From Coniochaeta sp. PMI_546 (lineage: Eukaryota > Ascomycota > Sordariomycetes > Coniochaetales > Coniochaetaceae): 64,000 nt of DNA. Below, piece after piece: positions 1-64,000 of this stretch (within the stretch, counting starts at the first letter, position 1; each line of letters starts with the position of its first letter). The position numbers and the translations under genes are program-made. Under the pieces are notes generated by a model. It was given only the letters and a program-made list of their open reading frames with translations, was not told the origin of the DNA and ran no database searches. Location of the stretch: NCBI GenBank assembly GCA_021432605.1, contig MU271158.1, positions 1 to 64,000 on the forward strand. Reading direction: 5' to 3'.

Positions 1-113
1 CCTAACCCTAACCCTAACCCTAACCCTAACCCTAACCCTAACCCTAACCCTAACCCTAACCCTAACCCTAACCCTAACCCTAACCCTAACCCTAAGTAAC
101 CCTAACCCTAAGT
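1..113. repeat. Telomere, CCCTAA repeat array
   Basis: The first 95 bases are uninterrupted copies of the hexamer CCTAAC (about sixteen units). They are followed by degenerate units interrupted by GTAA up to about 113. The C-rich strand reads 5' to 3' from base 1, which is the expected orientation for the left end of a chromosome with TTAGGG telomeres, as in most filamentous fungi. The true end may be longer than assembled here. Confidence 0.98.
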
Positions 114-272
114 AACGGCCGTAGGGCCTTGATCTTGGCCGCTCGTTCCGTAGTCTTGGGGTCGTTCTTGGGTTCCGCCGATCTAGACTTCAGTTCTTCA
201 TATTCGTTTTTCAACTTCTCTAATTCAGCTCCGAGCTTAGTAACCTACTGAGCAAGCTCTTCCTTAGATATA
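114..272 (-). pseudogene. Relic of a coiled-coil coding sequence abutting the telomere
   Basis: Read on the minus strand this segment gives about 50 charged codons rich in Lys, Glu and Leu, such as ELEKLKNEYEELKSR, with heptad-like spacing typical of a coiled coil. One in-frame TAG follows a CAG codon near the upstream end, consistent with a RIP change of CAG to TAG. The frame runs straight towards the telomere, so the C-terminal part is lost. The parent protein is not recognised; a coiled-coil segment of a transposon-encoded protein is possible. Confidence 0.45.
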
Positions 273-1870
273 ATTGTAACGGTTCCTTTTATCGATATGA
301 TTGTTAGCTACTTGGTATAAGGTTAACTTACCGAATAGGAGTAATCAAAATATAACGATCCTAAGACGGGCTAAGGATCAGAAGGTAAGTTCTGTTACTT
401 AGGGTAAGTAAGTTAAGGTATAACAAGTAATCTTTACTCTAATATCGTCAAGACAAGTATCTTACTCAATGATAACCTCGATTGAATACTTAGATTGATC
501 ACTAGGTAATTAAGAACTATCTATGACGGAATCTAGAGAGACTCTTTCCTATATATTTATAGAGACTATAGTGATAGCTGTGATAGATAGCTATTCGAAA
601 TATCAGTAATAGCTATGATAGATAGCTATCGTATCTATTAGTCACGTGACCGAGGTCCCTTGTCCATGTAATACGATAAGCCTCGTATACATGTTCCTTA
701 TCTATTGGCGGGGTGTCCTCTATCACCTGTAGGTTTGTAACACGCCTATACGTCGTTCCGGTTGACTTCGAATAACGTAGCGTATCTTACGCGTTGCGGA
801 ACGGTTACGGCCTTAGCTTGCTCTAAAACCCGTTCGCAACTCTGCCATACCTATTATAGTACGACCTCGTCGTCCTTTACCGGCCTGAGTGATACCCGCA
901 ACTGTTCTCGGTCGAGCCCTTACAGATATTCCGCCTATCCCACGCGCCGTAGCTACGGGTTCGGCTTAGTCTTCTCGTCGGGTACCTGGATCTGGCGTTT
1001 CCTCGCGGAAAACCGGGCTACCTGTTCCTAGTACGCCCGTACAAGACGTTGCTCTATCGTCTTCTCGGCTTCGGAGCTCTCCTAGTATATCTCGCTATGA
1101 CCGACTTTAAACTAGCCGCTAACCTACCGCGACGGGAAGAACCGTTAGTAACGTATACCTTCGATCTATAGTACTGAACCCGGAGCTTCCTTACTTAGCC
1201 GTCCTTTCTTTTTCGGATTCTGCTATATATGAATCCGTTTACAATGATCTCTTATATACTTTGCCCGCCGGTTTATATACAGGCATCGTCGATAACGTAA
1301 ACCGTCTATCTTCGGCTTATCGATATATAGGATCTATACTATCGTCGGCGCCGGGAGTACGAACTCCGCCAACTACGCGCGTTTTTGTATAATACCGGCA
1401 ATACCTTATACCTTATCGTAGATTATCTTACGTACTTTTGGCTTAATATAGCTATATCGAACCCGAAGATAGGTACTAACTTCGTCCGTAACGTACCCAA
1501 ATTTGCATTGTATACAAATAACAAATGGGTATTCAACTAGATAAACGAACGGTTCCATATCGTTTAGACGAGAGTTGTAATAATTATTTTTCTAGACGAA
1601 AACCTAACGTATATTATCGTAAGAGCAATTACCCATACGATCTACGAGCTAACCTTAGACCTTATTCCCATCTCCTAAACTAGCCCTACCGGTTGCGTAC
1701 TTGGACCGTCTAATTTATTATCGGTCAATTAACTATCTGCTTAGCAAACCGGCGCCGTTTGGACCACCGCTCCCTAGTTATACACGACCCTATCAAACGA
1801 AAACCGTCCAACTTCAAACTACTAGCATTTCATAACCATTGATCGTTATAACCTACTAATATAGATTTCT
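114..1870. repeat. Telomere-adjacent RIP-degraded repetitive DNA
   Basis: This block has no long open frame. Its dinucleotide use is striking: TpA and CpG are frequent while CpA and TpG are scarce. Many would-be codons are TAA or TAG. That is the footprint expected of repeat-induced point mutation (CpA to TpA) acting on a transposon or subtelomeric repeat in ascomycetes. The boundary near 1870, where CpA-containing words return, is estimated by eye. No transposase or reverse transcriptase motif could be recognised with confidence. Confidence 0.7.
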
Positions 1871-1930
1871 GCTCTGTCAAATGGGGCGAATAACCTATAT
1901 CAATCTTGTTAAATTTGCATGTCGGTATCT

Positions 1931-2022
1931 AAATGCCTTCTACTCCTCAAAATCAAATGCCTTCTACCCCATGCTGTTACAAGTGGGTCTTAGCTTTGGC
2001 GGTGATTTTAAATGCCTTCTAC
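1931..2022 (+). repeat. Three copies of a 13-bp direct repeat
   Basis: The word AAATGCCTTCTAC occurs at 1931-1943, 1955-1967 and 2010-2022, just inside the edge of the RIP-like block and upstream of the bZIP 3' end. It may be a remnant of a subtelomeric tandem repeat. Confidence 0.8.
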
Positions 2023-2191
2023 TACAAGGCTACGTGGAATTACGGATAGGCGGGTTGCGCCAGGGAAGCTAACCCAAACCCTAAGCTTGGCTCCATATGA
2101 ACCCCAAGTTTTGGACCAATCAATTGGCGGGCCTTGCGACAACCGTTTCTGCAGCAAAGCTCGGGCCACCTTTTCCGCTTTGTATGGCCGT

Positions 2192-3386
2192 TTATGGCAG
2201 AAACGGCCGCGAATAATACCTAGGGTGATGCGGAATCAAGATCTGTGGCAGGGTAGGTTGGAGGTTGGAGGAGGCAGACGGACGTCGAGCTGCTTCGAGG
2301 AGTGCTCGAGGATCATCTTGGGGTGTTGCGGGCCGATAAAATGGAGACTGTGTTGCCATCCCGAGGCAATTGGCATCGACTAAGTCTCGAAGGTTGAAAC
2401 CCAGACTCAGGGCTATGGTGAGAAAGGCATTGAATATTGTCGTCCTGGGAAATTGGATGTTGTTACGCCAAGGATCCGGCAGCGGAGGAGAGATGCCCTC
2501 ACTTGCTACGGTATAAGTGTGAGACAAACTCGTAGCAGGACGATGCGAGAGTGGCTGGGAAGAATCTTCTAGTTCTACTGAACCATCGTAAATGCCGGAC
2601 AAGGCCGGACTCGGCCAAGGGAAATATAACGACATGGAGGATGATGAGCTGCGCATCATACTTGAGCTGTCTAAAGTACAAGGGTACAGATTTTGGGAAG
2701 TGATCTGAGGCCCGTCATCAGTTTGGACCCCTGTGTGATTGACTGCGGTGTTATTGGTAGCATGCCTCGCCGTATCCGTGCGACCGTCTTGGTTGTTGTT
2801 TAAAATGAAAGAGTTGAAGGTGTTCTCCGGCCATGATAGTGAAGTAACTTCAGGCGTTACCTGGCTCCCGGCTCCAGTTAGACTCTCGATACCGTGGCCC
2901 GATTCCAAGGGCATACATTGCGATATGAGCTCTGGACCAAAAGAAGGGGAGACAACGTCTAAACGAGTGAGGTTTTGGAGCGCATCAGGCTCCTCAATGG
3001 TTGGCTGGAACGGAGGACGCACAACGTCCACAGGGTACTTAGTTGATTGTTCCGGATCACGTTCGGCCAGTGCATCTCTTGCGCACTCTTCCGCCGTATC
3101 ATGTCCCTGAGGTTGATGTGCATCGCGTTGCCTCTGTGCTGGCATTGGCCGGGGGCGCAGGTGCAAGGCGTTTGTCAATAACATCGGCCGTTGGTTCTTA
3201 CGGCGTGTTTTCTGTCTTTCTCCTATCATTTTGTCAGTCCGGTAGATGCGGATAGGCGAGATCAGCATAGGTGGTGGGCTTACTGTAGAGTCTCTGCGCT
3301 ATTCGGTTTTGCTCCTTCCGAGCAGGTGTGAGGACTCGTTTTCGGTGCTTGATCACGTCACTCTCCGCTTTTTCGTGGCCATCCAT
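2192..3386 (-). CDS. bZIP-like transcription factor with DUF3425-like C-terminus
   Basis: Probable nuclear regulator, about 377 residues. Exons (minus strand) are 3386-3284 and 3222-2192, with a 61-bp GTAAGC...TAG intron. The splice completes a fungal bZIP basic region: residues 23-38 read RKEQNRIAQRLYRERQ, with the N-x2-A-Q-x2-Y-R signature at N27-R35. The 150 C-terminal residues, ending in a Ser-Pro-Phe-x-Arg-Pro block and LPQILIPHHP, resemble the DUF3425 domain found after fungal bZIP regions. No leucine heptad follows the basic region, so dimerisation by a classical zipper is doubtful. The start at 3386 is the only ATG in frame with the basic region. It is the gene closest to the telomere and could regulate the neighbouring redox and efflux genes; that link is inference. 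Confidence 0.8.
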
Positions 3387-3916
3387 AGTGGCTGACGTGC
3401 AGGTTGGTGCTCCGTTGCGGGTTGAATTATGGCTGCTTCCGGCTTTCTCTCCTTGATTTCAAATTCAAGACTAGAGGTTGGTTCGCCGTGAAGGATGATG
3501 AACGATGATACCACCATATCGTGTAGGGGAAAAGTTCCCGGAAACTCATGTTGTTGTCTGCGCCAATTACCCAAACCTCGACAACGAACGCTAGTTTAGC
3601 GCGAGTGGCTTACGGTCTCTTCGCCAATCAGAAGCAATCAACTGCCTACACTGTAGTTTTCACCACATAAGCCACAGACAATTTACCTTGAAGGGCCGGG
3701 TAGACCGCATTACGCGGGTAGCAAGGGGCGAGAGGGAATGACTACTTCCAGGGATCCCGAATGGAAAGGCTATTCCGCCTCAATCATGTGCGATAGAATT
3801 GTGACATCTTGCCAATACTTAAACCGAGCGGATGCTCACAATCAGTGCTACATATTACAAGTCCCAACATCATCGCATCACTCGGCAATATCAGCGTCGA
3901 GCGAACTTGACGCAGT
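3387..3916. promoter_or_regulatory. Divergent promoter between bZIP and NmrA-like genes
   Basis: This 530-bp spacer separates the start codons of the bZIP gene (minus) and the NmrA-like gene (plus). No clear TATA box or repeated operator was seen. Short open frames here show no recognisable protein. Confidence 0.5.
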
Positions 3917-4900
3917 ATGGAGCCTTCACAAAAGAGAATTATCGCCGTGGTAGGCGCGACGGGCACGCAGGGCGGATCTGTCGCCCGAACATTCCTTTCG
4001 CTGCCCAATTGGCATGTCCGCTGCCTTACACGGAATCCTGCTTCGGAAGCAGCACGGGCTCTTGATGCTCTCGGTGCCGAAGTTATGCAGGCAGACCTCG
4101 GCGACCTACAGTCTCTGAGACGTGGTTTCTCAAATACCACTGCAATCTTCCTCAACACTGACTTCTGGACCGTCTTCCGTCCAGCCATGGCCTCCGGGAA
4201 AAGCGAGGTAGAGAGCGGAAAGCTTGCTTTCGATGCCGAGTTCTCAAACGGCAGAAACGCTGCTATCGCAGCTGCGGGTGTGCCGACACTAGAACGTTTC
4301 ATCTACTCCGCACTTGGTCCCATGGAAAAGGCGTCGAGCGGCAAGTTCAAGACCTACCACTGGGCGGGCAAAAGCAACATCGTGGAATACATCGAGGTTG
4401 AGCAACCGGAACTGGCCAACAGGTTGTCTGTCATCTACCTCGGAGCCTACAACACGAACGCATTCTTGTTCCCTAGACGCCACCCACAGACAGGAGAGTA
4501 CGCCTTTATTCTTCCGCTCTCCAAGGAGACGAGGATTCCCATCGTCGACCCCATTGAGGCCACTGGGCCATTCGTCCGTGCCCTTATTGAAGATGAGGCG
4601 CCCGGCACGAAGCTCTTGGCGTACAACAAATCGAGCTACCTCGACTTTGGGAGCCTGCTAGATATTTGGACTCGAGTAACGGGGAAGAAGATCATCTTTG
4701 TGCAGACCACGGTCGAAGCTCTGCATGACATGACGGGGATCCCTTTGGAGATCTTATTAGGAGGGGCATACCTTGGGGAATTTGACTACTGTGCGGGTGT
4801 AGAGGGTGTTATCGAGCCTCATCAGCTCAGGAACAAAGTACAGACGAAGTCTTTTGAGCAGTGGTTGAAGGAAGGGGGGGTGAAGAACCTGGACACCTAG
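3917..4900 (+). CDS. NmrA-like NAD(P)-binding protein
   Basis: Single-exon gene for 327 residues, the usual length for the NmrA/HSCARG family of Rossmann-fold redox sensors and reductases. The N-terminus has a beta strand followed by the dinucleotide-binding motif GATGTQGG (G13, G16, G19), then a second strand ending in RCLTRNP, where the Arg is typical of NADP preference. The C-terminal half has the family's HYYWAGK-like region (TYHWAGK) and hydrophobic substrate lobe. Family members bind NAD(P) without always acting as enzymes; NmrA itself represses nitrogen-metabolite genes. It converges on a second NmrA-like gene with only 248 bp between the stops. Confidence 0.9.
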   Translation: MEPSQKRIIAVVGATGTQGGSVARTFLSLPNWHVRCLTRNPASEAARALDALGAEVMQADLGDLQSLRRGFSNTTAIFLNTDFWTVFRPAMASGKSEVESGKLAFDAEFSNGRNAAIAAAGVPTLERFIYSALGPMEKASSGKFKTYHWAGKSNIVEYIEVEQPELANRLSVIYLGAYNTNAFLFPRRHPQTGEYAFILPLSKETRIPIVDPIEATGPFVRALIEDEAPGTKLLAYNKSSYLDFGSLLDIWTRVTGKKIIFVQTTVEALHDMTGIPLEILLGGAYLGEFDYCAGVEGVIEPHQLRNKVQTKSFEQWLKEGGVKNLDT

Positions 4901-5148
4901 ATCGAAACTCACAAGCTGCATGTTGAGAAAAAACTTATAGTTAATCAGCTGCTGTGTTGTATTCTTGTCCTGCCTCTTCAAGACAGTAAACATCTCTAGG
5001 GAAGCAGATTTGAGAGTGCCAAGTCCGCTAGTGCACGTCAGATGATAGCACTGAGATAGGCTGTGCTCGAATCCTCATGATCAAATGACCTGGACGCTTC
5101 TTGAATAGCATGACCCGAAGATTTAGTGATTCATGGCGGTAAAGGTAG

Positions 5149-6075
5149 TCATTCGGCCGTGACAGTGGCTGGGAGAGGGTGGCTCCGAGCCCAATCCTCG
5201 ATTGGAGTGAGCTTCACAGGCAACTCCTTGAGGACAGGGGCCATGTCGATGAGAAACGGTCTGTCCGGGGAGTTGTTGTAATAGGTGTACGCTTTGTGCA
5301 TCTGGGTGGCTATTAAATCGCCGTCGATGCCTGCCCTGTTTTTCATAGCGTTGCTGATGTTGAGACAGAAGTCATCTACTGTCTGATTTACGCAGCGCAG
5401 CGGTCGTTTCCATACACAAGCCAGCTTTTTTGTCAGCTGGGCAAGTGTTACAGCCTCCGCTCCACCAACAGGAATGTTGGAACCGGCGAGGTCTGGACGA
5501 CTAATGGCCGCAATCATGATCTGCGCAAGGTCGGAATGACAAATCCAAGAGACCTTCAGGTCGGGCTTGTGACAGTACACCAGCGTGTTGCGCTCGATGA
5601 TCGGCGGCAATGCCCAGCCTTCTAGGAGATTGTCGAGGAAAGCCACCGGTTGAATACTTATAACCGGAAGGCCAGCTTGTCGCAGAATCTCACGGATTTC
5701 TCTTCGGTGATCTTGTGCCGCAATATCCTGCTCCACCTCCGGGATCGGCATGCTGGTGTTGAACACAACGAGCCGAAGACTAGACACCCTTGATGCTTGC
5801 TCTGCGACATTTCTGGCGGCGCAGAGGATCGGCTCCGCTGACTGAAATGACGTCGACGGCAAATTCAAGAATAGAATTTGAGCCCCCTGAAGTGCTCTGT
5901 TCGTGTCGGCCGGATTGCCAAAATCTGCAGCGATGGTCTCGACCGTCGATCCATCGATTTTCAGCGGCCTTGGATTCCGGCTCACGGCGACCGGGTGGTA
6001 CCGCCCTGAACGGGCAAGTGCTTCCACCTGTGCAGCACCTTGTACGCCGGAGGCACCAAAAACGACGACCCTCAT
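5149..6075 (-). CDS. NmrA / isoflavone-reductase-like NAD(P)-binding protein
   Basis: Single-exon gene for 308 residues from the ATG at 6075; the reading frame extends 21 bases further upstream but without an ATG. The N-terminus MRVVVFGASGVQGAA carries the Rossmann glycine motif (G7, G10, G13), followed by VAVSRNP at the end of the second strand. The mid region (LPVISIQPVAFLDNLLEGWALP) and the later ISRPDLAGSNIPVGG segment are typical of atypical SDR proteins of the NmrA/isoflavone reductase group. The substrate is unknown. It differs clearly from the neighbouring NmrA-like protein, so this is not a recent tandem duplicate. Confidence 0.88.
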   Translation of the reverse strand: MRVVVFGASGVQGAAQVEALARSGRYHPVAVSRNPRPLKIDGSTVETIAADFGNPADTNRALQGAQILFLNLPSTSFQSAEPILCAARNVAEQASRVSSLRLVVFNTSMPIPEVEQDIAAQDHRREIREILRQAGLPVISIQPVAFLDNLLEGWALPPIIERNTLVYCHKPDLKVSWICHSDLAQIMIAAISRPDLAGSNIPVGGAEAVTLAQLTKKLACVWKRPLRCVNQTVDDFCLNISNAMKNRAGIDGDLIATQMHKAYTYYNNSPDRPFLIDMAPVLKELPVKLTPIEDWARSHPLPATVTAE

Positions 6076-6143
6076 TGTTGTTCGGTCCCAAGCCACCAGC
6101 TAATAACAAGTGGTCGGAGACCGCTGCTTCACAGCTGATGCTG

Positions 6144-6153
6144 CCTTTTTATA
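6144..6153 (-). promoter_or_regulatory. TATA box of NmrA-like gene
   Basis: TATAAAAAGG on the minus strand, 69 bases upstream of the ATG at 6075, is a good core-promoter match. Confidence 0.6.
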
Positions 6154-7030
6154 CTGTATAGATTTGTCAGAGAATATCGGGTCCCAAAGGGGACTTGCTT
6201 TCACTGACGAATACCAAGTATTAATCATCAAGCCACTAGATGGCAGGAGACACCCTACCTTGCTAAGCATATCCGGAGAGCGGAAACTAATACCGATGTT
6301 TGTAGCGGTACCAAACGCTTGGCATTAGGGTATGAAGTCAAAATTAGCAAAGGCGGGGATCCGGAAACTGTTTACCGCTTCTTGCGGGGATTTTGCACTT
6401 GACGGCCAGACCACTCACATAGCTGAGAGATTTTGCCAGTGTCTTGGGGCAACGACGATGCTCTGCAGGTGTTGAAAGGCAGTTGATCAGCACTAGTCTA
6501 GTTACCACCGAGGGCATGGCTTGGAACAAGTGCGATTGACGATCACGTTGCTATTCGCAGCTGCATGACATTCAGCGCTACGCGGCATCCGTTTCTGAGG
6601 ACTGAGGGGAACAAGTCTGGGGAAATGATACCCTAAGTCTTAACCCCATCAAATGAGCGCGGGACACCCTTGGCTGGTTGCCGGGCGGTCTAACTGCCTT
6701 CAACGACGAGGAAACAACTTGGGCGACCAGTCCCCCTAACCAGATGTGCAGATAGTCTTAAATGACCTCTGGGGGCAAGGGAGACGAGAAATTGACAATT
6801 AATCACAGTCCGCAGGATATACGCTTCCGTCTCATTTACCAGATACACAGTTGACCACTAAGTAGGATCAAGACAACATTTCGATACTCTTTTGTATAAG
6901 ACTTAGGTCTAGCTTTCCCTAGCTTTAGGACCTCAATCCTCGTGTTACTCGCTAGGTCACAATCTGGGAATATACCCCATAGTGTTTGTCACTGGCTGGA
7001 TCTTTCAAGTCTTCTAAACCGTTGTTGACT
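6154..7030. other. Intergenic, divergent promoters
   Basis: About 0.88 kb between the NmrA-like gene and the MFS transporter. Short frames only; nothing recognisable as a gene. Confidence 0.6.
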
Positions 7031-7042
7031 ATCGCCACCATG
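7031..7042 (+). promoter_or_regulatory. Strong Kozak context deciding the MFS start
   Basis: The bases ATCGCCACCATGG match the optimal eukaryotic initiation context. This selects the ATG at 7040 over the in-frame ATG at 6986. Confidence 0.75.
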
Positions 7043-9119
7043 GGCATCTCTGAAGTGGTCCCTGGAAGCGATATCTCGGACAGTAACAATGAGAAGGGGG
7101 AGCTCCAATATGTGGAGAATACGGTGACAGTGTCACCTTTGACAGAACGGATTGAAGATGGAAAATTGACCAAGGAAACCATACTTGCTTATATCGTAAG
7201 ACATCATCTGAACCTCCTTTTACCAGAGTATGCCGCTGAATTGTCACCGGTGGTAGGCGATGTGTGGCCAAATCAATAGCTACATCATGAGCATGCTGAT
7301 ACCAGCGACAACCTTACCTTACATTAATGCTGAGCTTGGCCCGAGCTCCGACTCTGCCTGGATCACCATCTGCTGGAGTCTTGGAGCTTCAGTCCTTGTC
7401 TCTATCGGCGGTCGCCTTTCGTAAGTTGTTGACGCTCCCGTTTCTCGAATTGATCCTGCCAAGTGTACTAACAACTCCTTCTACAGAGATATTTTCGGCC
7501 GTCGCTATTTCATGATGACGGGCGCCATCATCTCAATCACCGGTTGTCTCGTTGGAGCTAATGGTAAGAGCATTGAGATGATGATAGCGTCCGGTGCCCT
7601 CTTTGGCATCGGGGCTGGGTTTCAGGAACTTTGTTATGCATGCGTACAGGAAGCTGTCCCCAATCGTTATCGAATTATGGCGGTTGGAGGCCTAGACGTT
7701 TCTTTAGCCTTGGCATTCAGCTCACCTCTAGTCGCCTACGCCTTCATTGCTTATCAGCCCATCGGGTGGCGCGGTGCCTACTGGTACCTCTTCAGCTTTC
7801 ACTGCTTTGCTTTCATCTTACTGTTCCTATTCTACAACCCACCGGATTTCGAGATGAAGCACCGCGCAGATGGAAAGACTAAGATTCAGCTGCTCGGACA
7901 GCTGGATTATGTCGGAGTCTTGCTCTTCCTTGCCGGCGGTGTTCTTTTCTTACTTGGAGTCAACTTTGGCGGCCGCAAGTTCCCTTGGTCACACCCTGGT
8001 ACCATCGCTCCGATCGTTGTGGGCCTTTGTTGTTTCATCGCTGTCGGTTTTTGGGACACATATGCGGACTTGAAGTATCCTCTGTTTCCGCCAAAACTCT
8101 TTCGGCGTGTTCGAGAGTAAGTCCCGCTACGGCGGAAGTTCACCAACAAATGAGCTTATAGCTGACAATTTCCGGTAGATTTGATGTTGTCATCATTGTC
8201 TGCTTTGTAGGGGGGATGTTGTACTACAGTATGAACGTGATCTGGCCCCGTCAGTCACAAGCCCTGTTCGTTGGCCCAGAGGATGTCATCATGCGTGGTG
8301 TATATGCTACAATATTCTCATGTGGCACTTGGAGTACGTAAACGTCACATTGACATGGAAGCTTGTTGTGTATGGCACAATGCTGACGGCGGATTCTAGC
8401 GGCTGGCCTCCTTACCTGCTTCGTATGCTCCCGCCTACACCATGAGAAGTGGCAGCTCATTGGCTTCACGGTCCTTCAAACTGCATTTATCGGCTCTATG
8501 GCATCTGTTGGCGTCAACGACAAGGGACAAGCAATTGCAACAGTTGTGCTTGCAGCTACAACTATCACCCCTCCACAGCTGTTGTCTTTCACTATGCTCT
8601 CTTTCGGGCTAGAAGACCAAAATGATTTGTGAGAAACACATTCTAAACACCAGCTAGTAATCCCAGAAAACTACTGACATCAAGGACAGAGGCGTAGCAG
8701 TTGGCTTGGCTGGCACATTCCGATTACTCGGGGGCGCTGTAGCAACTGCCATATACACTGCTATTTACACTACCCGGTTTTCAGAAGTCCTCCCCGGCAA
8801 GCTAATAGAGGCCATCCATGAGTCAAACGTACCGTACTCGGACAGCTTACTGGCGAATTTGATAAAAGCCGCTCAAACTAATACTGCCGCGGCGTACAAC
8901 GCAGTAGCTGGTTCAACCCCGACGCTGGCTAAGCTCGCGGCCGCTGCTGCTAAGGCTTCTTATGTCCAGGGATTCAGTCTTGTATACCTGGTAGCAATAG
9001 GCTTTGGTGTTGCAGCGACTGTAGCAGCAGCGTTTACCGTTAGTACGGACAGGTCCAAGAAAAACAACTCTCGGGCGATCGTTATGAAGAACGAAGCCAG
9101 AAAGGATAACTTGGTTTGA
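7040..9119 (+). CDS. MFS efflux transporter, TRI12-like (14 TM, DHA family)
   Basis: Plasma-membrane drug/toxin:proton antiporter of about 587 residues. Exons are 7040-7195, 7257-7420, 7487-8116, 8179-8333, 8400-8628 and 8690-9119; all introns are 61-66 bp with GT...AG. Splicing restores the family's N-terminal region: AYIAMCGQINSYIMSMLIP, then LPYINAELG, WITICWSLG and GGRLSDIFGRRYF, the last being the MFS loop 2-3 motif. A long hydrophobic array follows, with a second half typical of TRI12-type pumps (IATVVLAATTITPPQLL). The N-terminal 45 residues are acidic and cytosolic. The family includes the trichothecene efflux pump, but no trichothecene biosynthetic gene is visible here, so the substrate is open. 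It sits next to two NmrA-like proteins and a bZIP-like regulator. Confidence 0.92.
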
Positions 9120-9555
9120 AGGCAAATAAATCTGGACGTCAAATAACTACCGACCTTTCCCAAACGACGTTAAAAAAAAGGTTGACAACGTTGTATTTTC
9201 GCGCGAAAGCGACTAAGGGACTCGGTTATTTTTTTAGCAGAAGAGAGGTCTCTATATAGAATTCGTCGTGTCTTAGGTCGAACTAATTTGTAGAGTTTCG
9301 ATTCCAGTCTCTATAATGCATTCTACCTTGTTACGTCCTAATCAGTCGATGCTACCTCACTTCAGAAGTTTAGATAAGCTATGGTGCCTACGTCGACACG
9401 AATCACCTATAAGGAGAGACGCTCTGAGGAGAGATAGAGATGGCAAGCTGATCGCTCGGGCCAAGCTCCTGCGGATGAGATCAGATCCAGACCGTGTTAC
9501 GGTGCGCCTCGGCTCAAGTTATTGTGTGCGAAGCTGTGCGACGAGATCGACGGCC
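9120..9555. other. RIP-like filler between MFS gene and GH127 relic
   Basis: Low-CpA, TpA-rich sequence similar in style to the telomere-adjacent block, with no gene. It ends abruptly where GH127 homology begins, and so probably marks an insertion or rearrangement junction. Confidence 0.5.
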
Positions 9556-10765
9556 CGACGAGCGATGGGTTACCACTCTGTAACATGGTCGACAAGAAGA
9601 CGTACCTGACTGGTGGTATTGGCGCTATTAAACAATGGGAAGGCTTCGGAATCGACTATTTCCTTCCGCAAGGCACGGATGAGGGCGGCTGCTATGCAGC
9701 GACATGCGCTTCTATAGGTGTCATAATGCTGGCTGAGCGGTTTCTCCACCTGTGTGACGACAATGAGCCTGATAGACGATACGCCGACACTATGGAGCTA
9801 TATCTTTATAACAATGTCATGACGGCTATGAGTGTGGACGGAAACGAATTTACCTATGTCAACCAGCCTGCAAGTTCCGATATGGATGCGAGTGCTCAGT
9901 CTGAATGGTTCGAGGTAATATGCTGCCCTCCCAACCTTCCGCGGTTGTTTGGAAGCCTAGGAGGTTATCTATGGGGTTATGGAAGTATCGAGGATGAGGC
10001 CTTTGTCAATGTACATCTTTACACCTCGGCCACTTTGACGTTCAACGTCAATGGACATCCAGTCTCATTGCAGCAAACGTCACAATGGTCTTGGGAGGGG
10101 ATGGTATCATTCCGATCTTCCGTACCAGAGTCTATAGCTGCAACGATTCGTCTCCGCTTACCACTCTGGTGTAAAGATGAGTACGCCCTCCGAGACCATG
10201 TTCCTCGGATGTGAGTATAACAAAAGCAAGGTACTTGTCCCTTTCACATGCATATGTTGCTGCCAACCCTTCATTTTCCATCCAGATCGGAGGTTTCAAA
10301 CGGGATACGTAACACCGCACCCCTACACGAATCAGGGCACATCGACTCTCGCTCGAGGTCCCATAATCTACTGCGCCGAGGATGCCGACAATGAATGGGA
10401 AGAAAACCAATTCAAGGATACCGCAGTGAGTAGGACCAGCACTGTGACTGAAGAAAGCCGACTGCATCAGGGCACTAGTGAGGAGGACGTTGCCTAAAAG
10501 ACAGCATGTTGCATCGATTGCTTCCTGGCTTAGACGAGAGGCGCAATGATGTGGGACCTGGTTTTGATGCAAGAAGAGGGATATTTGGACAGGCGAGAGA
10601 GCTCGTGTACGTTCCATACTATTTCAGGGGCAAACAAGGCTGGAACGGGGCAGATGAGAGTCGGATTACTGCAGTGCCATCATTAGTTATGCCGAAGCAT
10701 CGCTTTTGTATAGACTGGTCTTTAAAAGCAGTGACGAAGGCCGACGCTATTGCCGAATAATACAG
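9556..10765 (+). pseudogene. Truncated, frameshifted GH127 (DUF1680) beta-L-arabinofuranosidase relic
   Basis: GH127 enzymes release L-arabinose from plant glycans. Homology starts abruptly near 9560 at NMVDKKTYLTGGIGA and continues through the WFEVICCPPNLPRL block (CCPPN is the family hallmark) to about 10210. Roughly the first half of the enzyme is missing. The TCAS segment reads YAATCAS where family members usually have a Glu (YAETCA). After a possible intron near 10211-10285, the GYVTPHPYTNQ and ARGPIIYC part lies in a frame that does not join cleanly. The C-terminal YVPYYFR block near 10605-10627 is followed by a one-base G insertion, after which the NKAGTGQMRVG segment continues in another frame. 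Truncation plus frameshifts make a functional protein very unlikely. Confidence 0.85.
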
Positions 10766-11304
10766 CTGCTGTCTTATGGCAATAATACCACAAGCGCCTA
10801 ATTCACAGCAACCTCTTGACCCAGATTCTAAAAGTCTTCGAGTCTCAAGCATTTTCGATTCGGCAGCGGGCTCGTAAATGAGCGCAGCCACGGTCAGACG
10901 ATCCAGGCATGAGGAATATCAGCCTTTCCCACGAGATGGTTACAGCACGTCCGCTGTGAGCAAAAGAAGCTAGAGTTTATGATGAATCTAGGTCATTATA
11001 ATGCTGACCTTTGGTTGACGTGAGTGAATCAGTAGTAGACTAGATGGGTAGGCAGTGGCAGGGGCACCTGGGCTCAAGAAACATGCTGGCTATTTGCCTC
11101 GACATATGCTCAAATGTATAGTATCGTTGAATAGTGTAATGAAAACAGACTTTAAATGACTGTGCCCTAAACTCGTAGCGGTGTCACTTTGCTCCATTAA
11201 CGGAACGACGAAGGGTATCCGAATATACAGTGCCGAAGCTCAAGACATTGACCAGGAACGAGAGCACCATTCAATCCTAGAGCAAGGGAGCAAAAGAGAA
11301 GAAC
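10766..11304. other. Intergenic, nothing recognised
   Basis: About 0.54 kb between the GH127 relic and the 3' end of the DUF1996 gene. Only short frames. Confidence 0.6.
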
Positions 11305-12538
11305 TCAATAATTGTACGACATTCCAGTTGTAGTGTTGAAGAAGTAAAGCCGGGGCAGACCAACCTTCAACTCACGAATCAGTTCATCGACACCTCCATA
11401 CCAGGAAGATGGGGCACCCCTAAGAGATGTTAGCAACATGATCTTGGCCGTGGAGTTCTTTAACTTACATCCGTCAATGTTCTCGTTGACGTAATCCTTG
11501 ACTTTACACTGGTTGGCAACGGACATGGACTGCTGCTTTATAGAGCCGCACCCATCATAAAAGCATTCTGACTTGTCCATGGCACGTTGAAGCGCATCTC
11601 CCTTCCAACCGAACATGTAATCAGCATGGGTACCGGAGCCTGTGCCTTCAAAGCTCCAGACGAACGGGTTGGTCCCTGACGTGAACAGATTGTTGAACTT
11701 TGTTGTGTCCCAGACCGTTTCATATACTAGCTGCGGCATCCGCACCGGGTGGGTGGCCGGGCAGGGGCCAGCGTTGATAAATCCAGTAGTGGTGATGGTA
11801 TTGTACATGTGAGACTGGTGATCGGGGCTGTCGAGATTTTTACCATCCCAGCATCTGTTTGTACCTAATCAGTCTTACGCTCATCATCTCTGACTTAAAA
11901 GCGACTCACGCGGGGAAGTGATGGGTGACAAAGATACCAGCCGGGCATGGCTTGGTAGGAAAGTCTGAAAGCTCTGGACCCCGATTGATGAGGGTTTGCA
12001 AGCAGTTATAGCTCAGACCGGCGTGTGGCTTGCCGGTGTGTGACGGGCTGCCAACCGTCATGCGAAAGCCCTAGAGAATGTTACCATACATAAGCCTCCA
12101 AGGTGATGGGCGTAGACATACCGGCTTGAAGGCTGTAATAGGCTGCTGCTTGATGTTGTCCCTGCTAAGGTCATACTGAGTGTAGTAGACGGTGATTCCG
12201 CCAGTCGTCCCCTGCGCCAAGGCTGCGTTATTAACCACTGGGACACGGTGGTACGACCCGTTGGTTGGATGCTTGAAGTACATGACGGCAGTCCAGTAGT
12301 TCGAGAAGTCCTCTGACATCTGGCATGTTGTACATGTTCCTCTTGCACCCACGTCTCCAGTCATGGTAGCATTGAAGGCATTGCCACCGACGATATGATG
12401 GAGATGGGCAGATGGAGCATTGCCAGGCTCAACAACAGGATCAAGTCGCTGGATTGTCAGTGTTGAACATCCAAAACGAAGACCTGCCTCGGTTGTTCGA
12501 GCCAGGACCAGCGCCAAAGCAACTGAAAGTGACTTCAT
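11305..12538 (-). CDS. Secreted DUF1996 protein
   Basis: Predicted secreted protein of about 375 residues. Exons (minus) are 12538-12122, 12070-11910 and 11854-11305, with introns of 51 and 55 bp. Residues 1-18 (MKSLSVALALVLARTTEA) form a signal peptide. Domain hallmarks of DUF1996 follow: the RLDPVVEPG and SAHLHHIVGGNAF motif near the N-terminus, then CTTCQMSEDFSNYW, the FRMTVGSP segment at exon 2, CPAGIFVTHHFP, and CWDGKNLDSPDHQSHM at exon 3. Length fits the family. The biochemical role of DUF1996 proteins is not established in general; some members are linked to cell-wall or stress phenotypes. A GH127 relic lies downstream. Confidence 0.93.
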
Positions 12539-12654
12539 TGTGGGTGGAACTTCGGAATAGTATAGTGACGATGCGAAGTAGGAACGGCGAGGATGGGCAA
12601 AACAAGACAAGCAAACAGGATGTGGAACATCGATGCTTGACTTGGACAGTACTT

Positions 12655-12662
12655 CTTTTATA
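12655..12662 (-). promoter_or_regulatory. TATA box of the DUF1996 gene
   Basis: TATAAAAG on the minus strand, 117 bases before the start codon at 12538. Confidence 0.55.
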
Positions 12663-14997
12663 AGCGTGCATACAATTGAAGGCCAGGCTTCAAATACTGC
12701 TGGACCACCCCAATGCCGTCAATTCAATATGTGAAAGGTGGCGCGTTACTGGATACAGGTTTATTGCTTTGAAATGGCACAGTATCACGCGGTCTGAAGC
12801 AACATCTATCAACCTGTCGGCACACTGTGGACGCATCAGAACAAATTATTCTGAATGCCATTTCTCGCCTTCTAGCGGGCGCAGCTGTGTTAATACAAGC
12901 GAGGTACTATAAACATATGGATGACGCATGAATTAGCCGGAAAATCGTGGTAATTAATTAGCACCCTGATCAAGCTTTTCGGCAGTTTTCTTGGCTCATG
13001 CACCCCAGAGCTCTGAGCTGCGACCAATGGCTTTAGGTGGGTATTATATCGTGGCTGCTACAACAAACGGCAACGTCAGTTTGGGTGTCATCATGCTTGA
13101 CTCGTCTGCCATTGGAAACGTTTACCCTAGTTGCAGTTCAGTTGGCATCACAACCTGTAGAGGAACTTGAGGACCTAACCTACACTCCTATCTGTGAAGG
13201 GCTTCGCGGTCTGACTGCCCAGTTAAGCCATTCGTGGCGTAGATAGTGATCTGTGAAAATATTAACCGAACTACGCCTCCCGTTTTCGACCAGATGCATC
13301 AGGACTTGAGACCCTTCTTTTACAGCGTGCAAGTTACGCTTGTGTGGCTTTTCGAGCGAGCCTTCTTCGAAATCTCCCTCAGGACCGGTAGGTACCTTAT
13401 GTATCCCTCGTCACAAACCACGTCGATATGATTACCTGAATGACTTAGCATCCCTTCAGATAGACACGGCTATGTACCCCACCTCTCTAAGGCTGTACGA
13501 AGACTTAAATATTCTTTGCAGCTGCGTGGGTGACAATAGATGCACATTCGTACCACCGCTCTCGTCTTTCTTCATCGCTCGGCGTTTAAAACTTCACATC
13601 TACTTAAAGTGCGTGATCTACCGAGTTTCAGTTCCACCATGATGATGCCTCACTCGCTCCATCTTTGGATGTCGCTGAAACTTCGTCACTCGAATACTAC
13701 GTATGTGCTACTGAACTCGCATCTGTCGGATAACAATGCCATTGGGATAGTCCTGCGCAAGAAGGATAAGCTCCGGAGCGGGTCCTCGCGCAGCAGCTCG
13801 GCCCGGTCGAAGGTTTCACGGCTGGGTGCCAGCCCTGAAAACCCTACCGGCTGTGAAGGCATCTTCAATGGAGAAGGTCGTAGCGCTGTAGAACAGGTGC
13901 GGATCCACTCAAGTGGCGACATTCGGACTGACGATTCCGAGAGTGACTAAGTCAACGTAGCGGAACCGCGGAACTGTAGGGGAATGTGACCAAGCTCTCT
14001 ATCGCTAGCTCGTGTGTCCATCTCTGACCTCCTATAATTACGCCGCTGTGGAAATGGTCGCGAAGATTTTCCTGCCAGCGCAGCGAGTTTAGTGTGGAGG
14101 AGCGACAGCCTGGCTTGGGTGGAGTCGTTAGGGCATTTTCACTCCGAAGTGCGTACATGTAGTTGCCGTCAATTTACTAAGTCTAGGACAGGACGTTCTC
14201 AAGCAAAGCCAATGCCGTCGACTTTCCACGTAGCTATAAAAGATGACCGTGACACAGGCCCTCATTGCCGGTGGGTGCTGACCCTGCTTTGTTTCTGCTC
14301 TACGCTGCCTCGGTTCAAGACGCCTCTGGCTGCCAGTCATTGGCCGACAGGAGAGTCAGATTCTGTGTCGGTACCTATGCCGAGTACGGCATCTATGGTG
14401 GCCTCGTTGTCTTAAGACGAGTTTAGTAGTAACATAATGTTGTATCCTGAAGGCGCAGGTGTAGCGGGGTACCATCCAGGATAAGCTCCGTGGCAGTAAA
14501 CTTGATCTGGAAGTGCACTTTTCTCTCTGGCCTGATCCGCCTGTATCACTCTGATTTGGATAAGATGCTTTGTAGCGGAACCTCTAAAGATTTCGCTCAG
14601 GGCTCCTGAACCGTTCCTGGGTGGTTCTCTTGGTTCTAGCTCAAATGCTTTGGGCTTGAAGTGGCTTGGCACTTGGCAAAAATCCTGGTCGCGGTGGCTG
14701 TGTCGATGGTCATGAGCAAGACCTGCGGGATCACTCACAAGCACGCCGTTGTGGGGTAGGTTGTTGTCACGTTTGACATACATGTCATTTGTCAGCTCGA
14801 ATTTGCTTGCTTAACATAATTAAAGGATTAGTAAAACGTCTCGGGAATTTCGGACGGGGCGTAGAGCTGTGCTCGCGGTGTTGAGACCTGACACTTATGA
14901 AATATCTCCAAGTGGTCGAGGTCCAAGAACAATTATAGACCAGCAGATTCGGCTACGCAATTACGTACACAGGTCAGCAGATCTGAACTAGGAAACA
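12663..14997. other. 2.3-kb gene-free stretch
   Basis: Several frames of 70-136 codons occur on both strands, but none has a recognisable domain, signal peptide or plausible exon chain. Composition is balanced rather than RIP-like. It includes the promoter of the monooxygenase at its right end. Confidence 0.55.
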
Positions 14998-16182
14998 ATG
15001 TCAGCCAGCCATACCAGACCGGTTTTGATTTCTGGCGCTGGACTTGCATCGCTCCTGTTCGCACAATCCCTTCGGCAATCTAACATACCGTTTAAGATTT
15101 TTGAACGCGACGATTCATTTGACTTCCGTGCGCAAGGCTACAGACTTAGACTGTCACCTGAGGGCCTTGATGCCATTGAGGCCGTGCTCGACCAGCAGAC
15201 TTTCCAGCGATTCTGGGACAAGTGTGGCAAGACAGGGGGAATGGGTTTCGCCGTCTTCAATGCCATTACTGCGGAGGAGATGGAGCACATTGTCCCTGAG
15301 ACCTTGGCCTCGCGCGGTGGCAAGGTGATTGGGATATCGCGCGGAGACATGCGGAGGATCTTCGCTGAGGGATGTGAGGACCATATCGAATGGTCTAAAA
15401 ATGTCGTGGGCTACGAGTGCTCTGAGAACGATGTGAAGGTGGTATTCGCGGATGGCACTAAATCTGTGGAGGGCTCAATGCTCGTCGCTGGTGATGGTAT
15501 CTATTCCAAGATTGCGAAGCAGCTTTCTGCGGGGAAGATCAAGGTGTATGACACGGGTGCCAGAGGCATTCATGGCCAGGCCCCAAGTGCATCATTCAAG
15601 GGTCTGGGCGAAGGGGTGTTCATCATGCGAGATAGCACTCATGCTGACGGCGCGGTTTTCACCATTACCAATGTTCGCCCTGGGGACATGGATGACCCGA
15701 ACGTACAGTTTGGCTGGACAATGGGCGGCCAACCAGGCGTTATACGCGCTCCTAACGACGACTTCTCCATCGTCGGTAAGCAAGCTGCTTCGATTGCGAA
15801 ATCACTTACCACGAAATGGCATCCGCGCTTCAGGCCTCTGTTTGATGAGATGAATGAACAAGAAGCTGCCTTCTGGAAAATCACTTGCTCGAGTCCGTCA
15901 GGTGTGCCCGAATGGCCAAATGATCCTCGTGTGACAGTCATTGGCGATGCTGTCCATTCGATGACTCCTGCTGGTGGTATTGGCGCTAATACTGCTGTAC
16001 GAGATTCGGCCTTGCTTGGTGGCCTTGTGCGCCAAGCCGGTGGCTACGAGCCTGGCATTACAGCTAAATACGAGAAGGAAATGCGAATTTATGGTAGTGC
16101 GGCTGTGCGTCACAGCTATTCGACGGCAGTGGGCCAGTTTGGAATTTCGATTGATGAAAGCACTAGTCTTATAGTGAACTGA
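14998..16182 (+). CDS. FAD-dependent monooxygenase (FAD-binding-3, salicylate hydroxylase-like)
   Basis: Single-exon gene for 394 residues, full length for class A flavoprotein monooxygenases, which hydroxylate aromatic or polyketide substrates using NAD(P)H and O2. The N-terminal Rossmann motif is LISGAGLASLLFAQSLRQ (G13, G15), with the acidic end of strand 2 at FKIFERD. The DG motif region is seen at GSMLVAGDGIYSKI, and the second FAD-contacting GD motif at VTVIGDAVHSMTPAGGIGAN (about residues 313-332). The ATG at 14998 has an A at -3. It stands alone between two large gaps, so no pathway can be assigned. Confidence 0.92.
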   Translation: MSASHTRPVLISGAGLASLLFAQSLRQSNIPFKIFERDDSFDFRAQGYRLRLSPEGLDAIEAVLDQQTFQRFWDKCGKTGGMGFAVFNAITAEEMEHIVPETLASRGGKVIGISRGDMRRIFAEGCEDHIEWSKNVVGYECSENDVKVVFADGTKSVEGSMLVAGDGIYSKIAKQLSAGKIKVYDTGARGIHGQAPSASFKGLGEGVFIMRDSTHADGAVFTITNVRPGDMDDPNVQFGWTMGGQPGVIRAPNDDFSIVGKQAASIAKSLTTKWHPRFRPLFDEMNEQEAAFWKITCSSPSGVPEWPNDPRVTVIGDAVHSMTPAGGIGANTAVRDSALLGGLVRQAGGYEPGITAKYEKEMRIYGSAAVRHSYSTAVGQFGISIDESTSLIVN

Positions 16183-17987
16183 CTGATCTTGTCTGAAGAG
16201 TCAGGGCAACTCTTGCCCTTGCTGTGTCTCTTCATCTCCTTCTTTCACACATAAGTCCTAGGAAAGAACTTTAGAAGAATCTTCAATCAGAGCTATAGCC
16301 TCTTGTTCTAATTTACGGTACATCTTTAGAACGAAAGTTGACTCAGTCGTAAGAAGTACGGTATATGCGAATAGATCTCCGTGGCCTTCACACCCCAAGC
16401 ATAACACACATGTTGTAAGTCAGACATTTCTGCTGCAAAATAGCTGCCGCTACGAAGTTTCTTCTCTGTCGTGGCACATGTGTGACCTCTATTCTGCCCA
16501 TGTAATATACTATCATGCCCTAGTGCTCATACATGAGCTTACGGACAGAGAATCCAAGTTGCAAAGGAACTTCAAGCACTTATGCCAAACTGTTGCAACT
16601 TGCGGGATGCTCTATATCAATGTTTAAGATTCCCATGCTCGTTTGAAGACCTGGATTGTAACTGGAAGGATCGTACAAATTGGCAGACTTGCTCTTAAAC
16701 TGTTTGCGGATATCTGCTTCTAGTTCAATGTTAAGAAAGAACAACTCACACCTCGTATGTTTCCTTATGGTGCATCAACACCGATCTTGACTTCCATTCA
16801 ACATCGACATTGGGATAAAAAAAAATCCCTTACGGTCCAGTTGAGAGTCCAAATCTCCATCAGGTAATTGCTGCATAAATATGATGACATAAACAGTGAC
16901 GTCCAACCTCAGCTAATGTGGGTGCTCCATCTCTTTTCTTAGCATTCAGACCTTCAGCAGCACCATTCACGAAGAATGCTGTCGTAGAAGTTTGTACCTG
17001 TGCTGGGAGGGGTTATCATCATTGGACAGTTACGTGGTGGATCTCATACAAAGTGCCGCTAGTGTTTGAGTATTACTGCATGCACAGTACATCCGGTGCC
17101 CCGGCTTCCCTTGAGCCGTAGTCTACGACCACGACATCCCTTCTATACATCAGGGTACGATGTAAGGAATTACAGGTATGTGACTAGGTAACGACTTGCT
17201 TGCAACATGCTTTGTTGAAGTAAGATCACAATGATAAACTTCCTTAGACCCGCCGGAAAGTCTCACGCGGACATGAGTTGAACGAGAAGGCCCAACACTC
17301 GAAAATGGGGATGAGCAGCTCGGTGGATCGAACTGTGAGACAGGCGAATTGGCGCTTGCGTAGGCGTTGTGCTCTCAGAGCGGGCACGTAACAAGTATCT
17401 GTGATTTACATGTTTTAAGGCGCTTAACATCCTTGTGCCCGGACTTCCATCTATGCGAGAAATGAAGGTCCACAACTAGACCAGCGAGGATCCTTCTCCG
17501 CATTCACGACCCCAAGGATTTGCTGTGGGACGTCCACAATCCCCGCACAAAGCTAGAGACGGATTGCTTGTGTGGGGTTTCTCAATACCTGGGGCATTTT
17601 GAGCTATTCTTAAACGAGAGATGCATAATGCTTGCAACCTGTGTAGCGTACAGATTCTTGATCAGATCATCTTATGATCAACAAATCACAGACAGCTTCG
17701 TTTCAAATCCCTTGTCACATCTTGCGGTAGTCCCGGTACTAACGTACGATCTACTTACATCCAATGAGCTCTTCTCGTTGACAGTGATGACTAGGGTTGA
17801 CCCGCCACCTGTGTAGATTCCAACCAGCCAACACTAGGTTGCATTGTGATAAGCTCCTTTGTGGCACGGAGATGAGGATTTAAGCACGACCTTGGCCACC
17901 TTTCTCTCTATTCAAGGTCTCATCTCTATCTCTTTTTGAGCGACCCAGCTGACAATTGTCTATGCTAAAACCCAACTATTTTATACA
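16183..17987. other. 1.8-kb gene-free stretch
   Basis: No frame here has a recognisable product. The final 100 bases are pyrimidine-rich, as is usual before fungal transcription starts, and lead into the acetate-transporter-family gene. Confidence 0.55.
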
Positions 17988-19087
17988 ATGGCAGCTTCGA
18001 AGCTTAACATGGACGACTCTCGGCTTGAGTATCTGAACGGCAATAGCAATGACGACCTGCGGAGAATACGGACGGCTGGGACTGTCTCTATCTCGGCGGA
18101 ATTATTTGAGAAGCTCTACCTCTCGCCTCAGAATGTCGTTAAGGGAGATCTCAGGAAAACCTTCGGCAACCCAACACCGATGTAAGCTCATTGCACAGGA
18201 ACACATGGGCATTAGCTAACTGACATTAGTGCCCTGGTCGGCTTCCTCATTGCATTGACGCCTTTATCTTGTGATCTTATGGGCTGGAGAGGGGCTGGTG
18301 GTAATGGAGCAGCTGGAATGTTAGTAATAGCTACCGCACTCACCTACGCTTTTACATGCATAGAGGTAATACTGACTTACATCGATGGTAGTGGCACATA
18401 CTACTTCTTTGGCGGCCTCCTCCAACTCCTGGGCGGCTTCCTTGAATGGGTTCTCGGCAACACATTCCCATCTGTGGTATTTTGCACATTTGGCGCCTTC
18501 TTCCTTTCTTTCGCTGCAACACTAAGTCCATCATTCGCCGCTTTCTCAACGTATGCACCAGCAGGAGCCGATGGCTCTGAAGGGCTAGTGACTCAAGGGT
18601 TCAATGCTAGCTTTGGTGAGACGGAGTACTGTAAGTTTTGGCAAACATAAGGCTAACACAATCGCTCAGGTTTCTTCACTCTCTGGATGGCTGTCTTATG
18701 TATTGTCTTCCTTATATGTGCCTTCCGGGTGAACATATGCTTCGTCATTATCTTCTTCACTTTAACGCTAGCGTTAATCTTCCTCACTGTAACCTACTGG
18801 CTGCTCGCCGCAGACTATGAAGACAACGCAGGAATGGCTAAGAAGATGCTTACGGTAAGCAAAACCAGTGCACATGCGGTGCTATACAATCTGAACAGAC
18901 GGGATGGACATTTTACTGACTGAGAATGCAATAGGCTGCAGGAGCTTCATGCTTTATAACATGCGCCTTTGGATGGTGGGTGTTCTTTGCTATTATGCTT
19001 GCTGTCGTGGACTTTCCTTTTGCATTACCTGTGGGCGACCTAAGCACCTTGATTCAACCAGCTTCACTGAAGAAAGGCGAAGCTTAG
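17988..19087 (+). CDS. GPR1/FUN34/YaaH family membrane protein (acetate transporter-like)
   Basis: Six-helix membrane protein of about 286 residues, in the family of yeast Ato and Aspergillus AcpA acetate/ammonium exporters. Exons are 17988-18181, 18230-18319, 18392-18630, 18670-18854 and 18935-19087; introns are 48, 72, 39 and 80 bp. The family signature NP(A/T)P(L/I) is rebuilt across intron 1 as GNPTPIALVGF (about residues 60-70). Removing intron 2 gives the conserved [15 protein letters not shown]. Later helices contain [11 protein letters not shown] and the [14 protein letters not shown] segment. The 64 N-terminal residues are hydrophilic, as in the family. The 39-bp third intron is unusually short but keeps the frame. 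Confidence 0.93.
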
Positions 19088-20815
19088 ATGTTTGACAAGG
19101 TTAGGATGATAAAAAAAAGGTTTATAAAAAGTTAAAGGAGAGTTAGATGTATATATATTCTACTATTACAAGACCAAACTCCGCGTACAAAGCCAAGAAC
19201 GTCCTTTCCCTATTTCACCTCGACTAGCTTTTTTAGCTACCCTCAAGGGGCCTTCGATTCACGTTTCTCCTCATCAAGCGCCGCCATTTGTACATGAAAC
19301 AAACCTATAAGGACTACAATTGCTAAACATTCCTCCCGAGTGCCCATGTCTATCATATATACGGTTGGATCTATCTTATTCATGCCTGATTTAGTGCGTG
19401 GACTACTAACTACAGCTTGTACAAGAACTGTAAATTTTGTCAGCCGCAACAAAGATCTTGCTCAACCCAGTGGACTTGATGCCGCCAAATTTCTGCCCAG
19501 GGACAAAGAAATGTACCATCTTCGAGATAGTCATGTAGACGACAGCATCACTTCAGACCGTTGCAAAGGAGGTAGAGAGTACTGTAGCCCGTAGCGTAGC
19601 CGACATTTTGCTGGTTAAGAGAGCCGACGGTGTGTAGGATGGAGGCTAGTGTTACGAAGCTCGTTGTGAACATTCAAGCGTAACGCTACTGTGCAGTTGT
19701 TTGCTGTGTTGTAACAGGTAAATGTATATCGTATGTACTACTTCTTAAAGCCTATATTTAGCAGGACGTAGTCCACATAAAAAAAGCCGGAAATGGATGG
19801 CGACGACTATCTCACATTCATGTTCAGGATCAAATTACAATATGCGTTTCTGGTATCGTGATCGGAAACATGGCCGTGCCTAGTATTGTAGTCATGAATT
19901 TGGGCAGAGTCGCTATCACCTCTATCATGCCTGGACTGATAAAGTTGTGGGAGTTGTTATAGACATGTCATGGCCGGGTGTAGATATGGACGTGGCGGAT
20001 CTTAGGATGCTTATTATAGCGTTCGCGGATGAAGGAGCGACAAGCAGTCTCGATAAAACGTAAACAAACCACCATCTTCTGTGTTTCCTCTTTCTAAAAG
20101 TCGCATTTCAGCTAGCTTCCAAGAAGTCGTGCCATCTCGCCAAACTTACGTCGTATTCGACGAAACCATCGTTATTGGTTATTGTCCACGATTTGGTCCA
20201 CTGAATTGGAAGGGATGCACTTTTGGCGAAGCGACTGAGAAGAGGACGCACAATTAGTAGATGGACACCAGGATCTGTCTCGTGAATGCTCCAGGCATTC
20301 GTACATCAGCCCTACGAGCTACCACACCTCAGGGGCCCGCTCGCGCGTCATGTCCGTGCATTAAGGTAGATTAAATAACAAGGTAATGTTAGTGGGGCTG
20401 TCTCAAAACATCAAGGATAGCGTCTTTTGATGATAAATAATCCATTCCTCACATTCTACTGACCTGATTCGAGAGCTTTTGGTGTTACGACTCTAACAAA
20501 TTGTAGTGGAGGCCATCAAGTCTGTGTTGTGCACCGCAGTGATGACACCGGTATTCTGTATATGGTATCGTGCATGGCTTGGTAGTGTTACCACACAGCC
20601 CGAAGCCAAGATTCGAAACGTTGCTGTCGGCACAGTTCACATCTGCGTTGGTTAGGCAAGTAAACAAAAGCCAAACAATAGTTCCTTAATGAAGAATAAC
20701 GAAGCGTCAATGCTGAGCAGCAAGCACCGAGCTACAAGTAGCAGAGCACAACTCAGGTATGTATCTCATGTACGTACATTGGTTCCCGTGCGAATTGCAT
20801 ATCATAAACTGTACC
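19088..20815. other. 1.7-kb gene-free stretch
   Basis: Lies between the 3' ends of two membrane-protein genes. Nothing recognisable on either strand. Confidence 0.55.
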
Positions 20816-23614
20816 CTACTCGCCTGTTGGACACAGATCGTAATAGCCATCCACATTATTTCCCCACCATGTTGGGAAGGGAACACTCGGTCCACCAGCC
20901 CCAAAGACAGCAAATGACAGGATAAAGAGTGCCAGAAGACTAGCACCGTCAAAAGCACCTGCAATGAGATAGCTGTAATCCCTAAAGATGCGTGGTTTGT
21001 AGTTGCGCAGATAGAACTGGGTGTAGAACCCAGCAATGACCCAACTAAGAAGCACGCAGGTTTGAGACTGGTTGTATGGGATATACGCAGCGTATTGAAT
21101 CAGCTGAGGAAAGTTGATCTCGTCGAGAGAGAAGCCTCGAATTTTGGGGACAAACTAGGAGGATGCAGAGTAAGTACTTTGATTGGGTCAACACATGGGG
21201 TGATATCACTCACATAAGTAACAGCCCGATGAAGGACAACGATGGCAGCCCCGATAGCCAAGCCAATAGGCACCATCTCGTATAGACCACCAATCCTGTA
21301 CAGGTAGCGGGCGAGAGCCCATGACGTCGCATTGGTATTGTACGCTTGAATGGTCGCGCCGCTCCAGGAGCTGTTGCCATTCGTGTCAACAAGAACCTCG
21401 CGGTTGCCGTTAACGACCGAGATCATGACAGCATAGTTGATGAAGCCGCCGAGAACCGTGCCGTATACCTGGGTAAGAAACATGACGCGCGGAGGAATCT
21501 TCAGATATTCGCCCATCTTGAGGTCATTGGACAGGGTAACTGCGTTGCTGATGACATTGTGCGACCAGGCAGCAAAGTACATATTACCCACTGGTTTGTC
21601 CGGGACCAACAGCCCCGCGAGCATCTTGGAAAGGTTGTTCGTGGCTATGCCATTGCCATACCGTGAATATAGTATCGTGCTCTACACAGGGAGCGTTAGA
21701 CAAACTGCCGGGGCGTGGTGTCCGCTGTCGGGAGGCACTTACAAAAGGTGCGATCACCATGCCAAGCAAGAGAGCGACAACGTATGCCCATGCTGGCAGC
21801 GTTATGTCTTCTTTGATGACCACGACGAGTCCAAGAACGAAACTCAAGACAAGCAAGGTGACGTACCACCACCACGGTGTTTCCTTGTAATGCTTGGTCA
21901 TGTACTCATGGTGGCGATCGTCATACCGCCCGCTCGTTGCGCTTTTGTACGCTCTAGCAACATCACCGCCCCAAAACAGGATGCAATGTGCGACCAGGGC
22001 GCCGATCTGGAAATTCTCGCAATCAGCTTTGATCCGAGCGTTCGGCGTGGACAGTACGACAACAAGCGACTGTGATGAGGGGATCATACCGCAGCATTCG
22101 CCATCAACATAGCGTAAGCGAAAGTTCCAGTTAATCGAGGCAGCCCATACTTGGCCAGGGCATCTTGATCGAGTACACCGTGGACGAACACTTTTGCACT
22201 TGGGTAAGCTCCTCCGTCTTCGGAGCGCAGACGCGTTGACATGAACGGTTGCGACTTCGCGTCCCAGACATTGGTATAGTATATGCCCAACATTGCACAA
22301 ATGCAAATAAAAAATCCAATGGCCTGGTGGAGTTGAAGCTTGAGAGGCAGAGACGTCTGGAAAGAGGTGAGCTATTCAAAGCGGTTCCGATTAGCTTTGT
22401 TGCGTGCAAATGTTACTATAATAGTAGACCATCAGCTTACGTATTGCCAGTCAAAAGAGAGGGTGAAAAGACCGAGTCCCTCGTTATTGACTGAGCCGCC
22501 GAAGAGATTGGTGAGTACAGCTGCCTTGTCGCCCGTGGCATGCATGGAGGCGAGGCAAGGGATGGAAACAGCGTTGAGCCACGGCCAGATATAGGCTGGG
22601 AAGAATTCGTAGAAGAACATGCCTGTGAAGGCATACCAGAAGTAACGAAGCGGCTTGGAGGACTTAAGCTCCTGCCAGTGCAGCCCCTGAATCACCTTAA
22701 CGACGGGCAACGTTGACCAGTACACGGCTTCAACGTGCCTAGCCAGTTGTTAGCTCTTGGTACATTGAGGTAGAACTCCCCTCTTACCAAACTGCTATGG
22801 GTCTCATGATTCCACAGACGCCGTAGCCGAAAAGCCCAATGGAGATAACACTCAATATGACTGTGGTAGCGCTTAAAGGCAGATCGTAGAAGAGATCTTG
22901 CGCTGCGAACACTGTGGTGCTGATCGCTGCGTTGCTGGCTGATGTAGCCGTAATTGAGCAAATTGCATGCTCCTTTAAATTCCAGCGCCCATGGTTGAAG
23001 AAGGAGATGACTGAGATCCACGTGGGAAGTTTGCCTTGTTTACCCTTTGCTCTCCATCGGGTCTCAAGCCGATCACCCCGGGGGAGAAACTCGGCCCAGG
23101 CATTGCCGAGAAAATATGAGATGATAACGATGAATGTGCCTTGGATCGTGATAGCGGTTGGTTTGAACTGCCCAAAGGAAAGTTAGGACGTCCCAAACAC
23201 TAAGGCTAGAATACCTACCTGATATATCTGATACATGACGGCCTGGAACCCGGAGAGGACGGTAGCCAAGACCACACTTCGGAACGTCAAAGCTGGCTCG
23301 CCATCGTCCCTCATCGGCAGCAGATGTGCGGAGGCGTCGGCACCGGTGATGATTATGACGCCCTCACCGCCGTTGTCCTTGTCGTCGCTGTCATGGCCTT
23401 TATGCTCGCTGCCGGCATCATACACCGGGAGTGCGGCCCGGATCTCGGAGTCGAGTGCGGCCGCTTTTTCAGCCGAAGGGTCCAGCTTGTCGCCAGGGGT
23501 GACAGTGACGATCTTTTTCTCCTTGATCGCCTGGTGACTTGGAACTTCGACGACCTTACCCTCAATTGGGTCTACGGCGCCCAAAATGATCTTATCGCCG
23601 AGTGGGCCAGACAT
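20816..23614 (-). CDS. OPT family oligopeptide transporter (clade without SPYxEVR motif)
   Basis: Proton-coupled peptide or metal-chelate transporter of about 808 residues. Exons (minus) are 23614-23219, 23167-22788, 22738-22441, 22371-22090, 22006-21743, 21681-21214 and 21154-20816; introns are 49-83 bp. A charged cytosolic N-terminus of about 100 residues precedes a long series of hydrophobic segments. Family hallmarks are FGGSVNNEGLGLF, the IGALVAHCILFWGGD helix, the SHNVISNAV region and the conserved loop YLKIPPRVMFLTQ (KIPPR motif). The last helices end with a WWGNN motif 21 residues from the stop, also typical. The SPYxEVR motif of plant and yeast peptide transporters is not present, so it is closer to the fungal-specific OPT branch. 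Confidence 0.93.
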
Positions 23615-26028
23615 TTTGCTCTGTGGCTGCCGCTCCGAGGCGGCGTGGAGTTAGTGAAGACTGAGAAAGCTGTCAATCGTGGAGCAGCTATGGGTCTTTT
23701 CACGCAAAGGCGGCCTGTAACCATGATCCGGTCATTGGCGCCCACAGCCTCTATAAGAGCCATAAGACTTCTCACGAAGCCGGGATCAGTGTTATCTCAA
23801 TCAAATCATCCGCCAATACCATAAGTGGTGCAATACTGCATGAGATTTATGCCATCGCACGTCTTTGCGTTTGCTTGCCGCGCTTTGGTGTAAATGGCCC
23901 TGGTCGTGCCCGGCGGGTTGGTTCTGGCCTGTCGGTCCACCTTGATCGCAACCGGATAATGTGGGCTTTGGTCGCAGTTTAGGAAGGTCTATGTTATAAG
24001 GCCCAGGGTGTGTCGGGGAGGGATAAGGACTTGCCTAATTGAGACCCTCCTTCTAATAACCGATACTTTTATATTGTTGCAATTTTCTTTGCAGATTGTT
24101 GCATCGCGGCAAAGTCAGTGAAACTTAACGCTGGCAAGTCGCTCGTATATCTCCTGCCCCCCTCCTTCCGCTTCCCCCATCTCAACGCGCACAAGAGAAT
24201 CAGTGGGTGTCACAGACTTGCCAGCGATGTCGCACTTCGAGCTTCCTGTTGGATGACAAGGTCTGGACTGGGAAGCTCGCGCAATGGCGGTGGATCCCCT
24301 ACCTTGAGTGTCTTGATTTATCAACGACGCTTGGGCCATATATCACTCCCGTACAGACCGCCGAACTCGCATTGAGAAGTCACACTTTGAAGCCTGGGTG
24401 GAAGCACAACACTTACACGAGCAGAACAATCAATTTGATCATTGGCTAACTTGCATATTGCGTAGTATGGTAGTCAGCCGGATTCCTTATGTAGTCTCAC
24501 ATGCCAACGTGATGAACTCGAGTCTCTCGACGTTGGGTTCGGGCAACGGAGGATTCGGGCCGGCCCGACAAACTCTTTGGAATACGGATGCCCCACACGG
24601 CACCGGCCAAATGACCGAGCACGCACAACCTAAAGGTACGTAACTTGTGCTAGGACACCTGGTGATTAGCAAAGTATGTACGTAGACCTATCTTTGTGGG
24701 ACGAGATTTTTCTTGATCTTGGATCGTCTTGAACGATGCATAATCACCTTTTATGCTAGGTTTCTCCTGTTGCCGCAGCAAAACCCACAGCTCTATCTTC
24801 GACCTTTGTCTAGCTGTCGCGAGACCGTGAAAGTCCTGCTTTCTCGCTGCGCCCTTTGCAGATCTCTCCGTACCGTAAGAAATTGTATTACACTCCTCCA
24901 CGCAGCACTGAAGGTCAGGTATAGACGATTTCGGGTGCGTTGGACGACCGTATTCACTTGGTGTCGATGAAGAGTAGATACAGACGCCCAGCACTCTTAG
25001 CCTGAGGCACGTTGTTTTTTACCCCGTGGTGACTAGACCAGTTGTAGATCTAGTGCTATCAAGCGAGTAGTCGGCTTGCCAGTTAGAAGTCGAGTTTGAG
25101 CTCTACATCAACGTCAAGCGCTCTGTCGTCGCCACTGGATAGTCGATATCGCAAGCTATTCCTCTGCCAGGCCTGATCCCGGCACCATAACTCCCGTTAT
25201 AATCTGAACACCCGTTCTCTATTCTATGCAGACTTGATATCCAAAGTTTGAGTGTCCATATAAGACAATGCTGGAAACGAGGACAGTATCCTAAGTAGTC
25301 TTGCTATCCTAGCCGGACCCACCTGACAATGGCATTAACTGACCAGGAACACTCTCTAGCATGTTTTCCAGGTGGCGCGAAGTCATATTACCACAAGCTC
25401 GCCGAACGATCACACCATATAAACTTAGATGCGACATTCGTGTGCAAAACCTTGTCAGCATGTGGTAAAATCCATACCATCCACATTCTCCATACTAAAA
25501 TCTTGGTAGATATAGTACAGACCGATAGACTATGCCCAGTGGAAACAATTTGATTCTCGCGTTGGATTTGATGCCAGCATCCCGACTTCGTTTCCTTATA
25601 GTATTATGTGGAGGTGGGACAGATAATCGATAGATGTTGGCCATTGGTACTACTTATTGGTATTATCATCTAGATTAGTTGCGAGGCCGCGTCGGGGTAA
25701 GGGTTAGTCTGAATCTGCAAAAGCTTACTTTCATGGCCACGTTATTACTGAATAGCGGACAGAAGTAGACTAGTCATATTACCACCAGCCTCCAAAAGCA
25801 GTGCTGATAACCTGCCATCAGAGCCGATGTTCCAAGGTCTGACAGCGTCGAGGTACAATTCTGGTATGCATTGAGCCGTCTTATCCAGCAGTATTCTTGC
25901 AAACCAACATGTGTGCCATGTGAGAAGCTTAGAGTGTCATCATTCGAAGGGAAATTGCCATTTTGTCTAACCATCTACCTGAAAAGGAGGATGGCACGCC
26001 AGTGGGGAGATGACCGTGGACTTGGCCT
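23615..26028. other. 2.4-kb gene-free stretch between OPT genes
   Basis: Contains the promoter of the first OPT gene (right of 23614) and the 3' flank of the second. No recognisable gene, RNA or repeat. Confidence 0.55.
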
Positions 26029-28808
26029 TCACCAGCTCAGAGGATACTCGTCTGGTGATAGACCAAAGTATCCAGAAGCTGGTAAGGACAGTAGAGACGC
26101 ATTGTTGTTATATAGCTGGTAGTCAACGCCCTGTTGAGCGACGTTATTTCCCCACCAACTCAAAGTTGTGTTTCGACCAGCACCAAAGCTGAAGACCAGG
26201 GTAACAATGAGTCCCGAGATGGCAACTCCGACACTCAGGCCTGCGAAGATGAGATAGGCGTATTTCCCCCACCATGCTGTGTAGCCGCGCTTCAAGTAGT
26301 ATTGGAAATACCAAGCAATGTAGATGCCTAGCGTTGCGTAGGTAAGGTTGTTGTTACCAGCCCACTGGAGAGCGCCAGAGAGTGCGATGGCGGGGTTGAG
26401 ACAAGTGAGAACGCTGGCAGCGGGCCTCCAGAAGTATCGGTCAAAGGAGGAGAAGTGCTTGTCTTGCAACCGTGCCTGAACATAAAGGCGCCCTCGTGGT
26501 GCTATCTTTTCGCCTACCACCCAGAGTGCACCAAGGACGGCGCCGATAAGGAAACACCAGGGAAGACCAGGATACAGCTTGAACATGTTGTTTGTGCCAA
26601 ACGCACCAAAGAATATCACAGATGAGAAGACTGAGTTAGCGTAATTGCAGACCATATGCTCTTTGTTGTTCCACTGGCATAGTGTGTTGTCCTCATTGGA
26701 GTAGACCATCATGACCTCCAGAATTGCACAGTATATGAAGCAATTTACGACGCATGACGCAATATGACCGCGGAAGACTGCTCGGGGTGGTAGCTTAGCA
26801 TAGTGGGCAAATTTTAAAATGTCTGTGAAGCTGCCGGCCATCTGTTCGAAGCTGCCGCCGAGCATCAAGATTACCAGCTGCGGAAGGGGACGGCCTGGCC
26901 ACCAGAGTCCTGGGAGCACTTGCCAGATCACGTTCACGGAGATGCCAGTTGCAGCGATGGACTCGATGATGACCCATGGGATGGTCAGTAGGCCTCCAAC
27001 AGCAGTGACGGCGAGAATTGAATACCATGGAGTTTGCGTTGGCCACGCTGTCACTGCAGCGATAGATATGGCGAATCCGAAGGCAAACACGATTCCATAC
27101 TGCAGGAAACTCGTGGTTAGTGAATGTCCATTCGTGACCAGGCAGGTATTTGTTTACTTACCCACCACTCAGGAACCTCTTTATACCGCCGCATCATTCG
27201 TGTGTGGCCATCCTCAAAGCCTGTGTAGATGGACCGGCGTTTGATCGTGTTCACCACAATGCCAACAAAGGCTTTCTTAAGTGCGCCCCAGTATTTAACA
27301 AACACGTACACAATAGAGAATGTGTAGTATACAAAGTTGGCACCCGTCACGAACAGGTTGGCGACCGCATAATACGGGGGTCCGTAAGCTCTGTATGCAT
27401 CAATGTTTACTTGATTGTCCGCAGTGAGGACCTGGCTCACGTTGTAAGACTTCCTCTGGTTGTTGAAGGCCGCGTTCGAATTGATGGGCATGAAAGCGGA
27501 CCAAAATGCATTCTTGTAGTACATTATGAGGATCAGAATGCCAGCAAGAACGCGCATAATGTATTGTTGTAGCTGACTGCACATTGTGAGCTGTCGCTGC
27601 CAGAAATCAAAACGAGGAAACACTCACGCAAAAAAGGGCGAATTCATGGCAAGCGACCCGGAGACGTTTGGGTCCCAACTTGTGAACGGGTTAAATCCCA
27701 TGCCTCCATAGGAGCCGGTCACGACGGCTAGATTTACATTGGTTGGTGAGATCCACGTCATCCAGTTGAAGAGTCGGAGTGCTGTGAAGAATTCGTTGGG
27801 AATCCAGTAGTAAATGAGAAAGACGCCAGCAAAGATTAGGAAACACGTATAACGAGTGATCCTCCAGCCGTTAATCGTCTCGCGCTTGTTGTCGTCATTT
27901 ATTAGTGTGCGGTTGAGCGCAAGAACAGGAAGGGTCGAGGGCCACACTGCTTCGACAGGATAGACTGTGAGGCGGCGCAGGATACCAGCCATTCCAAGTC
28001 CATATATCTGGTTCGCAAGGGCAAGCGCAATGGCGAACCCAAAGCCGGCCCAACGCTGGTTGAAAAAAATCGGCAGGCGTATGACCAGCAGCCCTGTAAA
28101 ATTGCCAATGGTGGAAGCGCCGGTGAAGATGATGGTTGCAAAAAGCTGTTCCTTCGAGGACCAAGGCCCTGGGTTGAGTGTGTAGCGCTTGCCGAGAATG
28201 GTAAACCCCCAGTCAGGAACAACATAAGCCATAGCGCGACCCATTGGGACCAGCAGCAGTTGGACCACTTGATTAGGAATAGATATTCCAGGCTGTCTAG
28301 GATTAAAGAACGTGTTCACAGCAGTGCAGACGCAGACCCAGAAGAATCCCAGTATGTAGGCGCGCACGCTTTCACAAGGCTCGTCCGGGTCGTCATAAGG
28401 CAACGTCACCGCTCGCACCTCTGCATAAGGGGACCAGTTGTGCATGAGACCGGCGGTCTTGCACGTCAAATAAGCCCATTCGCCGTACTCGAGTCCACAT
28501 GCCTCATTGCCCTCGACAATCTTTTTCAGGCGAGTCATCTGGGCTTGATCGAAGGTGTAGTCTTGATGATGGTCCTCGATGATCGCTCTTAGGACCCTGG
28601 TCGACGCACTTTCGTCCATGGTAAGAACAGCCGCCGCAACGCGATCAGGATCGGACCCAGCAGGAAGCGTTTCTGTGTTTCCGTCATGGTTCCCACTGTA
28701 CTCGCCAACAAGCCGCGTGACCCACTCATTTGGAGGAGCCCAGCGCTCTGGTATGACTTCAGCTTTCTCACCAACGCCGACGACCTTGACATCGCCTAGC
28801 AAGTCCAT
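26029..28808 (-). CDS. OPT family oligopeptide transporter with SPYAEVR motif
   Basis: Proton-coupled oligopeptide transporter of about 888 residues. Exons (minus) are 28808-27628, 27576-27162 and 27099-26029; introns are 51 and 62 bp. The cytosolic N-terminus is followed by NWSPYAEVRAVTLPYDDPDEP at about residues 124-144. This is the SPYxEVR signature of the peptide-transport branch, followed by the usual acidic patch. Further hallmarks are FFNPRQPGISIP, GPWSSKEQLFATI (the Asn-Pro-Gly-Pro-x-x-x-Lys-Glu motif is complete as NPGPWSSKE), SYGGMGFNPFTSWDPN and YAKLPPRAVFRGHI. This belongs to a different OPT branch from its neighbour, so the pair is not a tandem duplicate. Substrates are typically tetra- to hexapeptides or glutathione. 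Confidence 0.95.
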
Positions 28809-31800
28809 AGTGTTGACACATACAGTGACCTGTGAAGCGCCAAGACTGGGTAGAGACTCAACTCCATATCTGAGTCCTTATCATGAAGCGGTGCAATCAA
28901 GGCTCTTTTGAGGTCACGGCTAGCGGACCGATCCCACGATAACACACTTATATCCGGTGCGGGGGAACGAGCCAGTACACCGCTTAGGAAGGTGCCGGTT
29001 CATGTTGATCCTCTAAAGTGCCCAGGTTAATATGCCACAAACTGACAGGAAAGGGTTACTTCTGTGCATTAATGCAACGTTCATCCCGATAAAAGCACCA
29101 CATGATTAGTATACAGATGGCGGATTGGCATTGATTGCTACACCCGAACCTTGTCACTCCTCAAAGTTGGGGTTAACCCACCCCAATAGGACAGAAGGAT
29201 TCTGAGTATGGACCGTCGATGTGACAACGGCGCTCTCGACCGGCAAGTCCAGATAATCGGTAGGAGCCGTCTCTTCGGGAGAAGCACTGCCGTTATCACA
29301 GGTTCAAGAGAGGGGCCTCCCACTTTGCTGCGCAGAGGCTCGAGCCAGCACTCGGTGATGATAACCACAATCTGGAATACCAAATCCTCTCCATGAAGGA
29401 ACAATGACTTTGTCCAAGCGGTAATGCTAATGACATGTAAGGACATTCACTTCCTCCTGAGGCGCTTCAGAGAGCACTATTAGCTATTGTATGTGGCGAG
29501 CTTTGCTTTAGAGGAGACATCGCACTCTTTTGTCCAGCAGTTCTTCCAAATTGTAGATAAAGCAGCTCCCCATGAATGAACGGTGACCTTTGGATTGGGT
29601 TTACACAGTCGCTGAGTATGACCACACAGCTTGAGTTCACAAACGGAGGACCCATGTCGGATTAGCTGTGTAAAGCGACATTGAGAGCAGTTGTCGTAAC
29701 TAGGTTACTTAGTTAGGGTTAGCACCCCCCGTGTCATTTGCCTAAGGGGCATCAGGAAAATACAGTCAGTACTCTACTGTTCGCAGTGCACATGTTATTT
29801 CAACGTCTCTGGGAGACCAATGGGTATTAAGCAATAATACGTCACTGAAGTGCATGACGCGACGGGTCAAGGACCAGTACTGCGGCGATGTTGGTGTAGT
29901 GGCTCGTCGATGAGCTTAAGGAGTGCCATAATTGCAATGTTAAGTTGAGATTTATTAGCAACTGCAAAAGGTACATGCGTTTGATCTGTGTCTATCTTGG
30001 ACGGCAAAGAAGATAAGCATCATGAGACTTGGCATCATCGGTGGACGTTCACTGCCCAATTCACACCTTGGGTCAAAACTTGGCAGTGGATGGTGGCAGG
30101 AGGACAGTACAGCGCGGTTATACCAGGCCGGCTACACACGTGTAGTACTCCTGGACCGGCCAGAAGAAACGTACTTTCTGTTGGCTTGCTAATCTCTCGT
30201 CTCGATCTCCTCGTAGAGAATCCTTGAAGATTTCACATTTGTGTCTGACAACAGGCCTTTGTAACTGCGGGCGCTTCCGTAACCCCACTTAGGGCCGCCC
30301 TGTATCATAGTATTTGAGTTTTGATCTCCCGTACAGACATTTCAACCCTTGGCTAAGGTACCTTACCTTGGGTAAGGTACCCTTGGTACCTAAGCTATGA
30401 TAATTTCGCAAAGTCAAACATAATCCCTCGTAGCAGGATCGCTTTGCAGGGGTTGCTAGGCCTGGGTCAAGTGATATTTTTGATTTGTTGGCGCGAGTGC
30501 GCGTCAAGTGCGCTGCCAATCGGCACGCCCACCAATGGCTTCTTATTGGTGGAGAATGACTGACACTGTCCACGTGACGTGCCGAACAGTCACGTCATGG
30601 TGTCGTTGGTCCCGCCAGAGGAGACGCGTCTGGTCAAAACGGACATCTCCCTCCAAGGGTGCATTTCGACGAGCGACAGTACCGCCCTCGGGCAACAAAA
30701 GCCACAGCTTATCACTGTTCTCTGCCAGTAACTTCGTTTTCGGCGCCGACTCTGGCCAGTTCTCACATTGCCGAACATGCGCTGACTGTGAACCACAACC
30801 AGAAAAGCACGTCGCGTCGTTCGTGATCAGCGCCGATCCCATCTTATCAACCATCAGCCTGCCTATTTCTCCTCAGTCATTCTACAAATACGCCGTGCTA
30901 TCGAAGAGACTTTTCACGCTTGACGCTGCCGAGTTGATGCCGCACTTCGAAGGATTGTCAGAGCCCTACATGCAAGTCAAGCAGCCCTCGGGTGAGCATC
31001 ACCTTGGGCTGCCAAGGGTACAAGATCTAGGACCACACAGTTCAATGGCCATGGCAAGAGTCTGAAAGAGTAGCAAAAGTCGGCATGCCATATGGGAACT
31101 GTCAGCATGCGGGACAGCCTACTCTGGACAAACGCCCTGCCTTACTAGACCTAGCCGACAAGCCTCCTCCACAAGCACATACGCGTGTGGCGTTGGTCTT
31201 GGACAAGTTTGTCTTCTACTATGTGTGCTTGACCGGCAGGATTGGTAACTTTGTGCTCAGTTATTTCGGTCTCAAGCTCTTGCTGTTTCCGAGCATGCAA
31301 TTTCCCTATCGACGAGATAGCTGTGGCCAATGTTCTTGTTGGCTTGAACAGTGTTTCCCGGGGACTTTTGGATGCCCTGTCCTTTCTGCAAATGTTATCT
31401 GGTTCTGCTGGTTGTTCTGAGAAATACTGCCACCCCCGGCTCCTTTGTGGGCACTTCTCAGCAAATCTCCCATGTCTCTGCAGAGATGCATGGAAGTCTC
31501 GAGGTGTCGTGATTTTGGTTTGATCGCCACAAATCGCACGTGTCTTGCACAACGTGTCGCGTAGTTTGCCTATCGTCGGTCACAGTCACTAATGAAGTAT
31601 GGCATGACCTGTATGGCGGGGGTCTCCTGGAGACGAGATGCGAAGAGTTGAACCAAACCGATCTATCCAGCTGGCAGGGACTACTCTATTGCGAACTCAC
31701 AAACGCCGTTGCGCCAGGCCAGACGTCGAACTGCCAGTTCTACTCTACAGCCATCCACCACTCTGCGTGCGCCCCCAAACATAAAACGAATTTGCAGCAG

Positions 31801-31955
31801 GTTCTCAACAGAACGCCATCTTTTCTCCCCAGGCTAGAACCCTTCTTCCGGGTTGCTCGGATCCTGCCTGCATGCCCACATCTGGTCGCCCGGCATGCTC
31901 TAATCCTGGAACCAAAACCCAGCCATTTTGGCCATCTAGAAGTCATCATCATTCC
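28809..31955. other. 3.1-kb gene-free stretch
   Basis: The longest gap in the window. Open frames up to 185 codons occur (for example 30508-31065 plus) but show no domain, biased codon pattern or exon chain. A perfect hairpin lies at 30357-30381. A region around 31.1-31.6 kb is open on both strands without recognisable content. Confidence 0.5.
30357..30381. repeat. Perfect 11-bp inverted repeat with 3-bp loop
   Basis: GGTACCTTACC (30357-30367) is followed by TTG and then its exact reverse complement GGTAAGGTACC (30371-30381). Further GGTACC words flank it. It could form a cruciform or be a remnant of a miniature inverted-repeat element. Confidence 0.8.
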
Positions 31956-33570
31956 CTAGTCGCGCTTGCTGAACGTCCTTTTCTTGTTTTGCTGGCCGCC
32001 CGGTGCACCCCCGCTGAAACCGCCACCACCTCCGCCCCGACCGCGTCCTGCACCGCCAGGCTTGATGTTCAAACCAGGCACGCCTTTGAGACCCATCTTG
32101 CCGACAGTTTGTGCTTCGAGGAAAGGCGGGCTTGGGAGGCCGAGGGACGCGGAATACCTGTTTGCCAAGGCCACGACGCCAGCAGGAGGGAGGCCGTGAA
32201 CCTTAGTTAAAGTCTTTGTGAACCCTAGAAAAGAGACATATGCTTGAGCCTTCGACGCCTCCGGAACTCGAGTGAGTGCCTGTTGAATGATCTCTGTTGA
32301 CGAGACGCCTTCAACACGTGGCCTACGTCATGCTGTAAGTCAATCTGGTAAAGAAAGTAGCGATCTGCGACGGTGGGACTCACAAGCTTGCAGTCTTGAT
32401 AGGGAAGTCGGGATTCTTCTGCACAAACTTCATCTCCTCGGGAATCAAGATCATAACGGCGCGTCCCAGCTTGCCAGCTCTTCCAGTGCGTCCCACACGG
32501 TGAACATACTGCTCCTTGTCCGACGGGAGACCGATCTGGACGACCAGGCCAATATCTGGGAAGTCCATACCCCGGCCGACAACGTCAGAGGCGAACATTA
32601 CTCCACTCTTTGCAACCTTGAACTCCTCGACAGTCCGGTTGCGTGCCGGTTGGCTCATGCGCGAGTGCATCTGAAAGGCAGGAAGCCGGCCTGGGGCGGC
32701 ATTCCCGGGGGCAGCGAAGAGCTGGTAAAGGAGCCCAGCTTGCCTGGCGGTGGAGCAAAAGACGACGGCTTTCACCGCGCCACTTGTCTGTTCATGTGCC
32801 AGGAGGGTGTGCAGTGCTGGCAAGACTTCATCAATCGAGGGTACAGGAATGACTGTCTGTGGGATGGTGTCAACGGTGGGTTCGCCACCCTCTTCGATGG
32901 TCGTAATCTTGACATGGTCCGGCTTGAGAACCAGATGGAGGACCTTATTGATAGCAGGCGGCATCGTGGCGCTGAAGCACATGCCCTGCCAGCCTGCTTG
33001 TGTCTTGGGCGGTATGGATTGCAGGATCTTGATCAGTGACGGCGCAAAGCCCTGATCCAACATCCGATCAGCCTCGTCGAGCACAACAATGCGAATCTTG
33101 CTGAACTTTTGCTTCGCAGCATCGTCCGACAGATAGTCGATCAGGCGTCCCGGCGTAGCTACCAGGATGGTTGGCTTTCCCTTGAGAAACTTGGATAGGA
33201 GACTCTTTTTGTTACTACCTCCAACTGCCACGTGACACTCCAGTCGCGGCTGGCATAGGCTGGTCAGTTTGTCACACTCGTCGGCGATCTGCTGCGCAAG
33301 CTCTCGAGTTGGCGCCAGCACCAAAAGTCCGACATGTGATAAAGAGAGATTCTTGGTGGTGAGCAGGTTCTGCAACGCTGGCAGAAGGAAGGCGATCGTT
33401 TTGCCAGTGCCTGTCCGTGCCTGGACGAGACAATCACGGTCGAAACTGGGCATCTGCAAGACTTTCTCTTGGACGAGCGTCATTTGTTGGTATCCCATCC
33501 GATCTAGCGCGTTGAGAAGCTGTGGCGCGATACGACCAGCCATCTGAGAGAAGGGCAGCCTGGATGCCAT
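31956..33570 (-). CDS. DEAD-box ATP-dependent RNA helicase with RGG-type tail
   Basis: RNA helicase of about 517 residues. Exons (minus) are 33570-32384 and 32322-31956, with a 61-bp intron. Motifs in order: Q-motif region near residue 25-35, motif I ARTGTGKT (51-58), PTRELA, GG, TPGR, DEAD in VVLDEADRML, SAT, and the C-terminal domain motifs ending HRVGRTGRAG. Exon 2 supplies PRVEGVSSTE and a Gly/Arg-rich tail (RGRGGGGGGF) ending in basic residues. The sequence is closest in style to MSS116-type or spliceosomal/ribosome-biogenesis helicases; the short N-terminus gives no clear mitochondrial presequence. It is the only obvious housekeeping-type gene in the region. Confidence 0.94.
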
Positions 33571-34175
33571 GATGTCCGGTGGTCTCCTCGTACGATGAGT
33601 CCAAGTGTCTGAGGTGTTGGGACAAGTTGAGGTGGAAAAAACTTAGTATGGAAGCGCGGCAGCTAGGTCGTTCTGGATGGCAGAGGTGTGTCAGTAAAGT
33701 ACGGGGAAGAGGTAATGCCAGAGGCTCTTTTTCGATAAGATAGGTCGTCGCGAGTTCCCATGCTGAAGGATCTGCTAGCGGCAAGTACCACAGTAATTTC
33801 TATTGCGCAGCCTCAATCGTTACTTGTTCTAGCCAACCACAGCGTTCTCCAGGGCACCCTTGCCACTTGAAAACACCTGGTGACTCCCGTCCTTCGGTTA
33901 GGTACCGCCTGATCCACTATGGTACGGGAAATGCCAACGCTAGTCTTCTTTTGGAAATACAAGTTTGATTAGGTAAGGTAAATACCTAGCAACCAAAATA
34001 CTGTTCCTGTTCGCCCCTTCCACGATAACTCAATTTCCATGCATCGTTTCTCGCGAAACCAGCTACCCAAGTGCTGTTTTCGACGCTTAACCGCGGTACG
34101 ACACGTACCGTTGGGCATTGGTGCAGTTTGTTAGCCAACCGTCGGCTGGCACAATTCTTGCCTAGATCTGCGCTA
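33571..34175. other. Intergenic, helicase promoter
   Basis: Upstream region of the helicase, bounded on the right by the multicopper oxidase relic. No gene seen. Confidence 0.5.
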
Positions 34176-35880
34176 CGTCGCCCATGACCCATACTGTCTG
34201 CAACCCCCATCGTCCTATGCTGCAGCGAATGGCGGTGCATTAATCAAACACCAGCATCTGTCACCTGTAGACGCCATGCGCGCCATCCGTTTATCATCCC
34301 TGCTCTGGACCCGCTGGCTAGCGTGTAGTCGTACAGATACGTCGTAGAGATATGTCGTGTCTCTCCTCGCAGGGTTGCAAGATGAAAGCCCCTGCTCAGT
34401 AGTCACAGGGTCGTGCCTAACATGCCAGGACAGAATCCAATACTGAGGTGTAGTAGTGACCGCCATGCGCATAAAACGCGTGCGCGTTTCGACTACCGCT
34501 TCCACTTTTGTCGTTAGCCATGTCGCCTGATAATCTCGAGCAACTCGCCAACAGCGGCCAGCCAGGTCCTCGTTATAGGGTCCCAACCGCTATATAGATG
34601 GGTTGCCTTGAATGGCAGGTACAACCACATATCCATTCTTGTCGGTGTTGATGAGATGCGGCGCACTAGACAGCGCAGCACCGGGATCCTCGGCCATCGG
34701 AGGCAGACAAGTTAGACGACCAGATTTGCTGAGTTGAGATAAAAGCCCGTCGCGTCATCTCGGCGGCCGCTGGAAATCGTCTGTCTTCAGAGGGGGCAAT
34801 GCGTGCTCGGCCCAGCTAGTAATCTCGGTGGTGTCTGTGGGTGATATTGAGAGCCTTCGCCGCCGGCACGTCGGGGGCCTCCAGAGGCTTTTTGAATTGA
34901 GATTGCTTGTATCGAAGGACTGCATAAGAAATGCTGTTGTTTGCCGCAGTCTGTTCTCAACTTCAATGAGGAATTTTGTCTTGTTGAGTTTGGAGAGCTG
35001 CTTTTGAGGCGTGGTCCTGGGGAGAATGTCAAATTCTGGCCGGGCCCAAATTGCATCCCGAACACACGGTACAACTGCGTCAATCTTGCATCAGCTGCCA
35101 CAATAGACATGTTGACGCGATGCTCTATCTCGAATACAAACAGACCAAGGGCGATCCCGCCTATAACGCGGAATCTGTACTGTCTTGTCTGGCTCAACCT
35201 CAAAGAATGTCGGGACTGACGCGCCTGTCATGTTCAGGTATGGCGGTGCGTGGGCGTTGCCATTGACCAGGAAAGTATTGGGTTCGCCAGACCAGACGAG
35301 TGGGTTTGCTAGAAGTTCAGTGACAATGCTCTGGCTGGTTTCATTTTTGAGCTCAGTGACCTACAAGACCTTCGCCTCATAATGCACATAAGGGCCGTCA
35401 AAGGGCTTCAGCTTACGCACTATCAACGGCCCAATTCCTGACACCGACTGAAACAAAACATGCGCATGGTAGGAATATGTTCCGGCCTCTCCGACCTCTG
35501 GATGTAGCTCGTAATCAAAGTAATGATCTGGCGGTATGGGCTATTGGCTGACCAAGGGCGTGCCGTCGCTGGAAGGGGGCGCGCTATACGTCCATGCCAA
35601 TCAATGAACAGTAAGATTCTCGTCCGAAATCTCGTTATAGACCCGAGTCCTTGTGGTTTTGTTTTCGACAACAGTACTTCAGGGCCTATATGAGTGCCAT
35701 TGAGCAAGACTGATGGACGTGTCGTGCATGCTATGTGCGCGTCGTTGTTGTATGTTACGCGCAACATATAATCAGGCTGGAGACCGCGGCCATGCACCGG
35801 TTCTCGGTGTTGCAGGAACAGGATCCACCGCAGCGTTGTCTTCTGGGGCTGGTCATCATATGTGCTAGACATACTTCAAG
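34176..35880 (-). pseudogene. Decayed multicopper oxidase (ABR1/ascorbate-oxidase-like)
   Basis: Minus-strand remains of a three-domain multicopper oxidase can be followed over the whole span in shifting frames. In order: LRVTYNNDAHIACTTRPSVL and a GPE block (about 35760-35660); RTRVYNEISDENLTVH followed by a stop and 4-bp insertion that destroys the HWHG copper site (about 35600); GEAGTYSYHAHVLFQSVSG (about 35490-35430, His-x-His intact); YRFRVIGGIALGLFVFEIE (about 35170); GWDPITRTW then AHAFYAHGGHYY (about 34458-34485, family HPFHAHG); and finally MHRHSLQH (34217-34240), where the type-1 copper Cys of HCH is now Arg. Several stops and frameshifts interrupt it. The broken gene ends 220 bp from the stop of the UstYa-like gene. 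Confidence 0.85.
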
Positions 35881-36103
35881 AGCGATGGGTGTCACAGGTT
35901 CTACGAACCCCTTCTGGAAGCACTGACTTGAGTAGATCAGCGACTGCCAAGTTGATATAGACATCTAGCTTGGAACTCATATTGTGCTCTGTATTTTGAT
36001 ACTTGTTTATAAGCAACAATCTCGACGTTTCTCCGCTAGGTACCCCTTATCAATCGTCCAGACATTTCAACCGCTCTCGGAACGCTTCCAACTTCTGTGT
36101 CCT

Positions 36104-37311
36104 CTATGGAACTTCTACTAGGACATCATCAGAGGCAGGTTTGGACATGTAGTCTGGCGGAAGACCTGCGACCGGTGGCTCCTTTGACTGTGTCAGTTCA
36201 CTTCAATATTCGGCTACTTATGCAAACGATGTGATGATTTGATGACATACCTGTCGCATCTCTCCCCACGCCCGGATAGCCTCGAAGTTTTTGCATTTGT
36301 GCGTCGTCTGAAAGTCTGGAAATGCTTGAGGATCATTCTTATTATACCACACCTGGCCGAGAACACCTGTGTCGGCGTTGCACATGAGGACCTGCCTCAA
36401 AGTGTCTAAGCAGTGTGCTAGGGACTATCAGTAATTCCAATCTTAAGCTGGACACTGGCACCCATACAGGACTTACAAACGTGAAGCTGGAGGATATCAT
36501 CGTCATTGGTGAAGGCATGGGTTCCAAGTGCCTTGTAGTATGGATAGTTGTAGTACAGAGACTTGCGCAGAAGATTCTATCGAATCGTAAGCATCTCTAG
36601 CTCCTGAGTAACATCGATGAAGTGGCTAAACCATTTTGGAGTCGATACACACGAGGATGTTGAACTTACCAAGCAGTGTAAGTGGTGGAGTCCCTCCACA
36701 TTGACGAAGAAACCACTGCCATATTTTTCTGACCGCTGGACATGCGCTGAAGTGAGTCCACTCCGCAATCCTTCCTCCAGTGAGATAACACCTGCTCTAT
36801 CTGGATACGAGACAGCTATGTTAAAATGCAGTTCATGACAGTCTTATGATTGAATCACACTTACAGTCCACTCCTAAAGCTTCCCAAGCTGCATCTACTT
36901 CCGGAGAACCTGTCTGACGATAAACGTTCTCATGCATGAACGTGCCGTTGAATCTGGTATTTGAATACTTCAATTTCACCTGCTTGATGACCGGGGCTGA
37001 GATAGATCCCGATTAGCTCAAGAACTGTCATTGTAACTACTCAAGCGAAGCTCACAATACTGCGTAGTATAGGCAGCGCATGTTCTGTCCAGATTTCTTG
37101 TCTGGTGGCCCAGAAAGACTCCAAATAGTCCGCTGCAAATACTTGAGATAATAACGATGGTTATTATCGGAACCACGTGGAGGTTGCGTTGGCTTTTGTG
37201 CCATCGCCTTGTCGTGTCTTGCCCGCGACATAAGTCACTGGTGACATCACATTCCTCTGCATCCGCCACTTCCGCGAGTAGGCTCGTCTCGTGATATTCT
37301 TTGTCATCCAT
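36104..37311 (-). CDS. UstYa-like (DUF3328) peptide-modifying oxidase
   Basis: Membrane-anchored protein of about 294 residues. Exons (minus) are 37311-37056, 36996-36865, 36815-36670, 36576-36477, 36417-36251 and 36187-36104; introns are 49-93 bp. One transmembrane helix lies at about residues 46-68. The lumenal part carries both DUF3328 hallmark motifs His-x-x-His-Cys: HHLHC at 173-177 and HVSHC at 210-214. Other conserved pieces are FNGTFMHENVYR, SPEVDAAWEALG, and the C-terminal KCKNFEAIRAW. In ustiloxin, cyclochlorotine and related pathways UstYa proteins carry out oxidative ring closure or hydroxylation of peptide side chains. It is divergent from a Tyr-rich precursor-like peptide gene, which supports a role on that peptide. 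Confidence 0.92.
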
Positions 37312-38023
37312 GACACAGACAAAAATCTCTTGTATGAAACAAATCTTGACTGTGCACTTGGTATCTGGTTGGGACTAAAGCCCGTTGTCTTCAATGGTCC
37401 TGGATTGCTGTGCTGATAACTCGGGATTGTGGTATGCAGAAGTTAAATAGTCGCGGAGGAACGACATTTGTCCCAACTAGCTTCGTGACAGGGAGCAGAC
37501 TAGGATGTGCCCTCAAGGAGACCGTCTTTGCCAAGCTGCAAGCGGCATATCTTCACACTGGCGAGTCTTCGAATGCATTAAATGTCAATACTAAAGCAAG
37601 CCGTCGGGAAAGGGAAAGCCCAAAAGACACAATGATCAGCCCCTCATTCCAAGGCTCTAATCAGCTAAATCCTTTGTTCGCTGTTCCTAACCAATCGCGT
37701 GACTGCTTGGCTCAGCCGTACACGATGTGTTAGTTCCGGTGGCTTGCATAAGGCATCTGTAATGGCCATTACAGTCCAAGTTCCATCAGCAACACGCTGT
37801 ATGACGGCATGGAGAGTTCGGAAAAGTTGCCTGCGGATATCATGATCCCGTGGTGGCATGTCTTATAAGCACTCGAGTTTCCTGCTCTGCCATCTCAAGT
37901 GTTCTCGCTTCGTGTCCCTCCACCGTGGTCGTGCAAGGCTAAGCAAACCTCTCCAGCTTCAGTCCCTTGCCCTCTATCCACAGCAAGATCACTTCCAGTC
38001 CATTCATATATCAAAGTGCAACC
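37312..38023. promoter_or_regulatory. Shared bidirectional promoter, UstYa-like gene / peptide gene
   Basis: The 712-bp spacer separates the start codons of the UstYa-like gene (minus) and the repeat-peptide gene (plus). Divergent pairs of this kind are often co-regulated in fungal clusters. Short open frames inside show no homology. The last 20 bases before the peptide ATG have an A/C-rich context (GCAACC) typical of efficiently translated fungal genes. Confidence 0.55.
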
Positions 38024-38299
38024 ATGAAACCCGCCACTCTCGTCTACGCTCTCATTCCGCTTGCCCTCGCGGCACCTATTGCGGACGCCAATGCTGTCAC
38101 CACAGCTGAAAAGCGCCAGTACGGCTCCTATGGCTCCTACAGCCCCCCCGCTGGTGGTTATGGGTCCTATGGATCCTATAAAGGTGCCACAGGAACCCCT
38201 GCAGACTACGGCACTTACCCGGCCCCTGCTGGAGGGTATGGCTCATACGGCACCTACAAGCGCGCCGTCGGAGACTTTATCAGGAAGGTTCTAGGCTAG
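38024..38299 (+). CDS. Secreted Tyr/Gly-repeat peptide, candidate RiPP precursor
   Basis: Single-exon gene for 91 residues. Residues 1-16 are a signal peptide (MKPATLVYALIPLALA), followed by a short acidic propeptide to a Lys-Arg site at 30-31. Then come two imperfect repeats built from YGSYGSY, PPAGG or PAPAGG and YGSYGSYK, separated by a Gly/Thr spacer. A second Lys-Arg lies at 79-80 and an 11-residue basic tail follows. Signal peptide, Kex2-type sites and repeated Tyr-containing cores are the layout of fungal dikaritin precursors. The divergent neighbour encodes a UstYa-like enzyme. An alternative is a structural Gly/Tyr-rich wall protein. An ATG at 37967 is in frame but would bury the signal peptide. 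Confidence 0.85.
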   Translation: MKPATLVYALIPLALAAPIADANAVTTAEKRQYGSYGSYSPPAGGYGSYGSYKGATGTPADYGTYPAPAGGYGSYGTYKRAVGDFIRKVLG

Positions 38300-38659
38300 G
38301 AGCGATAAGTCACATTTTATATCGCGATGGTCGCCGTTATATTTGGAACAGGGTTAGATAAGGGTGGTCGATGCTTGGATGCACATGTCTCTCGGAGTGC
38401 ACATGATGGAGCGCAGTATTCGTATTGAGGACAGAGGATAGAGCAATACATACGTACGACATGGACCACTAACATGAATTTGACGGCATCCAAATGCACT
38501 CCGTTGTGGAAGTTTGTGCTACTATGCCGTATGCATCTGCATTGGAAAGAGTGTGCCTAATGTGGTTCAGCTAGCATAGAAGACTAGCAGTGTGTATCTT
38601 AAGCCACCATAGCTCCTCTGGCCGTGTCTCCTTCAACATCCCTGCGCTGTGCTCTGATC

Positions 38660-39327
38660 TCAGCATGCCGCTGTGGCAAGGGAGTAGACAGTTTTGCAGC
38701 CAATGTTGTTGCAGGCGTTGGGATCGCTGCATGGGAAGTTCACCGTCGTCGTGGCCAACGCCGCGGCGCAGCCACAAGGTTTGGTAAGGACCGACGTCGT
38801 CGTACAACCTGGCACGAAACAGGTCTTACAGGCTGTGCCAGTAGCGGTAACCACAGGACAGCTGACACTGCTACAAGCCTTTGTGGATACCGAAGTTGTA
38901 GTCAGGACCGATATCGCTGTGGTAGTTTGTTGGACCGTGGTCGTCGCTGTTGACGTCAGGGTCAAATATGCGGTACTGAGAACAGTCGTACTGCTGGTGA
39001 TTGTCACTGGGTAGCTGACAGTCGATGAGACGGTCGTTATCTCCAAATAATTTTCCGTGATCGTGGTCACCTGCGTGATGCGCTCGCTGACCGTCTCCGT
39101 CTTCGTGACCGTCTCGATTTGAGTCTCCGTCTCCGTCTCCGTCCATGGCTCAGGACACTTTGTACCCGTGGGCTTCCGGGTAATGGTAGTCGGCGTCAGA
39201 GTAATCTGTGCCGCCACCTGCCTGGTCGGGTGAAACTTCCAGTCAGTATCACCTCAGTCTCAGCTAGAGATCCCGGAGAAACGTACGCCGCGAGCAAGCC
39301 GACTAAGACCAGTATAGCGGAATGCAT
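38660..39327 (-). CDS. Secreted Thr-rich protein with C-terminal Cys cluster
   Basis: About 200 residues. Exons (minus) are 39327-39287 and 39221-38660, with a 65-bp GTACGT...CAG intron. Splicing restores a signal peptide MHSAILVLVGLLAAQVAAQ. The mature protein has a TETETET run, a long Thr/Ser/Val stretch with many TTT, TVT and STV words likely to be O-glycosylated, and then about ten Cys in the last 70 residues (patterns CSSVSC, CKTC, CGC, C-x5-C). Many fungal surface proteins look like this; no named domain is recognised. It converges on the repeat-peptide gene with 360 bp between stops, so membership in the same cluster is possible but unproven. Confidence 0.75.
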
Positions 39328-41068
39328 CGTCTCGAAGTCAAAACTCGATGTACCCGATGAGAGGTCCAGAAATTGAGGAGGTTACAGCCTCGATGCGTAA
39401 TCTTCGACGAACTGGTAGAGATATACCATGATCAAGGAGGACCTGTTGTATTTATAGCACCCGTCTTAAAGTTCCAGAGCAAAGGAGACCAATGTCTTGT
39501 GTACACTTTAGAATCTCATAAACTTCAGAGGGGCAACCATGTGCTGTGCTTCTGGCCTTTTCCGACCTCGACTCTCAGGATGCTTCCCAATCAGGGTTGA
39601 TCTCGGTTATTAACGGTTTCGGATGAGCCAATCGTGTCGAGAGCCCAGGATACCCGATATTGCAGATTGATTGTTGACGTAGCAATTGTTATATTGCTGT
39701 TGTATTGTCCCATACTCTTGAGCACGCGGCTGAATCGGAACCGACCGAGATCCAGGTACGATTAGGGTTTCAACTAAAAATAACATTTTCAATACTCATG
39801 ATCCAAGGATGTTGTGTATTGCAGCTAACGCTATAACTTGAACGAGTAGGTAAACGGAGGCATCTGGATAGAGTATCGGGCTTGTTCGCAGCGCGAGCTG
39901 CTAATTAGTTGCTCCGTTAGCATGCGAGTCATCGTCCTGGTCAAGGGAGGGACGAATAGCTACTATTATTCAGACGTCTAGAGAGTGATTAGTAGCAGTC
40001 CCCTAAGCTTGAAAATGTAACAGCGTTATGTAGCATACAGTGCGCAACATAAGCCTCGAGTCCATGCTATCACTACTCAGGACTTGTCTAGGTACTTCTA
40101 CTAGATCTGGGGTATTTGCAACGCCTTTGTTGTCCGCTTTGGATTGGAAGAATGAAGTTAGATCCCGGCGGAAAGCTAACCACGAAGTCGACTCGCATTT
40201 TGATCGGCTTCCAGCCAATTGTAGGGGCATTAGCGGACACGGTCGCGGCCTGTTTAGATTTCTTAGGATTCGCACTCATCAGCACTATCAGTCCCGTCCA
40301 GGTCTTGCCACTAATGATGGCGATGTCCCTGCAGCGACGATGGGCCATGTATCAGGAAAGTAGATGCTTCCCCTACCTTCTGACTGGTTCATACCCGCGG
40401 ACGCTATATTTTCGACACAGGCATCATATAGTAAGGTTGAATCATCCATGTATATGTGATTCCATCGCAGTCAGGACGACATCGTTGCCAAGGAGGAAAG
40501 CGTCCTCGGAATTGGCGTCGGTGAGCACACGCCTTATCAGGAATGGGATCTTAATTAACACCCTGGAAGGCGCACTGAGCCATCTTCGCGTCTTGTCCAC
40601 TTCGTATGCGTGTGGGTTGTAGTGTCGGCACAGGGTGTGGGAATCATGTTTTCAACTCAACGAAGGGATGGCTCGTGAACAAATTCATATTGAAGATAGT
40701 GGTCCTGACGAGTACGGACTCCAATATCACCAACGAACCTTCTGTGAGCGAACAGAGACGTGTGGTTTGAAGATGACTCCGCGCCGTCTGGTTGTGGCAT
40801 ATTTCTGCACGCTGTATGGCCACTTGGGACAGAAGTACAGTCGGCTCGGGGTGGTTGACTCGATTGACTGCTGTGCGCACGCGCGGAATAGCTTTTTGAG
40901 GATAGAGAAATGATAGTAACATGCCCTCCCTTGTTCGGACTGATACCTGATATGAGTGTAGACATCACTCAAATAATTAGCACTGAATTATGGAGTATGA
41001 GAACACAACACGGAAGCTCAGCGCTGCAGATTTGGGCGAATGTAGAGCGCTGCTGATCAGACTCAACA
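39328..41068. other. 1.7-kb gene-free stretch
   Basis: Frames of up to 168 codons occur (40116-40622 plus) without a recognisable domain or credible exon chain. Confidence 0.5.
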
Positions 41069-42042
41069 TCAAAAGAGCGAGTGGTGGTTATCCAACTTCG
41101 TGGTGTTATCCTCCATCACCTGCTGTGCGACCTGTACAGCACTCTCCTCGCTGGGGGCGCCCTCAGGCTCGGAAATCTGCGCTGCTTCCCCAGGTTCTTG
41201 AACAAATAGGTCGCTGATCTTCCCGGCCCCAGTTGCTCTCTGATAGATGGCGAAGGTCGATGCGAACTCCCGATGTGCCGCAGCCCCGACCTGAATGGCA
41301 TCTAGCATCAGCAGGGCAAAGTTCTGGCAGTTGTTATTGATGAGGTTATACGCGGGCCTCTTCTCTCGCATCCCGTATATCACCATTTCCCCTGTACCAC
41401 AGCGATAGTCCGTATTAGTCTAACATGCGACGCGCGGTTGTGAAAGTCTATGCCGGGAGACTCACCAGCTTGTCTTAGGGCTTCATCATTGAAGGTCGTC
41501 TTACCAACCTCAAACGTGTGCCACTCTTCGCGGTTTATCTTCTCGTTGACATATATGACATGCAGGTGTTCATCCTATCATTAGTGAGTCAGCGGTGCGG
41601 GAGCGTTGAGAGTGGCAACTGACCATCCAAAGTTCATGGCAATAATCACCCACCAGCACGGCCCAATGCTGCGTCGGATCTGGATATTTGTTGACCTTTA
41701 CTGCAATCTTCTTGCCCAGTCCGGTCTCCTCGGCAAACCATTTGCCTGCAAAGCCGGCGACTGGATGCCAACCTATCTCGATGCGGCGTTGTTCGTCGTG
41801 AATATTTGCCTCAGCTGGAGGAATGACATTCGGTCTATGACCCAGTCCCAGTGAATGTTCGACCACGAGCTTTCCCTCCAGTAGTTTGTCCTTACCCATG
41901 GACAAACCCTGTTTTCTACTCGGCTATCAGTGACAGACTCGTCCTTGGCAGGTCAAGACTGGCGCGCTTACAGGAGCGATTTCATTTTGCTACGCTTTGA
42001 GCGTGACGCGTCTGGCGAGAAATCGGACTCCGATTCAGCCAT
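41069..42042 (-). CDS. Uncharacterised protein with papain/LRAT-like His...NCQ signature
   Basis: About 264 residues. Exons (minus) are 42042-41972, 41915-41624, 41574-41466 and 41391-41069; introns are 49-74 bp. There is no signal peptide. The central part has TQHWAVLVGDYCHELW with His107 on a strand, then LHVIYVNE. After that, in YNLINNNCQNFALLMLDAI, Cys179 follows an Asn and leads into a helix. A His on a strand followed by an Asn-Cys-Gln at a helix start resembles NlpC/P60-LRAT or PPPDE-type cysteine hydrolases and acyltransferases. The assignment rests on this pattern alone. The C-terminal 60 residues are acidic and probably disordered. A cytosolic peptidase or acyltransferase role next to a peptide cluster would be interesting but is speculative. 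Confidence 0.75.
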
Positions 42043-42561
42043 GTTGAGATAGTGCCTTCGTCAAGGGAGTCAAGTAGATTCTCTTAGTAGGACTTCCTTG
42101 CTTCCTTGCGAAGGTGTTTTGTGAGGAAGCGCAGATCGGGAAATGAGTCGCGACATTGGGCACTGCCACCTTCGCGCGCCAATAGTCGCCCGGCGAATCT
42201 TCGGTTACATAATCGGGAAAGGGAAGCTGACGGAAGCGCTAGAGGATGTTAAGTACCAAAGTACCTGTGAATTTGACAGAACAACACCTAATACCGACTG
42301 GCTCCTAAGTTTGCGACTAGGCTAGGGCAGATAGATAAGGTAGACACCGAATATGTTGACTAATCAGACATGTCTTTAGGACATTATTACTATCATTCAT
42401 ATAACTGTCTCCGGCCAAGCTGACTTGTGACCCTTTATCTCGTCGTTTTCTAGGATCCATAAATCTTGTTCGCGAAGTGAATATGGGACCGAATTTGTTG
42501 TCCTCCGATGAAGGCAGACTGACAAGAAAAAAATGCTGTGTTGTAAGTTTTGGACAAGGGG

Positions 42562-45500
42562 CTACTGAGAAGGTGGCGCAAGCAGCGCTCTGCAGGTAGG
42601 CGAGAACGTTAATATGATAACCGTGATCAACCGAGCAGGGGAAACACTTACCCCCAGTTCAATGATGGGTCAATCGGCTCCGTGTTCTGGCCTGTTAAGT
42701 CGAGCCAGTTCTTTGAATTGCCTGCCGCATTGCCCTTTCGAAGGATTCCGTACTTGTCGCACGCGTCCCGATGTGACACGGGGATGTACAACTTGAGGCT
42801 CTGCAGCACGTCTGGTGCTTCGACGAACGTAGCGACCAGGCCGGACTCCACATGGAACTCAGTATGGCAGTGGAAGAGGTTGATGCCAGGATTGTCCGCT
42901 CGGAAGCGGATTGTTGCACCGCCGCCAGGATAGACAATGACTGTGTCTCTGCGCATAGGGCTCGATGGGGTGTTGTAAAGGCCGGGCCAGAGAGCCCCAT
43001 TGTCTGATCGGCTGATAAGCTGGAAGTTATGCCCATGTAGATGGAAAGGGTGGGCACGGTTGTCGTGGTTATTAATGTCGATCTCAATCACTTTATCGAA
43101 TCCCAGAACGAAGGAGTTGGAGGCAGAACCGTAGATTGACGGATCATTGACAACACTGAGTGGCGCTGTCATGGCACTGTATAGTGTAGGGACCTATTGG
43201 AGGACTATTAGACTTGAGTTCTACGCCTACCAGGTAAATACTTACCTTCTGGGAGACGTATGTTTGCCCGTTCTAAGATGCTCGTAAGTATGTCGAATGT
43301 CAATCATGTGGCGGTGACTTGCTGCCACTTACAAAGAACGCTCTGGTTGACTGTTGGTCATTCGGCCCGAAGTCCGCAGTTAGATAGATCCTGTAGGTCT
43401 CCAAGCGTCAGTAATGTCAGCGATACTGATTGTGACCCCTGAAGTTCTCGTACGTTTGGTCTACTGGGCCAAGTAGACTCTGTTGATCCCACGGTGCAAG
43501 CGTGCTGTCGTCCCATGGTAGCGGTTGGAGACTGAAGGGCGCGGGCAGAGGCTTTGCGGTGTTGTACACAAGCCAAGCCGTGCACTAGTTTAAGATCAGC
43601 GATAACTTCGAGGTCATCGCTGCGCGATAGCTCCGAGAGAGTACTGAACTCACCGTTGCCTGCTGTCCCGCCGGTGTGATTGTCGAATCAAACATGTCTG
43701 TGTTGAACTGCGCCACGATGGCAAAGTTCTGCTGATTTGTATCCTTTGCTTGGACAATAACTTTGTATCTCTGTGCAACTCCCACAAATATCTGATTCAC
43801 TGTCTGTGGTAAGGTGTAGACACCGTCAACCTCAACGATAGTCATGGAATGCTGATCAAACTGTAGATAGTGTCCTGCAAGGGCACCCATATTGATGATG
43901 TGGAATAGGTAAGTCTTCCCTGCTGTGATTGCGTACTTGACGTTTTGTGCTTCATTGATCAAGGCAGAGTCGGGAACGGGCTCGGCACCTCCAGTTGTAA
44001 AAGTATTGTTTGGCGATAAGTAGTGATTGATCAGGAATGGCGCTTGCTGATGATACAAGTCCGACAAGGTGAGAGTCAACTCTTGATCAACCTTGTATGG
44101 TGCATGTGGGTCTGATACTATAAGTGGTCCGCGAAGTCCATCTGAAGAATGGGTCAGCATATCAGGGCTGGATCGCGGAGCACGGGAACTTGCCAATGTA
44201 CTGGCCACCGAGGTGGGCATGATACCAGTACGTTCCGGACTGGGTGAGCTTTGATCCCGTAAGCTGAGGCGCGATGCATAATGGTGTGTGTTCTTGACTT
44301 ACTGTGAACTGGTAAACAAAACTGTCACCAGGCATGATGGGACACTGCGTAGCCATAGAGGCACCATCGGAATACGTCGTGTTTCTCTGGAAAAGGCCGT
44401 GAAAGTGAATTGCGGTGCTTTGATTGCCAAGGCCGTTGTAAACGTTGATCTTGATCGTGTCCCCAAGGTTGCCGGTCAGGGGTGGGCAGGGCCACTGTCC
44501 GTTGATGCCAACGAAAGGCCTCCTGAAGCCGTCGGGAGTTGCTGAAACCCAGGTAACATTCCAGTTGTAAGTACGAAGAATGCCCTTGGGAAGAGGATAG
44601 CTCGTATAGGTGGGATAACTGCTCGTGGTTGAGCTTGTTGCCCGGCTAGAGGAGATTGATGATGATGTTGAAGATTGTGTTGATGTCCTCTTCGTTGAGG
44701 TAAGTATGGTGGTAGAGGAAGAAACAGAATTTGTTGCAGTTGACGAGGTCCTCGTGGATGTATACGATGATGTGATCGAAGTCTTCGAGCTTGAGGTGGA
44801 GCTGGTGCCTGAGGATTTTGCTATTGTCGTCGTGGAAGTTTTTGACGATGAAAGAGTAGAGGTAGAGGTTATTGATGTCGAGGAGCTACTGCTGAGTTCT
44901 GAGGTTGTTAGCATTCGAAGAACAAAAGAGGAGCAATAGAGGATATTGCGGAGCAGTGGGTCAACCCAGACGCGAACGTCTAGCTGGTATAGGACGATCG
45001 ACGGAATGGAATGAATGCGTCCAGTGGACATGTAGGCACAGAAACAAGAAAGCAGACGGACGTACTTGAAGTGGAACGTGACGAGGTAGAGGGCAACACC
45101 GATGACGAAGTGGAGCTCGAGGACGGGGGTACAGGGGGAGTCCCCGGAGGAGCGAAGCCAAGGACTTGGTTCTGCCGCGAAGTGTAGATTCTCGTGTTAC
45201 CAAATCCTGGCCGTTGAAATTTGGTGAGCCTGCCCGATGCGACAAACGTGTACGGCACAAGCTTTCCTCCTTGTGGGACGGCGTTGAAGGGCACGAGACC
45301 CTGGTTGATATCTGCCATCCATACCTGGTGTTATCGGCACGGGTTAGCCAGGAGCATGGGAGCATGCGGGATGGTAGGGTACGTACAATGCCCGTGCCGA
45401 TTCGGCCATTCAGGGATGTTACAGTTGGAACTGTCTCTCCAGCGAACACCATGTCGCTCTTGCCAGCGAAAGCGAAGGAGGGGTTACCATTACCGTCGAC

Positions 45501-47244
45501 ACTATAAGAGTACGCGTATAGGGGCCCGTTGGTTGGACAAAAGCTGCGAATGTAAGTTAACCCTTGGTAGATGCGCACCTTGACCGGCGGTGAAAACATA
45601 CTATATGTACCCGCCCTCAAGTGGATAGCTGCCAACACCGCCGTAGAAAGAGCCCGTAAAGCCGATGGACTGAATGACTTAATCCTGGCTTAGCAGTCAC
45701 TCACATATCTGCGGGAATTAATATACTTACCAGCGTCGGTGCCTCCTGCTCCATTCATGAAACCTCCCAGATTGTTCGCGTCCAAGATGAAGATCTGATG
45801 CAGCACGCTTTTCAGTCAATATCATCATTTTCCTCAGTCACAGCAGCAGATTGAGCCCGTACCTCGCCTGCCTTGGTTCCACACACCGCAATGCGCCTCA
45901 CATTGGGGCTTGTGAATGTACCGGGATCGAGTAGTGCCACGCCCGATGATCCCACGTCTCTGTCACCACCGTTCCAGGCATCGTACGTCAGAGGCTCAAA
46001 CCAATCAGCCTGTGCTAGGCTCCCAGAGACTCCATTGACTGTATAGCTTGCCACAGCTTGCTCAACCGTACTTATATAGCTCTTGCCGCTGTTAGGAATT
46101 CCAGCTCCATTCACACCTGGACCGCGTCCGTTACTGTTGTATTAGGGTTAGATGAGCACTGGACGGTTCTTCGAAGTCATTTTTTGCGTACCCTGTTGCG
46201 AAGAAGACACGGTTATTTGCAATATCAGCCGCAATGCCGGTCCCAGACTGCCATATTCCAGCCTTGCCTCCAGTCTGAGACATGATATCTGTAGGCTGTG
46301 GGGAAGGCGCTCCTGCATGATATTTGAGCCATCTAAGCAATCACAAAACTCATCAAGGGATCAGCTACTAACCAGGAGAGGCCACCATGGCCTGGATATT
46401 AGTGACGCCGACACCAGTTGTCTTACTCACGGTAATGAGCATTCCAGTGTAATTGAAGTTGTCACAGTGCCCTCCGAAGCCTGCCACAATCGAGTTGCCA
46501 ATCGATGTGAGCCCTGGCCTTTGCAAAAGCGTCCCGCCGACGAAGTATCGGGTCGGATCATTATTAGCGTAGTGTCCGTCGATACTGACTGGAAATCCTT
46601 GGACGTCTTGAAGTGTAGGCAGCCTGACGGCGTACATTTTATACATGCCTATTGCTGACGTTAGCGAAGATACCGACAATGAGGGATCTGGGCATACTGC
46701 CACAAACCGTTGATGGTGCCCGAAGTCGTGCCAGGGCGATATCCCTTGGAAAAGAAATACATGATCTCAGTGGCCGGATCGATGTAGGGTGTTCCGGTAA
46801 TGCCGATGAAGGATGGAATGTCTCCGCATTGAGCGTCTGCTTGTGTGAAAGGTGCCTCGAGTGTGCGGCTGTAGACCATGTTACCAGTGGCGCCATCTAA
46901 GACGCGGATGATGTTGAGGTTGGAAACCAGAATAACTAGCTCGCTGGATGATCCGCTCGGAGTGTAAACGAGTGGCTTGGCTAGGAATACCTCAGTCGAT
47001 GCGTACGTATTCGTCCATATTTGTGAGTATGTGCCTAGCTTCGCAGGGTCAATATTGTGAAGTGGCAGATATCCAGATTGTGCTACGTCCTGTCCCGAAC
47101 TCGCATTAGTCCATTACGGTAGAACAGTATCATCGAAGCAGTGGGAAAGAACTATACCGCATCTTGGAGAGAGTCGGTGGTCTGGATGCAGTCTCCCAAG
47201 CCCAAGAGCAAACCTGCCAGCACCTGTACAAATATAGCCCTCAT
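42562..47244 (-). CDS. Secreted quinoprotein-like propeller / multicopper oxidase fusion
   Basis: One gene of about 1205 residues in 17 exons. Minus-strand exons: 47244-47158, 47089-46708, 46648-46373, 46312-46192, 46133-45863, 45794-45731, 45677-45602, 45543-45387, 45324-45066, 44898-44303, 44248-44194, 44141-43654, 43584-43454, 43390-43333, 43272-43246, 43193-42652, 42589-42562. Summed length is 3618, divisible by three, and all phases agree. Signal peptide 1-19. Residues about 30-535 resemble a PQQ/quinoprotein-alcohol-dehydrogenase-like propeller (GIWQSGTGIA, FFATGNGRGPG, GTGIVWMADI). Residues 536-660 are a Ser/Thr linker. Residues 665-1205 are a multicopper oxidase with all copper motifs: HFHG (729-732), YWYHAH, HPFHLHGH (1064-1071) and HCHTEFH (1124-1130), with Leu as likely axial residue. 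The DGASMATQCPI segment resembles Fet3-type ferroxidases. The linker is split by a 167-bp intron, the only long one and the weakest joint of the model. Confidence 0.85.
44142..44193 (-). other. GC-AG intron in the fusion gene
   Basis: The donor reads TTG/GCAAGT and the acceptor TTCAG. Only this GC donor keeps the conserved QYIDGLRGPLIV segment in frame; the nearby GT (GTACAT) gives the wrong frame. Confidence 0.8.
44899..45065 (-). other. 167-bp intron inside the Ser/Thr linker
   Basis: Donor GTACGT and acceptor CCTCAG join two Ser/Thr-rich coding ends in phase 1, giving an uninterrupted linker. It is two to three times longer than the other introns of this gene. Confidence 0.65.
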
Positions 47245-49282
47245 CACAGCAGCAGGTGAGGAGGATTGCCGTTAATAGCTGCGGGTGATGCAAAGATTGA
47301 ACGTGAAGAATACAACAATAACGAAAGACATTCACGTAGAAAGGCGAAAGAGCGGCGAAAAAGAATGACTGAAGTGATAAGCTTGTGTCGAAGAGAAAGA
47401 CTGAAAAGGAGAGAAGATATCAGGGGAGTTACAGACACCCACTCGTCTGGGACGGCTCCTGCGTCTGCTTGCACTGCAAATTGATCCATGGAAGAAGCTG
47501 AAGTGGCGCATATTTCCACAAGTAAAGTCATCAGCTTAACTAGAACTAGTCTAGATCGTCTGTCACCTTGTAAGGCGCAGATGGTCTGTCTGGTGGGTAA
47601 GATTGGTCAACACCCTGCGGGCCTAGATTCTTGACCCAAGCCGCAGAACCGCCATACGTAGTTTGCCGCGATTGAGACATGGTACTTGGACGCTAATGAG
47701 GATAAGATTGTAACGCTGATAACCAGCAGCTTGTGCACTAGACGAAGCGCATTGCACTGATTCCATGAAACAGAGGCTATACTGCAATTGTAATCTTCCG
47801 AATGGCTCTGTCGCTTCCATCCCATTCCAGTTCAAATAATTTATGTCTTTCTTCTTTCATGGACCCAACTGACACGAAGAATGGCCGGTGTCACCGCGTC
47901 GCTTGAGGGCTGAGGCCCATCCGCCACGGCTTGGACAAGATAAGCACTTCAATTATCACGCCCAAAGGGCCCTGTCGGCATTGCAACATTTTGGCCCTGG
48001 GGTAGCTGTACCTGTCGATCACGGCTGACTTTGATCTCCATTATGTCTGTCTCTCCGCGTGTGGTCGACGAATCAGCCTTTACAAATGTCAGACGCGTGA
48101 AGAAACAGGCGATTTCGTCCGAAATTTGAAGTGGCAGGGCGCTGAAGTCACCCTGCTAACGCAAGCCACAAAGCTTGACTGCCACACAAGAAGTCACACA
48201 GTCAGCCAGCCCAGCACCGAAAGCAAATTGGCAAAAGATAAGGCGCCAAATATTGGAAGTAAATCTTGGTTTACACGACACTATTGTCTGCAGAATGTCA
48301 TCATCATTTCAGGAGGCTAGGCTGGGCTTCAAAGCTGGCGTACGCCAATTCGCAGGACCGAGCGAGAGCGTCTTTGCAGAGATTTTAATTGCCATTTTCC
48401 ACGTCCTCACACCCAAGTCCCACCGTCCCGTCCTTGGCAAAGCTTATCTGAGGCCTGAGCTACGCCCACGGAAACCACACACATGACACATCATCATCAG
48501 GAACCCAGCACATGAGAACTTAATTAGGTAACGAGACCAGTCTACCGAAACCCATGTGAAATGGCATCAACACCCGATCAGCACGGATGCCAGGAGCTTA
48601 AAGAAAAAGTTATCAATCGTCCTGCAGCCAATAGTAGGCAGTGGAGGTTTATTAGCCGACATGTTTGAACCGCTACCATAACTGCCGCGTTCCCAGGTTG
48701 GGGTTGGCGAAGTCGGTGGTCGCCACGCAACTGAGGCAAAGGCCGCACCTCAGAACAGCTTTGCAAACTCTCCACTTGTAGTCTTGCCTGAGCTGTCTGA
48801 CGTACGAAAGTGCCTCCATCATATTCAGTCAAAGGCCTCCAACCAACTAATGGGGCGGTGAGAGAAGATGGCAAAGAACCACTGCCCTGGTTCAAGCCCG
48901 AACTTAGACCAGATGTATAGCACCATGGCGGTCCATGTATTTGCCGATCACGGCGTCGTCACCGATCCCCAACACACGACCTAGAAAGACGGCGATCCTC
49001 CTCCGTTCATTTGAAACAGACCTGTCGATTGGAGACTGCAACTCCGGGTATTCAAGGAGCTCACCAGTGGTCTCCATGGCAAGTTGCTTGCTATATTTGC
49101 AAGATAGCAATTGGTTAAACAACGTACCTGGCGACTGAACACAATAGATCTCTGTACATGCAGCCTGCACCGCCGTGTCATCAGTATGCACAAAGTTCGC
49201 CATGACGGGTCTAATTTTAGCGCTGTTGGCATATAACGAGCACAACGCCCCGACTACCTGATCCGATCCTTGAAAAAACGTT
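47245..49282. other. 2.0-kb gene-free stretch
   Basis: Divergent upstream regions of the fusion gene and the NMT1-like gene. A minus-strand frame of 132 codons at 48904-49302 lacks an ATG at its start and any known motif. No gene called. Confidence 0.5.
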
Positions 49283-50301
49283 ATGGCCTTCAGGATGCAC
49301 ACTTTTTACCTCTCCACTGTGGTTCTCTCTGTGTTAGCGGTCAATGTTCTGGCCCTCAGAATCGCAACATCATTACAATGGATCGAGCACACGCCACAGG
49401 CAAGAAAGCACAATGCTTAGATTGGGTTGATATGACACTGCATTACTTACACAGATCATAGCCATATGCCATTAAGAACTTTTATAAAGGCGACACCGCA
49501 CAGCTTGTCAGTGGTGGAGTAGCTAACATTGCCACCGACCGCACGATCGACCTTGCAGCCAACGCAGAGACGCAAGGTCTGATACAGTACGGCAGTCATC
49601 AAAATATTCGCATCATCTATACCATTGTGGATGTCGGATACCGCTTGATTGCCAACAAGGCCTCTGGCATCAGAACTCTTGCGGACCTAAAGGGCAAGAA
49701 AATCGGCACCATGCAAAGCTCCTCGGCTGCGTACTTCGTGAGTAAGATGCTGTCGTCTGCAGGTCTCAAGGACACAGACTATACTGTGGTATCGGGCCAG
49801 ATTTGCATGAAGGCACCCTGTGGACAAGGCACCTTCCCTCAAATGCTCGCGAGTCGACAAATTGATGCCTTCGGTATATGGGAACCAGCTGTCGAGCTTG
49901 CAGCCAAGGCTCTGGGCGATAATGCTGTCATCTTTCAGAATACATCCATCTATCGTGAAGTATACAGTCTATACAGCACCAAAGAGAAACTCGGCGATCC
50001 AACTATACGGAAGAACATAGTGGCCTTCGTGAAAGCACTCAATCAGACACTTGATGTGTTTACCAACAACCCAAAGAGTGTTTATGCAACCGTGGCAGCG
50101 GCCGTCGGCATGGATGTGTCTATCGTTGAGGCTGTATGGCCAGTTCACAAGTGGAGCGGGACTCTTGCGCCGGATTTGCTTCCTTTCATGGTCGAAGAAG
50201 ACCGTTGGGTAGCGAAACAAAACAGACGGCAGGCAATGTCAAATACGAGTCTAGCTACGTTCATTGACTCCAGCGTCTTGGACGACGCGCGGAAAGGATA
50301 G
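49283..50301 (+). CDS. Secreted NMT1/THI5-like (SsuA-type) substrate-binding protein
   Basis: About 318 residues. Exons are 49283-49399 and 49462-50301, with a GC-AG intron of 62 bp (CAG/GCAAGA...CATAG). Exon 1 encodes a hydrophobic signal sequence (residues 5-24, HTFYLSTVVLSVLAVNVLA) and then WIEHTPQ. Exon 2 continues YAIKNFYKGDTAQLVSGGVAN, the region corresponding to the substrate entrance of periplasmic binding proteins of the NMT1/THI5-like family. LKGKKIGTMQSSSAAYFVSKML and ASRQIDAFGIWEP are also family-typical. Cytosolic fungal THI5 enzymes make the thiamine pyrimidine ring and carry a Cys-rich motif that is not seen here. A secreted fungal binding protein of this fold points to a bacterial-type ligand-binding role. 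Confidence 0.88.
49400..49461 (+). other. GC-AG intron in the NMT1-like gene
   Basis: No GT donor is available before an in-frame TAG at 49417. GCAAGA at 49400 and CATAG ending at 49461 join HTPQ to PYAIKNFYKG in phase 0. Confidence 0.75.
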
Positions 50302-51296
50302 CATGGAGCGTTTTCCGCCTTGTCGAATTTTTCTCGGGGCGTCAGTGAGCTCCTTCTACCAGTATGGATGTACGTTCAGAGCGAGTCGAGATTACTACGA
50401 GTTTTATATAAGTCTACTTGCCAGTTACTAGATTGGTCCCCGAGATTGAGGAAAGACACGAAAAGGACCGACTTCATCCCATCCTGTCCTTGAGTGAGGT
50501 GACATCCAAATATACCTTTGTTCGTAAGGTTTTATTGTGAGGTAGGAATAAGCTTTCTACAAGACCAGAGCGGGAGGACAAGCTTATCTCTCTCTTCCCG
50601 CCGTGGGTCAGAGATAAATACCCGGCATAATGAAACAAGCACAAGCGGTAGGCTCGATGACACCAGATCATTGGCAGCATCAAGACATCGGCGCCGGACC
50701 AATGTCTAGATCTCTTAGGAGAATGATGAACAGACTTGACAACATTTACAGTAACCTTCCCGATACACGATGCTGAGATTAAATGTAGTGCCGGATATGC
50801 TTAGCATTGCTAAGCTTCCACTTTTTCATATTTCACCACACGACAATATCTAAACTCTTCAAATCGAAGTCGGCTCTACCAAAAGAGAATGAAGCCCGCA
50901 TGTAGTGAACCTGATGTAAGCAGCTGCTACGTTCTAAAATGTTGTTCGGAACGGCATAATGCAGTAAAAGGGAATAGTAAAACCAGGTAGGTGTAGCGTA
51001 TGTCAAGTCGAACCTCAGTCTAGCTACACGTTACTGTTGAACCACGTAGCTGTAGCGGCGACTCAGAACATCGCTAGGAATGTCGGGCTGTAGATCTAGG
51101 CCCGACAGCCTAAGTGCGAACCTTTTGCTTGGCACTTCGGCGCAGGCACCTTAAGGGTCTGTGGAGTCGCCATGCTAATGATGTTGGGTCAAATCCCAAA
51201 ACAACGTTCAACCCCTCACCCTACACCACAACATTGCCTACGCCCTTGCGCTTGTCTATTTTCTGCGTTCTGTTCGTGAGAATCTGACTTCATAAA
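50302..51296. other. Intergenic 1.0 kb with one hairpin
   Basis: No gene recognised. Contains the inverted repeat at 51081-51107 and the SDR promoter. Confidence 0.5.
51081..51107. repeat. 8-bp inverted repeat, 11-bp loop
   Basis: TGTCGGGC at 51081-51088 pairs perfectly with GCCCGACA at 51100-51107. It lies about 190 bp upstream of the SDR start and could be an operator-like palindrome or a chance hairpin. Confidence 0.6.
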
Positions 51297-52593
51297 ATGT
51301 CAGCCTCCCATGGGGGACAATTCCCACCACGACTGCATAATGATCTTTATCCTTTCATCTACCCGAAGAAGTTCCAGGGGAGTCTACACAACAAGGTCAC
51401 CATCATAACCGGTAGGACGGCTTCCATCTCATGTCATGAGAAGCTGTGTTTTGATCCGTGAGTCTAGGTTCGGCCGGAACCATTGGCAGGGCACTGGCCG
51501 AGTGCTTTGCTGTTGCTAGTGCTAAACTTATTCTGGTTTACAATCGCACTCGGCCACCACCGGAGTTTGAGGCGAGATGCCTCAGCCTTGGTGCACGAGG
51601 AGTTACCTTAGTCCAGTGCAATGTGACAGACCTCGAAGGGTGCAGATCCCTGGTACATAAAGTAAGTCATCGTTTGACGTCATATCTAACTCATATAAAG
51701 AGACATACAGCTGACTTGGAGCCTATCAGACGCTTGAAGCCGAGGGCAAGGTCGACATATTGATCAACAACGCGGGTGCTAACAGCTTGGGACCGGTAGG
51801 CGCCCCCTCTCCGTACCAATCAGACTGTTCACCTTTGCAATAACGGGTTGGCGTACACCCCATGATCGTGTTGCTGACCTCCCACTCTACAAAAAAGATG
51901 CACCTGCAAGATCCAGAGCAGTTCATCCAAGAATTTCAGGTTAACTTTCATGGACCATACGCTCTCATGCGCCTTCTCCTGCCAATTTTTCGAGAGCAAC
52001 GCAGCGGTTGTGTTCTGAACATCGCCAGTCGAGCTGGCACGGTCGACATCCCATATAGCGCCAGCTACTGCTCGAGCAAAGCGGCTCTGATAAATCTGAC
52101 GGGCTGTAGTCAAAAAGAAATCGACATTGACAGGCTTGATGATATCCATCTATACGCTCTTCATCCAGGTGGTGTCAAATCCGAGATGACGACAAAAAGC
52201 AAGTCAAGCTGAGTCAAGGCTTCCACCTGGTCGACAACGCCGCGTAGTCGAAGATGCTAACATTGAGCTTTGCTAGAATACTCTGATGAATCACTGCTAA
52301 ATCTACCTAAGCATGCTGCAGATCGTTTCAAAGGGTGGCTAGACATATACACCGACTCCCCCTATCTCAATGGGATGACATGTGTAGCCCTAGCCAACGG
52401 CGCTGCTAAAGACATTTTAAAGGGGAAATACTTTGATGTCGGGCATGATCTGGAGGATGTCATAGCCCAGGGCGAGGCCATCAGAAGTGACCCGGAACTA
52501 TATTCGCTCCACACGACCTTCCTCGGGGGTCTGTCCAACCTTAATCCCACGGAGCGACCAAACGATGAACCTTTCGACTTTCCCGGTCTGTAA
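51297..52593 (+). CDS. Short-chain dehydrogenase/reductase
   Basis: NAD(P)-dependent oxidoreductase of about 330 residues. Exons are 51297-51411, 51468-51661, 51730-51795, 51898-52198 and 52277-52593. The last intron is GC-AG (A/GCAAGT). The cofactor motif reads TGSAGTIG (38-45), with Thr43 where most family members have Gly. NNAG is at 116-119. The catalytic residues are Ser in NIASRAG and Y-C-S-S-K at 182-186. The N-terminal 30 residues (FIYPKKFQGSLHNKVTIIT) match the extension seen in fungal SDRs of this type. The C-terminus YLNGMTCVALANGAAKDILKG is also typical. It converges on a second SDR with 218 bp between stops. The substrate is unknown. Confidence 0.88.
52199..52276 (+). other. GC-AG intron in SDR gene
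   Basis: GCAAGT donor at 52199 and CTAG acceptor at 52276 in phase 1. The GTCAAG three bases later leads directly to a stop codon, so the GC donor is the only one that reaches the conserved C-terminus. Confidence 0.75.
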
Positions 52594-52811
52594 ATCGGGG
52601 GAGTGCTAGGGAATAGATGTTGGCGTTGGTTATCATTTCGCGGCGGTCCAGGGCTATCAGCAAGGTGCGCTGTTTGCTCATGAGGAACAGGCAGAGAAGC
52701 AGAATCACTAACATCTTTACTCAGTAAAAAAGGTCTAAAATATAGACATGACACTCTATATAACGGAAATTACCACGGCCATGACTCCTGCTCTGTTTCC
52801 ATGCATAATGA

Positions 52812-53822
52812 TTAATCCAGAAGAGAGACGAACTTCAGATACTGCGGACTGACAGTATGCGAGTGATCGGCCCTGTCCGTATTGAAGCTGACGTCCTTCC
52901 AGCTCTCGAGCAGCTGCAACTCCTGCTCACACTTCTGTTTTATGTGCGCATACGAGTCCGACCCAATGACAACATGAACAGCCCACTTCTTTCCAGCAGC
53001 TACTCCTTCGCCCTTGACGACATCGACAATCGTTGGACCGACTTTGGTCAGATCTCCAGGCATGAAACTCATGGGGTCAGCGCCAAACATGCCAACAACT
53101 TCGCCGAAGAGCGGTCCATATTCTGCCACTCCGTCAACCTGCGCACCGAAGGCTGTGTCGCCAGCATCACGCGGCTGGCCGAGATGGGTGGGGAAACCCC
53201 CAGACTCAAATGTCATGCAGCGGATTCCAAAAGGGCGCACCTCCTTGGCGAGACCTTCGACATATGCAGCCAGAGCTGCTTTCGACGCAGCGTAATGAGA
53301 CATAAACGGAAGTACGGCCCAGGCGCTGCTGGAGCCTGTGAACACGATCGTTCCACTACCCTGCTTGCGAAGTAGGGGAAGAATAGCCTGAGTGACGTGC
53401 AGTTGGCCGAAGAAATTGACTTGGAATAGGTTGGCGATGTATTTGTCACTACATGATGTCAGTTAGTGCTTCCCAAGTACACTAAGGTCCTAGGTCTGAC
53501 CGTAGTCAAACAAAGGGATATGTATGACCACTTACTCAGCTTCTTCGGCGCTCTTCATGGCTGAAGCCCCAGCATTGTTCACGAGCACGTCTATCCTCCC
53601 GAAAATCTCCCATGCCTTCTTGACTTGCTCTTGAACATGCTGACGTCCGCCGCAGATATCGAGCTCAAGTACTGCAAGGGTGTCTGATTTAAGGTGTCCG
53701 AGACGTTGTTCTGCCTTACGGCCCGTTGCAATGACTTTATCCCCGCGCTCGACGATATGCTTGATGAGGGCTGCACCAATACCGGATGTTGTTCCAGTGA
53801 CGAGCCAGACAAGTGGTGCCAT
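52812..53822 (-). CDS. Short-chain dehydrogenase/reductase (classical)
   Basis: About 307 residues. Exons (minus) are 53822-53536 and 53448-52812, with an 87-bp intron. The ATG at 53822 precedes APLVWLVTGTTSGIGAAL, the classical TGxxxGIG cofactor motif (residues 9-16). NNAG (about 82-85), the catalytic Ser in FTGSSSAW (about 135), and Tyr148-x3-Lys152 in SHYAASKAAL are all present. The frame extends upstream without another ATG. The family includes ketoreductases and retinol-dehydrogenase-like enzymes; the substrate is not known. Confidence 0.92.
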
Positions 53823-54181
53823 GATGATAGTCTGTGATGATATTGATTGGGTTGAAGATACTGATGGAGTGTTGTCCAAATACTGGTGAGATTCAGAGTA
53901 AACGGGATGGTGTCCTCGGCGACTGTACGTTGTTTGGAGTGGCAGATGTGTTCTCGATAATTATTCGTAGATAACTGTGATCTGGTTTGAGGATGGATGA
54001 CATTCCTGTCTTTGGAGGACAAGGTAGTTTCTTATATACATAGTCTCTCAGCGAGGGCGCCTGGTTCTAACGTTCCCTGAATGTTGCTACCTGTCGGCAT
54101 TGTACGCTGTGCGCGCGGTGTCGAGTCCGCGTTCTTGGCAATGCTTTCGGCAGGTGCGGTCGTCACGGTGGTGCCGCATTT

Positions 54182-54203
54182 GGTGCGGCCGCATGGCCGC
54201 ACC
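54182..54203. repeat. Perfect GC-rich palindrome, 9-bp stem
   Basis: GGTGCGGCC at 54182-54190 and GGCCGCACC at 54195-54203 are exact reverse complements separated by GCAT. Related TGCCGCA and TGCGG words flank it. It lies about 360 bp upstream of the SDR start at 53822. Confidence 0.75.
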
Positions 54204-55804
54204 GCCTATGCTGCGGAACCAGCGGGCGCAGAAGCCACTAAAATGTTGCTCACCCTCTTGAAAAGCAATGCGCCAAGCCTTTGTCATCGAACTGCTGACT
54301 ACGACACAACGAAGCGACAGGCCATTTGTGCCAATCAGCAATTGAATGCAGTCACGTATACGATGTAGCGCTTCGAGCCAAGCAATGCCAACTCTGAAAG
54401 ACAGCTGAGCCGGCGGCACCACACATTTGAACTGTTCACAAACACCTTGTCAGATATCTGGCCCTTTTAGCAAAGGATAAGGCTCATGACGTGGCGCAAA
54501 CCAACTCCTTAACGCGCTGGAAGCCTTTGAATTCGTATGACAGTGTCACCCTGTACGTGAGGGATTCAATAGAGTTGCATATGCGCTGTTGCGGCTCTAC
54601 TTTCCATGCATACAAGGACCTGATTACCTGATTTATGCCCGAGATCAAGCGTTGGCTCGTGTACACGGAGAACTGAAAGGTGATTATAGGCAGCGCGACA
54701 TACTGCAGCAGTGGACTCCTTATGCTGCCTCTCATCCTTGATTGTCGGGTAGGTCGGCGAGTTGTTGCTGCAGTAACCACAGTGAATACAGCTTGTTTCC
54801 CGAATATAAATCTAATGTAGAAACTCAACCAAGCACCGACATAAAATGGAGAGTTTCGTTGCAGAGTTATACCTTACGCCTCAAGTTGTCGGGCTTCGGT
54901 ACTCTCCCAACCGCAGCCACAGATAAAAGGATGGGGGCATTCTCGCGTTCAGAGATATATGAGCAGTGGATACGCGTACAGATTATACTCTTTGGGTCTA
55001 TATTCATCGGACTTTAGGCCAGCATTGTCTCCTTCATGAGCCCACGACTCGTGCCTAGGCACTCATAGACCCTGACGTAAACACTTCCGCCATTGGCTGA
55101 CCAGATTTTCTTTCCCCGATGCCAAATGAGTCGTCGGTAGATTACTACCTTCTCTCCTGGCTCTTCATCCTCTGCAATATATGACTTGTTGTTAGATTAG
55201 GACGCTCCCGTTAGCAGATGGTACGCCCCCGTCATGAATCCTAGGTTTGCAGTCATTTGCATGCAAACAGCCGTATATACACAGACCTATCAGGTCAGTA
55301 ATTTACTCTCTCAAATTTGTTCTCATTTCTTTCAGGGTAAGGACAAGCGGTCAGCTCCCTGCATGGGCAATCATAGTTACACTTGCACCCTGCCCATCAA
55401 AAGTTGTAACACGAGACCATCGAGCATCGGAGCTGAGTTGCTCGAGCTGATCGTGGGGCTGCAGACATATTTTGGAAGTTGACGTAGTGAGCTCCGGCAT
55501 CCTACGGTGCTATACGAACTTGAAAATCGCTAACCCATGACGCTCGCATAATATAATTAGAATATCGACACGCTATAGGGCCTTTTGCGGAGATCCTGGC
55601 AGTGGTCCCGCAATTCAACTTGTTCCTTACAGTAAAAGACGTGGCTGGGTATGCTGATCTTCAAATTTCCTCCAATACCGTCCGGTCGCGAAGTTTGGCC
55701 CCTCCTCGTATTGGTGCCCTTGCCTGGATGCCTAAATGAGGTCACACACGTTGATGGAGCGTCTTCCCGGCCAAGAATTACAGATTACCTCATATTGTCC
55801 TTAG

Positions 55805-55814
55805 TATAAAAAGG
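55805..55814 (+). promoter_or_regulatory. TATA box of the small secreted protein gene
   Basis: TATAAAAAGG, 158 bases upstream of the ATG at 55972. Confidence 0.5.
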
Positions 55815-55971
55815 CTAAGGTCCTTGTGTTGAGATGAATTGGACGGCAAGCACAAACTGCAACTCTCAACTTAGTTACTTATATCCTTACGAGCTGATTA
55901 TTAACGTCGATATCAACGTCTTAGGAAGAATCGGCATCAGTGAGCTCCCGAAATACAACAAGCGGTACAAC

Positions 55972-56477
55972 ATGCGGTTCAGCACGTCCATGATCATAGC
56001 AGCTTTCGGGCTCGCATCCAAGTTTGCATCGGTATCAGCACAAGACTTGTACCCGGAGCCGATTACAATTGGGCAACTTGGATACCCCCATGGCCACCAA
56101 ATTCTTGCCTGTAAGTAGATTATTCTCGGCGTAAGGGCTATCGTGGATGATTGCTGATCTTAGCTGTAGGGACACCAACGAAAACCTCCATGATTGAAGC
56201 CTGCACCAACCAGTCATCTCGCACAGTCCTTCAAGTCTCTGAGACGCTTCCTCCGACAGTACCACTATGCGGAACACCCTTCGCGCTGGACGGCTATACT
56301 GGGCTGGAGCTCTTATGTGCCGATGGCACGTCAGTTGCGGCGTCCCAGGTCACAGCCATCGCAACGAATGGCACGCAGACGCACAACTGTACTAGCTTGC
56401 CACAGAATGTGTATCCCACGCACTGCCACGGGCCCTACTCTCCAGATAGCATTTGGCAGCTGTTTGCCTGCCAGTAG
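55972..56477 (+). CDS. Small secreted cysteine-containing protein
   Basis: About 150 residues. Exons are 55972-56110 and 56164-56477, with a 53-bp GTAAGT...TTAG intron. Residues 1-24 are a signal peptide (MRFSTSMIIAAFGLASKFASVSA). The mature part has six cysteines, two of them near the end, and several Asn-x-Thr/Ser sequons; no domain is recognised. Small size, secretion and even cysteine number fit a candidate effector or surface protein. A longer in-frame start exists at 55834 but would hide the signal peptide. Confidence 0.75.
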
Positions 56478-58068
56478 TGCAGTGGTTTGTCTTTTGTCTA
56501 TCACGCTGGTTTGTTGGCATTGGAATGGAGGCTATCGTTGACGTCGAACACTTTACCTCTAGTTTCGTTCGTCCCTGAACGAGGGCTCCTAAATGGTATT
56601 GCATATAGACTTGGAGCGTAGAGCGACATATCAAAAGCGGATGGTACGGGGCATCTTCATTAATGCTAGTCGGACAATGACGCATATCAAGAGAACACAG
56701 AGCGCCAAGATATTGTGATACGAACACTCTTAGATATCTACTTTAGGTATAGAGGTAAAGTCTAGACCTGGTGACGAAATCAGTAGAGACAATGTAGTAA
56801 CAACCTACCAACTCCACTTCTCATTGCAATAGTCAAGATTAAATGTAGACCAAAAGGCGGCAACAGCGTCTCTATTTTACTGTCCCAGGTTGACGTCATT
56901 GGTGAACGACACGACATGCGTAAAAAACCTTTACATCTCCTACGGGTTTCCGTACAGGTCATCTTCGGCGTAAGCATACATTTCGCCTGATGTATTCGCT
57001 AAGTCGGCCACATCCCGTCTGACCCAATCGTAAGTTGACTACCACTTGGATACCGAGTGCTGTGCTTTTTTTTGGGGGGTGAAGTCAAGTTAAGGTGTCC
57101 TCTTGGGCCGATGAAATTGGGAAGACTGTGAGTTTCGGTGATGTCGTAGGATGCATCGAACATGTTCACAGACTGTGCTGTGTATACCGTCCGCTCATAA
57201 TATTCAAGATAGACCGTGGGTTATCCTTGATCTCCTCGAGGCAAGTAAGTTTCGTCGAAGGTGATGCGTTCCTTGGGGACAAGTGCCAAAAGACCATTCA
57301 TTAGATCAGCTCGACTAACGCTGTTTCTTCCTTTCACTCATCCCAGCTCAGTCACCACTTGCCCTTTGTCCCTTATGCGACCCTTGAGCCACTATGACCT
57401 GTGTTATCATTTCTTCCTCTTCTTCGCTCATATTCATCGCCTCGTTAAGGTAGATCTGGCGAACTTCGGGCCTAAGGGAAGACATTGCCTCGACAGCATT
57501 GGGATACACTTCCAAGCCGGCGCCGACATTCGGGACTTGCGTATCAAAAAAAGCACAGAAATTGGTTGCGTTCAGATGTGTGAAAGGGGCAAATTAAGAT
57601 CTCATAGACATATACTTTTGCACTCTGGGTGACATCATACACGTGTGTTTCCAGTCCTGGAAATTTATTCAGGCCAACTGCAAGAGCTATGGACAACTGC
57701 CACAACCCACGATGGTGATCCCGAAGTGCTCGGGCTTTAAGCTCATTTATTCTGATCAAACCACCGAGATAGTGGTAGTATGGGACATGCTGTTCTCACC
57801 ACGGCAGAGATAGTGCTAGCCAAACAAGACAGACGGAAACAAGGTTGTAGTAACTCACAGCTGGGAGTGATGGATCACTGTTTGGATAGTCTGCTAGGTC
57901 TAGGAATTCTGAGAGGCACTGCATTTCACCGCTTGCGAAGAAGCTGCACATGACCGCCCCAGAGATTGTATCTGACCCCGTTTGCAACAAAACCTTGAAC
58001 TGCCTGGCCCTAACTTTTTTGGACTGCAGTGGTGGCGTTCTGGCTGCTGTCCGTTTCAGGTACCCATG
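56478..58068. other. 1.6-kb gene-free stretch
   Basis: Nothing recognisable. Includes a T8G6 run near 57063-57078. Confidence 0.5.
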
Positions 58069-59330
58069 TCAGGGCAACCCGTGAGCGACCTTCAAAGCAG
58101 AAATACTATCCTGGTCGAAGACGTGCTTTTGCTTCATGCACGTCAGATACATGAATGTGTGCGGCGAACCGAGGTACCTTTTGAAGGTGACCTTGTTCCC
58201 GCCGGAGACCAACTTCATCCCGTAAGCTTCGCCTTCATCCCTCAGAAGGTCACACTCAGCGGTCCTGATGTACGTTTCGCATAATCCAGTCCAGTTGCGG
58301 GCCTTCAGCGGCGAGAACCACCAATCCGGCCACATGGCCTGCAGCTCCTTATGTTTGTCCCGTGGCATACAGTACTTTCCAAACCACTGTATGCGAGCCC
58401 ACGGCAGGATCGGTGACCTATAGAACTCGTGGAACGAGGAGAACGGCGATTCGGTGTAAAAGTTGTAGAAAAACCCTTCTGCTGACGGCGTAACACTAGC
58501 CATACACAGCTTCAGGGGTATGCCGGCATCCCTAGCCATGTGCTGCAAGATTAAGGTTATATGTGCCCCGGCGGATATGCCCCCAATGGAGACGGAGGCG
58601 GGATTAAGGTTAAGGGTGCTTGCGGACTCCCGAGCCTAGTGTCATGTGATATCGCATTGTAAGCCGAAAAGCAGGGAATTGTCAACAAAATGGCGGAGAG
58701 TCTCTTACCCAGCACAGAGCTGCCCAACCATCTTGCACGCATTTACCCCAAACAGTCTCTGCAACGTTGAAAGTCAGCATTCTATTCGCACGCGTATGGT
58801 CCAGACACGCCAGACAGTCATACCTGGACAGTGACGGTAGTTAACGTCGATTACCACCACACCGGCACCGTCCCGCATGCTGAGACACAGCTGAGCCTCT
58901 GACTGCAGATCGCCGAGCACAAACCCACCACCTCGTTTCTGTTAGCGGAGAGCGTAAGTATGCTCAGATGGAGAATCTAACCGTGGAAGTTCAAATGGAC
59001 AGGATATGGTCCCATTCCATACACTGTCGGATCTGGATAATACGCCCGGACCGGAATTTCGGCCCCGTCCTCGGACGTCACCACATGGTCCGTCACACGC
59101 TCCCAGCCCGTCGTGTCGATGGCAATCGGGGCGCGAAACTTCTCGGGGGAGGCGCGGACTTGCTCGATAGAGACCGCCTGTGCGGGCGGGTTCTTGGATA
59201 GAACCTCCACGTAGTACTTCACGAAGTCTGGGTCAAGTTTGGCGAGAATATGCGGCTCGATAGCATCGATCGGATTGACCGTATTTGCCTGAGCTGCTTC
59301 CCTAGCTGCAACGCCGTTCGGGGTCGACAT
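58069..59330 (-). CDS. Alpha/beta hydrolase, HSL-type esterase/lipase
   Basis: About 357 residues. Exons (minus) are 59330-58982, 58931-58824, 58758-58709 and 58635-58069; introns are 50, 65 and 73 bp. The oxyanion motif HGGG is rebuilt across intron 1 (residues 116-119, NFHGGGFVLGD). The nucleophile elbow is G-I-S-A-G with Ser190. A likely Asp is in AECDLLRDEGEAYG and the catalytic His in GSPHTFMYL near the C-terminus. These are the hallmarks of the hormone-sensitive-lipase (alpha/beta hydrolase-3) family. There is no signal peptide, so it is probably intracellular. Family members hydrolyse short-chain esters or lactones and are common in fungal secondary-metabolite regions. Confidence 0.93.
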
Positions 59331-60620
59331 TCTGCTAGACTTGATCAAGAGGCCGGGTTGAACTTGTCGATTCAAGAACAAAATGAGCGTTCATGCGTTG
59401 AGGTGACGACGATGGCCAACCGAAAACCGGAGGAGCACTAGACTAGTGTGCGGGGATGGCGCCCTCGGCTCGGCACTGTACGCGGGGAAGCAGCTAGGCC
59501 GGGGCCGGTCAGGACTCCTTCGCTTGGCCGAGTGTTAGTCCATCTACTATGTAGAAGCTACGCACCAGACAAGTGATTGTCCCCAAGTGTGGTACTCCCC
59601 GATGTTGCGGACAATGCAGCCATTGTTATGTGCGAGTGTGCACCTAGACTTACAGTGGAAGATTCGCGGCGTATTCCTCATTGCTGTGTAAGGGATCTCG
59701 ACACAGCAGGGAGACTTTGATGTCATGTCTCATTTGAGAGAAAACCTTCAATGGAGATCGGCCCAACTGTGTCGGAATGTTTGGAGCAGAAGTCTGAGTG
59801 CTGATGTCCTTATCTGACAAGACTATGTTTCCCGACTGAACGAGGCTTAGTACCGTACTCTATTAAGACAATTATGATCCTCAGAAATTGATCATTCGAC
59901 ATGTCCGCTGAATCTTTGTGCAAGTGAGATCTGCAAACATGCTGGCGTATTCTCCAAGTACACCACATCATGTCAACTAAGCTGCGATGCATCCCAGCAG
60001 TCTGGACACACAAAATCGGGTTGAACCAACAACACATTGCCACCTCACCTGTACACACTACATACGCCCTGGCCCAAGAGTCAGCTTACTGCCGTCTACC
60101 CCAGATTTTCAAAATCTTGTTGATAATCTTAACCGGGAACTCTCCAGGAGGGCACTGTGCACGGAAGAATGGCTTCAGCCGTCAATTCTGACCTAACCAA
60201 TGGGCCCGACGGCATCTGCGGCTAATTCCTGGTTTCTGGAGTATCTTGATGGCATGCATATTGACGTAGCATATTATTTGTCCCGTTACAGTAATTCGGA
60301 GCGTAGTCGGGCCTGGTCAGAAGAGGTTCATGGTACCGTAATCATGTCTTTGCAATGTCAAGCTAGAGACCACGTTGCTTCGGAAATGTGTGAGTCGGCT
60401 TGCGCCGGAAACCCAACAAAGCTCAACTCGGACACGACCCATTATACTGAGTGGCTGGTTGACGCGTCCGCGGCAGATGTGGGCGAGAATTCTAGACCTG
60501 AAGCCCTGGCATATGACGAGTCCTCGGTTATGAAGACTAACGGTACCGTGATGGCAATATAGTAATCGTAAATGACGAATTCTTTCGCTGTGAGCTTGTT
60601 ACATTGACCTCAGGCTTGTG
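59331..60620. other. 1.3-kb gene-free stretch
   Basis: A plus-strand frame of 120 codons at 60200-60562 starts with ATG but has no signal peptide, domain or biased composition, so it is not called. Confidence 0.5.
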
Positions 60621-60627
60621 TATAAAG
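60621..60627 (+). promoter_or_regulatory. TATA box of the LysM gene
   Basis: TATAAAG, 132 bases upstream of the ATG at 60753. Confidence 0.5.
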
Positions 60628-60752
60628 ACGTGCTGGAAGAAGCACGGCGCCGTCATATCCGACTATACATACACTGAGTCACGCTGACTACCAAACGTGC
60701 CAAGTAGGAGTATATCGGTCTCGACGCCGATTCCGCCAACCAGCCTCCGAAA

Positions 60753-61695
60753 ATGGTTCAATCACGGCTATCTGGTTTCCTGCTGGGAGCCTTCTTATGT
60801 CTCAACACAGTCATCGCCGCCTCCTGTACTTTGACAGTGATAGCCAAGGCTGGAGACACCTGCGCATCACTCTCCGGGGCAAACGCCTTAACCGTAACAC
60901 AATTCATACAATTAAATCCTGCCATTTCCACCTGCTCTCTTGTCCCGGGTACTCCGTACTGCGTCAGCGATGATCCGGCCGCGGTACCGACGACGCCACG
61001 GACAACCACCATCCCAGTCTCAACAACATCCCGGCCGGCGGCTGGGCCGACAGGGACTCTAGTACCGAGTCCCGACGGCAGCGATGGCATCTGCGGAGGT
61101 GAATACACCTGCCTAGGCTCCGTTTATGGCGACTGTTGTTCTGCGAACGGATACTGCGGGAACACGACGGATTACTGTGACGAGGGGTGCAACTCTGTCT
61201 TTGGACGATGCGGCGGTGGAGTTCCCGTGGACCAACCTGGCACCGGGGCCTCAACTACGGTCACGGTCACGATCATAGGAGGGCCCTCGACGTGCCCGGC
61301 TGCGACTCGGACTGTAACGGCCACCATAACGGTGAACCAGACTGTGACGAGGCTCCAGACCGTGACACAGACGGTCACGACCACGGCTTCCGCCCCGGCC
61401 CGTCCCAGTCCGACCCTCGAGGGAACCGACGCCAGATGTGAGTCTTAGTTGGAACTGCTGATTCCGATATGTATAAGTTAACAGTCTTCCGTTAGGCAAA
61501 ACATACTACCAGTGGAAGACAACTGATAGTTGTACAAGACTTGCAAGGTCTCTTGGCATATCGCTCACTCAACTATACACGTGGAACCCGGAGGTAAGCC
61601 GTGCAATTTCCTCGCTACTTGTCGCTAAACTGACACCTCAAAAGTTGGACTGCGACGATCCTCCAAGGGGGTATTATATTTGTGTTGGGTTGTGA
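60753..61695 (+). CDS. LysM - CBM18 - LysM chitin-binding effector candidate
   Basis: Secreted protein of about 277 residues. Exons are 60753-61437, 61496-61593 and 61645-61695; introns are 58 and 51 bp. Signal peptide about 1-23. A first LysM-like domain lies at 25-71 (CTLTVIAKAGDTCASL through FIQLNPAI to GTPYCV), followed by a Thr/Pro linker. A hevein-type CBM18 at about 112-154 has eight Cys (CCSANGYCGNTTDYC) and is followed by a Thr/Val-rich linker. A second LysM, present only after splicing, runs from about 228 (YYQWKTTDSCTRLARSLGIS, LYTWNPELDC) to YYICVGL at the end. Proteins of this kind bind chitin in the apoplast and can hide fungal wall fragments from host receptors; the role here is inferred from architecture. 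Confidence 0.92.
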
Positions 61696-61902
61696 GCGGT
61701 GATGCTGCGTGAGCCTCTCGCATTTGCAACATTCAACGGCCAGATGCTCTCGTCGAGAAAGGTACAGATCAGAGATGGTCATTGTGGGGGGGTGTGTGCG
61801 TGTGTGTATGGGAGCATATTCATGACCGGAAGGAAAAGTTCTTGAAGTTCATGTCACGAGAGAAAGTCTGGACTGAAGTGCTCAAATCGTGATTCTCAGA
61901 AC

Positions 61903-63995
61903 CTAGCATAAAAAGCGATATATCTTCTTCCACCGTGGCCATGTCAGACGCTCCTCTTCCTCTCGCGCCTTCAGCACAGCGAGTCGGAAGTCCCGCCGCC
62001 CGGTGTCTATATCCATGTCTGCGACACGTACGAAGCTCGTCCTGAACCACAGTTTATGGCCAAGCCAAAAGACAAGCACTATCGGTAGAGCCATGCACTG
62101 CAAAAAGAACCCCTGTGCGCGGTCAGATGCGCTCACAGGTTCGTCGTCGGTCGGTATTGGCGCGATGGCAACCCAGATCTGGGCAATCAGGATCAAGATG
62201 TTGCATATTAAACCAATCCAAGAGCCAATAGTCCCGGCTTGAGCGCGGAAGGCAAGGTCATGAAGGGATCGGTGTCTCTGGTTCCATGCCTGGCGGAAGC
62301 GGATGTGTGCCAAGCAGATGCTGCCCCACGTGAACAGCGAGCTGAGCCCGCTGATGGCAAGAAGCCAGTCAAAGAAGTCGCCCTGTGCTTGAGCGTTGAC
62401 CAGATACGCCAGTAGTCCGAGGGCCGAAGCGAAGAGGATAGCCACCAGTGGACGACCGCGGCGGTCAACATAAGCAAATATCTTGGGTGCCTGGCCTTGG
62501 TCAGCCAGGGCGGCCAGAGTCCGCGAAGATCCGAAGACGGCAGAGTTGCCGACACTGAGGACAGCTATCAGGATAACCCCGTTCATTATTCCGGGAAGTA
62601 CAGTCGACCCTGCGCTCTCGATAGCGATGACGAACGGGCTCGCCGACGCATCGGCTGAACTCTGCGCCCCAAGAAGACGGGGATCGTCGTACGGGACCAA
62701 GAGACCGACCAGCGTTAGGGCGACAATGTAGAACAGGCTGATACGCCAAAAGACCTGTTTGATGGCAGTGGGGAGAGACTTCCTCGGATTCGCTGTCTCT
62801 GCAGCAGCGAGTCCAACGAGTTCGGTGCCGGCGAACGCGAAAGCCGCGGTGACAAACACACTGCAAAGCCCCTTAAACCCGTTGTGGAAGGCGCCCGGGG
62901 TCTGCCAGTACTTCCCTCCTATGTACCCTTCTGTCGGCGTACCGCCAATATTTATCACAATCCCCAAGAGGCTATAAGTCCGGTGTTAGAGGGCACAACT
63001 GGATGGCAGACATGGATGACAAGGTAGACGAAAGGCAGTACGGGAGAACGGGAGAACGGAATCCAGGCTTACATGAATCCTATAACAGCCGTTATCTTGA
63101 CGATGGCGAATATGAACTCGGCCTCGCCATAGCCCTTGGCCCCAAACAGATTGATGGTAAGGATGGTGAGAAGGAATAGTGTGACGAAGACGGCCTTGTT
63201 GACTTTGACATCCCAGTAGTCGATGGTCATGGCTGCCGCGAGGATTTCGAGAGGAAGGACGACCAACCACTGCAGGGCGTAACTTGGGGTAGGTGTTAGT
63301 AAGAAGTTCATTATCTTAAGGGGCACGGTAGAAAGTCCACCGGGTTACACCGCCATAGGGGGAACAACGGAATACAAAGATCAGACATACTTCCAGCCCA
63401 TTGAGAACCCCCACGAAGGGTCCAAGAAGCGAGTAGCAAAGGCGGAGAATGAACCGGCCACAGGGAATATCACTGCAAGCTCGCCGAGCGCCTGGACAGT
63501 GCAATAAAGCATCGCGCCAATGAATAAGTAGGCGAGAAGGACTGAAGCTGGCCCACCGACAGCGAGTGTCTTTCCCGAAGCAACGAAGAGCCCAGTGCCT
63601 GTAGCAATCCAGTCAGTGGCCCAGTCTTAGTCAAGGCAAACTCAGTTGAACGAAACGTGAGCCACGAGGTGCAGAAACTACTCACCGATGGAGCCGCCTA
63701 TGGCTATCATTTGCAGATGGCGGCCCTTGAGCTCACGGGAGAGCGAGGAATTGGCCGTTCTCGCATTTGCTGATTTTATGTCGTAGTAACGGATGCCGCC
63801 GTTGCTGTGGCTGCTGCTAGGGACGGCGTTGGTGTACGACTGACTATCGCGGCGGAACGAGTCGACCAAGTCATGAAGGGTGGCCTGGAAGGTCCCTGAA
63901 GGGACTCTGGTGCTTGTCTCTACCGGCCGTTCACGTACTGTGAAGGTGCTCCCCTGACCAAGGCTCTTCACCTTGGTCGGGGTGATGCTGTCCAT
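61903..63995 (-). CDS. Amino-acid permease (APC superfamily, YAT type)
   Basis: Plasma-membrane amino-acid:proton symporter of about 598 residues. Exons (minus) are 63995-63686, 63598-63391, 63282-63073 and 62971-61903; introns are 87, 108 and 101 bp. The start ATG is five bases from the window end, so a further upstream start cannot be excluded. A hydrophilic N-terminus of about 90 residues ends with LKGRHLQMIAIGGSIGTGLF, the family signature rebuilt across intron 1. TM segments follow with GELAVIFPVAGSF, the NFFGAKGYGEAEF-like loop (NLFGAKGYGEAEFIFA), FAFAGTELVGLAAAE, and the SVGNSAVFGSSRTL helix. The C-terminus is basic and cytosolic. The substrate range is not predictable from this. Confidence 0.95.
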
Positions 63996-64000
63996 CTCTA

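Follow-up and report, generated by a model that had tools for sequence, protein, structure and literature searches.

A UstYa-family oxidase gene and a divergent gene for a secreted tyrosine-rich peptide in Coniochaeta sp. PMI_546: a candidate enzyme–substrate pair with one long core

Introduction

Does a UstYa (DUF3328)-family oxidase gene that shares its upstream region with the gene of a small secreted tyrosine-rich peptide mark a ribosomal-peptide pathway of the dikaritin type, or a system of another kind? The question is raised by a locus in the window analysed in the present study, the first 64 kb of contig 16 of Coniochaeta sp. PMI_546 (a genome of 33.5 Mb in 24 contigs). The original prediction, made from the DNA alone, was a minimal and perhaps undescribed cluster with short YGSYGSY-type cores. 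UstYa-linked precursors have been found in published surveys by means of tandem repeats separated by Kex2 sites: KEPs are defined as having at least three repeats of at least eight amino acids between Kex2 sites (PMC7329392), and the Venturia study, in its account of the procedure, likewise relied on repeats separated by kexin sites (PMC9632046). In Umemura's survey a DUF3328 neighbour accompanied 1758 of 7878 KEPs, and tyrosine in the repeats was commoner in the presence of such a neighbour (65.6% versus 38.2%; PMC7329392). A review reports UstYa proteins in non-RiPP pathways as well, and raises single-core precursors as a possibility (PMC12048977).

Results

Structure of the two genes

The features of the locus are collected in Table 1. 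Splicing of the oxidase gene by script gave a protein that ends exactly at position 36104 and matches the Pfam profile of the UstYa family (PF11807) with an E-value of 8.4e-56 over profile positions 4–218 of 220. It contains both HxxHC motifs of the UstYa family, HHLHC (residue 168) and HVSHC (residue 205), and a single hydrophobic stretch near the N-terminus, where the 19-residue Kyte–Doolittle windows starting at residues 43–52 exceeded 1.6. The six-exon DUF3328 gene with two HxxHC motifs and one transmembrane helix was thus, to the base, as predicted, and so was the upstream region shared by the divergent genes, whose start codons lie 712 bp apart.

The peptide gene encodes a precursor with a hydrophobic N-terminus (hydropathy maximum 2.19 over 15 residues), and the signal peptide was called from this hydropathy together with the conserved A-A-P boundary of the family alignment, in which Ala16 and Ala17 are nearly invariant and Pro18 is invariant. 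The Tyr/Gly/Pro block contains 11 tyrosine and 13 glycine residues with a KR site on either side, in agreement with the predicted 91-residue secreted peptide with a signal sequence and Tyr/Gly repeats. As relatives were found at 87, 78 and 70% identity over 99–100% of the length (best E-value 1.7e-43), the frame is a genuine gene and not a random open reading frame, and we are nearly certain of the reality and conservation of both genes. A second copy of the peptide gene was not found in the host genome by protein search; a YGSYGSY-type DNA pattern matched the genome five times, three times within the peptide gene and twice elsewhere, where it read YGRYGTY and YGRYGWY.

Table 1 Features of the oxidase–peptide locus, in window positions
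Feature	Position	Strand	Description	Basis or remark
UstYa/DUF3328-family oxidase gene	36104..37311	-	six exons, 289 aa	splicing by script, PF11807, motifs, hydropathy, orthologues
Oxidase exons	37311-37056, 36996-36865, 36800-36670, 36576-36477, 36417-36251, 36187-36104	-	GT-AG introns	
Divergent intergenic region common to both genes	37312..38023	.	712 bp	start codons
Secreted Tyr/Gly-rich peptide precursor gene	38024..38299	+	91 aa, no intron needed	translation; family of 128 sequences
Predicted signal peptide	38024..38077	+	residues 1-18, cleavage position approximate; ends at conserved A-A-P	hydropathy, alignment
First Kex2-type KR site	38111..38116	+	residues 30-31, immediately 5' of Tyr block	poorly conserved in family
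Tyr/Gly/Pro block	38117..38257	+	47 residues; three copies of YGSYG[ST]Y unit	likely substrate region
Second Kex2-type KR site	38258..38263	+	residues 79-80, immediately 3' of block	conserved in family
C-terminal tail AVGDFIRKVLG	38264..38296	+	amphipathic; candidate follower/recognition sequence	family tails, helical moment

The oxidase family

A protein search with the oxidase returned 591 homologues at E-values up to 0.001. Among the best 120 of these 591 that were listed, 118 keep the two HxxHC motifs, and the genera include Colletotrichum, Verticillium, Fusarium, Trichoderma, Sclerotinia and Cadophora. Orthology was judged within the host genome, by comparison of the window gene with 19 fetched stretches holding all the other UstYa matches of the genome. 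The window gene was the best own-genome match for all 121 queries (the window oxidase itself and the 120 listed homologues), and on this ground a paralogue of the other UstYa genes of the host was rejected. By this sequence comparison the oxidase is one of a group of orthologues, at least 120 of them listed, and since the group is of this size the pair is widely conserved rather than a local, patchy cluster. The wording 'minimal, perhaps undescribed' cluster of the original prediction accordingly calls for a change. A strain-specific minimal cluster was ruled out by the conserved orthology of the oxidase and by the many relatives of the peptide. The peptide family was not found described: text searches of open-licence papers for the family motifs returned no paper on it, although supplementary tables of surveys may list it. 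No solved structure of a relative was found, the only matches at E-values up to 1 being to chondroadherin (0.78 and 0.81), which we took as chance.

The peptide family and its dibasic sites

A first search with the peptide returned 70 proteins at E-values up to 10. A profile search, in which scoring was confined to the 8000 candidates with most words in common, gave 214 matches at E-values up to 1, of which the best 120 were listed. The window peptide, the 70 proteins and 58 new ones made a set of 129 sequences, reduced to 128 by the removal of P0070 on visual inspection. The family is spread over several fungal classes.

Within this set the Tyr block contains no internal dibasic site in 105 of 128 sequences and at least one in the remaining 23. 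A dibasic site directly follows the last Tyr unit in 100/128, but lies within six residues before the first Tyr unit in only 17/128; all of these counts are descriptive, since the set includes some fragments, some extended gene models and many related sequences. These three counts clearly indicate that the Tyr block is to be read as one unit and that the conserved cut would be the one after it. The original prediction of 'KR-flanked YGSYGSY cores' was accordingly not upheld, since in the window peptide the KR sites bracket the entire 47-residue block and not the individual repeats. Dibasic sites inside the Tyr region were seen in relatives such as P0020, P0028, P0192 and P0193, and because 23/128 sequences have such sites, repeat-type and single-block peptides may mark the extremes of a single family.

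Linkage of the two genes in other fungi

As a proxy for linkage, we looked for relatives of the peptide and of the oxidase on contigs of identical length in base pairs, a coincidence that places two genes on the same contig but does not make them adjacent. The sample consisted of 43 peptide-family and 103 oxidase matches on contigs of at least 10 kb, among the matches listed and transcribed by hand. Exactly three length coincidences occurred, and each joined proteins of one species. In Sporothrix curviconia the peptide and oxidase carry consecutive tags (009900 and 009899) on a 23,722-bp contig, the one case in which tags show adjacency; in Thozetella sp. PMI_491 and Dactylonectria estremocensis both relatives lie on contigs of the same length. 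Relatives of both genes thus lie on contigs of identical length in three of the four species named in both match listings. The three species belong to the Ophiostomatales, Chaetosphaeriales and Hypocreales respectively, and Coniochaeta to the Coniochaetales.

The fourth species was Coniochaeta sp. 2T2.1, whose best relatives lie on different contigs of 4,453,468 and 4,640,340 bp and are therefore unlinked. The best-matching named relatives of both proteins come from Coniochaeta. The original prediction had named a conserved peptide gene in species without a UstYa neighbour as a finding that would speak against it, and this was encountered in part, in the single species 2T2.1; it is possible that a different UstYa gene adjoins the peptide gene there. 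The peptide family also occurs in fungi that are not represented among the best 120 of the 591 oxidase matches, those that were listed.

Taken together, these results suggest that the two genes are likely to be functionally linked. As the genes adjoin and their relatives share a DNA stretch in some other fungi, the oxidase probably modifies the peptide, and on balance we favour an enzyme–substrate pair in which the Tyr block of the neighbouring peptide would be the target. Against such a pair stand the unlinked relatives in 2T2.1, the size of the linkage sample (four species), the acidic-tailed or tail-less members of the peptide family, the action of UstYa proteins in non-RiPP pathways too (PMC12048977) and the lack of tyrosinase and S41 peptidase matches on contig 16. 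The predicted RiPP reading was in this way retained in part: a UstYa protein with the full metal motif adjoins the secreted Tyr-rich peptide, and such pairing is seen again in other fungi, but dikaritin-like short cores were not supported.

The same facts may be explained differently, with the peptide as a secreted structural or cell-wall protein whose tyrosine residues stay unmodified or are cross-linked by other enzymes such as laccases, the UstYa protein acting elsewhere and the shared promoter reflecting co-regulation or chance. The abundance of Gly, Tyr, Pro and Ser and the variable number of repeats would suit such a protein, as would the separate contigs in 2T2.1 and an apparently intact multicopper oxidase at 42651–45196, approximately 4.4 kb past the peptide gene. 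However, same-length contigs in three of four species, with four orders counting Coniochaeta, are not what this explanation would lead one to expect, and the C-terminal dibasic site and tail are kept beyond the needs of a purely structural repeat. We therefore consider a structural protein unlikely, while giving it real weight.

The C-terminal tail

Tails of 8–12 residues could be scored in 79 sequences; 59 (of the 129 sequences) are hydrophobic, and 20 are acidic or of another kind. The helical moment was more than one s.d. above that of the tail's own shuffles in 54 of 57 distinct hydrophobic tails (mean z 1.76), although these are not 57 independent tests because the tails are related to one another. 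Among five angles tried, the mean helical moment of the hydrophobic tails was highest at 100 degrees per residue. The window tail, AVGDFIRKVLG, has a net charge of +1. Judged by its sequence, the tail may be a follower or recognition sequence, but a universal role is disfavoured because some members have acidic tails or none.

The prevalence and amphipathic character of these tails would also agree with the tail itself being the active product, a signal or membrane-active peptide released by Kex2, with the Tyr block as its pro-region or carrier. This is improbable in our view: 20/79 scorable tails are acidic or non-hydrophobic, some members stop right after the Tyr block, which itself is kept throughout, and a Tyr-rich substrate would better suit an oxidase partner.

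Other UstYa loci of the same genome

The 19 fetched stretches represent 17 other UstYa neighbourhoods, as two pairs are contiguous. When these were scanned for repeats separated by KR, eight stretches were flagged; one arginine-rich low-complexity match was set aside, leaving classical repeat peptides at seven of 17 neighbourhoods, a lower bound because the scan ignores introns and reaches approximately 4–5 kb on each side. The same scan flagged no repeat peptide in the window. The genome thus has typical dikaritin-like loci, from which the window pair differs in type. Repeat units at these other neighbourhoods end, for example, in VQYYPSKR, NGVITWNDKR or VLGDASMDKR. A fuller ustiloxin-type neighbourhood with several UstYa matches was observed on contig 1 (2341111–2367823). 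It holds a repeat peptide with KR-separated units of the VEDYLIAIIKR type, an S41 peptidase match at 2.3436 Mb, and three places with tyrosinase matches, at ~2.347, 2.350 and 2.367 Mb.

The window locus shares with dikaritin loci a UstYa gene near the gene of a secreted precursor, the signal peptide (from hydropathy and the A-A-P boundary) and tyrosine in the core (11/47). No recognised dikaritin tailoring gene was present among 20 open frames of the window, picked by length and position, that were scanned with Pfam, and neither the 26 tyrosinase nor the three S41 peptidase matches of the genome lie on contig 16. The missing tyrosinase is not decisive, since we know of no tyrosinase requirement for asperipin-2a. 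The peptide itself has one 47-residue unit between two KR sites, and it is this single block without internal dibasic sites that places it outside the tandem-repeat (KEP) definition of dikaritin precursors. A classical dikaritin, from which Kex2 and other peptidases would free many short YGSYGSY-type cores for macrocyclization by UstYa as for ustiloxin and asperipin-2a, could call on the Tyr-containing internal repeats, the adjacent UstYa gene and the single-UstYa precedent described for asperipin-2a (PMC7329392), but it is rejected as the leading explanation and seems very improbable, as neither the window peptide nor 105/128 family sequences have a dibasic site between the repeats, and the repeat scan picked out seven of 17 other UstYa neighbourhoods but not this one.

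Discussion

The best reading of these results is a conserved UstYa–peptide pair with one long core. In the mechanism that we propose, the N-terminal helix would fix the UstYa-like protein in the ER/Golgi membrane. The catalytic domain would face the lumen, with a pair of copper ions bound by the two HxxHC motifs, and the 91-residue precursor would reach the same compartment via its signal peptide. The oxidase, using oxygen and perhaps docking on the conserved amphipathic tail, would act on the Tyr-rich block, cross-linking or hydroxylation of Tyr side chains being the most likely modification. Cleavage by Kex2 behind the first KR and the conserved YKR would remove the tail and leave a modified Tyr/Gly/Pro peptide of ~45–47 residues.

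A cross-linked Tyr/Gly/Pro block would resemble resilin. We put forward only tentatively the wider proposal of a long-conserved fungal system distinct from the tandem-repeat dikaritins, as we regard it as rather doubtful in this full form. Here a UstYa enzyme with binuclear copper would recognize the C-terminal amphipathic follower and cross-link the single long block into a resilin-like extracellular peptide or wall material.

The binuclear copper, the oxygen dependence and the membrane location are carried over from what has been published on other enzymes of the family. CctR, a DUF3328 protein, is described as a binuclear copper enzyme that is associated with the membrane, depends on dioxygen and has its copper at HxxHC(x)nHxxHC (PMC12435403). 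The window oxidase resembles such copper hydroxylases in this motif and in its single membrane helix, and copper/oxygen chemistry like that of CctR would be expected in it from its homology to the studied DUF3328 enzymes. However, the substrate given for CctR is the non-ribosomal peptide cyclochlorotine (PMC12435403), whereas the window oxidase adjoins a ribosomal peptide gene.

Among the ribosomal peptides, asperipin-2a resembles the window pair in having one UstYa protein (AprY, PMC12435403), a Tyr-containing secreted precursor and Kex2-type sites (PMC7329392, PMC12186524). Its precursor, as described there, has separate short Kex2-processed repeats, in contrast with the uninterrupted Tyr/Gly/Pro block and conserved tail of the window peptide. 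With the ustiloxin and phomopsin dikaritins the pair shares the UstYa family, tyrosine as the modified residue (here a candidate) and the secretory route, but the 16-fold KR-separated repeat reported for the ustiloxin precursor (PMC10512285) was not found in the window peptide, and contig 16 lacks a match to the tyrosinase stated to be required in those pathways (PMC7329392). KEPs in general are similar in signal peptide, internal repeats and dibasic sites, and differ in the number of units between Kex2 sites. Plant BURP-domain peptide cyclases (burpitides) are comparable in copper-dependent cross-linking of aromatic side chains guided by a recognition sequence, as summarized in PMC12186524, although the enzyme family and organism are unrelated and the likeness is one of mechanism only. 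Thus the pair probably works as a UstYa-modified ribosomal peptide, yet the repeat definition places it outside the dikaritins.

Because published surveys demand Kex2-separated tandem repeats, a pair such as this one would escape them, and yet its oxidase group has more than 100 members and its peptide family is broad. If the enzyme does act on the peptide, UstYa chemistry would serve a conserved function and not only patchy metabolite clusters, and the locus would offer a natural, short enzyme–substrate pair with a candidate recognition tail as a handle on the substrate choice of UstYa enzymes.

The genes around the pair encode an OPT transporter, a DEAD-box helicase, decayed and intact-looking multicopper oxidases and an unmatched Thr-rich secreted protein. 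The decayed multicopper oxidase fragments adjoin the UstYa gene (34787–35875, minus strand; a weak PF00394 match with an E-value of 4.2e-4, just under the cut-off) and show 25% identity over 83 amino acids with the intact-looking copy. The Thr/Ser-rich, Cys-ended and apparently secreted protein (38663–39350, minus strand) lies end-to-end with the peptide gene and had no Pfam match in the part scanned. In Sporothrix bragantina, a gene model named NOP10 (snoRNP) starts with a full precursor of the peptide family (P0026) and is apparently a fused annotation; the use of NOP10 as a synteny marker was dropped, as in the host genome NOP10 lies on contig 4 and not on contig 16.
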